Below the pieces are notes generated by a model that was not told where the DNA came from, ran no database searches, and saw only the letters and a program-made list of their open reading frames with translations. The translations under genes were made by a program, and so were the position numbers. 44,077 bases of DNA, taken from positions 1 through 44,077 of IMG/VR virus record IMGVR_UViG_3300027851_000050; one strand, 5' to 3'. This stretch comes from a virus. Positions 1-44,077 of the stretch are shown here, one piece after another; within the stretch, counting starts at the first letter, position 1, and each line of letters begins with the position of its first letter.

Positions 1-150
1 CCGAGCCTTGCCCCGCCGAGCCGCGTTCCTTGCCTTGCCTTGCCCCGCCGAGCCGAGCCTTGCCTTGCCACGCCCCGCCATGCCGAGCCGCGTTCCTTGC
101 CTTGCCTTGCCTTGCCTTGCCCAGCCGTGCCCAGCCGTGCCGCGTTCCTC
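1..150. repeat. Punctuated GCC pentamer array, left end
   Basis: This stretch is built almost wholly of 5-bp units NNGCC (TTGCC, CCGCC, GAGCC, ACGCC, ATGCC, CAGCC, GTGCC), broken at intervals by the 7-mer GCGTTCC. Successive GCGTTCC elements are 67 and 52 bp apart, that is 12 and 9 pentamers plus the 7-mer. It continues the array at the right end of the window and follows the stop of the RuvC-like gene. The long open frames across it come from composition: the units contain few stop codons in any frame. From about 151 to 248 I see nothing recognisable. Confidence 0.85.
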
Positions 151-248
151 GTCAAAACTCCAGCCTCCGCCGATTCAAGTCGGGCTGGCGCGACCTCTGC
201 CGGGAAAGGAGGAATGTACCGGCTGCACGAAGGTCGATCGGCGGTGCG

Positions 249-716
249 TCAGGCCCCAAATTCTGCAATCAGGATGGCGTCTGCGCGTCCTGTGTCTTTC
301 TTGCGAGTCAGCATGTCAGCAATCTCCGGGTGCCGCTGGATGGCCAGCGTCCGCGCCGCGTCCTTCTCTTTGCCGGTCAACCCCGCCCTCTTTTTCCACA
401 TCGCCGGGGACACCCACCGTATCGGCACCTGTAGCGCCCCAAGCACACCGAGCACGATGCCGACCGATTCCCCGAACCGAAACATTGACGAGACACCTTG
501 TCCCGGCATGGCTGAGACCTGCTCGATATAGGCGACAACGTGCTGTCCGGCCTTAATATCCATGATGATGGTGGTCAGCGCAGAGGCGTCCACCTGTTGC
601 CCCTTGCCGTGCAGCCTGGCTGATGTCGGCATATCGTGGAGGGCGATTACTGAGCCGCGCATGTCGAGTGCGGCAATGGCACCCTGCTGCCCCGGATCTA
701 CCGAGATAGTGATCAT
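249..716 (-). CDS. RuvC-like Holliday junction resolvase
   Basis: A 155-aa protein of the RuvC/RNase H-fold resolvase family, which cuts four-way DNA junctions and in phages clears recombination intermediates before packaging. The N-terminus has the expected first beta strand with catalytic Asp7 in SVDPG followed by GAIA. A second acidic residue lies in YIEQ (Glu65). The C-terminus has an acidic position in GRADAILIAEFG (Asp146). The length is typical for phage RuvC-like enzymes. It starts at ATG 716, 4 bp after the stop of the upstream gene, behind AGGTGATTTA. It is the last gene of the left operon before the pentamer array. The fold and active-site pattern support the call; junction specificity is inferred. 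Confidence 0.85.
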   Translation of the reverse strand: MITISVDPGQQGAIAALDMRGSVIALHDMPTSARLHGKGQQVDASALTTIIMDIKAGQHVVAYIEQVSAMPGQGVSSMFRFGESVGIVLGVLGALQVPIRWVSPAMWKKRAGLTGKEKDAARTLAIQRHPEIADMLTRKKDTGRADAILIAEFGA

Positions 717-720
717 TAAA

Positions 721-1086
721 TCACCTGCCTATTTTTGCCGGTATGTTGTCAACCGGGGCGGATTCGTGGATCTTGTCGTCGTCGACGATTTCCTCTAGGT
801 TGCCAGCCTCCGACTCAAGCAGGGCGCAGCGAATCATCGCCGATTTGATTGTGTCGCAGATCGTCTCGATATCATCGATATCGTCCACCCCGGCCATTAC
901 AGCCACCCTGGACAAGACGTCGCGTGCGTATTGCCGTTGACGTTTGACCTCGGTCAATTCATTGTCGAGATTAATAACGAAATCGACGATCGAGGCTGTA
1001 CTGGAAAGATTGAAATGCCGTCGGACATCATCTATGGATTCATCCCGAGCTTCGACGTGGTCACATGTAGCGTTACCTGTTGTCAT
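721..1086 (-). CDS. Hypothetical acidic helical protein
   Basis: A 121-aa protein I do not recognise. It is acidic and predicted mostly helical: a middle segment rich in E, R and Q (around NELTEVKRQRQYARDVL) looks like a short coiled coil, followed by an Asp-rich stretch and a second amphipathic helix. I chose the ATG at 1086 rather than the GTG at 1092 because AAGGAG sits 8 bp before the ATG but only 2 bp before the GTG. It lies between two tiny membrane proteins and the resolvase in the left operon. Confidence 0.7.
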   Translation of the reverse strand: MTTGNATCDHVEARDESIDDVRRHFNLSSTASIVDFVINLDNELTEVKRQRQYARDVLSRVAVMAGVDDIDDIETICDTIKSAMIRCALLESEAGNLEEIVDDDKIHESAPVDNIPAKIGR

Positions 1087-1124
1087 GTCCACTTCTCCTT
1101 TGTGTTATGGTTGATTGTGATCGA

Positions 1125-1238
1125 TCATGGCAGGTTGCCGATAACCATCATTGCCGCCGTGATCGCGATAGCGGCTACAGCGACCAGCAGCAGCCGGGTA
1201 ACGATCCATCCGGTGAGCAGATCAGGCGTGTACATCAT
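1125..1238 (-). CDS. Small single-pass membrane protein (37 aa)
   Basis: A 37-aa ORF beginning MMYTPDLLTG, followed by one hydrophobic segment of about 20 residues (IVTRLLLVAVAAIAIT and on). Its ATG overlaps the TGA of the upstream membrane gene (ATGA) and it is preceded by GGAGGTGGTGAG, a good ribosome-binding site, so translation is probably coupled. A longer frame through this region has no supporting start site. The function is unknown. Small membrane proteins side by side can be holins or superinfection-exclusion factors, but nothing here decides that. Confidence 0.6.
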   Translation of the reverse strand: MMYTPDLLTGWIVTRLLLVAVAAIAITAAMMVIGNLP

Positions 1239-1453
1239 CTCACCACCTCCGCTGCGATCTCGACCACCTCGGCGCCGTAGTAGGTGCCCACAACCAGCAT
1301 GGTAGCGATGATCATGATTGCCATGACAGCGATCACTCCGCTTGATTGCAGCACCGGGATGATGCGCGGGAGTATCCATTCAATGGCCTTCTCGGAGAGC
1401 TTCCGATAAATCGACTTGCGCCTTTTATTGGATAGGTATTTATGGATGTTCAT
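1235..1453 (-). CDS. Small membrane protein with basic N-terminus
   Basis: A 72-aa protein with a strongly basic N-terminal third (MNIHKYLSNKRRKSIYRK), an amphipathic middle and one clear transmembrane segment near residues 40-57 (VIAVMAIMIIATMLVVG), ending in a short acidic tail. Positive charges before the segment suggest the N-terminus stays in the cytoplasm. Its ATG overlaps the stop of the upstream NTG-repeat gene and its own stop overlaps the next membrane ORF, so three genes form a translationally coupled string. I cannot assign a function. Confidence 0.65.
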   Translation of the reverse strand: MNIHKYLSNKRRKSIYRKLSEKAIEWILPRIIPVLQSSGVIAVMAIMIIATMLVVGTYYGAEVVEIAAEVVR

Positions 1454-2568
1454 CTAGCATCCCTCCTGCGCATAATGTGCGTCTCATGTAGCGCTTTTAC
1501 TTTCTCTTCCGTTGCGTTAGGCAGAGAAGCGAATTCTTGATACTCGAAGGCATCGTCTCTTGTCAGTCTGTCAGCCAACATATAGGCCATCTCCCAGTCT
1601 ATTTTTGACTCATCCTTAACAACCTCATCGAACATCATTACTGGTTGTTTTTTTGAGCAAAAATATCCTGAACACCTATCTGTAGCGTTCCCGTTGCCGG
1701 TGTTCCCGTTGCCGGTGTTCCAGTTGCCGGTGTTCCAGTCGCCGGTGTTCCAGTTGCCGGTGTTCCTGTTGCCGGTGTTCCTGTTGCCGGTGTTCCTGTT
1801 GCCGGTGTTCCAGTTGCCGGTGTTCCTGTTGCCGGTGTTCCTGTTGCCGGTGTTCCCGTCGCCGGTGTTCCTGTTGCCGGTGTTCCCGTCGCCGGTGTTC
1901 CCGTTGCCGGTGTTCCCGTCGCCGGTGTTCCCGTTGCCGGTGTTCCTGTAGCCGGTGTTCCCGTTGCCGGTGTTCCCGTCGCCGGTGTTCCCGTTGCCGG
2001 TGTTCCTGTAGCCGGTGTTCCCGTCGCCGGTGTTCCCGTTGCCGGTGTTCCCGTTGCCGGTGTTCCAGTTGCCGGTGTTCCTGTCGCCGGTGTTCCAGTT
2101 GCCGGTGTTCCTGTAGCCGGTGTTCCTGTCGCCGGTGTTCCAGTTGCCGGTGTTCCCGTCGCCGGTGTTCCAGTTGCCGGTGTTCCTGTTGCCGGTGTTC
2201 CTGTTGCCGGTGTTCCCGTCGCCGGTGTTCCCGTTGCCGGTGTTCCTGTCGCCGGTGTTCCAGTTGCCGGTGTTCCCGTCGCCGTTAGGGAAAATCTCCG
2301 AAACCAGCCTGATTTCCATAGCGACATGTTTCAGGTCGGCCCCCGGGCCTTCGCCCTTTAAAACTCCACGCGCTTCAACTCTAAAAATTCTCGTCCCTTT
2401 ATCGCTGTAAAAAGCCCACGGTCCGGACGGAAATTCGCAGAAATGAAATCCGCTCTCGCACATAGCAATTTCTCCATCGTGCTTATGCCAAACTCCAAGT
2501 TCAAACTGGAATCCTAGACATTGCATATTTTTGTCAGTTGCCTTGTATCCGGTAACTATGTCCGTCAT
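1450..2568 (-). CDS. DUF7666-like protein with NTG pentapeptide array
   Basis: A 372-aa protein in three parts. Residues 1 to about 95 resemble the phage-associated DUF7666 type: a CLGFQFELG strand, then the EIAMCESGFHFCE block. Residues about 96-295 are 40 consecutive pentapeptides N-T-G-[N/D/Y]-[G/W/R]. The C-terminal 75 residues are acidic and helical and include MFDEVVKDESKIDW. Related phage proteins join the same kind of head to N-T/S-G repeats, which are thought to form a right-handed beta helix, but I know of no established function. The start overlaps the stop of the upstream small gene (ATGA). The repeat is open in all frames because it is 15 bp long; the shadow frame reads as a Thr-Pro-Ala-Thr-Gly array. 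Confidence 0.8.
   Translation of the reverse strand: MTDIVTGYKATDKNMQCLGFQFELGVWHKHDGEIAMCESGFHFCEFPSGPWAFYSDKGTRIFRVEARGVLKGEGPGADLKHVAMEIRLVSEIFPNGDGNTGNWNTGDRNTGNGNTGDGNTGNRNTGNRNTGNWNTGDGNTGNWNTGDRNTGYRNTGNWNTGDRNTGNWNTGNGNTGNGNTGDGNTGYRNTGNGNTGDGNTGNGNTGYRNTGNGNTGDGNTGNGNTGDGNTGNRNTGDGNTGNRNTGNRNTGNWNTGNRNTGNRNTGNRNTGNWNTGDWNTGNWNTGNGNTGNGNATDRCSGYFCSKKQPVMMFDEVVKDESKIDWEMAYMLADRLTRDDAFEYQEFASLPNATEEKVKALHETHIMRRRDAR
1687..2286 (-). repeat. 40-copy 15-bp coding repeat with two variable bases
   Basis: Forty tandem 15-bp units encode the NTG pentapeptides. On the coding strand each unit is GGC-DAC-DGG-AAC-ACC, where D is A, G or T. Codon choice at the other 13 positions is essentially fixed. 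My hand tally of residue pairs at the two variable codons is NG 9, DG 8, NW 8, NR 8, DR 3, YR 3 and DW 1. YG and YW do not occur, and I saw no C at either variable base. Runs such as three NR in a row or alternating DG/NG point to growth by unequal exchange or slippage. Confidence 0.9.
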
Positions 2569-2735
2569 TGTTTTTTCTCCAGTTTTCCAAGGTTGAGTTC
2601 CATCTCAATCATCTCTTCGTACCCGACCGCTCTCTCAGCCCAGGCCCGGATATCGTCCTCGAACAGCACCAGGGAGAGCGCAGCGGCGATGGCGAAGCAG
2701 CCTGCGGCAAGTACCAATAGGCTTGGATGTCTCAT
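2565..2735 (-). CDS. Small N-anchored membrane protein (56 aa)
   Basis: A 56-aa ORF beginning MRHPSLLVLAAGCFAIAAAL: one hydrophobic segment at residues 5-25, then a hydrophilic, probably coiled C-terminus rich in Glu and Lys that ends LEKKQ. Its ATG overlaps the stop of the upstream gene and its TGA overlaps the ATG of the NTG-repeat gene, so it fills the gap between them exactly. GGGGGA precedes the start. The layout of a TM anchor plus helix resembles spanin- or signal-anchor-type small phage proteins, but the function is unknown. Confidence 0.7.
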   Translation of the reverse strand: MRHPSLLVLAAGCFAIAAALSLVLFEDDIRAWAERAVGYEEMIEMELNLGKLEKKQ

Positions 2736-2926
2736 TTTTTCCCCCGTCTCAGGTCTTCCAGTGTCGGCAACGCCACCTTCTTTCCCTGGCCCCGGCGCGG
2801 CAGCAGGGCTGCGAGTGCATCACGCTGAAGCATCTGCCGTTTGATGCTGCTTTCGAGGTCGTAGATTGCTCGCTCGATACCGGAGATGAGCCGGGCGAGG
2901 TCTGGGCTGCTGTCTGGACTGATCAT
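2732..2926 (-). CDS. Hypothetical small helical protein
   Basis: A 64-aa protein, probably two helices: a first amphipathic helix (LARLISGIERAIYDLESSIK) and a basic C-terminus (RRGQGKKVALP, ending RRGKK). Both ends overlap neighbours by ATGA, joining the Rha-type regulator gene upstream to the small membrane protein downstream. I recognise no family. The basic tail could bind nucleic acid, but this is only a possibility. Confidence 0.6.
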   Translation of the reverse strand: MISPDSSPDLARLISGIERAIYDLESSIKRQMLQRDALAALLPRRGQGKKVALPTLEDLRRGKK

Positions 2927-3672
2927 GGCCGGGCCTCGATAGCAGTTGAGGCCATCGGCAGCATCGCTGCCGGAGATATCACCGGAGTGATACCGACGCT
3001 TGCCGCGTAGGATTCGAGCCTTACCTTCGCCAGTTGAAAAACATCTTTGTAGTAGAGGCCATTGGCCATGCCATCACGGATGACATCGGTGATAATATCT
3101 TCGGCTACTGATAGTTTGCGAAGTTGGCGAGCATTTAGCAGGTCGCGGAATGAAACCTTGAAGTGATCTTCGATGATGAACAGCGCCCGGTAGGTTGCCG
3201 TTGTGAAGTGCTTGTAATAGAAGTTGGCCTTTGTCGATCCCTGGCCCTTTGCGTATTCGACGAAATCAGATACCGCGTCCGTCTCTTCGCGGCGTGACAG
3301 TTTTCCTGTCTTTCGCTCATCCAACCAACGCGGTTCTGATCGGGATAGAAGGGCCTTTTCCATTTTGGTGAAAGCGGCCTCGTACCTGATTTTCCATTCG
3401 AGGGCCTTTTTCCCGGTGAAACCCATAGCCAAGATAGAAAATCCGGCGCGTGTCATGTAGAACATCGGACGCTTTTGGTTCTGTTCGTCGAGGTATGACC
3501 CGCCCGCAAAATTGCGGAGACCAAAATCTCCAGATTCGGCAATCAGCTTTCGCGTTCTCTTCAACACATCGTCGTGCCGCTTGCCGAATTTCTCGGCGAC
3601 ATCCAACGAGGCCGTGAAAACCTGTCCGTGCTTTTCCTTCAGGTAAATTTCCGGGACATAGTTCTTCGTCAT
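2923..3672 (-). CDS. Rha-family phage regulatory protein
   Basis: A 249-aa protein. The N-terminal 100 or so residues match the phage regulatory protein Rha pattern: residues such as VFTASLDVAEKFGKRHDDVL, then FYMTRAGFSILAMGFTGKKA. This DNA-binding module is common in phage antirepressor-type proteins. The C-terminal half (about 120-249) is a separate helical domain (SDFVEYAKGQGSTKANFYYK, later DIITDVIRDGMANGLYYKD) that I do not place firmly. I start at ATG 3672, which overlaps the TGA of the Cro-like gene (ATGA) and has GGGGGAAG upstream. It is the second gene of the left operon, so an early regulatory role is likely. Confidence 0.75.
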   Translation of the reverse strand: MTKNYVPEIYLKEKHGQVFTASLDVAEKFGKRHDDVLKRTRKLIAESGDFGLRNFAGGSYLDEQNQKRPMFYMTRAGFSILAMGFTGKKALEWKIRYEAAFTKMEKALLSRSEPRWLDERKTGKLSRREETDAVSDFVEYAKGQGSTKANFYYKHFTTATYRALFIIEDHFKVSFRDLLNARQLRKLSVAEDIITDVIRDGMANGLYYKDVFQLAKVRLESYAASVGITPVISPAAMLPMASTAIEARP

Positions 3673-3857
3673 GATTTCTTCCCCCTTTTCGGAAACGCGG
3701 CCCCCCATGCCGCTTTTCGCTCCATGACCCTTGAAGGATCAATCCAGATGATCGGGTCCGTTCCCGTCTTCTTCCCGACGATCTTCGCCTTCTCAAAACT
3801 CAGGTTACGCTCTCCCCTGAGTAAATAGTGAATCATAGTTGGTGATATCAGTTGCAT
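3669..3857 (-). CDS. Cro/YdaS-like HTH repressor
   Basis: A 62-aa protein with one small helix-turn-helix: ISPTMIHYLLRGERNLSFEK reads like the turn and recognition helix of Cro/YdaS regulators, followed by the typical GTDPIIWIDPSRV tail. It is the first gene of the left operon and lies directly downstream of a good minus-strand promoter with an inverted pair of 11-mers between promoter and start. That is the classic arrangement of an autoregulated Cro-like repressor. The start at 3857 has no clear Shine-Dalgarno sequence. Its natural partner would be the XRE protein of the rightward operon at 5323-5529. Confidence 0.7.
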   Translation of the reverse strand: MQLISPTMIHYLLRGERNLSFEKAKIVGKKTGTDPIIWIDPSRVMERKAAWGAAFPKRGKKS

Positions 3858-3865
3858 GATAGTTT

Positions 3866-3922
3866 ACAAAAGTTAATTTTTAGGGCAAAAAAATATCATC
3901 ATTGCGATATGTTAACTTGTTT
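3866..3922. promoter_or_regulatory. Inverted pair of GTTAA operator-like sites
   Basis: ACAAAAGTTAA at 3866-3876 and its inverted relative TTAACTTGTTT at 3912-3922 (9 of 11 positions match after reverse complementing) lie about 46 bp apart between the leftward promoter and the start of the Cro-like gene. The spacing and inversion suit binding of a dimeric repressor to two sites. The protein that binds is inferred. Confidence 0.4.
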
Positions 3923-3943
3923 TATCCGCCCCATTGTGAATAA

Positions 3944-3973
3944 CTTATACCACGGCAAAATCTAAACAGTCAA
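3944..3973 (-). promoter_or_regulatory. Leftward sigma70-like promoter of the left operon
   Basis: On the minus strand TTGACT (3973-3968) is followed after 18 bp by TATAAG (3949-3944), each one base off consensus. Transcription would start near 3937 and run through the Cro-like, Rha-type and downstream genes. It lies in an AT-rich region unlike the GC-rich genes around it. Confidence 0.65.
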
Positions 3974-4200
3974 CAACTATTTTTAACTTTTCGTGAATAG
4001 ATAATTAAAAAAGGTTGCGTTGTGTTCACAAAAAGTGATAGAGTTAGAGTAATAGACAAATAAATATCTAATATGGTTAAATAAAATATGGCAAACAAAA
4101 CTTTCGGAAGGGATTTTAGAATAGCGAGAGAAAAAAGAAAGCAAAAATAATATCTTGCGCCGTATAAAATAACCTTACCGCCGTCATCCGATTTATCCAT
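3970..4200 (-). CDS. Doubtful ORF in AT-rich control region
   Basis: A 76-aa frame rich in Phe, Leu, Ile and Tyr with two or three hydrophobic stretches (YFCFLFSLAI; KVLFAIFYLTILDIYLSI). There is no Shine-Dalgarno sequence before its ATG, and its composition follows the AT-rich DNA rather than typical coding bias. Its 3' end touches the -35 element of the leftward promoter. It could be a small membrane protein, but I think it more likely to be a chance frame in the regulatory region. Confidence 0.15.
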   Translation of the reverse strand: MDKSDDGGKVILYGARYYFCFLFSLAILKSLPKVLFAIFYLTILDIYLSITLTLSLFVNTTQPFLIIYSRKVKNSC

Positions 4201-4237
4201 AACGTGTTTAAATAATTCGTATTTTTATATCGTTATT

Positions 4238-4254
4238 TGGTAACAGTGTTACCA
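4238..4254. promoter_or_regulatory. 17-bp perfect palindrome, operator candidate
   Basis: TGGTAAC-AGT-GTTACCA is a perfect 7+3+7 dyad in an AT-rich stretch, ending 31 bp before the -35 element of the rightward promoter. This is the layout of a regulator-binding site. It differs in sequence from the palindrome inside the promoter spacer, so two different proteins may act here. Confidence 0.5.
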
Positions 4255-4285
4255 GAAGAAAAAAATAAAAAGTGCATTTTTTCCC

Positions 4286-4314
4286 TTGCAATATACCCCA
4301 ATGGGGTATATAAA
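4286..4314 (+). promoter_or_regulatory. Rightward promoter with palindromic spacer
   Basis: TTGCAA (4286-4291), exactly 17 bp, then TATAAA (4309-4314) make a strong sigma70-like promoter for the 4473-5529 operon. A 21-bp palindrome, ATATACCCCA-A-TGGGGTATAT (4291-4311), fills the spacer and overlaps both elements, so any dimer bound there would block polymerase or, as with MerR-type regulators, distort the spacer. The predicted transcript starts near 4321 and has a leader of about 150 nt. Confidence 0.65.
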
Positions 4315-4406
4315 TAAAGAAAGAGGAAGGGAGATTGACCCGGAGAGAGGCCGGAAGCAAAGGCGGAAGTTAACCGAGAAGCCGAAGGGGGATTAACATT
4401 CCATCT

Positions 4407-4460
4407 GATTGTCTGGAAGTTCAACGCTTACACTGATGAGGCCATAAGGCCGAAACAATC
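4407..4460 (+). ncRNA. Type III hammerhead ribozyme
   Basis: All conserved core positions of a hammerhead are present in order. Stem III 5' strand GATTGT (4407-4412) pairs perfectly with ACAATC (4455-4460). C17 is 4413, with cleavage expected between 4413 and 4414. Stem I is TGGAAG (4414-4419) with CTTACA (4427-4432), five of six pairs plus one G-A mismatch, closed by the loop TTCAACG. CTGATGA is 4433-4439. Stem II is GGCC-ATAA-GGCC (4440-4451), and GAA 4452-4454. The open helix is stem III, so it is type III. It lies in the leader of the rightward operon. Stem III ends at 4460, one base before the AGGGGG Shine-Dalgarno stretch (4462-4467) of the first gene, and the ATG is at 4473. Cleavage would leave a 59-nt, 5'-hydroxyl leader. 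Confidence 0.88.
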
Positions 4461-4472
4461 AAGGGGGACGAT

Positions 4473-4826
4473 ATGGAAAAGAAATTTAAAAAAGGACAAA
4501 AAGTATATTACGCCTCAACAAATATCGGCAGAATATGTCGTAATGGCGAACCTGATATATTTCTTTGCATGGTTGTCGAGAGGACAGTAGACGCGTGTGG
4601 CAAGGTTCAAATGACATTTGAAGATGACGGAAACGACTTTGTTTTTGGACGTTCGGTAAGGATCGAATATTCTGATGCATATTTTTCTTCACCGGATGAA
4701 GCATTCGATTATTTACAACAACTCAGTCAAGCATACACACGTTGTAAACACGAAATCCACCCGTCTGTCGTGTCCGACAAAAATAAAGATTGGCATGAAA
4801 TTTCTCGGCAATGGAGCAGAAGATAA
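4473..4826 (+). CDS. Hypothetical protein, first gene behind the ribozyme
   Basis: A 117-aa protein of unknown family. The N-terminus (MEKKFKKGQKVYYAS) and the following strands (DIFLCMVVERTVDACGKVQM, then TFEDDGNDFVF) suggest a small beta-barrel of the kind seen in chaperone- or RNA-binding-like phage proteins. A helical segment (SPDEAFDYLQQLSQAY) and a hydrophilic tail follow. The ribosome-binding site AAGGGGGACGAT directly abuts the hammerhead stem III, so its translation may depend on ribozyme folding or cleavage. Confidence 0.7.
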   Translation: MEKKFKKGQKVYYASTNIGRICRNGEPDIFLCMVVERTVDACGKVQMTFEDDGNDFVFGRSVRIEYSDAYFSSPDEAFDYLQQLSQAYTRCKHEIHPSVVSDKNKDWHEISRQWSRR

Positions 4827-4874
4827 CCCCCAAATGGAAACAGGGCAATCAAGCCCACGAAACGGAGGATGACC

Positions 4875-5108
4875 ATGTTAATAGAATACAAGCCAACCGG
4901 GATAAACAATTTTCATAACAGCCAGTCAATTTCCTTAAGAATAACTGGAGAAGAGTTCGAAGGGATGTATGTCGTGTCGAAAGGTCAATATCGCAAGATT
5001 TACAAACATTTCTGCGGCATTAAGGACTGCAGGTGCGCCGGTGGAGCGTGCGTACAATTGGACCCCGACGGCAACACCTGGGGTATTCGCAAGGCATATT
5101 GCAGTTGA
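4875..5108 (+). CDS. Hypothetical cysteine-rich small protein
   Basis: A 77-aa protein with two beta-like strands and then a cysteine cluster, CGIKDCRCAGGAC, which could bind a metal or form a knuckle. I start at ATG 4875 because GGAGG lies six bases before it, while the earlier in-frame ATG at 4869 touches the GGAGG. It is the second gene of the rightward operon. No family recognised. Confidence 0.65.
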   Translation: MLIEYKPTGINNFHNSQSISLRITGEEFEGMYVVSKGQYRKIYKHFCGIKDCRCAGGACVQLDPDGNTWGIRKAYCS

Positions 5109-5152
5109 CAACCCCAACCGAGCCGGGCGGATACCCGGCGATGGAGGATAAA

Positions 5153-5326
5153 ATGAAGAAATACTATGAGAACCATGTCTCCCCAAGGGGAATGATGCTC
5201 TTGTATAACTCTCATGATTCCCTTGGGCGTGAAATCTGGTGGATTACAACTCCGGGAACGCAAAAGAAGCGGAGAGTATCAAAAGAAACGGCGTGCGAGA
5301 TGATAAAAAAAGGGGATTGGATATGA
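5153..5326 (+). CDS. Hypothetical small protein
   Basis: A 57-aa protein starting at ATG 5153 behind GGAGGATAAA. It has a short beta-rich core (GMMLLYNSH, REIWWITTPG) and ends in a helix with Lys and Glu. Its TGA overlaps the ATG of the XRE regulator (ATGA), so the two are translationally coupled. A longer frame exists upstream but lacks a start site. The leader before it holds a small GC-rich hairpin (GCCGGG and CCCGGC, 5116-5133). Confidence 0.55.
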   Translation: MKKYYENHVSPRGMMLLYNSHDSLGREIWWITTPGTQKKRRVSKETACEMIKKGDWI

Positions 5327-5529
5327 CCCCCTCCGAATTAAAGCAAATCCGCGCCACCCTGCGCCTATCCCAGCAGGGTATGGCAGACCGCCTCGGGGTG
5401 AGCCTCGGGGCGGTGCGGAAATGGGAACAGGGGGAGAGATGGATCAGCCAGCCTATTGCCATGCTGATGAGGATGATTGAAAAAGAGGCCCGCTGTGGTG
5501 CGCGTGCCGATGAATCGACAGAGGCGTAG
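5323..5529 (+). CDS. XRE-family HTH regulator
   Basis: A 68-aa protein made of a single Cro/CI-type helix-turn-helix: LKQIRATLRLSQQGMADRLG, then VSLGAVRKWEQGER as turn and recognition helix. The SQ..MA..LGVS...V.KWEQG pattern is diagnostic for XRE proteins. It has no dimerisation or cleavage domain, so it is more like Cro or a YiaG-type regulator than a lambda CI repressor. It ends the rightward operon and lies convergent to the endolysin gene 10 bp away. A natural guess is that it regulates the divergent promoters at 3944-4314. Confidence 0.8.
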   Translation: MTPSELKQIRATLRLSQQGMADRLGVSLGAVRKWEQGERWISQPIAMLMRMIEKEARCGARADESTEA

Positions 5530-5539
5530 CGGGCAACGA

Positions 5540-6016
5540 TCAGGCGATGAATCCACCGGCCTGCAAGAAAACTCTTCGCAGGTCGGCGAGGCGTTTCTCG
5601 GGCTGTCCGTACCCGGCGCCGGGGAGCGAGGCCCACCTCGACCGGCATTTGTGCACAGCGACGTAAAAGCGGCCGTTGGAGATATCACTGATAGCACGGC
5701 ACTCCCTGATGAGCTGGATAGCAATTGCGTCCTGCGATTCCGGGGAGAAATCCGGCAGGGCGAGCGTGCGCTTGTAGTGGTCGAAATAGCGGGCGAGGAT
5801 CTGATACCGGCCGGCCGCTGTTGAGTGCAGTATCCGGCCGCCGAGCCTGACAATCATCGACCGGCGCGGGTGGTCGGCGTAGGAAAAGAACAACAACGGA
5901 CGGGCTGGGGTGCTGCCCACGATGACATTAAATCCGTCGTCGGATTTGGCCAGCAGGTCAGGCCCAATCTCAGCCCACGCGATGGTGTCGAGGAATGCGC
6001 TGATTTGATAATTCAT
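5540..6016 (-). CDS. R: Lambda gpR-type endolysin (lytic transglycosylase)
   Basis: A 158-aa murein-degrading lysis enzyme of the lambda gpR family. Family landmarks are visible: FLDTIAWAE with the catalytic Glu at about residue 16, GFNVIVGS, SYADHPR, STAAGRYQILARYFDHYK, DFSPESQDAIAIQLI and WASLPGAGYGQPEKR. There is no signal peptide, so it would need a holin for release, as in lambda. I start at ATG 6016, which overlaps the TGA of the upstream secreted protein (ATGA), instead of the in-frame ATG at 6031. It is the last gene of the long late operon and implies a Gram-negative host. Confidence 0.93.
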   Translation of the reverse strand: MNYQISAFLDTIAWAEIGPDLLAKSDDGFNVIVGSTPARPLLFFSYADHPRRSMIVRLGGRILHSTAAGRYQILARYFDHYKRTLALPDFSPESQDAIAIQLIRECRAISDISNGRFYVAVHKCRSRWASLPGAGYGQPEKRLADLRRVFLQAGGFIA

Positions 6017-6342
6017 CGCCTGAACGCCCACGGAGCCAGCAGCTTCCCATTCTGATCAAAAGCATACGGTGCACTGTACGGGCGTTCCGTGCCATCGGCA
6101 AAGGTGGCGGGCAAGGTGTAGATGGTAACTTCCTTAACCAACTTCACCTCGCAATCCATCTCTTGCAGCGCAGGCCCGGAGCCGTAGCACACCGGCACTC
6201 CCTCTTGGTACAGCCTGTAGCCAGTGACTGCTGGGGACATCGGTGGAGTGTAGCCCCAGGTTACGTGGATGCTGGTTGCCATTGCCACCGATGTCCATAG
6301 CAGCAGGATGCTAATTGCGCTTAAAATTGCCGGGAGTCGCAT
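6013..6342 (-). CDS. Secreted fibronectin type III-like protein
   Basis: A 109-aa protein with a clear Sec signal peptide (MRLPAILSAISILLLWTSVA, cleavage near AMA) followed by one small beta-sandwich module: IHVTWGYTPP, then VTGYRLYQEGVP and a final YSAPYAF segment, the strand pattern of fibronectin type III repeats. Two cysteines may form a disulfide in the periplasm. It is paralogous to the interrupted gene just upstream (both have W-x-YT, then ITG/VTG, F/Y, I/L-YQ). Why a phage exports single Fn3 modules next to its endolysin is unknown; binding to the envelope is one possibility. Confidence 0.75.
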   Translation of the reverse strand: MRLPAILSAISILLLWTSVAMATSIHVTWGYTPPMSPAVTGYRLYQEGVPVCYGSGPALQEMDCEVKLVKEVTIYTLPATFADGTERPYSAPYAFDQNGKLLAPWAFRR

Positions 6343-6661
6343 GGATTCTCACGGTATTACTTGGTCCAGAAAACTCTATTCGTTCATGGTCAGAGTCATT
6401 GTAAGCTTTGATATAAAACCTATTGATGGCTCCGGTGTCATACGTGATTGTCCCTGTGGCGATTCTTGCCGTCTTCGGAATCTTGCTGATCACCGCTTTC
6501 TCAGGCAGCGTCCCGACGAGTTGGTAAATCTCAAATCCAGTTATATCTGCCTATGCCTCTGCTGTGTAAGACCAACTAAATGGTATGCTTCTAGTTATGG
6601 TCGCGGCTTGCAGACATACAGGGACAAGGCAAAGCATCAGTGTAATAAGTAATCTTTTCAT
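6311..6661 (-). pseudogene. Secreted Fn3-like gene interrupted by one amber codon
   Basis: From ATG 6661, behind AAAGGAGTAAT, a single frame runs to 6311 (116 codons plus stop) with one internal TAG at codon 37 (6553-6551). Before it lies a signal peptide (MKRLLITLMLCLVPVCLQAA) and the strand FSWSYTAEA. After it the domain resumes with ITGFEIYQLVG, KIPKTARIAT and a NRFYIKAYNDSD strand. The frame on both sides aligns with the intact neighbour at 6013-6342, so this was one gene. It may be a broken gene, an amber allele readable in a suppressor host, or an assembly error. The phage code is not reassigned, as the neighbouring gene at 6790 itself ends in TAG. Confidence 0.75.
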
Positions 6662-6715
6662 ATTACTCCTTTAGTTTGATCCCCGGACCGCCCGGAGACC
6701 GAGAAGAGATGTTGA

Positions 6716-6744
6716 ATTATATCATCATGCCGATACGGTTGCAA
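6716..6744 (-). promoter_or_regulatory. Leftward promoter before the lysis genes
   Basis: On the minus strand TTGCAA (6744-6739), exactly 17 bp, then a perfect TATAAT (6721-6716). It sits in the 128-bp gap between the pectin-lyase-like gene and the interrupted Fn3 gene, and would drive the two Fn3 genes and the endolysin independently of the long late transcript. Its -35 hexamer equals that of the rightward promoter at 4286, but there is no palindrome in the spacer. Confidence 0.6.
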
Positions 6745-6789
6745 GAAGAGGCCATCCGGGGTGCGCTTTGTGTAGAGGCGTGGCGGGCG

Positions 6790-8472
6790 CTATTCGTTGG
6801 TTACGGCCCGGACTGCGTAGCGGCGGGCATTTTCATATCCGCAGTACACTGCATCCTTGTCGAACCCTTCGCGGATATAATTATTGACGGCGCAGGCTGT
6901 GTACTCAGGTCTCCAGTTCTGGCGGGATTGGTTGAGGGCTTCAGCCATAAACTCCTCGGTTGAGGCTGTACCGCCAAGCGTTTGATTGTATGACCGCAAC
7001 GTCCTAGATGGGTCGGTGTATGTTACTGCGGCGTTTGATGATCCTGTTTCTCCGGTTGCCGTGATCCATTGGGCATACGTCCCCTGATTGAACCAGTCAG
7101 CATCAGCAGTCGTGGAGTAATATCTGTTATTTGCAAATGTGGCATACGGAAGATGCGCTGTCTGTATCCCGATTAACGCATCTGCTCCATTACCATTGAG
7201 CAGTTGTAAATCGTTCCCCGTGATTGTCAGGTTGAGAAGATCTGTAAGGAGCGAGGAAAAATATATTCCTGTACCGTTGCCGGCTGGATACCCTGAGACA
7301 ATATTGTCGTAGATGTCGATATTTCTGGCGAGAGGAAGCGCGGGGGTTGCGTCCAAATTCGGCATAATATTTATTCCGCCTGAATTGTCCGATTTTATGT
7401 TATTGTAAATATTTGTTCCATCGTTCGCTATGATGGTCATCTGGGTCCCCACTCCTGTCCTGGGGCTTGCTTCCAGTAGCACATTATTAAAAATATTCCC
7501 CGATGCTATTTCTCTTGTTCCTGTACCTTCGTCACCCATCCTTAAAAAACTCTGCATAAATAGGTTGTTGTTTGCCACCCCGCCCCACCGGAGGTCTGCC
7601 CCCTCTCTATCAGAGGCAAAAAAGATGTTACCGCGCAGTTGCAGATTTTTGTCTGCGGAGAAATAAAAATATAAATGCCGTCCATACCTGCTCATATTGG
7701 TATAGGATTCATCATACGGAGTGCTGAAGATGTTTTCTTCCAATAATAGATTCGTTGTTCCAGAGGCAAATAGTTGTCCATCATGAGCTGCATTGTGTAA
7801 CCAGATACATCGTCTGAACGCTATATTTGTACTGCTTCCCACCGTTCCTGCTACGATATCTCCAGCCTTCTGCTCAATATATAAATCCTCAAAAGTCTGA
7901 TAGCTTGCCAGCCAGCGGATATCAAGGGCGCGAGCGGCAGTTGTCCAATTGGCGGAATAAAAATGCAGTCCTGAAATAAAAACAAAACTTGCATTACTGG
8001 TATTGAACAGAATGTCCGTCAGCTTGGGCCTGTTTCCAGTTGGCCCGTAAGAAGCGATGATGTGTGGAGTAGTCTGTGAATCTCCACTTTTGAGGTAGGT
8101 CACACCCAGTCCCGTACTCCACTCACTCCCTCGCTTGAGCAACATTATATCCGGCTCATCAGCTCTCATCTGAGCGTAAGCTGTGGCGAGCGTTTGGTAC
8201 GGATGGATAGTCCCAGCACTCTGGAATATGCCATTGGAGTCAAACGTCACATTGGCTAGGGTGTCAGCCTGGGCTGTCCCGTCATCCCCTGATACACTAT
8301 CCACAAAAATAACCCTTGCAGTGTTGTACCCGCCCCCAGATACCATAGTAGCAAAATCTGTCCAGCCTGTTCCTGTTAATGGCAGGCCAGTGGTGCCATG
8401 AATAGCGGAATTTACAACCTGTGGAAACAATACCCACAATAAAACGAGCGCAAAGAGCAGATTATGTCTCAT
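6790..8472 (-). CDS. Secreted parallel beta-helix (pectin-lyase fold) protein
   Basis: A 560-aa protein with a Sec signal peptide (MRHNLLFALVLLWVLFPQVV) followed by a region typical of right-handed parallel beta-helix proteins: an Asp-Gly-Asp rich entry (VDSVSGDDGTAQADTL), HPYQTLATAY, then repeated short strands with stacked Asn and Ile (for example NIFFASD, GNIFNNVLLE, NIDIYDNIVSGYP, LNLTITGNDLQLL). Phage proteins of this fold often are tail spikes that cleave surface polysaccharide, but those normally lack signal peptides. It lies downstream of the tail fibre in a block of secreted proteins. Catalytic residues cannot be assigned by eye. Confidence 0.7.
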   Translation of the reverse strand: MRHNLLFALVLLWVLFPQVVNSAIHGTTGLPLTGTGWTDFATMVSGGGYNTARVIFVDSVSGDDGTAQADTLANVTFDSNGIFQSAGTIHPYQTLATAYAQMRADEPDIMLLKRGSEWSTGLGVTYLKSGDSQTTPHIIASYGPTGNRPKLTDILFNTSNASFVFISGLHFYSANWTTAARALDIRWLASYQTFEDLYIEQKAGDIVAGTVGSSTNIAFRRCIWLHNAAHDGQLFASGTTNLLLEENIFSTPYDESYTNMSRYGRHLYFYFSADKNLQLRGNIFFASDREGADLRWGGVANNNLFMQSFLRMGDEGTGTREIASGNIFNNVLLEASPRTGVGTQMTIIANDGTNIYNNIKSDNSGGINIMPNLDATPALPLARNIDIYDNIVSGYPAGNGTGIYFSSLLTDLLNLTITGNDLQLLNGNGADALIGIQTAHLPYATFANNRYYSTTADADWFNQGTYAQWITATGETGSSNAAVTYTDPSRTLRSYNQTLGGTASTEEFMAEALNQSRQNWRPEYTACAVNNYIREGFDKDAVYCGYENARRYAVRAVTNE

Positions 8473-9073
8473 AACTCACCTCTATCCAGACCTCAGTAAA
8501 CCGTACTGCCTCACCCGCCGAGACTGAGCCACACCCAACCTCGAAAGAATGAACATAGTTTGTTCCTCCGTTAATATCGGCTGCTGTCCAGGCCGCTGTG
8601 GTTGCTGGATTAACGGCCCAGACCTGCTCGGTCAGGATGTAGGTCGTTGATGGTAGGTCGGTGTACGTCCCGTAGTAACGAGTCGGAGTAGCCCCTATCC
8701 AGATATTGTGACGAAAAGTCAGGGACGCTCCGGCAGATTTTTGCCCGTATGCTACTATCCTGACATGGTTGACAGTGGCCCCGGCAGGAATGGAGAAGGC
8801 TGGAAAAGAGAATCGCTGAGTACCCACCGCATCGGCCCTGGATATATAAGTACCATCAGTATCATGCGTTCCGTCAGTTGAGTCGTCTACCAGTTCCCAT
8901 CGCGTCGTGCCAGAGGACATGGTGTAGACGGAATCTACATCTCCTGTGGGTGATCGCCGTTGCGTGACTGCCCCCCCGGCAGGAGCCTGCCCAAACCCCA
9001 CACACACCGCCGCCTGTACCGGCTGTGCAGCCAACATCAGCACCGCCAGCCATAATGCTATTAGTCGTTTCAT
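8462..9073 (-). CDS. Secreted beta-sandwich protein of unknown function
   Basis: A 203-aa protein with a Sec signal peptide (MKRLIALWLAVLMLAAQPVQA) and a beta-rich body: VDSVYTMSSGTTRWELVDD, IPAGATVNHVRIVAYGQKS, FEVGCGSVSAGEAVRFTEVW. The alternation and the closing EVWIEVSY resemble jelly-roll or carbohydrate-binding-like modules found in phage and bacterial surface proteins, but I do not place it in a named family. Its end overlaps the start of the beta-helix gene by 11 bp, so the two are probably translated together. Confidence 0.6.
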   Translation of the reverse strand: MKRLIALWLAVLMLAAQPVQAAVCVGFGQAPAGGAVTQRRSPTGDVDSVYTMSSGTTRWELVDDSTDGTHDTDGTYISRADAVGTQRFSFPAFSIPAGATVNHVRIVAYGQKSAGASLTFRHNIWIGATPTRYYGTYTDLPSTTYILTEQVWAVNPATTAAWTAADINGGTNYVHSFEVGCGSVSAGEAVRFTEVWIEVSYET

Positions 9074-9085
9074 ATTAGCAACTCC

Positions 9086-10915
9086 TTATGGCAACTGGAA
9101 TGATGATGTAACAGACAGTCCTTTCGCCCCGGCTGTAGTCGTTATCCCCGTCACATCTACATAGATTCTGTCACCTGTTGCGATATCGTCGTACCCTGTA
9201 TCCACGGTCTCGTCGCTTGCGCTGTATTCGGTATATGCTACTGTTGCTCCGGTGCTGGTCATATCACGATGTTTCGTCGGAGTAATGGTTACTCCGATAT
9301 CGTCCAAATTCTCAACCCCCGCAGCATTTGCGAACGTGATATAGTTGGTGCCTACAGTAGCAATCGTCCAATGCCCGTTGTTCGCAGCAGTGGCGAATCC
9401 TGTAATATCTACCTCATCACCCGCCTGTAATGATGCAGCGGTATTTACTATTCCTGGGTCTGTACCTGTTCCGTCCCATGTAATCGTTACATTCGGGGTA
9501 GAAAAAGTCAGGTCGTACTGACTTGTTGCGTCTCCCATCGCAGCAGTCGTGCGGACCCTGCGAATGACAACCGTTGTCGATCCACCTGTCCCCCCATTTG
9601 GTGATGCTGTTGCGGCGGTCACATCTACGAGATTTCTGCCGTTCATTGCTGCCGGGACCACAAACGCCTCTGTGCCATCTGCTACAGCGGTAGCGGTCGC
9701 TGAATTTTTAATCATCCAGCCAACTGGCTCAATCCCCAGGTTCGACCCAGACAGTGCATCTGCTGTCACAGGCTTTGTCGTATCAGTTCCGGTATTAATA
9801 TCAGAAGAAGAGGCAAAGGCAACCGAGCTTACCACTCCGTTGGAATCAACTTGAACCGTGCCAGCAGCGGCCAAGTCAACCTTATTCGGCAACCCGTCCC
9901 CATCAGTATCGGCAATCAGTCCGTAATCCGAGCCGAGGATATTGTTTGCTCCGGTAGTGATTGCTGTAGTCTGGATGGTCAGTGAAGGAAGGGCTTCAAG
10001 TGCGTCACGGACTGCATTCTTTGTCGGGGCTGTATCCGTTACAGAATTCCAACTCGTCGCATCATAGGCCGTATCAGAAATATAAGCCACTGTTCCGGTT
10101 GATGCCGGGAAGGTGGAGATATAATCTGTAGCACTGGCATTTGCCGAAGCGAAGGTAGTCGCCCCAGTGCTTGAACCAAGAAGTGCAAGGTCAGAGTTCT
10201 CGAAGGTTTTCTTCCCGGTGACGGTCTGGGCCGTGGCAAGGACCATATCCCCTGAACCGGCTGGAGTTGCCCATGTAGGTGCAGCCGCCGCACCGTTCGA
10301 CTTCAGATACTCGCCATCAGCACCGAGCGCCAATTCCTTCACATCGCCCGACCCATCAGAGTAGAATACCCTCCATGCCGTCTGGGTGAGGAATGATGTG
10401 AGGTTTGTATATCCGCCTGTAACTGAGAGATCATCCAGTTTCTGCGCTACCTCCTGCAGTGTGTCGTCTGTCACAGCGAGGTTGCCATCGAAGCCCGTCG
10501 CCGTTACTGCCGTCAGGGATGCAGGATCGACGAGGCCCATCTGGGTGTTCTCGTCTACGTTGATCAATCGAGTAGTCCCGGCTGTGGGCGGAGCATCAAT
10601 CGGCAGCCTCCAGTTGCGGTTGGCCGCCGCGTTCCCGGCCTGCAGGGATGTCCAGAACCCACCAGGGCCGTAGAGCTTTATGAGGTCTCCTCCGTCGCTG
10701 GTTCCGTCGAGGCAAGGCCCCACTGTGCAGGATCCAGCCAGAGTAGCGGCGGTAGCGGGGACCCCGAGAGAGGTTCTCGCCCCGGCTTCGGTCGTTGCGT
10801 TGGTCCCGCCCTTGCCGATATCGGTCGCCCCGTTACTGTCGGCGTCAAGCTCGACTGCGCCAAAAGCTGGAGATGTAGCGAGTATCAAAAACACTGCAAT
10901 CAATAGTTTTTTCAT
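9086..10915 (-). CDS. Tail-fibre-like protein with signal peptide
   Basis: A 609-aa protein. I start at ATG 10915, with GGAGTGGAATAAT before it, which gives a signal-like N-terminus (MKKLLIAVFLILATSPAFG) instead of the earlier start at 10948. After it comes a motif common in tail fibres, DIGKGGTNATTEAGARTSLG, then VLATAQTVTGKKTFENSD, which is also frequent in fibre shafts, and long low-complexity beta-rich segments. Near residues 500-570 there is a module (AGDEVDITGFATAANNGHW, then YITFANAAG) like the E1-FCCH-type domains of other structural proteins here. An exported tail fibre would be unusual, so the real location is uncertain. Confidence 0.75.
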   Translation of the reverse strand: MKKLLIAVFLILATSPAFGAVELDADSNGATDIGKGGTNATTEAGARTSLGVPATAATLAGSCTVGPCLDGTSDGGDLIKLYGPGGFWTSLQAGNAAANRNWRLPIDAPPTAGTTRLINVDENTQMGLVDPASLTAVTATGFDGNLAVTDDTLQEVAQKLDDLSVTGGYTNLTSFLTQTAWRVFYSDGSGDVKELALGADGEYLKSNGAAAAPTWATPAGSGDMVLATAQTVTGKKTFENSDLALLGSSTGATTFASANASATDYISTFPASTGTVAYISDTAYDATSWNSVTDTAPTKNAVRDALEALPSLTIQTTAITTGANNILGSDYGLIADTDGDGLPNKVDLAAAGTVQVDSNGVVSSVAFASSSDINTGTDTTKPVTADALSGSNLGIEPVGWMIKNSATATAVADGTEAFVVPAAMNGRNLVDVTAATASPNGGTGGSTTVVIRRVRTTAAMGDATSQYDLTFSTPNVTITWDGTGTDPGIVNTAASLQAGDEVDITGFATAANNGHWTIATVGTNYITFANAAGVENLDDIGVTITPTKHRDMTSTGATVAYTEYSASDETVDTGYDDIATGDRIYVDVTGITTTAGAKGLSVTSSFQLP

Positions 10916-10916
10916 A

Positions 10917-11039
10917 TTATTCCACTCCGAAATAAACGTCTCCGTCACCGTCGAAGGTCACGTCAGGATCGCCGGTAAACGTCACCGGCGCGGGCTCAAT
11001 GTCGGCCATCAGTAGCAGCAGGATTGCATCATCCATCAT
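10917..11039 (-). CDS. Small acidic protein (40 aa)
   Basis: A 40-aa ORF beginning MMDDAILLLLMADIEPAPVT and ending in an Asp/Gly-rich tail (GDPDVTFDGDGDVYFGVE). Its ATG overlaps the TGA of the upstream gene (ATGA), and the end of its coding sequence supplies the ribosome-binding site for the tail fibre gene. That fit makes it a likely real gene. It may be a small structural or chaperone factor; no family recognised. Confidence 0.55.
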   Translation of the reverse strand: MMDDAILLLLMADIEPAPVTFTGDPDVTFDGDGDVYFGVE

Positions 11040-11413
11040 CGCACCAGCACGACAGCCTTGAATTTCGCACTATTCACCGAGTTTGCCGTCCCGGTCATAT
11101 CCAATGTCAACCCGCCGCAAACGTCGACCGGCGGTGAGAATGTGATCCTGCCCGACGCGGTCAATGTCGTCGCCGTTTTCAGCGTGATTCCGCCGATGGT
11201 TTTTGGCGTGATGGTGATTGTGTCCGGGGTGACTCCGGTATCAAATTCGACATCGATCGCCGTCACCAGCCCCGACAATCCGGCGAAATTGGTATCGGGG
11301 AAGGTCGCCGCCGCCGCGTCCGCCGTTGCCTCCTGAATCACCCCGATCGGCCGATTCAGCGCGTTGTAAAGATATCCCTGTCTGTTCGCCAGTGTTGCCC
11401 ATGATCCAGCCAT
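11036..11413 (-). CDS. Hypothetical structural protein
   Basis: A 125-aa protein predicted mainly beta: LYNALNRPIGVIQEATADA, then a run of strands with TITITPKTIGGITLKTATTL and a closing SAKFKAVVLVR. The absence of a signal peptide and the Thr/Val-rich strand pattern suggest a virion component, for instance a tail-tip or fibre-associated protein. It sits between a membrane protein and the small acidic protein; its TGA overlaps the next ATG. Confidence 0.55.
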   Translation of the reverse strand: MAGSWATLANRQGYLYNALNRPIGVIQEATADAAAATFPDTNFAGLSGLVTAIDVEFDTGVTPDTITITPKTIGGITLKTATTLTASGRITFSPPVDVCGGLTLDMTGTANSVNSAKFKAVVLVR

Positions 11414-11437
11414 GATTTACCTCGTTATGATTGATGA

Positions 11438-11761
11438 TTATTGTATTCCGATTTCTTGCTTTATTTTCGCGTATATGCCGAGCACCAGCAACGATATAAG
11501 CCCGCCGATTCCGGCAACGATGATGGTTTTTCGTATCGTCGATCCCGTCTCCGACATCAGTTGGTCAACCGTCTTGTGAAATCTCACACTCGCTTCGAGA
11601 TCCTCGCTATTGATCCCGGTGAACCGGCATGAATGCGGCTGAAGCCTGACCACGGCGGCGGCGATTGCCTCGATATCGGCGTCTGTCAGACTGCGCTGCC
11701 TGCGCTCGTATTGGTGGTACATATCGGCCTCGGTCTGCACGTCAAAGTGCGAGTCGGTCAT
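11438..11761 (-). CDS. Membrane protein with C-terminal anchor, holin candidate
   Basis: A 107-aa protein with a soluble N-terminal domain (SLTDADIEAIAAAVVRL, a CRFTGI turn, then a helix SVRFHKTVDQLMSETGS) and one C-terminal transmembrane segment (IIVAGIGGLISLLVLGIYAKI). The pattern of a helix, STIRKTI, then a Gly/Leu-rich membrane segment recurs in many phage proteins encoded among tail and lysis genes. A holin or pinholin role is possible by position, but a single C-terminal anchor is also seen in unrelated phage proteins. Its ATG overlaps the stop of the phospholipase-like gene. Confidence 0.6.
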   Translation of the reverse strand: MTDSHFDVQTEADMYHQYERRQRSLTDADIEAIAAAVVRLQPHSCRFTGINSEDLEASVRFHKTVDQLMSETGSTIRKTIIVAGIGGLISLLVLGIYAKIKQEIGIQ

Positions 11762-12279
11762 ATCGCCGCTCCTTCCGTGTCGTCGGTGAGGGTTTCCGGG
11801 TCGGTATCTGCAATGCCGATCCGCGCATTCGCCAGCCGCCGCAGTCTGGCCCGGACGATTGCATTGTCGAGCGGGTACTCTTCGTCGGTGGTTTTTAGCG
11901 GATCAAAAGCGAACATCCCGATGGTCGAAACGGCAACGAAGTATATCGCCCACGCCCGAATTACCGCCAGTTCTCGCTTCCACCATGCCAACTCTGATGC
12001 AACGATCAAGGCCCTGATATTCCACGCCAGATACCAGTTTTCAGCAAGAAATGACGATACCGTCTCTTTGCTCGTCGCCCATCCAATATCATGAATGAAG
12101 CAAGCTGGAGATATCCTGACGCCACGGATTTTGTCAGGCACAAGCGCGTCTCCGATTCCGTCTCCGGCGCCGCAGAATGTCGGCCACTCGCTCGGCTCCA
12201 TGTCGCTCGGCCATAGCCTCTCCACCCATTTCGGTGCGGTCAGCCTCGCGTTGCCGCACTTGACCTTGCATCTCTTCAT
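11758..12279 (-). CDS. Phospholipase A2-like protein
   Basis: A 173-aa protein. Residues about 36-70 contain CGAGDGIGDALVPDKIRG, then ISPACFIHDIGWAT. The Cys-x-x-His-Asp motif (ACFIHDIGW) after a Gly-rich loop is the hallmark of the phospholipase A2 active site, where the His-Asp pair activates water and the Gly-rich loop binds calcium. A hydrophobic helix near 108-124 (AWAIYFVAVSTIGMFAF) could bind membrane. Location next to the candidate holin gene suits a role in membrane damage during lysis or entry. The call rests on motif and layout only. Confidence 0.5.
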   Translation of the reverse strand: MKRCKVKCGNARLTAPKWVERLWPSDMEPSEWPTFCGAGDGIGDALVPDKIRGVRISPACFIHDIGWATSKETVSSFLAENWYLAWNIRALIVASELAWWKRELAVIRAWAIYFVAVSTIGMFAFDPLKTTDEEYPLDNAIVRARLRRLANARIGIADTDPETLTDDTEGAAI

Positions 12280-12584
12280 GGCCTATCCTCGATCCGCCTC
12301 CGGGTTGTGATGGTGTCGAAAATCACCTGCCTATTGTGCGACTTCCAGTTGTCGAGATGCCCAAGCAGGATGTGGCAGCGGCCGCAGAGTGTGATGAGGT
12401 TACTCATGTCGAGTTCCATCGTCTGGTCGAGGTGAAAAGGCTTGATGTGGTGCACCTGCAGGTTAATTTTCCGCCCGCACGCCCTGCACCGGCCGCCATC
12501 ATATCTGATCCGCAGCGCCCGCGTCGCCGACCATCCGCTCGACCGCGATACCCGCTTGCCTTGCTCCCGCCAGAACCCGGCCAT
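12276..12584 (-). CDS. HNH endonuclease (late region)
   Basis: A 102-aa HNH nuclease: CRACGRKI, then LQVHHIKPFHLDQ with the catalytic His pair, NLITLCGRCH with the second zinc Cys pair and the final His region (LLGHLDNWKSHNR). The zinc-ribbon-bracketed ββα-metal core is complete. I start at ATG 12584, which shares one base with the stop of the upstream gene (TAATG), because the longer frame has no start site. It sits among tail and lysis genes, away from the terminase, so it could be a homing-type or free-standing endonuclease; the second HNH gene at 31291 is the packaging one. Confidence 0.8.
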   Translation of the reverse strand: MAGFWREQGKRVSRSSGWSATRALRIRYDGGRCRACGRKINLQVHHIKPFHLDQTMELDMSNLITLCGRCHILLGHLDNWKSHNRQVIFDTITTRRRIEDRP

Positions 12585-12778
12585 TATGCTGTCAATCCCC
12601 GGCAGATTTTGACGCCTGTCGGCAGTTGCTTGAACCGATCGCAGCCGCCTTCCCTGCGCCCGTTGCAGTCGAAGACGAAACAGGCGCCGTGCTCCTTGCA
12701 ATATCTATCCTTCACCGTCCTGACCCCTTGTTCATCCGCTCCGCTCATCTGCAAACTATCCTCAGCAATCACTCGCAT
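12584..12778 (-). CDS. Cysteine-rich small protein
   Basis: A 64-aa protein with five cysteines: KDRYCKEHGACFVFDCNGRR, then GGCDRFKQLPTGVKICRG. The spacing could hold a zinc ion. GGAGGGGATT before the ATG at 12778 is a strong ribosome-binding site. Its stop overlaps the start of the HNH gene, and a zinc-ribbon ORF lies just upstream, so three small zinc-type proteins are clustered here. No family recognised. Confidence 0.6.
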   Translation of the reverse strand: MRVIAEDSLQMSGADEQGVRTVKDRYCKEHGACFVFDCNGRREGGCDRFKQLPTGVKICRGLTA

Positions 12779-12806
12779 AATCCCCTCCAGGGATTAAAGG
12801 TCAGCC

Positions 12807-12899
12807 TCAGTCGTCGCAATCATCATTATCAGCCGGCCATCCGCAGACGGGGCAATAGCTGCCTTTGTATCGATGCCCACATTCTTTACAGGTCGTCAT
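12807..12899 (-). CDS. Tiny zinc-ribbon protein (30 aa)
   Basis: A 30-aa ORF that is a complete rubredoxin-type knuckle pair: MTTCKECGHRYKGSYC followed by PVCGWP and an acidic tail. Two CxxC pairs 8-9 residues apart are the usual zinc-ribbon geometry. It fits between the secreted protein and the cysteine-rich gene with no other use for the space. Its ribosome-binding site is weak, so it may depend on coupling to the gene ending at 12904. Confidence 0.55.
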   Translation of the reverse strand: MTTCKECGHRYKGSYCPVCGWPADNDDCDD

Positions 12900-12903
12900 G
12901 AGG

Positions 12904-13680
12904 TCACCAGTACATGGTCACGGTTTTGCTGCCATCCTTATACGGGGCATGGAGATAGATGCCGCCGTGGGACGTGCCGGTGTCGTTGTCTCCGTCGCCG
13001 TTGGGGCCGATGCCAGGCTTGTAGACGAAACCGTACATTGCCGCCTTGGAGTTGCGGCTGCACGATTCCTGGTCGCGGCAGTTTTTCAGCGGATTGGCGA
13101 CCGTGAATGACTTGCCGGACGAGAACACGAACTTGACCGGCCCGCCCAGCTCATCGCCACCCTTCGGAATCCGCCATGCCTGGCGGCCGCCGTTGCGGAC
13201 TCCGTAGCTGGTGTATGTCGTTTTGTTCTTGTACTCGCCCGGCGCGGTCGGCGTTGCCGTGGTCGCAGATCCGGAAGATGCCGACCACATCGCCCCGTCC
13301 TTCGTCGTGATCAGGATCGACAGCGGCCGGGGGTAGGCCGTTCCCGGTTTGCTCATCAGGAACACCGGTGCGCCCTTGTACGGTTTGCCCTTCCTGGCGA
13401 TCTCACCATTGACGGTCACGGCGACGACGTCGGCATCCGACAAGGTGCGAAACAGGACCGCCGCTGACCCGTTGCCCTGGTCGGAATCGTTTTCAAATGT
13501 CACCGGGTGCGGAAACGGTTTGCCGACCCAGGGAGCGACCGGAGACACCGGCGCCGGCGTCGTCGGAGATTCCACCGTGTCGTCAAGGCAGGAGCGGACG
13601 CAGGTTTCCAGGGATGCTGACGCGGCGACCGGCGATGCCAGCAGCAGCAGGGCAAAACAGAGGCGCAGCATATCAGCCAT
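12904..13680 (-). CDS. Secreted protein of unknown function
   Basis: A 258-aa protein with a Sec signal peptide (MLRLCFALLLLASPVAASA). The mature part has a Pro-rich linker (VESPTTPAPVSPVAPW), then a mixed body with strands such as FPHPVTFENDSDQGNGSAA and a C-terminal GIYLHAPYKDGSKTVTMYW. Four cysteines (ETCVRSC and NCRDQESC) could form disulfides in the periplasm. I start at ATG 13680, sharing one base with the stop of the lipoprotein gene. I recognise no family. Confidence 0.6.
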   Translation of the reverse strand: MADMLRLCFALLLLASPVAASASLETCVRSCLDDTVESPTTPAPVSPVAPWVGKPFPHPVTFENDSDQGNGSAAVLFRTLSDADVVAVTVNGEIARKGKPYKGAPVFLMSKPGTAYPRPLSILITTKDGAMWSASSGSATTATPTAPGEYKNKTTYTSYGVRNGGRQAWRIPKGGDELGGPVKFVFSSGKSFTVANPLKNCRDQESCSRNSKAAMYGFVYKPGIGPNGDGDNDTGTSHGGIYLHAPYKDGSKTVTMYW

Positions 13681-13991
13681 CAATCCACCTCCTCGATCGT
13701 TCCAGCAGGGGGGGAAACGGCGATCGGCTCGGGGTCGTCAGCGCCGCCTCCGAGCACGTCCTTGACGGTGTCGATGATGCCGGATGCCTTTCCCTTCAGC
13801 GCGTCCTTGGCAACGTCCACCAACTCGGACAGATCGGCGTCCGTAGCAAGCCCGGTATCTGTCCGATTCGTCGCCCCGCTGGCATCGACGTACATATCGC
13901 CCCCGGCTTCCATGTTGATATCAGTCATCCGGATATTCGCCGTGCAACCTGCGAGTGTCAGGATTGCGATTGCGATCAGTATGTTTCTCAT
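13680..13991 (-). CDS. Lipoprotein
   Basis: A 103-aa protein with a classic lipobox, MRNILIAIAILTLAGCTANI: acylation on Cys16 after LAG would anchor it in the outer or inner membrane. The mature part is acidic and Gly-rich, with a helix VDVAKDALKGKASGIIDTVK and a C-terminus with Pro-Glu (EPIAVSPPAGTIEEVD). In a lysis context a phage lipoprotein of this size may be an outer-membrane spanin subunit or a superinfection-exclusion protein. No Rz-like partner is next to it, so neither is shown. Confidence 0.7.
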   Translation of the reverse strand: MRNILIAIAILTLAGCTANIRMTDINMEAGGDMYVDASGATNRTDTGLATDADLSELVDVAKDALKGKASGIIDTVKDVLGGGADDPEPIAVSPPAGTIEEVD

Positions 13992-14015
13992 TTCATCACC
14001 AGTGGTTGATTTTGG

Positions 14016-14819
14016 TTATCGGAGTTCGTTCCATTTGTATTTCGCCAGGCTCCCAGTCTGCGCGGCCTTATAATAATGGCCAGAGGGAACAACCACTGAC
14101 ACCGTCTTGACCATCGTAAGCCATGAGCTATCCCATCGATATACTTCGGTGATTACGTTTTCCGTGGGAGGCGTTGAAGACGACACAAACACCTCAAGCA
14201 TATGTGACCCAGTCGTTGCTGTCGTCACCATAACATTTACCACTATTGGCTTTGCCGTGGTGTTCTGATAGTTTGTGCCAAGTTCCCGCGTAGAGGTGAC
14301 ATCTTGCCAAGTCTGCCCGGCGCCGAGCGATGCCACAACAGGTGCGCTGATCGACACCGTCCATGCGGCAATCGTCCCGCTGCCACCGATGGTATCAACC
14401 GTCACGACGAGCACCCCGGTCCCAGACGTGTACGAGGTGATGATTCCGTGCATCCAGTTTGTGGCCGGGGCGACAGTTGATGCAATCATCACCGCCATGC
14501 CGACGACGAGATCTTTCCCGGCCTCGACCGTCAGCGTCTTTGACCCGGTGCCGATGGCCAGCGATGTCGTGCTCGTCGCGCTGGTGCCCGGCGCCGCGAT
14601 TGCAGAAGCTGCCGAGGCCACGGCAAGCCCCGCCTGGTCGGTTGCCGTGTTGGCTGCGTTGGTAGCGGTCGTCTGTTTGTTGTTCACATCGGTTTGCAGC
14701 GCGTTCGCTTCGGTCGTAAAGGTCGAGAGCGCTGCCACCCAGGCGTCAGCCTTGTCGGCAAATTGCTGTGTCGTGTCGATGGCTTTGTTCGGTGCACTCG
14801 GTAATGGTGTTATTGCCAT
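14016..14819 (-). CDS. Tail fibre/tip structural protein
   Basis: A 267-aa protein with an N-terminal helical part (FADKADAWVAALSTFTTEAN, then NNKQTTATNAANTATDQAGL), the heptad-rich trimerising style of fibre attachment regions. A beta module follows (KTLTVEAGKDLVVGMAVMI, then GIITSYTSGTGVLVVTVD), common in phage fibres, and the C-terminus is a beta domain ending AKYKWNELR. Position directly downstream of other tail-tip genes supports a virion role. The exact role is inferred. Confidence 0.65.
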   Translation of the reverse strand: MAITPLPSAPNKAIDTTQQFADKADAWVAALSTFTTEANALQTDVNNKQTTATNAANTATDQAGLAVASAASAIAAPGTSATSTTSLAIGTGSKTLTVEAGKDLVVGMAVMIASTVAPATNWMHGIITSYTSGTGVLVVTVDTIGGSGTIAAWTVSISAPVVASLGAGQTWQDVTSTRELGTNYQNTTAKPIVVNVMVTTATTGSHMLEVFVSSSTPPTENVITEVYRWDSSWLTMVKTVSVVVPSGHYYKAAQTGSLAKYKWNELR

Positions 14820-14831
14820 GTCGATATCTCC

Positions 14832-15758
14832 TTATGTCAGGCTCTCGATTTCGAGCGAAACGTGACTCTTCAGCGGGCCGGGGATGCTAATCGTAAATGT
14901 CTTGTAAAATCCGTAAATTGTCATGTAGTCGAACGACTGCTTGCCATCTCCGCCGATCCACACGACAGGCGTTGACCTGAGTTCTGCCAATCGCCGGTAG
15001 ACATGGTCAATCTCGCTGTTGTCGATTTGGCAGTCGCACGTCATTGTCCGGGAGTAGACCCTCTGCAATACCGTTGTCACCCCAAACACATCGGTCTCTT
15101 TTTTGGAGTAGTCGACAATCCCCAGCCCAATGCCCCATTGTGAGCTGCCGATGGACACTGCGTTTCCGTAAACGATCGTGCCGACATACAGTGACGCGGT
15201 CGTTGTCTTTACCGTCACCTGTAGGCGGGAGCCATAATAGACAGGGATATCGGTTACAACGAGGCTGGTTTTCGGGTCGCCGACCGCGAAGAAGTACCAG
15301 TACCAGTCAGGTACTACGTCTTCAGCCCAATAGATCAGTGAGTGCGTTGCAGTCCACAGCACGGCATCGGCAGCGCTCAACACCTCGATCACAACTTCAG
15401 TACCGCCCGAGATATCGAGGATCGCTACCGAGTTGGTATAGTCGCTATCTGTAAGGGCAAACTTGACGACGATGTTTGACGTTGAGTATGTGGCCGATCC
15501 GACAGCCTGATCAAACATTTTCCAGCGGTTCGTTGCGCTTATCTCGATCCAATATCCATCAGTCGTTGACGGATTGTGATTGATGTTACCGCCGGCAATC
15601 GACTCATAGATTTTGTGGACACCGGTCGTCATGAAACATCTCTGCCCGGCCGTGTATGTCGTCGCCGCCGACCATGCAGACAACCCGGTTTCAGTCTCAG
15701 CAACAGAGTGAGATAGGAGGTTCGTGTCGGTTACGGATACCGGTTTGATTGCCTTCAT
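14832..15758 (-). CDS. Tail-tip/baseplate structural protein
   Basis: A 308-aa protein. Residues 24-75 (GLSAWSAATTYTAGQRCFM, then NHNPSTTDGYWIEI) look like a small carbohydrate-binding module of the chitin-binding 5/12 type, with the usual aromatic YTAGQ and a WIEI end. The rest is beta-rich with PVYYGSRLQVTVKTTTASL and a C-terminal WIGGDGKQSFDYMTIYGF. Similar proteins occur at the tail tip of siphoviruses. The start overlaps the stop of the C1q-like gene by 4 bp. Confidence 0.65.
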   Translation of the reverse strand: MKAIKPVSVTDTNLLSHSVAETETGLSAWSAATTYTAGQRCFMTTGVHKIYESIAGGNINHNPSTTDGYWIEISATNRWKMFDQAVGSATYSTSNIVVKFALTDSDYTNSVAILDISGGTEVVIEVLSAADAVLWTATHSLIYWAEDVVPDWYWYFFAVGDPKTSLVVTDIPVYYGSRLQVTVKTTTASLYVGTIVYGNAVSIGSSQWGIGLGIVDYSKKETDVFGVTTVLQRVYSRTMTCDCQIDNSEIDHVYRRLAELRSTPVVWIGGDGKQSFDYMTIYGFYKTFTISIPGPLKSHVSLEIESLT

Positions 15759-16321
15759 TTGATCCGCCTCCCGGCCAAAAATGTGCTTGGTGAAATTGGT
15801 ATCGTTTGCCCGGTCCCGAAATAACAGCGGAGGTCTATGATATCGCCGGCGGCAAGCAATATGGGGCCTGACGATGTGGCGACGATGTTTTCACTTGCCG
15901 AGGTTGCCCTGTGCAAAACAATGAGCGAACTCCCGTTTTTGAACAGAACCGATTGCCTTGTCTGGCTGGTTGCATCGGTGGAATGCACTGCACAGGCAAA
16001 TTCATAGATCCCGGCCGCCGACGCGGTAAACTGAGAATTGGCAATGTCGACACAGCCCGAGTAATCGAAAGAGAGCGTATCGAGCGCAACCTTGGTATAT
16101 GTGGTCGCCGATATTACCTGGGTCGCCCCGAGCGTCATTCTAAAAATACACGAGTCTTCGAGCGGCAAAAACGTCATGGCGGTCGTCGCACTGGTCGGGA
16201 TAACCAGTGCCCGATTGCCGATATCGGTCTGCATGATACCCTGGCCGAGAACCAGTTTTGACTGCTGTGCCAGCTCGGTAATCCGGCTTTTCAGCGCCCT
16301 ATAGAACACACTCAGTGCCAT
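15755..16321 (-). CDS. C1q/TNF-like domain structural protein
   Basis: A 188-aa protein: a helical N-terminus (VFYRALKSRITELAQQSKLV), then a jelly-roll resembling the C1q-like module at about 75-188. Diagnostic stretches are FTASAAGIYEFACAVHSTD, QSVLFKNGSSLIVLHR and ILLAAGDIIDLRCYFG. Such trimeric domains are used in phage fibres for host recognition or as fibre heads. It follows the tape measure by a 1-bp overlap and precedes other tail-tip genes. Confidence 0.75.
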   Translation of the reverse strand: MALSVFYRALKSRITELAQQSKLVLGQGIMQTDIGNRALVIPTSATTAMTFLPLEDSCIFRMTLGATQVISATTYTKVALDTLSFDYSGCVDIANSQFTASAAGIYEFACAVHSTDATSQTRQSVLFKNGSSLIVLHRATSASENIVATSSGPILLAAGDIIDLRCYFGTGQTIPISPSTFLAGRRIK

Positions 16322-19300
16322 TACAGATTACCCGCGTCGAGGTAAAGGCCGTCGTATTCAATCCGCCTGAGGCTGTCGGCCGTCTTCGACGTGCTCTTTG
16401 CTATTGCCAGATTACCGCTTGCGATCTCCTGCTTTACCGCTCTCAGCTCTTCGACCAATTTGCTTTCAGCCGAGCCTGAGCCAAAAACAGCCCTGGGGTT
16501 GATTGCTGGCATATTGGCATACTCAGGCAACCCTGCCGCTTTCCCAGTGATCTTCTCCAGGCTTCCGACAGTGGACATTACCCCCCAATAGGCCCGCGCA
16601 TAATCGGCGGCAGTTGCGTAATCTTCTTTGTTGATCTTGATGTCGTCGAGGATGTCTGAAATCTTATCCAGCCCGGTAAAATTCCCCTTCTTGGCATTTG
16701 CCAGCAGGCCGTTGAGCTTGCCGATAGCGACATCGGTCGTTGTCGATTCGTCGGCAATACCAGCCATTTGATCCTTGAACGATTTCAGCGATGCGTTGGC
16801 TTCCTTGAATTTCGCCGAGGTGATTTCCTGAATCTGCAGGGTTGCCAATTTTTGAATGTTTGCGATCTGGGATGCAGATGCTCCATACTCCTTCGCCGCT
16901 TTGATATCTTCTGCGAGCTGTTGTTTGATGTCGTAAATCTCTTTCTGTTCCGGGGTCATGCCGATCGTTGTCAGTCCGTAGGTGGTCGATTTCATAATCC
17001 CCTTCACCGCGTCGCTGTTCGGGCCGAACAATTTGCCCTTCTCCAGCTCCCTTATCATATATGCGGATTTTATCTGCGAATCTGTAGCCCCGTTCTCCTT
17101 CATGTTCTTTGCGAGATCGGCATATTCTTTATTGATATCTCTGAGCGCAAACTGTGTATCGTTCAAGGTGAGGGCGGCTTTCTTGTCGCCTAAATTATCT
17201 GTAAGATTTTTTAGGGTATCCGCCCGCTGTTTGTCGATCTCTGCAAGTTCCAGACTACGCGCTCGCTCGGCAGCAGTGAGTTGCGCTTGTGTCGCTTTGG
17301 CTTCCTTCAGGGCCTTGATGAGCTCGTCGTATTCGACATTCACCCGCCGAACCGACGATTGATAATCGGTATGAGTGAGGTCAAAAATCGTGGTATTGAC
17401 CCCGGCCATCATATCTCCCAGGTTCCCCCCAGCGGCGTAGGTGTCGGCGTTGATCAGGTCGAGGATCGCCCGGTATTTTTTGGTTGACTTCTGGTTGATG
17501 ATATATTCTCGGCCCATTGCCAACTGCGGCCTGCCGTTGACGGTGCCGAGATACAAATCATCTCTTGTCCCGGACCCACCCTGGAGCATTCCCCCGCCAG
17601 CGTAGCCGATATATCCACCGGCGCTGTTCTCGTTTGATTGTGTTTCCGTAACAGCCATGTTGCCAGCGGCTCTCGACATCACCTTGGATGCATCGTATGC
17701 CGTGTCGGCTAAATCCCATACACCCTGAGAGAGCATCCTGATATAATCCGATGCTGATACAAACCTCCCGTTAGCGAGCTGCACGTCATCGGCTGCATTA
17801 CGGATTTTGGTCCCAAGGGAGTTAAAATCAGACGCCGCTGACGATATGTCGCTCTCCATCGAGCCGGTGCTGGATGTGAGTTCTGACGCGGCATTATCCG
17901 CTTTATACAGCGCTCCTCCTAGATCGTTGATGTTGTTCTCCATACTATCGGTGCTGGCAGTTACCCCATCAATCGCATTTTGCATCTCGGCTGCACTAAC
18001 GTTGAACGCCGTACTCCACTGGTGCCCAGCAGCGGCTGTCTCGTTGAATTGCAGCCCGAGCGTAGATGTTGATCTGGTCAGGGTCAAAAGTCCAGATTCG
18101 GCATCATAGGAAGCAGTCTTGTATTTCGACAACGTCGGCACCGTCGACAGGATCGACCCTTGGACATCTGACATTCCGCTTGCGAACTGTACCAGCATGT
18201 CCGGGGTAATGCCGTATTCGTCAATTTCAGCCGATGCCGATGGACGGTTCTGTTTTGCAAAATATCCGGTAGCGACCAGCGCGGCAGCAGCGATCGGGAT
18301 TGCATATGCTGCACCAGCCGCTGCCCCTGCCGCCATGCTGCCGCTTGCAGCGCTACCCCCGGCAGCAGCCGACGACGTGGTCGCCGCCTGACCGGCAAGA
18401 TACGATGACTCCGCAGCAGCCAGCGACGACGAGGCCGAACCCATCCCATATGAGGCCATGACGCCTTGCGCCGATGTAGCCGCCGATGTCGCGGCCACCG
18501 TGCCGACCTCTTTCCCGACTTCAATCCCGACCTTGCCCGCGAGGCTTTTCGCCATCTCGGTAGCCGCACCCTTTTCGACCAATCCGAGTGTCACCGCGCC
18601 ATTGTAGGCCGATGCCGCCCCGAGACCGAGCTGTACCGCTCCTGCTCCGGAGTTGCCATTGCTCATATTTTTGGCACCGGAGTACAGCCCGTAAGCACCA
18701 CCGGCAAGGGCCAGCCCCCCGCCGACCATGCCCCATCCTGACACTGCTCCGGTTCCCGCTGTTCCAACTCCTCCGCCCGATCCGCCCGATCCTCCGCTGA
18801 ACAGCGACGATACCCCGCTGCCGAGACTGCCGAAGAAATCTCCGAAGCCGGTAAATTCGCCCATGAACAGCTTTTTGATGCCGCTCATGATGATCGCTGC
18901 GGCCATCTCCGCGAGCATCCTCTTGAAGATGTCGAGGATGCTGTCCATCGAAAAGTCGAAATCGTAGATCATGTCAGCCAGCGACGACTGAATCGACCCG
19001 AGCGCGTTGGACCACTCCGACACGATTACCGATGTCGACTGCTCGGCATTCTCGGCGATATCGCCAGAAGCCCGCTCGTCTGCTTCTACCTTGCCCCGTG
19101 CGAACTTCTGCCACCCGTCTTCGAGCTTGTCGAGTGATTCCCATTCAGCCGCGCTGCGCTTATCGACACCGGCCCTTACCAGCATGGTGAGTCTTGCTTC
19201 TTCGGCGGCGTAGGCGGTCGTCACCTGCTTTTTCAGCTCGATACTGGCCCCGGCCGCTTCCATGTCAGCGGCCTTGCGATTCTGCAGCTCTCGCAATTCG

Positions 19301-21051
19301 TAGGCAGTCTGAGTCATTGACTCTTTCGCCATCATGTCGGTCAGGCGTTCGGCGAGCTGCTTCTGTGTATCGTATGTCCGCTGCGCCTCTTTGCGCTGGG
19401 CCGCGCCGGCAGAGGTCGACAGCCCTCCCACGGCCTTAAAATGCTTCGTTTCTGCGGCGGTAACTGCGGCTACGTTCTTGGGCCGCTGATGCCATGAATC
19501 AACGTATGCGCTGCCGGTGGCCTCGATCGTGTTCTTTTCGGTCTTCAACGCGGCAATCGACTCGTCGATGGCCTTCAGCTCATCCTGCTTCGCTTTTCGC
19601 TGTTCGGGAGTAAAAGCCCATGACTGTGCAACATCCTTTCGCTTTTCCGCCTGTTCTGCGAGTTTGTTATTTACCTCGGAGACGCCAGGGACGATCTTCT
19701 TGAGCGCGGCGTCCAACTCTTCGGCATTCGAGGTGGCATATTCAAGGAAAGACAACTCGCCCGCCTTCACCGCCCGGAGCCCTTCAAGCGATCTGCCGAT
19801 GTTACCGACGATCTCTACCGCTCGGCTGCCAAGGTTGATGATCTCGGTAAACAGGCTGATGATTCCTTCGCGGTTATTGTCGATCGTGCTGGACAAATTC
19901 TGCACCGCCTCGACAATCCCTGATGTCGCCCCGCTGGCCTTGTTGGTCTCGGCGATAATCGACTCGATCACCGTCCGCAGATCGGTGAACGCCTGCGATA
20001 CGGTGGTCGCCATCTGCGAGTATTCGCGCTCGATGGCGTCTTTCTGTGACAGCAGCGCCTTGGTAACAACCTCGCCGGTAAGTTTGCCTTCTTTCGCCAT
20101 CGCCCGGAGCTGGCCGATATCCACCCCGATGCCGTCGGCGATAGCCTTCGCCAGACGCGGTGTCTGCTCCATCACCGAGTTAAGTTCTTCTCCCCGGAGC
20201 GCCCCGGACGCGATACCTTGCGATAATTGGATAAGCGCGGCCCCGGCCTCGGTCGCGTTTGCACCGGATACCAGGATAGCCTTGTTGATTGATTCGGTGA
20301 TTGTCAGCAGGTCGGCCTGGCTGGTCCCGAGGGTTTCGGTCGAGCGAGCCATGCGGGTATACAGTTCAATCGTCCCGCCCATTCCCTGATGGGTGCGGAG
20401 GCTGATCTCGTAGAGTGATTTTTGAACACTGGTGAGGTTTTCCGCCCCGGTCGTAACCAGCTTGAGGCGCGATTCCAAAAGAGTATACTGATCGGCAATA
20501 TTGAGCACTTGCCGACCGACTGAGGCAATAGAAGCGATAGACAGGGCGGCGATTGCGGTCTTTGCGACACCGCCAAAAGCGGAAAATGATCTGCTGGACT
20601 TGTCGATACTGGACGTGACGGCAGCTATCTGCGCTTTGGATAGGCCGAACTGATGGCCCATCTTCTTAATTTCGGTCGATGACAACCCGGCAGACTTGGC
20701 AATGTTCCGCAGCGCGGTCTCCTGCCCCTTCGCCGCCGAGGTCTGCAGCATCTTTGTTTGCAGCTTCTGAAACTCCGCACCGGTCGTGCCGGTCAGTTTT
20801 TGGAGTTTGCCGAGGTCGACGCCGAGCTTGCCGAAGGTGTCGCCGGTGACTTTCGAGGATCGCTGTAGGGTGCCGAGGTCAGCGATCAACTTCTTGGTGC
20901 CGCCGCCGACCTGGCCTGGAGACAATGCGTTGTTCAGGGCATTGCTCATGCCCTTGGCCGACTCAGTGACGATCTGCCGGGCCTTGCCCATGTCCTTCTG
21001 TAGCTGGGTCGAGTCGCCCTTTATTTCAACGTATACGCCAGGTATCTTCAT
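16321..21051 (-). CDS. Tail tape measure protein
   Basis: A 1,576-aa tape measure, which sets tail length and is ejected with the DNA. It starts with a coiled region (IKGDSTQLQKDMGKARQIV) and contains the conserved tape-measure domain around residues 190-330: LLESRLKLVTTGAENL, then ELYTRMARSTETLG, GALRGEELNSVMEQTPRL and AMAKEGKLTGEVVTKALL. A Gly/Ala-rich hydrophobic region near 740-960 may insert into membrane. The C-terminal third holds charged coiled-coil segments. By the usual ratio of about 1.5 Å per residue, the length suggests a tail near 240 nm. Its ATG overlaps the stop of the T frame. Confidence 0.93.
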   Translation of the reverse strand: MKIPGVYVEIKGDSTQLQKDMGKARQIVTESAKGMSNALNNALSPGQVGGGTKKLIADLGTLQRSSKVTGDTFGKLGVDLGKLQKLTGTTGAEFQKLQTKMLQTSAAKGQETALRNIAKSAGLSSTEIKKMGHQFGLSKAQIAAVTSSIDKSSRSFSAFGGVAKTAIAALSIASIASVGRQVLNIADQYTLLESRLKLVTTGAENLTSVQKSLYEISLRTHQGMGGTIELYTRMARSTETLGTSQADLLTITESINKAILVSGANATEAGAALIQLSQGIASGALRGEELNSVMEQTPRLAKAIADGIGVDIGQLRAMAKEGKLTGEVVTKALLSQKDAIEREYSQMATTVSQAFTDLRTVIESIIAETNKASGATSGIVEAVQNLSSTIDNNREGIISLFTEIINLGSRAVEIVGNIGRSLEGLRAVKAGELSFLEYATSNAEELDAALKKIVPGVSEVNNKLAEQAEKRKDVAQSWAFTPEQRKAKQDELKAIDESIAALKTEKNTIEATGSAYVDSWHQRPKNVAAVTAAETKHFKAVGGLSTSAGAAQRKEAQRTYDTQKQLAERLTDMMAKESMTQTAYELRELQNRKAADMEAAGASIELKKQVTTAYAAEEARLTMLVRAGVDKRSAAEWESLDKLEDGWQKFARGKVEADERASGDIAENAEQSTSVIVSEWSNALGSIQSSLADMIYDFDFSMDSILDIFKRMLAEMAAAIIMSGIKKLFMGEFTGFGDFFGSLGSGVSSLFSGGSGGSGGGVGTAGTGAVSGWGMVGGGLALAGGAYGLYSGAKNMSNGNSGAGAVQLGLGAASAYNGAVTLGLVEKGAATEMAKSLAGKVGIEVGKEVGTVAATSAATSAQGVMASYGMGSASSSLAAAESSYLAGQAATTSSAAAGGSAASGSMAAGAAAGAAYAIPIAAAALVATGYFAKQNRPSASAEIDEYGITPDMLVQFASGMSDVQGSILSTVPTLSKYKTASYDAESGLLTLTRSTSTLGLQFNETAAAGHQWSTAFNVSAAEMQNAIDGVTASTDSMENNINDLGGALYKADNAASELTSSTGSMESDISSAASDFNSLGTKIRNAADDVQLANGRFVSASDYIRMLSQGVWDLADTAYDASKVMSRAAGNMAVTETQSNENSAGGYIGYAGGGMLQGGSGTRDDLYLGTVNGRPQLAMGREYIINQKSTKKYRAILDLINADTYAAGGNLGDMMAGVNTTIFDLTHTDYQSSVRRVNVEYDELIKALKEAKATQAQLTAAERARSLELAEIDKQRADTLKNLTDNLGDKKAALTLNDTQFALRDINKEYADLAKNMKENGATDSQIKSAYMIRELEKGKLFGPNSDAVKGIMKSTTYGLTTIGMTPEQKEIYDIKQQLAEDIKAAKEYGASASQIANIQKLATLQIQEITSAKFKEANASLKSFKDQMAGIADESTTTDVAIGKLNGLLANAKKGNFTGLDKISDILDDIKINKEDYATAADYARAYWGVMSTVGSLEKITGKAAGLPEYANMPAINPRAVFGSGSAESKLVEELRAVKQEIASGNLAIAKSTSKTADSLRRIEYDGLYLDAGNL

Positions 21052-21392
21052 CGACTCTCCCGATCTTCCCGGATGGATTGCAGCGCCGCCCGTTCCATGA
21101 TTTGGAACCCCTCAAACACGTCGATCTCGTCGTCAGGGTCGATCCCTCTCGACCTCATCACCCGGTCGAGAGGTACGTAATTCAATCCGACCGGCCCTGC
21201 CGGGCCCATGATCCACTGGGTGAGCATCCCCCGGAACACACTGACAGTCTGCATGTTGTCCGGGTAGATGCCATCGGCCGAATGCCTGAACTGCTCTGAA
21301 TCGCTCACCAGGTCAGCTGGGAGGCCAAATCTCCCCGCCGCCTCTTCAACCGAGCGGCCGCCGCTGACCAGTTCGACGGCGGCCGCTTCTAG
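21048..21392 (-). CDS. Tail assembly chaperone T domain (DUF1799-like), -1 frameshift product
   Basis: The frame from 21392 to 21048 encodes 114 residues that become the C-terminal part of a G-T fusion. The core ADGIYPDNMQTVSVFRGML, then QWIMGPAGPVGLNYVPLD, matches the DUF1799 type of tail chaperone. There is a GTG at 21308, but no good ribosome-binding site for it, and the frame is open upstream to the slippery site, giving a bridging segment from LEAAAVELVSGG. As in lambda gpGT, the fusion would recruit tail tube subunits and bind the tape measure. Its stop overlaps the tape measure start. Confidence 0.85.
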   Translation of the reverse strand, partial: LEAAAVELVSGGRSVEEAAGRFGLPADLVSDSEQFRHSADGIYPDNMQTVSVFRGMLTQWIMGPAGPVGLNYVPLDRVMRSRGIDPDDEIDVFEGFQIMERAALQSIREDRESR

Positions 21393-21703
21393 TTTTTTAC
21401 GCGGCTCTCGTACAGTTGCCGGTTGTACTCGACCCAGATTTCCATGGCCGCGGCCGGGTAATTTTCCAGAAACAGCGCCAGGTTTTCCTTGCTGAACTCA
21501 GCGTCGAAACCATCCCAGCCGAGCACTACATCATTGGCGATGGTTTCCGGGAGCTGCTTTTCTTTCTCGGATTCGAGGAAGGCCAGCATCTCTTTGCGGG
21601 TCCGGTACCTGAACGTCAGCGACACAGTCGCGGGCTCGGGCTGGCCGGGGACAGTAACCTTTACTTCGGTCGTGAACTTCGGATCAGGTGTGATTTTCAG
21701 CAT
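21389..21703 (-). CDS. Tail assembly chaperone G
   Basis: A 104-aa chaperone that coats the tape measure during tail assembly. The beta-rich N-terminus (VKVTVPGQPEPATVSLTFRY), then RTRKEMLAFLESEKEK and a helical C-terminus with FLENYPAAAMEIWVEY, fit the lambda gpG-like class. It ends VKN at a TAG (21391-21389) placed directly after the slippery heptamer, so most ribosomes make G and a minority make GT. It lies between tail tube and tape measure, the expected place. Confidence 0.85.
   Translation of the reverse strand: MLKITPDPKFTTEVKVTVPGQPEPATVSLTFRYRTRKEMLAFLESEKEKQLPETIANDVVLGWDGFDAEFSKENLALFLENYPAAAMEIWVEYNRQLYESRVKN
21392..21398 (-). other. -1 frameshift slippery heptamer A AAA AAC
   Basis: On the minus strand the zero frame reads GTA AAA AAC TAG, so the heptamer A-AAA-AAC is in the correct phase and lies immediately before the G stop. 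Slipping back one base continues CTA GAA GCG into the T frame without a stop. A GC-rich stretch follows at about 21350-21386 that could fold and promote slipping. The computed fusion has 218 residues. Confidence 0.88.
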
Positions 21704-21715
21704 GTTTTCACCTGA

Positions 21716-22360
21716 TTAAGAAGCGTAGTAGGTCGGGGTGCCGTTCATCGTGATAACGGCCGAAGTCGTCACAAGACCCTGCGCCTGGCCACCTGGGAGA
21801 CCGGTATAGCCAACGTATCCGGCGAAATACAACACCTTGCCGCCGGTGCCGAACGTGAATTTGAACACCCGCCGCGCCTGGTTGTCAGAGGCCAGTTTCA
21901 TAGCCGCCTGACCGGTATCGGTCATATCCCAGATGTGATCCATGCTGAAAGAGATGGCCGATGGCAGGCCCGGAATCTGGCTTTTGGCGTTGCTGTGGAT
22001 GGTGGTCGTGTCGATGAAATCGAACTCGCCACCGGAAGCGGAGATGGATGTCGCAGAGGTGATGGAGGTTCCGAGCGTTACCTCTTCAGCGCCGCCCGAG
22101 GTGAAGGTATCGAACAAAGTGGTGTCGACGCCTTCCAATTCAAAGGTGTCGACGGCGGCATTGGCCACCCTGACCACCTTCTCGTTGAGTTGGTGCATCC
22201 CGTTGATGGTCAGATACAGGATGTCGCCGTTGGAGAATCCATGCGCGACGCTCGTTGCTACGCCGGGATTGGCTTTGGTGATGCCGGTGATGGCTTTCGA
22301 TGCGGCCAGGGCCGACTGCATCGCTACGGCTACGTTTTTCCAGACAATCGGAGTTGCCAT
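21716..22360 (-). CDS. Major tail (tube) protein
   Basis: A 214-aa protein directly before the chaperone genes, where siphoviruses encode the tail tube subunit. It starts MATPIVWKNVAVAMQSALAA. Residues about 25-95 are an E1-FCCH-like module: AHGFSNGDILYLTINGMHQL, then VANAAVDTFELEGVD. The rest has the tube-protein beta style (SAISFSMDHIWDMTDTGQ, YVGYTGLPGGQAQGLV, ending MNGTPTYYAS). Length and place fit a lambda gpV-like tube protein. The ribosome-binding site GAGGTATCACA lies in a predicted hairpin. Confidence 0.8.
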   Translation of the reverse strand: MATPIVWKNVAVAMQSALAASKAITGITKANPGVATSVAHGFSNGDILYLTINGMHQLNEKVVRVANAAVDTFELEGVDTTLFDTFTSGGAEEVTLGTSITSATSISASGGEFDFIDTTTIHSNAKSQIPGLPSAISFSMDHIWDMTDTGQAAMKLASDNQARRVFKFTFGTGGKVLYFAGYVGYTGLPGGQAQGLVTTSAVITMNGTPTYYAS

Positions 22361-22367
22361 TGTGATA

Positions 22368-22396
22368 CCTCATGAGTTTTTGCGTTACCCATGAGG
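22368..22396. promoter_or_regulatory. Hairpin over the tail tube ribosome-binding site
   Basis: CCTCATG (22368-22374) and CATGAGG (22390-22396) are perfect reverse complements around a 15-nt loop. On the minus strand the 3' arm includes the GAGG Shine-Dalgarno of the tail tube gene, so the hairpin could hide it until translation or processing opens it. The stem is 7 bp; no function has been shown. Confidence 0.45.
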
Positions 22397-22459
22397 CTGA
22401 TCATCAGCGTGATGGCAAACCGTCCGGCCGTGTCCGTAGAGAGGGCGGGATAGTGCTTA

Positions 22460-22558
22460 TTAATTTGGTCTTGATTCCTTCAACAACTGTTCAGCAAGAG
22501 CGATAAAATGCTTTGCCGTCCTAACCAACAACATTAACAGTTCTTTCGCCGTTATCAT
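22460..22558 (-). CDS. Small coupled ORF (32 aa)
   Basis: A 32-aa amphipathic helical ORF beginning MITAKELLMLLVRTAKHF and ending AEQLLKESRPN. Its ATG overlaps the TGA of the tail completion gene (ATGA), as with most real neighbours here. The 99-bp gap between it and the tail tube gene holds only the hairpin. It could be a tiny assembly factor or a chance frame. Confidence 0.4.
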   Translation of the reverse strand: MITAKELLMLLVRTAKHFIALAEQLLKESRPN

Positions 22559-22938
22559 AGTTTTTTCAGGAGTAGATGATACTCGATTATGTAGCGGTAA
22601 ACCCCATCCTCAATTAACGGCTGGGCGATATCACGTTCCATTGGCCCGACCTGCTGGTACCCGGTAAGCGTTATCTGGCACTCGTCAAATAAGGTAAAAA
22701 CCAGCTCGGAAATCGTGTGCATTGTCGTTGCGTCTGTGGCACATACCGAGATTTCAATCAGTACATCATTCCAGGTATGCGACAGCTCATATCTCGGAAC
22801 CTCTGAGATGATCGACGCCACCACATACGGGGCCGCCGTGCCGACCGGCGCCTGAATCGGGAAATACCGGCCGCCGATCGCCGTTGATAAGGCCGATCCG
22901 GTGAATTTGGTATAGAGCCCGTCAAGTACCGTCTTCAT
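22555..22938 (-). CDS. Tail completion/terminator protein (DUF3168-like)
   Basis: A 127-aa protein of the minor tail, tail-terminator type (lambda gpU role): it caps the finished tail tube and joins it to the head. The N-terminus LDGLYTKFTGSALSTAIGGR, PVGTAAPYVVASIISEVPR, then the EISVCATDATTMHTISELVF strand-helix and a C-terminal strand VYRYIIEYHLLL fit DUF3168. It lies between the gp10-like protein and the tail tube, the usual order. ATGA-type overlaps occur on both sides. Confidence 0.8.
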   Translation of the reverse strand: MKTVLDGLYTKFTGSALSTAIGGRYFPIQAPVGTAAPYVVASIISEVPRYELSHTWNDVLIEISVCATDATTMHTISELVFTLFDECQITLTGYQQVGPMERDIAQPLIEDGVYRYIIEYHLLLKKL

Positions 22939-23297
22939 TTTTTGAATAGCTCAATGGCTTTACGAACACCCTGCTCTTTGGCCGTCCGCATGAACGGATG
23001 CGCCGGGACCCGCTCGCCAGTTACCCGGCCCCATGCAATTTTTACATGGCCGTATTCAACCAGATGAGCGTGCGGTGCCCTCGATTCGACGATATAGCCG
23101 CCGTCCTCGAACTTCGACTTCTTTTTTCTGATGGTGCGCCTGAGCATCCCGGTCTTGTCGGCAAAAGCTGATGATGTCTTCGCTTCGCTCTGCACCAGGT
23201 CGGCGACGATATCGAGATTCTGCGCGATGGCGTCCTTGACCGCGTCAAGTTGGTCGTCCATGCCGGACCAATCTATGCGGACGTTGGCCTTGATCAT
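22935..23297 (-). CDS. HK97 gp10-like tail-head joining protein
   Basis: A 120-aa protein of the HK97 gp10 family. An N-terminal helix (MDDQLDAVKDAIAQNLDIV, then VQSEAKTSS) is followed by the family core: DKTGMLRRTIRKKKSK, YIVESRAPHAHLVEYGHV and the conserved PAHPFMRTAKEQG. I start at ATG 23297 because it overlaps the stop of the upstream gene (ATGA); the longer version has no site. Its place after head closure and before tail completion fits a connector role. Confidence 0.85.
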   Translation of the reverse strand: MIKANVRIDWSGMDDQLDAVKDAIAQNLDIVADLVQSEAKTSSAFADKTGMLRRTIRKKKSKFEDGGYIVESRAPHAHLVEYGHVKIAWGRVTGERVPAHPFMRTAKEQGVRKAIELFKK

Positions 23298-23626
23298 ATC
23301 GTTTCCACCGCGGAGATTTCGAGCCACTTATCAAGCTCATCAATATTGATGATCGCCGTGATATCGAAATACCGACCGCTGCGAACCAGACGCATCCCCA
23401 GAGTCACCCCAGCCAGATATCGACACCAGAACCGCACCTCGGCTTTTCCGGTCTCGCGCCGTGATTCTTCCGCTTCTCGCCCCCGGATCGGCATGATCTT
23501 TGCCCACACCGTCGCAAACGTCGTCCAGGTGTTCACCACTTCGCCTGATGTGCTCCGCGAAGCGCTCGGTTGTTCGATGGTGATCAGGTGACGCAGTTCG
23601 CCGGGGTTGAGTCGGAATCCAGCCAT
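23294..23626 (-). CDS. Head-tail adaptor / head closure protein
   Basis: A 110-aa protein of the SPP1 gp16/HK97 gp9-like head closure class: LNPGELRHLITIEQPSASR, then VVNTWTTFATVWAKIMPIRG, REAEESRRETGKAEVRFWCR and a C-terminal YFDITAIINIDELDKWLEIS. The W-x-TFATVWA-KI and R-E strands are characteristic. ATG 23626 overlaps the stop of the connector gene by one base; a GTG is one codon earlier. Confidence 0.85.
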   Translation of the reverse strand: MAGFRLNPGELRHLITIEQPSASRSTSGEVVNTWTTFATVWAKIMPIRGREAEESRRETGKAEVRFWCRYLAGVTLGMRLVRSGRYFDITAIINIDELDKWLEISAVETI

Positions 23627-24471
23627 CACATCCTCTTTGCCGATTCCATAGCGAAATAGTGCGATGCAGCCCGCGGCAACATCGCCGGACCTTCACCGGA
23701 GAACTTGCCAATCACCGTATCGCCTCGTTCTTCGTAGAGGTCGGTGACGACCAGCTTCATTCCGACCATCAGTCCGGCCGGAATCTCCCCGATGAAAAAC
23801 TGTCCCGGCCCTGCCGAGGTAATATCAATTGCCGCCCCGCCGGCGGTCGCCGCCAGTTTTAATGTGTTACCGATCGCATCCCGCACATAATAATCGGTCA
23901 GCGCCGCAAGCCCGCCCGGGAGCGTGCCGCCCGACACCGACAACCTAACCACGTCGCCATCGGTAAACGGATGGTTGGCAGCAGTGATGGTATCGGTTGA
24001 GGTGTTGACCGAAAATGGCGCCACATACCCACATCGGAACCGGATATGAATAGGATTCATCGGCGCAAGCGTATCGGATGGCCATGATTTGCCATAACCA
24101 AGCACCACCCGGCCGTACATGCTCGAAGTGTCGACATCGTAATCGTCAGTCGGCATCGCGTTCACTACGCCATCGGTGTTGGTGTAGTGAACAAACTCAA
24201 CCAGGCGCAGCGGCGGCAACGGGATCTCGATCTCGTCGCTGTTCGGCCATGCGTCGAGGTAAAGATCCCATATTTGCAGTACCAGCGCTCGCCATGTCTC
24301 AGTTTCAGCCACCGACCGCGCAGCCGAGATGATAGAGCTGAGCAGCGCATCCTCTGAGGCATACGCAGCAGCACCGGCCGCATCGGCTGCGAGTCGAAGG
24401 TGCAATTTCGCCTCGGTCAGGTGCATCGGCTCGGCGGCCGGGGCTGAACACTGAGATAATCGCAGCGGCAT
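23626..24471 (-). CDS. gp6-like head-tail connector with inserted module
   Basis: A 281-aa protein. Its N-terminal half is the gp6-like connector: MHLTEAKLHLRLAAD, then EDALLSSIISAARSVAETET and a WRALVLQIWDLYLDAWP strand. Near the end comes the expected last helix, PAGLMVGMKLVVTDLYEERG. Between them, about 150-235, lies an extra beta module: ANHPFTDGDVVRLSVSGG, then YYVRDAIGNTLKLAATAG, the same E1-FCCH-like pattern as in the tail tube protein. Typical gp6-like proteins are 90-200 aa, so the insertion accounts for the excess. It joins to the portal ring in the finished head. Confidence 0.8.
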   Translation of the reverse strand: MPLRLSQCSAPAAEPMHLTEAKLHLRLAADAAGAAAYASEDALLSSIISAARSVAETETWRALVLQIWDLYLDAWPNSDEIEIPLPPLRLVEFVHYTNTDGVVNAMPTDDYDVDTSSMYGRVVLGYGKSWPSDTLAPMNPIHIRFRCGYVAPFSVNTSTDTITAANHPFTDGDVVRLSVSGGTLPGGLAALTDYYVRDAIGNTLKLAATAGGAAIDITSAGPGQFFIGEIPAGLMVGMKLVVTDLYEERGDTVIGKFSGEGPAMLPRAASHYFAMESAKRM

Positions 24472-24474
24472 GGA

Positions 24475-24969
24475 TTACGCAGCCTCGATTATGTAGGTCA
24501 GGATAACGTCGATATGGGTAGCAGTGGCCAGGTTGCTCCCTGCCGCTTGCTTCGAGACATAAACAGCCGTCCCCTCGTCCATGGCAACAAAACTTGCGCC
24601 ATCAGCCAATACGGTGACGTTGGCCGAGTTCGGCTTGACGACTGCGCTCTGAGTCAAAGCGGCGACAGCGGCAACGAACGGCCTTACTGCATTGCCGCCA
24701 CTGGTGGCAACGATGTCAACCGATGTCGCGGTCTGAGCCGCGCCGCCGATGGCAATCATCGTCAGATCGGTGAACCTGTACTTGTACCCTGTCAGTTCCG
24801 GCAGGATCTCAAGGCCAGCGTTTACCTGTGCTGTGGTAGCCCTTACCCGCAGGTTGAGCGCCACCCCGACCGGGATCGACCCTGATTCAAAATTGACGAT
24901 CCCGCCGGAGGCGACTGTCATTTCGCCGCCGCCATGCGCCCCATAGATCTTAGTGTTCTGGTAACTCAT
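24475..24969 (-). CDS. Structural/decoration protein candidate
   Basis: A 164-aa protein encoded after the major capsid genes. It begins MSYQNTKIYGAHGGGEMTVA and is beta-rich and Ala/Thr-rich throughout, with VALNLRVRATTAQVNAGLEI and a closing THIDVILTYIIEAA. Location between the capsid module and the connector suggests a head decoration or scaffold-associated protein. No family recognised. Confidence 0.6.
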   Translation of the reverse strand: MSYQNTKIYGAHGGGEMTVASGGIVNFESGSIPVGVALNLRVRATTAQVNAGLEILPELTGYKYRFTDLTMIAIGGAAQTATSVDIVATSGGNAVRPFVAAVAALTQSAVVKPNSANVTVLADGASFVAMDEGTAVYVSKQAAGSNLATATHIDVILTYIIEAA

Positions 24970-25160
24970 AATTTACCTCTCCTGCGCGGTTTCGGCATTG
25001 CTGCGTTTTCCGGCGGCTCAATGGTCGCAGTTTCAGCGATGGCAACGGCATATCCGCCCCGGACCAGATCGGAGCCCATCTTGTCCGGCACCTCTATCTC
25101 GGCCCCTGGACCGGCGTTGTATCCGGGCCCTGCCATCGCTGTTTTCATTCGCACTTTCAT
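24966..25160 (-). CDS. DUF7302-like small head protein
   Basis: A 64-aa protein: MKVRMKTAMAGPGYNAGPG, then EIEVPDKMGSDLVRGGYAV and a Pro-rich basic tail (PKPRRRGKL). The start MKVRM-x-TAMAGP and the V-PD-x-x-G-x-x-LV-x-GGYA core match a small protein family often placed between the phage capsid and connector genes. Its start and stop both fit coupled translation with its neighbours. Function unknown. Confidence 0.65.
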   Translation of the reverse strand: MKVRMKTAMAGPGYNAGPGAEIEVPDKMGSDLVRGGYAVAIAETATIEPPENAAMPKPRRRGKL

Positions 25161-25179
25161 CTCAAATCCCCATCACAAC

Positions 25180-25200
25180 GCCCCGGTTATTCACCGGGGC
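25180..25200. other. GC-rich intergenic hairpin
   Basis: GCCCCGG (25180-25186) and CCGGGGC (25194-25200) pair perfectly around TTATTCA in the gap downstream of the 25207-25650 gene. There is no T tract on the minus strand after it, so it is not a clear terminator. It may stabilise or pause the capsid transcript. Confidence 0.4.
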
Positions 25201-25206
25201 AATTGA

Positions 25207-25650
25207 TTACGCAGCTTCAGCCGGAGATGCAAGGATGGTAGTCTTCAGCGCGGTGGCGGCCGCGTCCGGCATCACTCGTCCGTTGTAGCGGATAGCGGTG
25301 ATACCGAGGATTACGGCATTCTGTGCCGCCGGGGTGATGTTGCACTGAAGATACCGCTCCCGCGGCTTGTGAACATCAACCACGATGCATGATTTGGCCA
25401 GAGCAGCGTTGGCGGCGGTGACGGTGTGGGCCGCGGTGCCGGACAGCGTTGCCATTCCAGAGGTCGAGTTCGCCGTGTTCTGCTCGACATACACATCGAG
25501 CGTCCCGCCGGCGATGATGGTGCCGAGTTCGGCGACAAAGATGCAGCCCTCGTAATTCGCCATATCGACGATATCGGAGGTCCGTTTCGTGGTGCCAGCG
25601 GCATAGTAGCCGAGCACCTGATCTATCTTCAATTCGGAGGAAAGGTTCAT
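25207..25650 (-). CDS. Hypothetical virion-associated protein
   Basis: A 147-aa beta-rich protein just downstream of the major capsid: SSELKIDQVLGYYAAGTTKR, then a strand CIFVAELGTIIAGGTLDVYV, AKSCIVVDVHKPRERYLQCN and a closing Ala-rich end. It may be a capsid decoration protein or part of the head fibre. The start at 25650 is behind GGAGAACAATA. No named family recognised. Confidence 0.6.
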   Translation of the reverse strand: MNLSSELKIDQVLGYYAAGTTKRTSDIVDMANYEGCIFVAELGTIIAGGTLDVYVEQNTANSTSGMATLSGTAAHTVTAANAALAKSCIVVDVHKPRERYLQCNITPAAQNAVILGITAIRYNGRVMPDAAATALKTTILASPAEAA

Positions 25651-25677
25651 TATTGTTCTCCTGGTAGTTTTCGGTTA

Positions 25678-26901
25678 TCAGCCGAGTTTCACGCGGACAA
25701 ACGCCTCTTCCAGCACCGGCATCCCGTCGGACGACATCCGGCCAATCAGCCCGGTCTGGTTGGTTTCGGCGTAGAGCTCGACCAATCGCTGGATGGTCAT
25801 ATCGGTGGCATCGGCAATCCAGTAATAGGAGAAGTCGCCCAGCAACCCGACATAGAGGCCGGTGGTGAAGGTGTTCGGAGCATATTCGGTCATATGAACC
25901 GGTCGCCCGAGCAGCATATCCGGCTCTCCTGCCCTGACCGACTCGCGCCAGATGTACTGTCCATCTGCATCCTTTATCTTGGCAAGGATCTTCAGGCAGT
26001 CGCGATGGAACATCCAGTCGGCGCGGTTCCAATACTGGCCCTTGAGCGTGTATTTCGCGGCGATCAACCCGTCGAATGTCGGGAATGTGGCCTCATTACC
26101 CTCGCTCACGTCGCGGCCGGTCGAGATGCCATCATTACTAGCCGTGAACAGCCCGAGCGGCTGGCCGGCCCCGGTGCCGGAGAGAAACGCTTTTTCGTGG
26201 GAGATGCCGAACTTGTAGGTGAGGCGGTCGCGGACAAAGCCCTCGATCCCGGGCAGCCGCTGCAGTAACTCGTTGGAAATCTTCATCCGCTTAGCCAGCG
26301 GCTTCTGGGGATAGAGATTGCGCTTGCCGAATGCCATGGTCGAATCTTCCGATCCGGTAGCCAGCTCGGTTGTCCAGTCGGCGTCGGCCGGATCAGCGGT
26401 CAGCGTCGGGATGCCGAGGCTGGTGGCACTCGGAACCGAGAACTTGGTAGCCCGCTGGCGGATGAATACCATATCGTCGATGCCCTTGAGAATCTGCCCG
26501 ACCATCTGCTCCGGCAGCAGCAGAAAACCGCCCTGCGTCCCGGTGCCGGCCGACAGGGCACGGACCTCGTCCTGGTTAAGTCCGGCGTTGCCGAATGCGC
26601 AAAATTTGACGAATGCGGCCCGGTATTCGTCGGTCCCGAGCGGAGACGTGCTGGCGGTCTCCTTCTTCTTCCCAGGTTCGCCCCTGATCTCCAGCTCGGC
26701 GGCTTCGCGGTCAAGTTCCTGCTGCCGCTCTTCGCGGGAGACGTGGTCTTTCAGTCGCTGCGATTCGGCGATGAGATTGTTATACTGTGTGGTTTCCTCG
26801 TCGGTCATCTGGCGTTTTCCCGCTTCGACTTTGTCGAGGATTGCGCGGGCGTCGGCGATGGCCTTGCCACGCTGGTTTCTGAGCTCTTTTAAATCGGCCA
26901 T
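25678..26901 (-). CDS. Major capsid protein, HK97 fold
   Basis: A 407-aa major capsid protein of the HK97 family. I start at ATG 26901, behind AGAGGT, giving MADLKELRNQRGKAIADARA. Residues 1 to about 115 form the charged coiled-coil delta domain (QRLKDHVSREERQQELDREA) normally cut off by the protease. The mature part then starts near the family landmarks AGTGTQGGFLLLPEQMVGQI, followed by FIRQRATKFSVPSATSL and the EKAFLSGTGAGQPLGLFT loop, and later GRPVHMTEYAP. The protease gene is directly upstream. Confidence 0.95.
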   Translation of the reverse strand: MADLKELRNQRGKAIADARAILDKVEAGKRQMTDEETTQYNNLIAESQRLKDHVSREERQQELDREAAELEIRGEPGKKKETASTSPLGTDEYRAAFVKFCAFGNAGLNQDEVRALSAGTGTQGGFLLLPEQMVGQILKGIDDMVFIRQRATKFSVPSATSLGIPTLTADPADADWTTELATGSEDSTMAFGKRNLYPQKPLAKRMKISNELLQRLPGIEGFVRDRLTYKFGISHEKAFLSGTGAGQPLGLFTASNDGISTGRDVSEGNEATFPTFDGLIAAKYTLKGQYWNRADWMFHRDCLKILAKIKDADGQYIWRESVRAGEPDMLLGRPVHMTEYAPNTFTTGLYVGLLGDFSYYWIADATDMTIQRLVELYAETNQTGLIGRMSSDGMPVLEEAFVRVKLG

Positions 26902-26958
26902 GGTTTTACCTCTTATGGTTATGTTTTCGGCCATCGCATCAGGCCCTGTGCCTGACAA

Positions 26959-27540
26959 CTATTCTATTTCCAACAACTCCAGCCGGCGGCGGTGGATGCT
27001 GTAGTCCGGCGGCGGTTCGTGCTGTTTTTTCCATTCCTGCAGGCTGCGGACGGCGACATCGGTCTGTGTGTAGGCCGGATATGTCACCGGGGAGACATCA
27101 TAAAGATGAACAGATGTTAATGTGCGGATATCGGCGCCGTCGTCACCCTTACCCCAGTTTGAGCCGTTCGGCTTGACCGAGAATGCGAATGACATCTGCG
27201 TCACGTCACCCCGGTCCATGCTGGTCATCAGGTCGCGGGCAAGCTGCGTGTCAGGCGGGGTTATTTCGATTGCCAGACCGCGTGCGTCTTCTTTTAGCGA
27301 CAGTGTCTTGGCGATGCTACGGCCGAGGATGTGGTCGGGGTTGTGGTTCCACAGCGCCCTGACATCGTCCTGCACGATCGCTTCGGAGAAAGCGCCTGGA
27401 GCGATCTGTTCCCTGAATCCTCCCAGATCCTCCGACAGCGTATTAAATAGAGCGGCATGACCGATGATTTTAGGTGGCTCATCGGCTCTTTTCTCGACTC
27501 TAAAATCAACGGTCATCGTCCGCCGTTCAACATCCTTCAT
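26959..27540 (-). CDS. Prohead protease, HK97 type
   Basis: A 193-aa serine protease of the U35/HK97 family that matures the capsid from within the prohead and then digests itself. Landmarks: GHAALFNTLSEDLGGFREQI, GAFSEAI, then WNHNPDHILGR with the catalytic His, and TQMSFAFSVKPNGSNW with the catalytic Ser. ATG 27540 sits behind a strong GGGAGGTGTAAA site, 2 bp after the portal stop. Between portal and major capsid, as expected. Confidence 0.93.
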   Translation of the reverse strand: MKDVERRTMTVDFRVEKRADEPPKIIGHAALFNTLSEDLGGFREQIAPGAFSEAIVQDDVRALWNHNPDHILGRSIAKTLSLKEDARGLAIEITPPDTQLARDLMTSMDRGDVTQMSFAFSVKPNGSNWGKGDDGADIRTLTSVHLYDVSPVTYPAYTQTDVAVRSLQEWKKQHEPPPDYSIHRRRLELLEIE

Positions 27541-27541
27541 T

Positions 27542-28786
27542 TTACACCTCCCCGCCCTGCTTCGCGGGCTGATCCGGCCTTCCGGCCTGATCGATCGGAA
27601 TCATGTTAAGGGGGACGAATGCCGTGTCTCCACCTTCCTCTGGGTTTTCGTTCTCCAGCGCCCGTATCTGATTCGGGGTGATGCTCCCAACCTCGAATCT
27701 CGACTTGTAATATGCGGCCCTGGCCGCAGCATCGCCCCGCAGCAATCCCATTGCCGAGAATTCGGCGAAGTAGCCGCGGCTCCGATCTGCATCGCTGATC
27801 AGGTCGCGTGATATCGCCTGTTCGATCCGCACCAGCCACGGCATCAGCGTTGATGTGACGAAGTCGATGCTCTGCTGTTCGATATTCGAGAATGTGGCCT
27901 TGTCCAAGTCGCCGATCATGTGCGGCGGGATGCGGAATATCCCGGCTATTTCCGAACGGGAGAATTTGCGGCTGTCGAGATACTGCGCGTCTTCCGCGGT
28001 CATTCCGATCTTCGACAGCTTCATGCCTTCTTCGAGGATGATGCTTTTGTTGGCGTTGACCACCCCACCGAAGTTGCGATCCAGGCTTTCCTGCAGGTTC
28101 TTGAACCCGGACTGGTTGAGCTTTTTTGGATGTTCGATGATGGTTCCGATGTGGGTGCCGTTGCGGAACAACCGGGACCCGAACTCTTTGATTGCCAGCG
28201 ACGCCCCGACCGTCTCACGGTGGTAGGAAATCGGAGATAGTCCGGTGTAGCCGCCATCGGTCGACATCCCGGCGACGTGGAATACCTCATTCTGAAGCAG
28301 GACCTCTTCCCTTCCGCTCTCCGGCCAATATTTGTATCCCCGCCGGCCATCGCTGGTACGGAACACCGCAACCCGGTCAGGCTCAAGCGGAATCAATTCG
28401 CCGACAGCCGAGCCGCCGGTCGGGACAATCCGGCTGATCGCGTTGCCGCGGAGTGCAGTGGTTGCAGTGATCAGTTCGCGGAACTCGAAACTTGTCTGGC
28501 GTCGGTTGGGTCGGGAATGGAGAATATCATAGAGAGGATGGCCGTCGGCGCGGTCTTTGCCGTTGCCATTCTTGCGCCGGCGGTAAACGTGGAGGGGGAG
28601 TTGTGCAACACTCTCGGCAAGGACGCGAACACAGGAAAAAACAGCCGCTTCGCGCATCGCAACATCAGGCGTGACGGCAATCCCGGCCGCGGTGTTGGCC
28701 GATCCGCCGAAAATCTCGGCAATAACCGGGTCGCGGGGATGCGAGATGGTTGACCGGTGCTCGATCGCTCTCGCCAGAAGGCTCAT
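27542..28786 (-). CDS. Portal protein, HK97 type
   Basis: A 414-aa portal, the dodecamer at the packaging vertex. HK97-class landmarks: AAVFSCVRVLAESVAQLPL, DGHPLYDILHSRPNRRQTSF, ATTALRGNAISRIV, GYTGLSPISYHRETVG and the C-terminal clip/crown segment SEIAGIFRIPPHMIGDLDKA, then FSNIEQQSIDFVTSTLMPWL. Start at 28786 overlaps the stop of the small membrane gene (ATGA). It ends 2 bp before the protease gene. Confidence 0.95.
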   Translation of the reverse strand: MSLLARAIEHRSTISHPRDPVIAEIFGGSANTAAGIAVTPDVAMREAAVFSCVRVLAESVAQLPLHVYRRRKNGNGKDRADGHPLYDILHSRPNRRQTSFEFRELITATTALRGNAISRIVPTGGSAVGELIPLEPDRVAVFRTSDGRRGYKYWPESGREEVLLQNEVFHVAGMSTDGGYTGLSPISYHRETVGASLAIKEFGSRLFRNGTHIGTIIEHPKKLNQSGFKNLQESLDRNFGGVVNANKSIILEEGMKLSKIGMTAEDAQYLDSRKFSRSEIAGIFRIPPHMIGDLDKATFSNIEQQSIDFVTSTLMPWLVRIEQAISRDLISDADRSRGYFAEFSAMGLLRGDAAARAAYYKSRFEVGSITPNQIRALENENPEEGGDTAFVPLNMIPIDQAGRPDQPAKQGGEV

Positions 28787-28989
28787 TGCTCTTTCCGCCT
28801 TTCAGGAGTAGCCAGAAACACCCCTCCGCAGAGCATAATCGCCCCGCATGCCGTGAAAGCGAGCCACGGCTCAAGCAAAAAAAGGCCGTATCCAAGCATG
28901 GATAGGCCAAAAAGTGCAAGTAAATCGGGGAGTATTTTCAATATTCCGGCCGTATGGTTGCCGAGTTTTCTCGATCGTAGAAAACCCAT
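28783..28989 (-). CDS. Small two-helix membrane protein between TerL and portal
   Basis: A 68-aa protein with two hydrophobic helices (ILPDLLALFGLSMLGYGLFL; FTACGAIMLCGGVFLA) and basic ends. There is no Shine-Dalgarno before the ATG at 28989, which lies only about 3 bases downstream of the start point expected from the promoter at 28999-29027; a leaderless transcript is possible. Its stop overlaps the portal start. Function unknown; holin-like in shape but misplaced for one. Confidence 0.55.
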   Translation of the reverse strand: MGFLRSRKLGNHTAGILKILPDLLALFGLSMLGYGLFLLEPWLAFTACGAIMLCGGVFLATPERRKEQ

Positions 28990-28998
28990 CTAGCGCAG

Positions 28999-29080
28999 AT
29001 CATACTTCCGTTTTTGCGGAATTACAACAAGATTTACTGTTTTGCGGAATTATTTTTCATTTTTTTCCGTTTTATCGGAA
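28999..29080 (-). promoter_or_regulatory. Promoter with TTCCG-N6-CGGAA palindrome array
   Basis: Two perfect 16-bp palindromes TTCCG-N6-CGGAA lie at 29006-29021 and 29065-29080, with a half-conserved third copy (CGGAA at 29045-29049) between them. The first fills the 17-bp spacer of a minus-strand promoter, TTGTAA (29027-29022) and TATGAT (29004-28999), which would start the portal-to-tail transcript. The repeated spacing suggests cooperative binding of a dimeric regulator. The stems are short, so they are poor terminators. Confidence 0.5.
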
Positions 29081-29081
29081 T

Positions 29082-30755
29082 TTATATTGTCAAAATCCCC
29101 CTGTCTTCATAAACCGACCTGCCACCCCGCGCCTCAGGGTCCATCGCCATTAACGCCACGGCCATAAAAACAGCCACCAACGGGTCTATCTTAGCCGTTC
29201 CAGATGCCTGTTTGGTTATCAGGATCGCATTACCCCTCGGCTCTACCCTTGCGTTGCCGACGCACCAGTTCATCAGATTCTGCCCGCCATGCCTGATAAC
29301 CTTCTCTGCGACCCGGCGTTCGGTCGTCTTTATCGCTCCGTTTAGCCTCCAGCCCTGAGGAATACCGACAATGCGGTCGTGCTCGATCCCCCGAACCTGC
29401 AGATCATCAACAATATCACCGATTCCGGATGGATCGACACCGATCCGATCTAAAAGCCCGGAGTCGTCGCACCGCTGCACAATATCTCCGGCCTGCTGAA
29501 TGTCCTGCCCGATCTCGTCGACAATCACAAGGTCTCCATCTCGCTGGAAATCACGATATCGCCCTGACTCCGACTTTCGCCTCTCAAGAGCAATTGGGTG
29601 TATCCATGCCCGCGTCCACAGCAACCATTCACGCGTATCTGCATCGCGCCCGAGCACCGCCAGCCCGAGCATATCGTCAAGGCCGCCGCCGTCGATGCCG
29701 ATCGTGATTACCTCTGAGTTGGTGATGATGTCATCCAGTGTTACATTCCCGGCGCACGATTCCCAGAAATCAGTCCCGGCCCATCGCTGCGACCGCAGGG
29801 CGAGTCCGATCTCGACATTCAGGTGTTTCGCCAGGAAACCGCACATCGATTCCTCCCCGTCCTCTTCGGCGATCTTGAACTTGCGCTCAATAAAGGGGAT
29901 GTCCACCGACAGCCCGAGATTTGGATTCGTGATGTAGAAGTTCTCCGGCAGTTTATATGCCTCTTCCCGCACCATTGCTCCGGGGAATTCGTACAAGATC
30001 GGCATAAAGGCCGGATCCTGGATCGACCCATCGCGCACACCGCGGGCATAGAGCAATTTTTTGCGGAAGATTCCGGCCGGCGCCTTGTCGGATTGCGTCG
30101 TCAGATAGACTGTAAACCCCTCCGGCCGCGACGCCTGCCCTCCTGTGGCCTCTGTGAGCATATTTTCGGCGTTTGGTTTTTCCCCGAACAGCCACAGCTC
30201 GTCGATCAATACTCCCGTTGCTTTTTTCCCTGAAACAGTATCCTTGTCGGCCGCCACCACCTTCAGCACGGTGCCATTCTCCCGGTGGGTGATGGTCCGC
30301 AGGTGGTCCTGGACATGAAACAGACTGTCAAGCTCTTCATCAAGTTTGATCATCCACCGCGCCGGAGTGTAACTGTTTCCGGCAACCTCGATCGTCGGCG
30401 CCAGGATCAGAAACTCGGCTCCAGGCCGCCAGTTGATGATTGCCGCCGTCAGCATCAGGCCCGCAGCGATTGTCGATTTCGTGTTCTTTTTGGCGATATG
30501 CAGCAGGAACTCGGAGATAAGCCGCCTACCTTCGTTTTGGTCATAGGCGCCGAATATCGCGGCGACGAAGTCGAACACCCACGGCCGGCAGACTTCGCCC
30601 ATGGTCGGCTGGCCCGGTACATCATAGATGCGGAGCTGCTTGAACACAGATAGCGCGAACTCGGCATAATCAGGGAATAGTGGTGGGCATGGAACCAAGG
30701 ATTCCCCGGCTATTATCCGGCGCTCCCAATCTGGGCAGGATGTAGACCAAATCAT
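29082..30755 (-). CDS. terL: Terminase large subunit
   Basis: A 557-aa packaging motor of the Terminase_1 class: ATPase plus nuclease. The ATPase part has AKKNTKSTIAAGLML as the adapted Walker A (about residues 88-102), LILAPTIEVAGNSYTPAR, and GVLIDELWLFGEKPN as Walker B with its catalytic Glu. The nuclease half has IGIDGGGLDDMLGLAVLG, then a second acidic motif VDEIGQDIQQAG and VDPSGIGDIVDDL. Its start overlaps the TerS stop (ATGA). Confidence 0.95.
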   Translation of the reverse strand: MIWSTSCPDWERRIIAGESLVPCPPLFPDYAEFALSVFKQLRIYDVPGQPTMGEVCRPWVFDFVAAIFGAYDQNEGRRLISEFLLHIAKKNTKSTIAAGLMLTAAIINWRPGAEFLILAPTIEVAGNSYTPARWMIKLDEELDSLFHVQDHLRTITHRENGTVLKVVAADKDTVSGKKATGVLIDELWLFGEKPNAENMLTEATGGQASRPEGFTVYLTTQSDKAPAGIFRKKLLYARGVRDGSIQDPAFMPILYEFPGAMVREEAYKLPENFYITNPNLGLSVDIPFIERKFKIAEEDGEESMCGFLAKHLNVEIGLALRSQRWAGTDFWESCAGNVTLDDIITNSEVITIGIDGGGLDDMLGLAVLGRDADTREWLLWTRAWIHPIALERRKSESGRYRDFQRDGDLVIVDEIGQDIQQAGDIVQRCDDSGLLDRIGVDPSGIGDIVDDLQVRGIEHDRIVGIPQGWRLNGAIKTTERRVAEKVIRHGGQNLMNWCVGNARVEPRGNAILITKQASGTAKIDPLVAVFMAVALMAMDPEARGGRSVYEDRGILTI

Positions 30756-31099
30756 CTTCTTCCGGCGCTGATGTTAACCACCTTGGGAGCAGCGCCGGCA
30801 GAGAATTTACCGCCCGCCGCCTTCTTCGCTGCCTCTTCACGTTCATCCCGCTTTCCTTTCTCGCCGGCTTTTGCATGGACGAATGGGGCCGCCGCTTGTG
30901 CCATTCTCATTCGATCAGCTTTTGATTCGTTCGGATCGTTCATGATCTTGAGCATAAATTCAAGCGGAGTTAATTGCTCTTTTTTTACTTCTTCGGCGAT
31001 CACCTGCTTGACAATCTCACTCTCGGTATCGCTTTTTCTCTTCTTGTATTTTGTCCCTTTTGCCGGGCCAGACCCTGGCCTATACCCACCCCTTGGCAT
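30752..31099 (-). CDS. terS: Terminase small subunit
   Basis: A 115-aa protein directly before TerL. It starts MPRGGYRPGSGPAKGTKYKK, the basic Gly/Pro-rich entry seen in many small terminase subunits, followed by an acidic helix (SEIVKQVIAEEVKKEQLTP), the LEFMLKIMNDPNESKADRMR helix pair and an Ala/Lys-rich tail. It recognises the packaging site and forms a ring. AGGAGGG precedes the ATG and a promoter lies upstream. Confidence 0.85.
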   Translation of the reverse strand: MPRGGYRPGSGPAKGTKYKKRKSDTESEIVKQVIAEEVKKEQLTPLEFMLKIMNDPNESKADRMRMAQAAAPFVHAKAGEKGKRDEREEAAKKAAGGKFSAGAAPKVVNISAGRR

Positions 31100-31156
31100 T
31101 ATTTTTGCCCTCCTGTTTTGAACTTTTCATTCGGTTTGATAAAATATTCAATTTTA

Positions 31157-31185
31157 ATTATACCACTTCAAAATTATTTATACAA
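31157..31185 (-). promoter_or_regulatory. Leftward promoter before terS
   Basis: On the minus strand TTGTAT (31185-31180) and a perfect TATAAT (31162-31157) are separated by 17 bp within an AT-rich stretch between the HNH nuclease and TerS genes. Preceding TGG gives an extended -10. This would start transcription of the packaging and head genes near 31150. Confidence 0.6.
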
Positions 31186-31290
31186 ATGTTCATACAATGG
31201 GTCTTAAATCCCTGCGTGGGGGCGCAAGTGGTCTCCAGGCTTAAAGGCTCCAGCGATCATACCGCCCCTCCCCGGCAGATGAGACAACCA
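31186..31290. other. GC-rich noncoding stretch, candidate packaging site
   Basis: About 100 bp without a gene lies between the HNH nuclease and the terS promoter. It is GC-rich against its AT-rich neighbour and has short inverted pieces (GCGTGGGGGCGC, AGGCTTAAAGGCT, CGCCCCTCCCCGG). In HNH-terminase phages the cos site usually lies here. I cannot identify a cohesive end by eye, so this is only a candidate. Confidence 0.3.
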
Positions 31291-31584
31291 TCACCCCAAC
31301 CGGTCGCGGGTCTCGCGCTCGGTCTTCTCCCAATGGCACTCAAGGCAAATGCACTGCTGATTATCATCGCTATCGCTACCTCCATCGCACAGCGGTATGA
31401 TGTGGTCCACCTCACGCGCTGCTGTAATCTTTCCATCCCTTAAGCATGGCTGACAAAGGTAGCCATCTCTTAACAACACTCGCTGTCGTTGCCGTTGCCG
31501 AGGCCTACCTCGCTCTCTGGTTACGACTGGTGACGACGTAACGCTTATGTCGATTGCTTTTACCCTTGGCTTAATGGTTATCAT
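31291..31584 (-). CDS. HNH endonuclease of the packaging module
   Basis: A 97-aa HNH nuclease: RVLLRDGYLCQPCLRDG with the first zinc Cys pair, AAREVDHIIPLCDGGSD with the catalytic His, then DNQQCICLECHWEKTE with the second pair. This compact type next to terS is a widespread component of cos phage packaging machines, where it works with terminase in cutting DNA. It overlaps the CHC2 gene by ATGA. Confidence 0.9.
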   Translation of the reverse strand: MITIKPRVKAIDISVTSSPVVTRERGRPRQRQRQRVLLRDGYLCQPCLRDGKITAAREVDHIIPLCDGGSDSDDNQQCICLECHWEKTERETRDRLG

Positions 31585-31775
31585 CTCGTCTCATATTTGA
31601 TAAACCGCTGATGTCCGTTATCAGGAATAAACTTCACCGTCATCTCGATCTTACCCGTCGTGCCACAGCCGTAACAGCGAAACGTATTATCGGCAAAGTC
31701 GATTACCATCGATCCAGTTTTCTCTTGATGGTACGGACACAGCACGGCCTTCTTTAACGTTCTTTTCCAGAACAT
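31581..31775 (-). CDS. Stand-alone CHC2 zinc-finger protein
   Basis: A 64-aa protein consisting of a CHC2 zinc finger, the DNA-binding module of bacterial DnaG primase: VLCPYHQEKTGSMVID, then FRCYGCGTTGKI. Cys-x2-His and Cys-x2-Cys are the four metal ligands. No primase catalytic (TOPRIM) part follows. It may help the host primase load at the phage origin or be the remnant of a larger primase. Confidence 0.8.
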   Translation of the reverse strand: MFWKRTLKKAVLCPYHQEKTGSMVIDFADNTFRCYGCGTTGKIEMTVKFIPDNGHQRFIKYETR

Positions 31776-31973
31776 CTATTCTCCTCCAACTAACGCTAAA
31801 CAGTCACCACATTTAATCCATGTCACCCGACACCAAACATCATCATCAGTACATGGATCACGCCTGGATTTCAGATGTTGGCAATCGAACAATCTGCAAT
31901 ATGGGGCGTCGATTAAAGCGCAGCCATTACAGTATTGGCTATCCGGGATCTCTACTTTGACGACCACTCTCAT
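31776..31973 (-). CDS. Cysteine-rich hypothetical protein
   Basis: A 65-aa protein with eight cysteines: YCNGCALIDAPYCRLFDCQ, then DPCTDDDVWCRVTWIKCGDC. The spacing suggests one or two zinc sites. It directly abuts the CHC2 gene and overlaps its upstream neighbour by ATGA. No family recognised, but it forms a cluster of small metal-binding proteins typical of phage early regions. Confidence 0.6.
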   Translation of the reverse strand: MRVVVKVEIPDSQYCNGCALIDAPYCRLFDCQHLKSRRDPCTDDDVWCRVTWIKCGDCLALVGGE

Positions 31974-32254
31974 TTCCCTTCTCCCAGTTTTTCAGCCCTG
32001 TCAATTGCCCCGTCCAGTACAAGGTCGAAATCGTCCCAATCAGCCACCTCACCGTTCAGGTGAAAACCATCAACACCATGAGAGTTTTCCATTATATATG
32101 AAAATTCTTTTACGATCTCCAACAGTTCTTGATGCGATGCGAGCAGGGCCTTTACATCAATTTCGTTACTCATGATTCCATCTCCTCCCTCGTCGGCCTG
32201 CGCCAGTGTTGCCACACGGTTGTCTCTCCCCGCGATGCCCATCTGTTCGTTCAT
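31970..32254 (-). CDS. Hypothetical protein with two plausible in-frame starts
   Basis: A 94-aa protein if started at ATG 32254 behind AGGAGGTGTTTAAG. A second ATG in frame at 32173 has its own strong site, GGGAGGAG, and would give a 67-aa product starting MSNEIDVKALLAS. The C-terminal part (HQELLEIVKEFSYIMENSH, then DWDDFDLVLDGAIDRAEKL) is helical and acidic. Both products may be made. Function unknown. The 118 bp up to the SSB stop holds no convincing gene. Confidence 0.55.
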   Translation of the reverse strand: MNEQMGIAGRDNRVATLAQADEGGDGIMSNEIDVKALLASHQELLEIVKEFSYIMENSHGVDGFHLNGEVADWDDFDLVLDGAIDRAEKLGEGK

Positions 32255-32372
32255 CTTAAACACCTCCTATTTGTCCTGATTTTCCACCGCCACGTGATTT
32301 TCGATACCTTGTGCGAGTGTTTGCTCGTCTTTGGTTGAAAATTGAATGGCGGTGTATTTTTGCCTGTTTTTT

Positions 32373-32777
32373 TTAAAATGGCACTTCGTCAGAAATCGCC
32401 CGAGAGTGCGGAATATGGTATTCCTGCTCCTGTGGTGCCGATTCTCCACCGCTCCGCCCGTCGAGCATCTTCATTTCACGCGCCACAATCTCGGTGGTGT
32501 ATCTTTCGCCGCCGTCCTTGTCGGTCCATTTCCGCGTCTGCAGCTTGCCCTCGATATAGACCTTCGATCCCTTGTGCAGGTATTCGCCGCAGATCTCGGC
32601 CAGCCGCCCCCAGGCCGTTACCCGGTGCCACTCGGTCTGGTCCTGCATCTGGCCGTCCTTGCCCTTGAAGCGCTCGGTTGTGGCGACTTTGAAGGATGCG
32701 GCAGCGGTCCCTGCCTGCGTATAGCGAATCTCAGGATCGCGCCCCAAATTGCCAATGATCATTACTCGGTTCAGCAT
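32373..32777 (-). CDS. ssb: Single-stranded DNA-binding protein
   Basis: A 134-aa SSB with the full OB fold: [54 protein letters not shown] and the [17 protein letters not shown] strand. The C-terminus ends ISDEVPF, a slightly changed form of the acidic tip that binds host replication proteins. I start at the conserved ATG 32777. A TTG at 32813 with GAGGTG four bases before it would add 12 residues and cannot be excluded. Confidence 0.93.
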
Positions 32778-32866
32778 TTCTTGTTCATCTCGTATTTTTG
32801 CGTCAAATTTCAATTTTCACCTCAAACCATCCTGACCTACACGCAACCATGCAATCGTTAAAATTC

Positions 32867-33166
32867 TTAGTCTCCCGTCTCATTCTCGTCGGCGGAATCG
32901 ACCATGTTTTGGTATGGCCTCCACGGATACAAGGCGCACTGTTTCGCCGTGCATGTACCGATCAGCCTCTTCCAACCAGGGTCGGGCAGGCTGTCAATCG
33001 TCCCGCCCATGCACTGGAAGCACATCGCCCGCATTGCCTTTGCCCTGCTGGTGGGATCTGCAACAGCCTTTTTCAGCAGGTTGTGGTCAACTACTACGGT
33101 CACTCCGGCGTCTTCCCGTTCTTCCCGCACCCTAGCCATTCTTTCCGCAAATGTTTCTTCTGGCAT
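32867..33166 (-). CDS. Phage cysteine-cluster protein
   Basis: A 99-aa protein. The C-terminal half carries a pattern common in small phage early proteins: AMRAMCFQCMGG, a variable segment, then GTCTAKQCALYPWRPYQ. The CxxC-x-GG and C-x4-C-xLYPWRPY arrangement probably binds zinc. The N-terminal half is helical and charged (ERMARVREEREDAGVTV). It lies between DnaB and SSB genes, so a replication or recombination role is likely but not shown. Confidence 0.65.
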   Translation of the reverse strand: MPEETFAERMARVREEREDAGVTVVVDHNLLKKAVADPTSRAKAMRAMCFQCMGGTIDSLPDPGWKRLIGTCTAKQCALYPWRPYQNMVDSADENETGD

Positions 33167-33177
33167 TTAGATTCTCC

Positions 33178-34386
33178 TTAGTTTTTCAGCACCAGCCGCG
33201 TATATTCGGCCGCATACTCGAACTCCATTTCACCCAGTGCCCCATGCCGATTCTTTTTGATTTCGCACCTCAACCGGTGTTTCTCGGTCTTGTGCCGCGT
33301 CAGCATCAACCCAATGTCCGACACAGCGGCCCACTCCCCGGCGCCCTTCAATTCGAGGTTGTCGGTATTCCCGCGCCCCACGTCGTTACTCACCTGCGAC
33401 AAACAGATCAGCGTCGCCCGCACAGCTTTTGCCAGCGACTGAAACCGCTTTGCCATCTCCGACTGTTCCTGATATTGGCTTTTCGCTTCCGGCCATCGGC
33501 AGTTCTGCACGTAGTCGATGAAGCCGATATCGACACCTCCCTGAAGGTCCGCTTTGCGAAATGCGGTCTCGATATCCTCCAGCCGGTAGATGTCGTCGTA
33601 GATCGCCAGCTTCGTCGTCAGCAAGCGCTGCTTTAACGCTTCGGCCGCGTCTTCTTCTTCGGCGTCGCGAAAATTGCCGGCAAGGATGCGGCCCGAGTAG
33701 ATACCGGTGAAGTTGGCAATAATCCGCGCTACCACCTGCTCTTCGGTCATCTCGGTCGAGACAATCAAGATTGACGGCTCTTCCCCGGCCCTCAGCAGGT
33801 TGCATATCTGCTGCACCATAAACGCGGTCTTCCCGACCGATGTATAGCCGCCTACCGTCCAGATGTGGCCAGGGATGTACCGGATGTATCGCTGTTCGAA
33901 AGCGTCAATCCCGGTCGAATACCCGACCCGGCCGCGAAAGCGATTGGCGCTGATGTACTCATTCACCCGCTGCATAACCTCAGGTATTGCCGGCGCCTTC
34001 TTACCGGCCCGCATTTCGTGCTGATAGACCGCCATCGCCTGCGAGAGCATTGCGTCGGCGTCATCCGACATCGCAGCCGCCGACAGCCCGGTCTTGATTC
34101 GGCGCATTCTGGCTGCACTTGCGATCTCAGAGGCGTAGGACGTGATGCCCGGAGGGAATGCCAGTGACGATCCTTCCGACAAGTACGCGACCATCTGCGG
34201 GTGTTTTGTAGCGATTGACACCAGGTCGACAGGGCGCTTGCTCTGCCATTCGGTCATGATCGTGCTAAACGCCACCTGCGCCCGGTTGTCGATAAAATCT
34301 GTAGGCCGCACAACATCGGCTATCTTGACGATCCTGTCTGGCGCCATGAGCAATGAGCCAACAAGGGCCTGCTCCATCTGCATCAT
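33178..34386 (-). CDS. DnaB-like replicative helicase
   Basis: A 402-aa helicase that unwinds DNA at the phage fork. The short N-terminal domain (EQALVGSLLMAPDRIVKIAD) is followed by the RecA-like core: Walker A GGYTSVGKTAFM, a STEMTEEQVVARIIANFTG motif, Walker B VDIGFIDYVQN and the LICLSQVSNDVG motif, then KKNRHGALG. The length is near the family size. I start at ATG 34386, which overlaps the TGA of the initiator gene; the longer frame lies inside that gene. Confidence 0.93.
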   Translation of the reverse strand: MMQMEQALVGSLLMAPDRIVKIADVVRPTDFIDNRAQVAFSTIMTEWQSKRPVDLVSIATKHPQMVAYLSEGSSLAFPPGITSYASEIASAARMRRIKTGLSAAAMSDDADAMLSQAMAVYQHEMRAGKKAPAIPEVMQRVNEYISANRFRGRVGYSTGIDAFEQRYIRYIPGHIWTVGGYTSVGKTAFMVQQICNLLRAGEEPSILIVSTEMTEEQVVARIIANFTGIYSGRILAGNFRDAEEEDAAEALKQRLLTTKLAIYDDIYRLEDIETAFRKADLQGGVDIGFIDYVQNCRWPEAKSQYQEQSEMAKRFQSLAKAVRATLICLSQVSNDVGRGNTDNLELKGAGEWAAVSDIGLMLTRHKTEKHRLRCEIKKNRHGALGEMEFEYAAEYTRLVLKN

Positions 34387-35120
34387 TGCCATTCGTCCTC
34401 TGTCGCTGCCGGCTGAATTTCGTCTTCCCATCGCTGGCCATTCAGCCACGTCGACGGCATCGGGATGTACTTGCCGTCCTCCTTGGTCCAATCTCTTGTT
34501 TTGGCATGGAGGGATACGGCTGTGATAATGCGCTGTGTCAGTTCCGAATCCGGCTTGATCTTGTCCCATGATTTTTTTGCCTTCAGTTTGTCGCGCTTTT
34601 TTGGGTAGGCTTCCCAGAAGAGGTCAAATGCTTCTCCGTTCTGGGGAGTGCAATGCGCTGGCTTTTTCGGCGCATTTGCACACATGTCTTTTTTCTTTTC
34701 ATTCTTTATTCTTCTTGTTCCTGTACCGTCGCCTGTACCGTCGCCTGTACCGTCGCCTGTACCGTCGCCTGTGTTTGCAAGCTGGTATTTGAAATAATTA
34801 TTGATTGTTATGATGTTTTTTCGCTTGTCCGTTTTTTGATGATTTTTTCGAGTTATCATCGAAGTGTTAGACAACTCTAACATGAACCTTCTGACCTTGC
34901 CTCTCGACCACCTCCAGCGACGTGCGAGATTGACCTCGGACCACGCCAAATCGCCGCATTTTACGTCTATCCTCATCCCTTGTATCCTGATGTAACCATC
35001 GGCGTGATTGGCCATCAGTATCATATCGACCCACGCTTGCCCCCTGGTGAATGGTTCGTCTTTCCATAGCGGATTATCTTGCAGCTTTCGATGCAGCTTG
35101 ACCCATCCTTCACTCGACAT
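34383..35120 (-). CDS. Lambda-O-like replication initiator
   Basis: A 245-aa protein upstream of DnaB. The N-terminal part is a winged-helix replisome-organizer type: SEGWVKLHRKLQDNPLWKDE, then a DMILMANHADGYIRIQGM strand and SRGKVRRFMLELSNTSMI. After a repeated Gly-Asp-Gly-Thr linker (from about residue 116) comes a C-terminal domain FDLFWEAYPKKRDKLKAKKS ending YIPMPSTWLNGQRWEDE, known from phage O/DnaT-like proteins that recruit helicase. The linker is coded by the iteron array. Like lambda O, it probably binds DNA inside its own gene. Confidence 0.88.
   Translation of the reverse strand: MSSEGWVKLHRKLQDNPLWKDEPFTRGQAWVDMILMANHADGYIRIQGMRIDVKCGDLAWSEVNLARRWRWSRGKVRRFMLELSNTSMITRKNHQKTDKRKNIITINNYFKYQLANTGDGTGDGTGDGTGDGTGTRRIKNEKKKDMCANAPKKPAHCTPQNGEAFDLFWEAYPKKRDKLKAKKSWDKIKPDSELTQRIITAVSLHAKTRDWTKEDGKYIPMPSTWLNGQRWEDEIQPAATEDEWQ
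34721..34768. repeat. Four 12-bp iterons inside the initiator gene, probable origin
   Basis: CTGTACCGTCGC occurs four times in perfect tandem, followed on the right by AT-rich DNA from about 34780 to 34860 (T/A runs around GATGTTTTTTCG and GATGATTTTTTCG). Iterons beside an AT-rich region inside the initiator gene are the layout of the lambda origin. On the protein level each unit encodes Thr-Gly-Asp-Gly. Confidence 0.65.
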
Positions 35121-35140
35121 TATCAGGCCTCGATAATCGT

Positions 35141-37636
35141 TTATGCCGCTGCTTCGCTGGCCAGCTCAACGTCAAAAAGCGTCGGCATTGAAACGTTCCG
35201 ATCGGCCTGGTTGAGATACGATAACCCGTCAGTAAAATACTCTGGATTTAATTCGCAACCTATCCCATATCGACCGAGCATGACGGCACGATAAGGCACT
35301 GTGAACAGTCCTCCGAAGGGGTCATATACAACATCTCCGCGATTGCTGTATCGATTTATTATCCGGTCAACGATATCGATTTGCAATGGGCAAATGTGAT
35401 TATTCAAACCCTTCTGTTTTTGGTTCCCGTTAAGCGTCCTCATACGGCAAACATCGTGCCAAACATCCTCATTATGCGATGGAGGATCGAGCAACATAAA
35501 TGTCGATGGTAGTGATCCTGAAGCGTCAAGTTCTTCGCCTATTTTGACGTGTGATTCGTAGTCGTAGATGTTTTCAATCAACGCCTTTTTAAAGAGTTTC
35601 CTGATATGATCGATGGGGTATTGCCGCAGCTCTTCGACCGACAAAAATCTATCTCCTGACGATCTCCAAAACGCATGAGCGTCGATTTGCCAGCGTGACC
35701 GGCTGTACTCATCTTTGCTTTTGACCACCGGCTCGTCGGCGTAGGCCCTGCTGGTGTCGCTCGGCAATTTCCGCAGCAGGAGGATGTATTCAGGACATCC
35801 TACACCCATTTTTGAACCGTCCTTACACTGCTCGGTCCAGCCCAGGCGATACGTCTGGTTATTCTCCCTAACAACGTCTGTCACCACCGTAATCATGCCC
35901 ATGTAGATGAACCCATGCCGCCGGTAATGCTGAATACAGGTAACGTGGAATGGATCGATAGACGGCATCCCGTATCCGGTGACACTTCCGAACATGACGC
36001 GGTCTTTAACGTGGATTGCTGCGATCCGGCCCGGCTTCAACACCCGCAGCAGCTCCGGTGTCAAAAAATCCATCTGATCGAAAAAGGTATCGTTGCTCTC
36101 GTTGTGGCCGAAGTCGTTGAATGATGGGCTGTATTCGTAGTGATTCGAGAACGGAATAGATGTGTGAATCAGATCAATACTGTTCGTCTCAATCAATCGC
36201 GTTTCATCAACACAATCATTGTTGACGGCCCGGTAATTCTTTCCTTCAACCTCGACCCGCTTGCACCCTATCGACCGTGATAACTCGCTCGCCATCCTGA
36301 TCGTTGAAAGGCCGTGCTCCTTGATTATTTCGCTCATTTTCTCCACCATTTCGTTGTGTCGTTGCCACTTCTCTTGCAAGATATTCAACACCTGTTTTTC
36401 GGTATCCGTGTAGATGATATGAATGTGGCATTCTTCATCCTGCAGAAACCGATGTATCCTGTGAAGAGACTGGATGAAATCGTTGAATTTAAATCCTATT
36501 CCTAGATAGATAGCATTATGGCAATGCCGCTGAAAATTGCACCCTGACCCGCTCAAAATTGGCTTTGTGGCCAGGTATTGTGTCCTGCCTTCGGAGAAGT
36601 CGATGATCCTCTGCTCCCTGATTTCCAGGTCGAGCGATCCGTAAACCTCAGATGCTTTCGGCAGGGCCTTTTTGATCGCGTGCCGCTCCACCTCCTGGTC
36701 GTGCCAGATAATGAAATTCTCTCCCGGGTAATTGCCGATGATTTCCAGCATCTTGTCGATACGATCATCCAGGCTGCGCCGCTTTTCCTTGCTGGCATCT
36801 TGGATCGACAGGGCCGCATTTCCGAACATTGACATCTGTCCGTTTCGATCAGTCCTGAAGCTCAACCCAGCGTCAACCTGATGATAATGCACGTGCAACT
36901 TCGGCAGGTCGTACCCGAGGTCGGAATATCCAAGGTCAGACGGACGCTGCAGGAAGATCGCCCATGAATTGAGCCAGAACCAGAACTCTCGCTCTTTATG
37001 AGGATAGAGTGTCAGGTTGTTGGCCTTCTGGCTATCGCGCTGGAAAAACCTTGTAAGGGCCTGGCCAGTGTCCATGATCCCGAGAAACCCGGCGTAATGG
37101 ATCAGCTCTTTGTATCGGTTCGGCGATGGCGTAGCGGTGGCGACAAAGCGATATTTCACCTGCTGGAACAGCGTTAAAAACTCCTGGTACGTTTTTGACC
37201 CATAACTGCGTAAAACACTAGCCTCGTCGAGCGAAACCGCCGTAAACATGTTAGGGTCGAGGCGGCCGTCGCGCACGCTCTCATAATTGGTGATGTATTG
37301 CCCATCGCCACCGACGTCGTCGGACCATTTTACAAATTTGATATCGATTCCGAGTTTGCCGGCATCGGTTTTGAACTCTTGCCGAACCCCGAGCGGGCAC
37401 ACGATCAGCGTCCGGCCGCCCTGGCGCTTGCCGATGATCCGCATGATTTCGAGTTGCATGAACGATTTGCCGAGCCCGAACGAAGCGAATATCGCCCGCT
37501 TCCCGCCACTGACTGCCCACCTGACAATGTCGCGCTGGTGGGGAAATAGTAGGTTATGGATATCGCTGTCATCAATCTCGAACCCCGACCGATTGTTGAG
37601 GATGATTTTTGATTGCAAAAACTCCTGATAGTCCAT
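35141..37636 (-). CDS. Helicase - DNA methyltransferase fusion
   Basis: An 831-aa protein joining two enzymes. The N-terminal ~430 residues are an SF2/SNF2-type helicase: FPHQRDIVRWAVSGGKRAIF, Walker A ASFGLGKSFMQLE, a SLDEAS DExx box and ATATPSPNRYKE (motif III type), with the second lobe ending in SLHRIHRFLQDEECHIHI. The C-terminal ~330 residues are a beta-class N6/N4 methyltransferase: catalytic-type motif TSIPFSNHYEY and, near the end, VVYDPFGGLFTVPYRAVMLG with GIGCELNPEYF. The usual SPPF/DPPY tetrad reads SIPF. It starts at ATG 37636, sharing one base with the MazG stop. Confidence 0.88.
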   Translation of the reverse strand: MDYQEFLQSKIILNNRSGFEIDDSDIHNLLFPHQRDIVRWAVSGGKRAIFASFGLGKSFMQLEIMRIIGKRQGGRTLIVCPLGVRQEFKTDAGKLGIDIKFVKWSDDVGGDGQYITNYESVRDGRLDPNMFTAVSLDEASVLRSYGSKTYQEFLTLFQQVKYRFVATATPSPNRYKELIHYAGFLGIMDTGQALTRFFQRDSQKANNLTLYPHKEREFWFWLNSWAIFLQRPSDLGYSDLGYDLPKLHVHYHQVDAGLSFRTDRNGQMSMFGNAALSIQDASKEKRRSLDDRIDKMLEIIGNYPGENFIIWHDQEVERHAIKKALPKASEVYGSLDLEIREQRIIDFSEGRTQYLATKPILSGSGCNFQRHCHNAIYLGIGFKFNDFIQSLHRIHRFLQDEECHIHIIYTDTEKQVLNILQEKWQRHNEMVEKMSEIIKEHGLSTIRMASELSRSIGCKRVEVEGKNYRAVNNDCVDETRLIETNSIDLIHTSIPFSNHYEYSPSFNDFGHNESNDTFFDQMDFLTPELLRVLKPGRIAAIHVKDRVMFGSVTGYGMPSIDPFHVTCIQHYRRHGFIYMGMITVVTDVVRENNQTYRLGWTEQCKDGSKMGVGCPEYILLLRKLPSDTSRAYADEPVVKSKDEYSRSRWQIDAHAFWRSSGDRFLSVEELRQYPIDHIRKLFKKALIENIYDYESHVKIGEELDASGSLPSTFMLLDPPSHNEDVWHDVCRMRTLNGNQKQKGLNNHICPLQIDIVDRIINRYSNRGDVVYDPFGGLFTVPYRAVMLGRYGIGCELNPEYFTDGLSYLNQADRNVSMPTLFDVELASEAAA

Positions 37637-37947
37637 TACCGCACCCTCACCCTGTCGCCATTCGGTTCTTCCGGCCCCCACTCGCGCTGCCGGTTGATCT
37701 CCAGTTTTCTGCCGATCACTTCAGCAAGAGACGTACCCGCCTCGTGCAACTCTCGCATGGCGACGATGCACACGTCGGCGATTTCTTCATGTCGGTTAAA
37801 ATATTGGACTGGATAGACACATGTCGCCCCGAATAATTCCTCAACCTCTTCGTCAAACTTGTCCGCAAGGACCTCTTCCGTGGCATTCGGAAACGTCTCC
37901 AGGCTCCACTCAACCACATTTTTTTCGATGTCTTCAAAATTGGTCAT
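37636..37947 (-). CDS. MazG-like nucleotide pyrophosphohydrolase
   Basis: A 103-aa all-alpha NTP pyrophosphohydrolase of the MazG-like class. The metal-binding Glu/Asp pattern is present: LADKFDEEVEELFG as EExxE, then HEEIADVCIVAMRELHEAG as ExxD, and a C-terminal IGRKLEINRQREWG. The enzymes hydrolyse dNTPs or their altered forms, so it may remove host nucleotides or clean the pool for a modified phage DNA. It sits between the radical SAM and methyltransferase genes. Confidence 0.8.
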   Translation of the reverse strand: MTNFEDIEKNVVEWSLETFPNATEEVLADKFDEEVEELFGATCVYPVQYFNRHEEIADVCIVAMRELHEAGTSLAEVIGRKLEINRQREWGPEEPNGDRVRVR

Positions 37948-37957
37948 ATTTCACCAC

Positions 37958-38776
37958 CTATTTTTTTTTGGCCATAATTGCCGGTCTCGCCCACTGCCGC
38001 TGCCACTTGGCCCATTGCCTATCTCTCTTTCCTTCTGCATCTCGATACAGCATAGCCATAGGCATAAATCCAGCGTCCACGGCTTCATGCATCCTCTTGC
38101 CCGCAGCATCGAAAGTGTCACCATAGTACCCACAGAGGACGTAGGCCCTGAGGCAGTGACTTGTCGTGGTGAATCCGGCGTCAAGCAGCATCTGGCCGGC
38201 AACCCGCAACGGCTCAAGATCGTCAGGCGTGTCGTAGGCGAAAAACATCTGCTTCGGCCTTAGCTTTCGCAGTTCTTCGACATGCCAGTCTTGCAGTCGA
38301 GCGGCCTCAAGCCCCCCGGTAAACTCAATCCGATGGCCGTTGGATTTCTGGCTTGCGAGCATGGCGAAGACCGACTTTTGATGAGCCTCGGAGCACGCCA
38401 GCAGATTATCGTCGAGTACATTCCACCCCTCGGTGATCGGCAGCTCTCTGACCTCTGCCCCTTCTCGCCGCCACACCTGACAAAACCAGCAACGATTGGG
38501 ACAACCCCTTGAAGTGAGTACGTAACCGTTTTTCACATATCGCCCTGGCACAAAATCACCACCCGGTTCATTCATGGCCGGTCCGCCGATCCGCACAGGG
38601 GCGACGTGTTTCCACATCACCGCCAGTCTCTCTGCTATCGGGATATCCCAAGTGAATGCCACAGATATATGAATCTCGTCGGCCTCGTCGAACATTGATG
38701 GCTGGCAGTTTATCCTGGCCATAACGTCGTCAGGCGTCGCGGTCGTCCGACGGGGGAAAACCCTGATTATCCGCAT
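37958..38776 (-). CDS. Radical SAM enzyme of a phage-associated family
   Basis: A 272-aa radical SAM protein. GCPNRCWFC (Cys92, 96, 99) is the CxxxCxxC site for the 4Fe-4S cluster that splits S-adenosylmethionine. It is followed by DDNLLACSEAHQKSVFAML, IEFTGGLEAARLQ, FFAYDTPDDLEPL, YVLCGYYGDTFDAAGKRM and a closing PMAMLYRD block. I recall this arrangement in other phage genomes, but the substrate is not known to me. Between the RecT and MazG genes, it may act on nucleotides, RNA or a peptide. Confidence 0.85.
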   Translation of the reverse strand: MRIIRVFPRRTTATPDDVMARINCQPSMFDEADEIHISVAFTWDIPIAERLAVMWKHVAPVRIGGPAMNEPGGDFVPGRYVKNGYVLTSRGCPNRCWFCQVWRREGAEVRELPITEGWNVLDDNLLACSEAHQKSVFAMLASQKSNGHRIEFTGGLEAARLQDWHVEELRKLRPKQMFFAYDTPDDLEPLRVAGQMLLDAGFTTTSHCLRAYVLCGYYGDTFDAAGKRMHEAVDAGFMPMAMLYRDAEGKRDRQWAKWQRQWARPAIMAKKK

Positions 38777-38782
38777 TTCAGG

Positions 38783-40027
38783 TCATGCCTTGCCGACATT
38801 GAAAGCCGGGCACATCTTCGAGCACTCCGACAGTTCGCAATCGCTCTTTGCAACCGGCCGCCCGCCAGCTTCAGGACACGCGATCATCGGCACCTCGCCA
38901 TTGCCCTTGGACAGATCGGCGCGCCGCTTTTCAACGTGCTCCATAATGAATTTCGTCCATGCCTCACCGTGCAGCTTTTCGACCCGCTTATGATGCCGAT
39001 AGGCCCATGTGTCCAGCGCGTCGACGGTGTCTTTCCCGTCGATCTCATTCAATTCCTTGACGATCTGTGGAGGGATGGCACTGGTGTCTACCGGGAGAGA
39101 TTGAGGTTCAGGTTTTGGCGATGGTTCGTCCAGCGGCGGTTCTGGTTCCGGTGCTGGCTGCTCGGGCAGTTGATCCTTCTTAGGCTCCGGCTCCGGTTTC
39201 GGCTTTGCCTCTTTCTTCGGCGGCTGGACCGGCTCGGGCTTCACGTCGATATCGACCTTCTGATGCTTCGACGCTTTGATCTCGGCATTGATGTCGACAA
39301 CAGGGTCGTCATCTACCAATGGCACATCCCACACGTCATCCCGCATATCATCCGATTCGTCCATCGCCGACGCCATCTCAACCGACAACAGCCCATATTT
39401 TCCGAGCAACATCCTCAATGTCGTTTTGACTGCCATCTCATTGAAGTTAGAATGCCAAGGGCTCTTTTCCTGTTCCCATGCTTTACTGTATCGTTTCGCG
39501 TGATTTTCGATGTCATCTCGTGATTTGTAGAGCGTCTTGCGGAATCCGTTGGTCGTTTCGAGATAGGCAAAATACCCGACTACGAGGTCGCTGATTGCCA
39601 CCCCGTCAAGATCGATTAGGCCTGATAATTTGTCGATCTTTTTGAGCTCGCCCTCAAGAACCACATCGGCGTTGATGCACCTGTAAATCCCGGATCGCAT
39701 GGCGAGTTGAATGAGCCCCCGATAGCCGATCTGAAATTGAGGGACCGGAACCCCTTGTTTTTTGTACGGGACCACGTAGGCGAACCCGAGCGACTTGTTG
39801 ATCGGGAGCTTGAGTGTCGCGGCCTTGAGCGCTTCGAGTACAACAAGCCGCGGCTCGCATTTCTGCAAGTATGTGTCGCTGGCGTAAAGGTCTATCAGGC
39901 TGGCCACAAACAGGCTGGAATTATCCCGCAACGCGTTTGCGAATTGCTCCTGTACCGATGGTGACGCAATCACCATCTTCAATCTGTCGACCGCTGTCGG
40001 CTGCTTTTGTGCTGGTAAATTACTCAT
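38783..40027 (-). CDS. recT: RecT single-strand annealing protein with C-terminal extension
   Basis: A 414-aa protein. Residues 1 to about 235 are RecT: KCEPRLVVLEALKAATLKL, FQIGYRGLIQLAMRSGIYRC and AVKTTLRMLLGKYGLLSVE. Beyond about 245 comes a long Pro/Glu/Lys linker (PKPEPEPKKDQLPEQPAPEP and similar), a helix (NEIDGKDTVDALDTWAYRHH) and a final cysteine cluster (CPEAGG, CELSECSKMCPAF). Usual RecT proteins end near 270-310 aa, so the extension is notable. It works with the exonuclease encoded upstream. Confidence 0.93.
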   Translation of the reverse strand: MSNLPAQKQPTAVDRLKMVIASPSVQEQFANALRDNSSLFVASLIDLYASDTYLQKCEPRLVVLEALKAATLKLPINKSLGFAYVVPYKKQGVPVPQFQIGYRGLIQLAMRSGIYRCINADVVLEGELKKIDKLSGLIDLDGVAISDLVVGYFAYLETTNGFRKTLYKSRDDIENHAKRYSKAWEQEKSPWHSNFNEMAVKTTLRMLLGKYGLLSVEMASAMDESDDMRDDVWDVPLVDDDPVVDINAEIKASKHQKVDIDVKPEPVQPPKKEAKPKPEPEPKKDQLPEQPAPEPEPPLDEPSPKPEPQSLPVDTSAIPPQIVKELNEIDGKDTVDALDTWAYRHHKRVEKLHGEAWTKFIMEHVEKRRADLSKGNGEVPMIACPEAGGRPVAKSDCELSECSKMCPAFNVGKA

Positions 40028-40853
40028 AAATTGCGATCTCCTTGGCTTGTGCCCATTTGGGCATCATGATTGTTTGAATTTCGTCGCCATACCCGGGCCA
40101 CTCGTTGCGATCCGAGCACCACTTGAACAGCCGCAGCAGGTCGGCGGCTTCGCGCTTGCCTTTGTCGATGTCGTCTTGATCGAGCTGATAGACTGCCACG
40201 GCGTGCGGCGGGGATTTCTCCACGGCGACGAAGATGAACGTACGGTACTGCTGCCCCAGGACTTGCGATACCCCGTCGAGGTAGTAGCCAGACTGGAGAT
40301 AGTATGAATAGTTGTAGATGGTACGGGCGAATCCCTCGGGCGATGCGTCCTCGCACGTCTTGAGGTCGACGAGGATTTGCCGCTCGGGGATGTGCCAATC
40401 AGGTCGGCACTTGCAGAGCAAGCCGGTTGCCTCATCGGTCCAGTAGAACGATTCTTCGGCGATCCCCATCTGATCCAGCAGATACGATGCGCCAGTGTGC
40501 CGCCGCAGAGCCATTTCCATGTTCTGGATCAGCTCGTAGTCGGCAAGGTCGATGACAGCCCGGTTGCCCGAGTTATCGATGAATAACTGATGCTCTGCTT
40601 TTCCCGCTTTGGTTCTCCGGTCAACGGCAGGCGCGACTGCGAACTCGACATCGAACAGATGCGGTTCGAGTGCCAGCGTGTGAAACGCCGAGCCTATCAT
40701 CATCGGTTTCGTCGGCGGTTCCCATGCGCCGTAGATGTATTTTGCTGCATAGTGTGCCGGGGTCTTGCGGAGCAGTGCCAGCGCTGATTTGCTGATTCCG
40801 TCCGACCGATGATAATCGTGGTTGGATAGTCCTGCGTAGCGGCCTGGTTTCAT
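40020..40853 (-). CDS. RecE-like exonuclease (PD-(D/E)XK)
   Basis: A 277-aa nuclease partner of RecT, giving 3' single strands for annealing. It starts GRYAGLSNHDYHRSDGISKS, then ALALLRKTPAHYAAKYI and IGSAFHTLALEP. The active site is CRPDWHIPERQILVDLKT, where the D and DLK of the PD-D-x-K core are visible, followed by the Q/Y motif (NYSYYLQSGYYLDGVSQ). This is the DUF3799/RecE C-terminal type rather than lambda Exo. It overlaps recT by 8 bp. Confidence 0.92.
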   Translation of the reverse strand: MKPGRYAGLSNHDYHRSDGISKSALALLRKTPAHYAAKYIYGAWEPPTKPMMIGSAFHTLALEPHLFDVEFAVAPAVDRRTKAGKAEHQLFIDNSGNRAVIDLADYELIQNMEMALRRHTGASYLLDQMGIAEESFYWTDEATGLLCKCRPDWHIPERQILVDLKTCEDASPEGFARTIYNYSYYLQSGYYLDGVSQVLGQQYRTFIFVAVEKSPPHAVAVYQLDQDDIDKGKREAADLLRLFKWCSDRNEWPGYGDEIQTIMMPKWAQAKEIAIYE

Positions 40854-41131
40854 TCGTCGTCACCGTCTGAACCGGGGAACATGTCGGCGATGATCGGAGA
40901 TATAGAGCCAATTTCGTCGATCAGCCCGGACACCTTTTGCCCTGAGATGGCCTTTGCGATTCGCTTGATATTCTTCTTGTCGGTCCCGGTGATCGGCTCA
41001 GAACATTCCGCTACCGCAAGCTCAATCTCGCTATCAATTACATCGTCGCAATCGCTTTTTGCCACCTCCAGCGCGGTGTATGCACTGGCCACCTTTCGTA
41101 TGCACTCGATAATCCTTTCGTTTTTCGTCAT
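40850..41131 (-). CDS. Hypothetical acidic protein next to recE
   Basis: A 93-aa acidic, helical protein: MTKNERIIECIRKVASAYTA, then VAKSDCDDVIDSEIELAVAE, and an IKRIAKAISGQKV segment ending in a Gly-Asp-Asp tail. I start at ATG 41131, behind GAGGGGACCGAA, rather than at 41167. Its stop overlaps the recE start (ATGA). Unknown, but its place suggests a recombination accessory. Confidence 0.6.
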   Translation of the reverse strand: MTKNERIIECIRKVASAYTALEVAKSDCDDVIDSEIELAVAECSEPITGTDKKNIKRIAKAISGQKVSGLIDEIGSISPIIADMFPGSDGDDE

Positions 41132-41142
41132 TTCGGTCCCCT

Positions 41143-42000
41143 CTATACAGTTTGTGGAAATCTCCATCGATCGGTTAACAGCTCAAACCCCTTCTCTTCC
41201 TCGCTCATCTCGTAGCATTTGCCGCCGCTCTCAACCCACCGAGCCGACGGCGCCTTGTTCTCGATCCGGTCCCACTGACATTCATGGTAGCGAGCGCAGA
41301 TAAACTGCTTGTCGTGCCTCATGCAGTGCGTTACCCGGTCGAAAATTGCGAGGTCACGCTCGGCCTCGTAATTCTTCGATGTGCTCTTTGTATACGACTT
41401 CTGGTACTTCGCCTTTTTTCCTTTCTTTGCTTCCCGGTAGCAGTCGTCGCACGACCGCGCCCCATTCGCCCGGGTGATCTTCTCTCCACCGCACTCGCAC
41501 TCGCACAACCAAAAAAATGAGTTTGATTTATCGGTGTACTTGCGCCCGTAGGGATACAGGTAGGTCAGTTTGCCGTGCCGCTGGCCAGCAACATCTTTAC
41601 CCGGCATAGCGTCAGGCCAGAGCACGCATGTACCCGGTCGCGGCCTCGCTGGGGCCGGGACATATGGCTGATTCTGTTTCAGCTTATCCTTTTTGGCACA
41701 GCCACAAGACATTACCGTTGCCTGGTTGACGATGTGCTCGTTACCACAATCACAGATAGCGAGATAGTGCCACCGCGACCCCTCGCGGCGCCTGCTTCGG
41801 CGCTTGAGATACATCGGCCGCAGGATAAGTAACCGACCCTGCCGTTCTCCTGTCCGGTCTTTCTCCGGCACCACATCCGGCCAATACGCGCACTCTTGAT
41901 CAGACCGCAGCTTTGTGGTATACTTCTCTTGGTTGGTTTGGTTTTTCGGCTCGACAGTTCCCGCTGTCGAGCCGTTTTTGTTTGATATCGGCGCGTTCAT
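41143..42000 (-). CDS. Protein with duplicated zinc-binding domain
   Basis: A 285-aa protein with two copies of one domain. Copy 1 (about 40-105) has CAYWPDVVPEKDRTGERQGR, then AICDCGNEHI and SCGCAKK. Copy 2 (about 122-190) has CVLWPDAMPGKDVAGQRHGK, then WLCECECGGEKI and RSCDDCYR. The G-x-R-x-GKL, then C-x-CG and SCGC layout resembles zinc domains often found beside phage AP2 or HNH proteins. The C-terminus adds CMRHDKQFICARYHEC. I start at ATG 42000 (ATGA with the upstream gene). Nucleic-acid binding is likely. Confidence 0.65.
   Translation of the reverse strand: MNAPISNKNGSTAGTVEPKNQTNQEKYTTKLRSDQECAYWPDVVPEKDRTGERQGRLLILRPMYLKRRSRRREGSRWHYLAICDCGNEHIVNQATVMSCGCAKKDKLKQNQPYVPAPARPRPGTCVLWPDAMPGKDVAGQRHGKLTYLYPYGRKYTDKSNSFFWLCECECGGEKITRANGARSCDDCYREAKKGKKAKYQKSYTKSTSKNYEAERDLAIFDRVTHCMRHDKQFICARYHECQWDRIENKAPSARWVESGGKCYEMSEEEKGFELLTDRWRFPQTV
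41947..41983 (+). terminator. Strong hairpin with T tract on the plus strand
   Basis: CGGCTCGACAG (41947-41957) and CTGTCGAGCCG (41964-41974) form a perfect 11-bp stem with loop TTCCCG, followed on the plus strand by TTTTTGTTT. This is an intrinsic terminator for rightward transcription, but it lies inside the first 20 codons of a leftward gene. It could end antisense transcripts; in the leftward mRNA it is a hairpin just after the start codon. Confidence 0.6.
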
Positions 42001-42179
42001 TCCCACGGCTCCCAATCCGGCACGTCAAGCCCGTCGCTTTCTTCTCCGGTAATACAGACCACCATGCCGTTTTCCTCGACAATCTCCAGATCGTCTATCT
42101 GCCGGCAGCCCATCTCGTCGTCGAAATGCACGCATTTTTCGCACGAGTCCCATGTGATACGGCCTATGGTCATGGTCAT
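41997..42179 (-). CDS. Small cysteine-containing protein
   Basis: A 60-aa protein: WDSCEKCVHFDDEMGCRQID, then an acidic segment with VVCITGEES and an end of DWEPWE. The CxxC-x7-C and later Cys suggest one zinc site. It overlaps the next gene by ATGA and is separated from its upstream neighbour by 2 bp. No family recognised. Confidence 0.6.
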   Translation of the reverse strand: MTMTIGRITWDSCEKCVHFDDEMGCRQIDDLEIVEENGMVVCITGEESDGLDVPDWEPWE

Positions 42180-42181
42180 GG

Positions 42182-42625
42182 CTACAGCTCCGGCAGCTCA
42201 GCGACAGGTTTCAGCCGTGACGCCATGATAATTGCAGCCGCCGTCTTGTTAGAATGGTCAAAATCTTTCCGCTGTTCTTCGGTGAGGTTGGAAACGTCGA
42301 TCCGTTCGGCCACCTTGCGCGATCGGTAGGCAAAGCGTCCGGCCGACTTCAGTTTCGATGTCGAGAGCGTCAGTTTTTCTTTGTCACTCAAAACCTTGTA
42401 GCCGTTCGGAGTGTCGGGACCGATGACAATTCCGTGCTCCTTCTCTTCCAGATTGCGCCAGCGGTTGACAACGGCCATGTATCGGCTTGTTCTCCGTTGA
42501 GCACCGATCAGTGCTTCAATGTCATCGTGCGGCACCTTGTCGCCGATCTTCAGTGACTGGTACTTCTCCCGTAATGCTCTTACTTCCAGCTCTGTCGGTA
42601 CTCCACCTAAATACAGTTTACTCAT
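42182..42625 (-). CDS. Hypothetical early protein
   Basis: A 147-aa protein with a helical N-terminal part (TELEVRALREKYQSLKIG, then DDIEALIGAQRRTSRYMAVV) and a basic middle (SKLKSAGRFAYRSRKVAERI). I start at ATG 42625, as AGGAG is 7 bases away, whereas it is too close for the ATG at 42631. Unknown; the basic, helical make-up suggests DNA binding. The pentamer array begins shortly upstream. Confidence 0.6.
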   Translation of the reverse strand: MSKLYLGGVPTELEVRALREKYQSLKIGDKVPHDDIEALIGAQRRTSRYMAVVNRWRNLEEKEHGIVIGPDTPNGYKVLSDKEKLTLSTSKLKSAGRFAYRSRKVAERIDVSNLTEEQRKDFDHSNKTAAAIIMASRLKPVAELPEL

Positions 42626-42693
42626 GTTCATGCTCCTTTTGGTTGTTGGCTTTTCGCTTCAACAGTTGGCCCAAAAATGGACCCACAAATCAC

Positions 42694-43099
42694 CTCGTTC
42701 CTCGCCCTGCCGCGTTCCTCGCCTCGCCAAGCCGTGCCTCGCCCTGCCGTGCCATGCCACGCCGCGTTCCTTGCCTTGCCGTGCCTTGCCTCGCCGTGCC
42801 ACGTTCCTTGCCCAGCCCCGCCATGCCAAGCCTGGCCTTGCCTTGCCTTGCCTCGCCGTGCCACGTTCCTTGCCTCGCCCGGCCCTGCCGAGCCCTGCCT
42901 TGCCGTGCCGCGCCGAGCCCCGCCTCGCCATGCCTCGCCGTGCCTCGTTCCTCGCCCTGCCGCGTTCCTCGCCTCGCCAAGCCGTGGCTCGCCTCGCCAA
43001 GCCGTGGCTCGCCTCGTTCCCTGCCATGCCCTGCCACGCCCCGCCTTGCCACGCCTCGCCATGCCTCGCCGTGCCGAGCCTTGCCGAGCCCCGCCGCGT
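42694..43099. repeat. Punctuated GCC pentamer array between two early genes
   Basis: About 400 bp of NNGCC pentamers with punctuating 7-mers GCGTTCC, ACGTTCC or TCGTTCC. Counts of pentamers between punctuations are 2, 9, 6, 11, 15, 2 and 9, then a last run of about 15. A 44-bp piece (42694-42737) recurs exactly at 42943-42986, and a 20-bp piece (units TCGCC-TCGCC-AAGCC-GTGGC) is duplicated in tandem. It replaces any gene between 42625 and 43099; the open frames across it are effects of composition. Confidence 0.88.
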
Positions 43100-43764
43100 T
43101 ATTTCATCGGCTTAACATCAGCGATAAACCTACCGAACGTCCCGCTTGACCCACTGCTCGGTCTCCAGTCGCCCATGCCGCAAAGAGCCCCGGAGAGGTT
43201 GAAAACCTGCTGCAAAACATCCAGCGTCAACCCGCTCAACTCCTCATCAAGCACGGTGAGCGAGCCGACAAGCGTCCATTCCCGGAACATCGGCCTAACC
43301 CGTACATGCTTCGCCCGACCAATCGCCGCCCGCTTGACCAACAGCTCGAACCCGAGCGATTCCGAAACCTCCAGATGAGCCAGAAAATCGTTGTTGCCGA
43401 TCAGGTCACGGATAGGATCGAGCGATATCGGCTGGCCCTTCACGAGCAAGCGCCATTGCTGCTGGTCAAGCATGATGCCGCTCTGCGTCTGTTTTTTGTA
43501 GGTTTCCTTGCCCCGCTTGATCATCTTCGACCCGCCTTCCCGGAGCATGGTCATGAGGTTGTCGCTCGGCATCCCCAATTCCCGACCGTCATGGTACAGG
43601 TAGCCGATCCATGTCCACGCCGGGGTCCGGTCATCGCCCGCTACCGAGTTCGGCTTGTTTGCCGGGTCTTTCGCCCATGCCGTCACCTTCTCAGAAAAAG
43701 AGATGTTGTCGTTGTGCATGAGTAATGGTGTTTGCCCGGTGATTTCAACTTGATACTGGTTCAT
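43099..43764 (-). CDS. Hypothetical protein, first gene of the right operon
   Basis: A 221-aa protein beginning MNQYQVEITGQTPLLMHNDN, with ATG behind AAGGGGACCAAAA. The ITGQTPLLMHND start followed by charged helix (SFSEKVTAWAKDPANKPN) and an RTPAWTWIGYLYHDGRELGM segment is a type I have seen only as a phage protein of unknown function. A later part (NDFLAHLEVSESLGFELLVK, VRPMFREWTLVGSLTVLD) has a ferredoxin-like strand/helix alternation, slightly reminiscent of the Cas7/RAMP fold. I do not claim that relation. It is bracketed by two pentamer arrays. Confidence 0.65.
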   Translation of the reverse strand: MNQYQVEITGQTPLLMHNDNISFSEKVTAWAKDPANKPNSVAGDDRTPAWTWIGYLYHDGRELGMPSDNLMTMLREGGSKMIKRGKETYKKQTQSGIMLDQQQWRLLVKGQPISLDPIRDLIGNNDFLAHLEVSESLGFELLVKRAAIGRAKHVRVRPMFREWTLVGSLTVLDEELSGLTLDVLQQVFNLSGALCGMGDWRPSSGSSGTFGRFIADVKPMK

Positions 43765-43802
43765 TTTTGGTCCCCTTGTGGTTGTTGGTTTTTATTGCTG
43801 AG

Positions 43803-43834
43803 TGACCTCATTTCTGACGTCAGTTTTGACGTCA
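43803..43834. promoter_or_regulatory. Three 12-bp spaced TGACGTCA-type operator repeats
   Basis: TGACCTCA (43803), TGACGTCA (43815) and TGACGTCA (43827) repeat with exact 12-bp spacing upstream of the 43764 start codon. Each perfect copy is an 8-bp palindrome. On the minus strand TTGACG (43835-43830) could be a -35 element; I see no good -10 after it. They probably bind a dimeric regulator of the right operon. Confidence 0.5.
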
Positions 43835-43835
43835 A

Positions 43836-44077
43836 TTCTTGTTCCTTGTTCCTAGCCTTGCCCTGCCTAGCCTTGCCGAGCCTTGCCCCGCCGAGCCGCG
43901 TTCCTTGCCTTGCCTTGCCCCGCCGAGCCGAGCCTTGCCTTGCCACGCCCCGCCCCGCCGAGCCGCGTTCCTTGCCTTGCCTTGCCCCGCCGAGCCGAGC
44001 CTTGCCTTGCCACGCCCCGCCATGCCGAGCCGCGTTCCTTGCCTTGCCTTGCCTTGCCTTGCCCAGCCGTGCCCAGC
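43836..44077. repeat. Punctuated GCC pentamer array, right end
   Basis: NNGCC pentamers with 7-mers (TTGTTCC twice at the edge, then GCGTTCC). It holds a tandem 67-bp repeat: 43876-43954 equals bases 1-79, while 43952-44077 equals bases 10-135. Thus the window end equals its start with one more copy of the 67-bp unit. Including the left end, the whole array on the circle is about 320-390 bp. Confidence 0.88.

Follow-up and report, generated by a model that had tools for sequence, protein, structure and literature searches.

The 44,077-base IMG/VR virus record, which we analysed over its whole length and refer to as the window, carries a type III hammerhead ribozyme directly upstream of a small rightward operon (Table 1). 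By every sequence test available to us this is a real hammerhead in a phage leader, and it is probable that the ribozyme is functional and sets the 5' end of the operon mRNA.

The hammerhead and its surroundings

The ribozyme reads GAUUGUC-UGGAAGUUCAACGCUUACA-CUGAUGA-GGCCAUAAGGCC-GAA-ACAAUC, and the invariant core of a type III hammerhead is complete, with C17, CUGAUGA, GAA and the A15.1-U16.1 pair (A4455 with U4412) all present. Three stems meet in the junction that type III requires: loops close stems I and II, and stem III is left open. On re-reading the sequence we find the position and the invariant core residues given in the initial annotation to be correct, and the 6-bp stem III (which gains a seventh pair, U4406-A4461) and the 4-bp GGCC/GGCC stem II with its ATAA loop are confirmed. 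The stem I it described is accurate as regards the 7-nt loop, UUCAACG, but not as a clean helix, for a G4416-A4430 mismatch had been overlooked: the pairs run U-A, G-C, the mismatch in third place, A-U, A-U and G-C, so that five of the six form. Cleavage may perhaps be slower on account of this mismatch. The first residue of loop I is U, as in 53 of 57 phage relatives among the matches listed, and the last residue of loop II is A, as in 50 of these 57.

Table 1. Features of the leader and operon in the window
Feature	Position	Strand	Basis
Candidate promoter, TTGCAA - 17 nt - TATAAA	4286-4314	+	read from sequence; 4/6 and 5/6 to consensus
21-bp perfect palindrome ATATACCCCAATGGGGTATAT in promoter spacer, candidate operator	4291-4311	.	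single copy in window; 0 expected in shuffles
Inferred leader piece lost on cleavage, 93 nt	4321-4413	+	if transcription starts at ~4321, from promoter position
Type III hammerhead ribozyme, predicted cleavage between C4413 and U4414	4407-4460	+	RF00008 43.1 bits; phage model R1 53.6 bits, E 1.8e-13
Stem III 5' strand, GAUUGU	4407-4412	+	read from sequence
C17	4413	+	read from sequence
Stem I, UGGAAG-UUCAACG-CUUACA, with G4416-A4430 mismatch	4414-4432	+	sequence and covariance models
Core CUGAUGA	4433-4439	+	sequence and R1
Stem II, GGCC-AUAA-GGCC	4440-4451	+	sequence, fold and R1
GAA	4452-4454	+	read from sequence
Stem III 3' strand, ACAAUC	4455-4460	+	read from sequence
Shine-Dalgarno AAGGGGG, 5 nt before ATG 4473	4461-4467	+	read from sequence
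First operon gene, 117 aa, no known family	4473-4826	+	no match in PHROGs, Pfam, PADLOC, NCBIfam
Second gene, 79 aa, cysteine-rich, no known family	4869-5108	+	no match in PHROGs, Pfam, PADLOC, NCBIfam
Third gene, 57 aa, no known family	5153-5326	+	no match in PHROGs, Pfam, PADLOC, NCBIfam
Fourth gene, 67-aa XRE-type HTH	5326-5529	+	PF01381, E 3.1e-8

A scan of the window with Rfam at gathering scores returns no match. When 501 nt are searched with all 4227 families at an E-value threshold, RF00008, the type III model, aligns over its full length with 4406-4461 (E 3.5e-8), its 43.1 bits falling short of the curated gathering score of 48.5 bits, which is a database cut-off and not a property of the ribozyme. 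An Infernal search with this model had been proposed as a check on the initial annotation, with the lack of a covariance-model hit counting against it; the match is there by E-value although below the gathering score, and a negative result at that score is misleading because the cut-off excludes the class. A pattern specifying only the core, with free loops and no demand on the stems, finds at least 119 IMG/VR contigs, and a phage model, R1, was made by aligning 57 distinct sites with paired stems among the matches listed, leaving the window out. Against the 44-kb window R1 gives a sole match, the hammerhead, and the next best local score with filters off is 6.2 bits, which together with the E-value of 1.8e-13 rules out a chance match. 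Covariation in alignment A1 is strong but partly circular, and we give it no weight because the sites were selected with paired stems. The exact 26-nt 3' half of the ribozyme is absent elsewhere in IMG/VR.

The window has a tailed-phage gene set on the minus strand, including terminase, portal, capsid, helicases, RecT and exonuclease VIII, and the four-gene operon (4473-5529) runs rightward, set between two leftward genes, one lysozyme-like (5540-6031) and the other encoding a Rha regulator (2923-3708). It had been called the only rightward operon, and it is the only clear one, the other recognisable genes being on the minus strand. Its designation as regulatory applies to a single XRE gene but finds nothing to sustain it in the other three proteins, which match no family in the four collections searched (Table 1). 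The XRE protein is similar to the HTH portion of antitoxins of the MqsA family, with a match to TIGR03830 (E 5.7e-10) that stays below the cut-off, and a defence or anti-defence identity for the operon was considered and set aside, the search having returned HTH matches only. Gene 4473 has no relatives in phages, IMG/VR or genome contigs; for gene 4473, gene 4869 and the Rha gene there are no usable relatives in IMG/VR, and for the locus none in phages, plasmids or genome contigs. One candidate relative, L121, proved to match by chance, over a short part of a protein that looks unrelated. The nearest terminases are those of Pseudomonas and enterobacterial phages, at ~58% identity.

Several other features of the record may be mentioned here. 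G+C hairpins stand directly before the strong Shine-Dalgarno sequences of the second and third genes (GGGC-AATCAA-GCCC in 4827-4868 and GCCGGG-CGGATA-CCCGGC in 5109-5152), and a search ahead of these two genes with the hammerhead model, filters off, finds no hammerhead. A minus-strand gene at 1450-2568, in which a 15-bp repeat occurs ~40 times, encodes a pentapeptide-repeat protein whose N-terminal domain is DUF7666, and another at 37958-38776, adjoining the RecT gene, encodes a radical-SAM-like protein. G+C-rich repeat arrays of the CCTTG/CCGAG type occupy 1-151, 42713-43085 and 43851-44077, that is, both ends and a region near 43 kb. Bases 10-135 are identical to the last 126 bases, and the genome may therefore be complete in this record, either circular or circularly permuted, with its closure inside a repeat array.

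Upstream of the hammerhead no rightward gene was found in 4001-4472. The promoter at 4286-4314, described initially as strong, is plausible as a promoter, but its strength is not borne out, a consensus promoter scan making no call there; the palindrome lying over it is real, 21 bp long, perfect and unique in the window. The Shine-Dalgarno sequence follows stem III directly on its 3' side, and 59 nt would remain between the predicted cut and the ATG. This is the placement of a leader hammerhead, a sense-strand element ending within a few tens of nucleotides of a Shine-Dalgarno sequence and ATG, and its assignment to the leader of gene 4473 is well supported.

Phage hammerheads ahead of ribosome-binding sites

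The position of the element is shared by many phage hammerheads. An ATG-started ORF lies no more than 100 nt downstream in 97 of 108 distinct sites among the matches listed, the window included, with a median distance of 22 nt (16 nt from CGAAAC to ATG in the window), and 73 of these 108 have a Shine-Dalgarno-like stretch as well; ORFs were counted if they had at least 40 aa, or fewer where the end of the contig cuts them. Read in the opposite direction, the same 108 sites yield 23 with an ORF and 4 with a Shine-Dalgarno stretch, and the figures for random positions are 39% and 11% respectively. As intergenic gaps in phages are short, and hammerheads within operons lie ~30 nt from the upstream stop as well, nearness to a start codon cannot by itself separate a leader role from cutting between genes; the placement in the window does separate the two, because there is no co-directional gene upstream.

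A cassette consisting of a near-identical hammerhead and the Shine-Dalgarno stretch GAGGAGGC is present in 13 contigs among the matches listed, preceding nine unrelated protein families, and since one cassette precedes nine different families this speaks for a leader module that is independent of the downstream gene. Related viral contigs with near-identical hammerhead-Shine-Dalgarno cassettes before unrelated genes include L030, L048, L068, L071, L076, L096, L099 and L117. Among the downstream products that could be recognised are ATPases, an anti-restriction protein, PAPS reductase and regulators, the majority of products being without recognised identity. A cultured example is Pelagibacter phage HTVC031P, with a hammerhead at 290-342 and gp02 starting at 364. 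Across 257 billion bases from bacterial and archaeal genomes, only 17 stretches fit a somewhat stricter form of the pattern. Several hammerheads or hammerhead-model matches per contig are seen in L010, L045, L050, L058, L116, L120, L132 and L135. Type III hammerheads also occur in candidate-phyla-radiation genomes (L124, L126, L132, L135, L137 and L138), perhaps with a different role, since a Shine-Dalgarno sequence and ATG mostly do not follow closely.

At the Rfam gathering score the hammerhead is found in none of the 14 other loci with phage hammerheads that were scanned, so the cut-off conceals the class, which is largely unannotated, and the numbers in annotated genomes are probably underestimates. 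What hammerheads do in phage genomes is a question that the field has yet to settle (PMC6155905), and their strong and repeated placement directly before ribosome-binding sites, including that in a cultured Pelagibacter phage, makes it approachable by experiment. We see the main interest of the present element in this class, which is large, is concealed by the Rfam cut-off and lends itself to tests in cultured phages.

A proposed mechanism and its alternatives

We propose that transcription would begin from the palindrome-overlapped promoter near 4314, and that the RNA would fold as it is made and then cleave itself constitutively after C4413, at 4413/4414, releasing ~93 nt with a 2',3'-cyclic phosphate. 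The mRNA would then start with a 5'-OH at U4414 and be capped by the structure of stems I and II, with the Shine-Dalgarno sequence carried in the stretch 4452-4472 behind stem II, which is the hairpin nearest the ribosome-binding site once the cleavage product is considered. The outcome would be a fixed and insulated mRNA, probably longer-lived or better translated, as with RiboJ. RNase E of E. coli cuts 5'-hydroxylated RNA poorly where it is 5'-end-dependent (PMC4191395), and, by unpublished data that PMC4191395 quotes, E. coli seemingly has no kinase that acts on the 5' ends left by hammerheads. Control would be exerted through the promoter and palindrome, the cleavage itself being expected to be constitutive because the element has no sign of a ligand or protein switch: 4200-4700 holds no Rfam riboswitch or glmS match even at E 10, and the ligand-dependent aptamer fold of a regulated ribozyme of the glmS type is lacking.

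The initial suggestion that the ribozyme sets mRNA stability or frees the ribosome-binding site survives in part. A role in setting the 5' end is plausible by analogy with HF1/HF2 and RiboJ, but folding gives no support to an unmasking of the Shine-Dalgarno sequence by cleavage, the mean unpaired probability of this sequence being 0.43 when the precursor is free, 0.41 when it is folded as the hammerhead and 0.33 after cleavage. Stronger claims, of regulation by the ribozyme or of a switch, find no support.

The opposite effect, in which the 5'-OH would be an entry point for decay and lower expression, has its model in glmS, whose 5'-OH product is degraded by RNase J1 in Bacillus (PMC3997798), and in hosts with RNase J such an end could indeed speed decay and so reverse the effect proposed above. 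We nevertheless think this unlikely here, as glmS is gated by a metabolite whereas the element in the window has no added aptamer, and as RiboJ, at the same position, increases expression (PMC6206723). The nearest terminases, at ~58% identity, moreover hint at a host with RNase E. A similarly low probability attaches to a role in dividing polycistronic or read-through transcripts into individual mRNAs, which has been proposed for clustered prophage hammerheads (PMC3088659) and would suit the many phage hammerheads among the matches listed that lie between co-directional genes with gaps of ~30 nt. The window, however, has one hammerhead copy only, a promoter-like site ~100 nt before the cut, and a leftward upstream neighbour with no rightward gene in between.

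It might also be supposed that the element is a relic with little or no activity, prevented from cutting in cells by its mismatched stem I and by misfolding of the leader. In isolation it folds into the hammerhead at -11.2 kcal/mol, but with the full leader the minimum-energy fold is not the hammerhead, which is 2-3 kcal/mol worse than the best alternative and makes up a minority (0.6-4%) of the equilibrium ensemble, in energy models that leave out the loop-loop contact and the order of co-transcriptional folding. On one fixed construct, however, the folding cost is 3.2 kcal/mol for the window, where 57 phage hammerheads among the matches listed have a median of 2.8, and so is ordinary for such elements; shuffled leaders have a mean cost of 5.5 kcal/mol, with 11% as low as the native one. 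Decay would be expected to strike the core too, yet the core residues are intact throughout, as are both stem II and stem III, the U of loop I and the A of loop II, and we regard a relic as improbable.

Returning to a functional ribozyme that sets the mRNA 5' end, we offer tentatively, as a possibility of less than even weight, a wider interpretation in which phage hammerhead and Shine-Dalgarno sequence together form a portable leader cassette, a natural counterpart of RiboJ swapped among unrelated genes to give a standard 5'-OH, hairpin-capped mRNA, and largely unannotated owing to the Rfam cut-off. Here the cassette would be coupled to a palindrome-controlled promoter, and output would be set by promoter occupancy and not by leader sequence.

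Relation to known ribozymes

The initial annotation considered that a hammerhead between a palindrome-controlled promoter and a regulator operon would be new, but the arrangement is not, as many phage hammerheads directly precede a Shine-Dalgarno sequence and ATG and the HF1/HF2 haloviruses provide a precedent (PMC3088659); with these and the prophage hammerheads already described, the leader hammerhead here is a further example of a known device. In HF1/HF2, 13 nt separate HHphage from the downstream start codon of a helicase, the first gene of an early operon, and the transcript 5' end maps within 3 nt of the cleavage site (PMC3088659). HHphage is likewise a hammerhead in a virus leader close to a start codon, although HF1 and HF2 are archaeal viruses, and their hammerhead has a variant core with insertions and serves a helicase operon. 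Hammerheads adjoining ardA and other genes are known from prophages of Agrobacterium, Legionella and Azorhizobium, and some of them cleave in vitro and in E. coli (PMC3088659). Of the 18 consensus-fitting hammerheads assayed in that study, no activity was seen in 4 (PMC3088659). The prophage hammerheads too are phage-borne and directly upstream of accessory genes, but there are often several per locus, of types I to III and inside long transcripts, whereas the window has one copy behind a promoter-like site. The glmS ribozyme shares with the present element, as proposed here, self-cleavage in a bacterial 5' leader to yield a 5'-OH mRNA, and differs in having another fold, in being metabolite-activated and in causing decay. 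RiboJ is an engineered insulator that cleaves by means of the sTRSV type III hammerhead, and in E. coli it raises protein 2-10 fold and mRNA about twofold (PMC6206723). As in the window, a type III hammerhead stands between promoter and ribosome-binding site. The cut in RiboJ removes leader sequence that comes from the promoter, so that the mRNA begins with a hairpin, and the predicted cut in the window would do likewise; RiboJ has an extra 23-nt hairpin, whereas the element in the window has stems I and II only.
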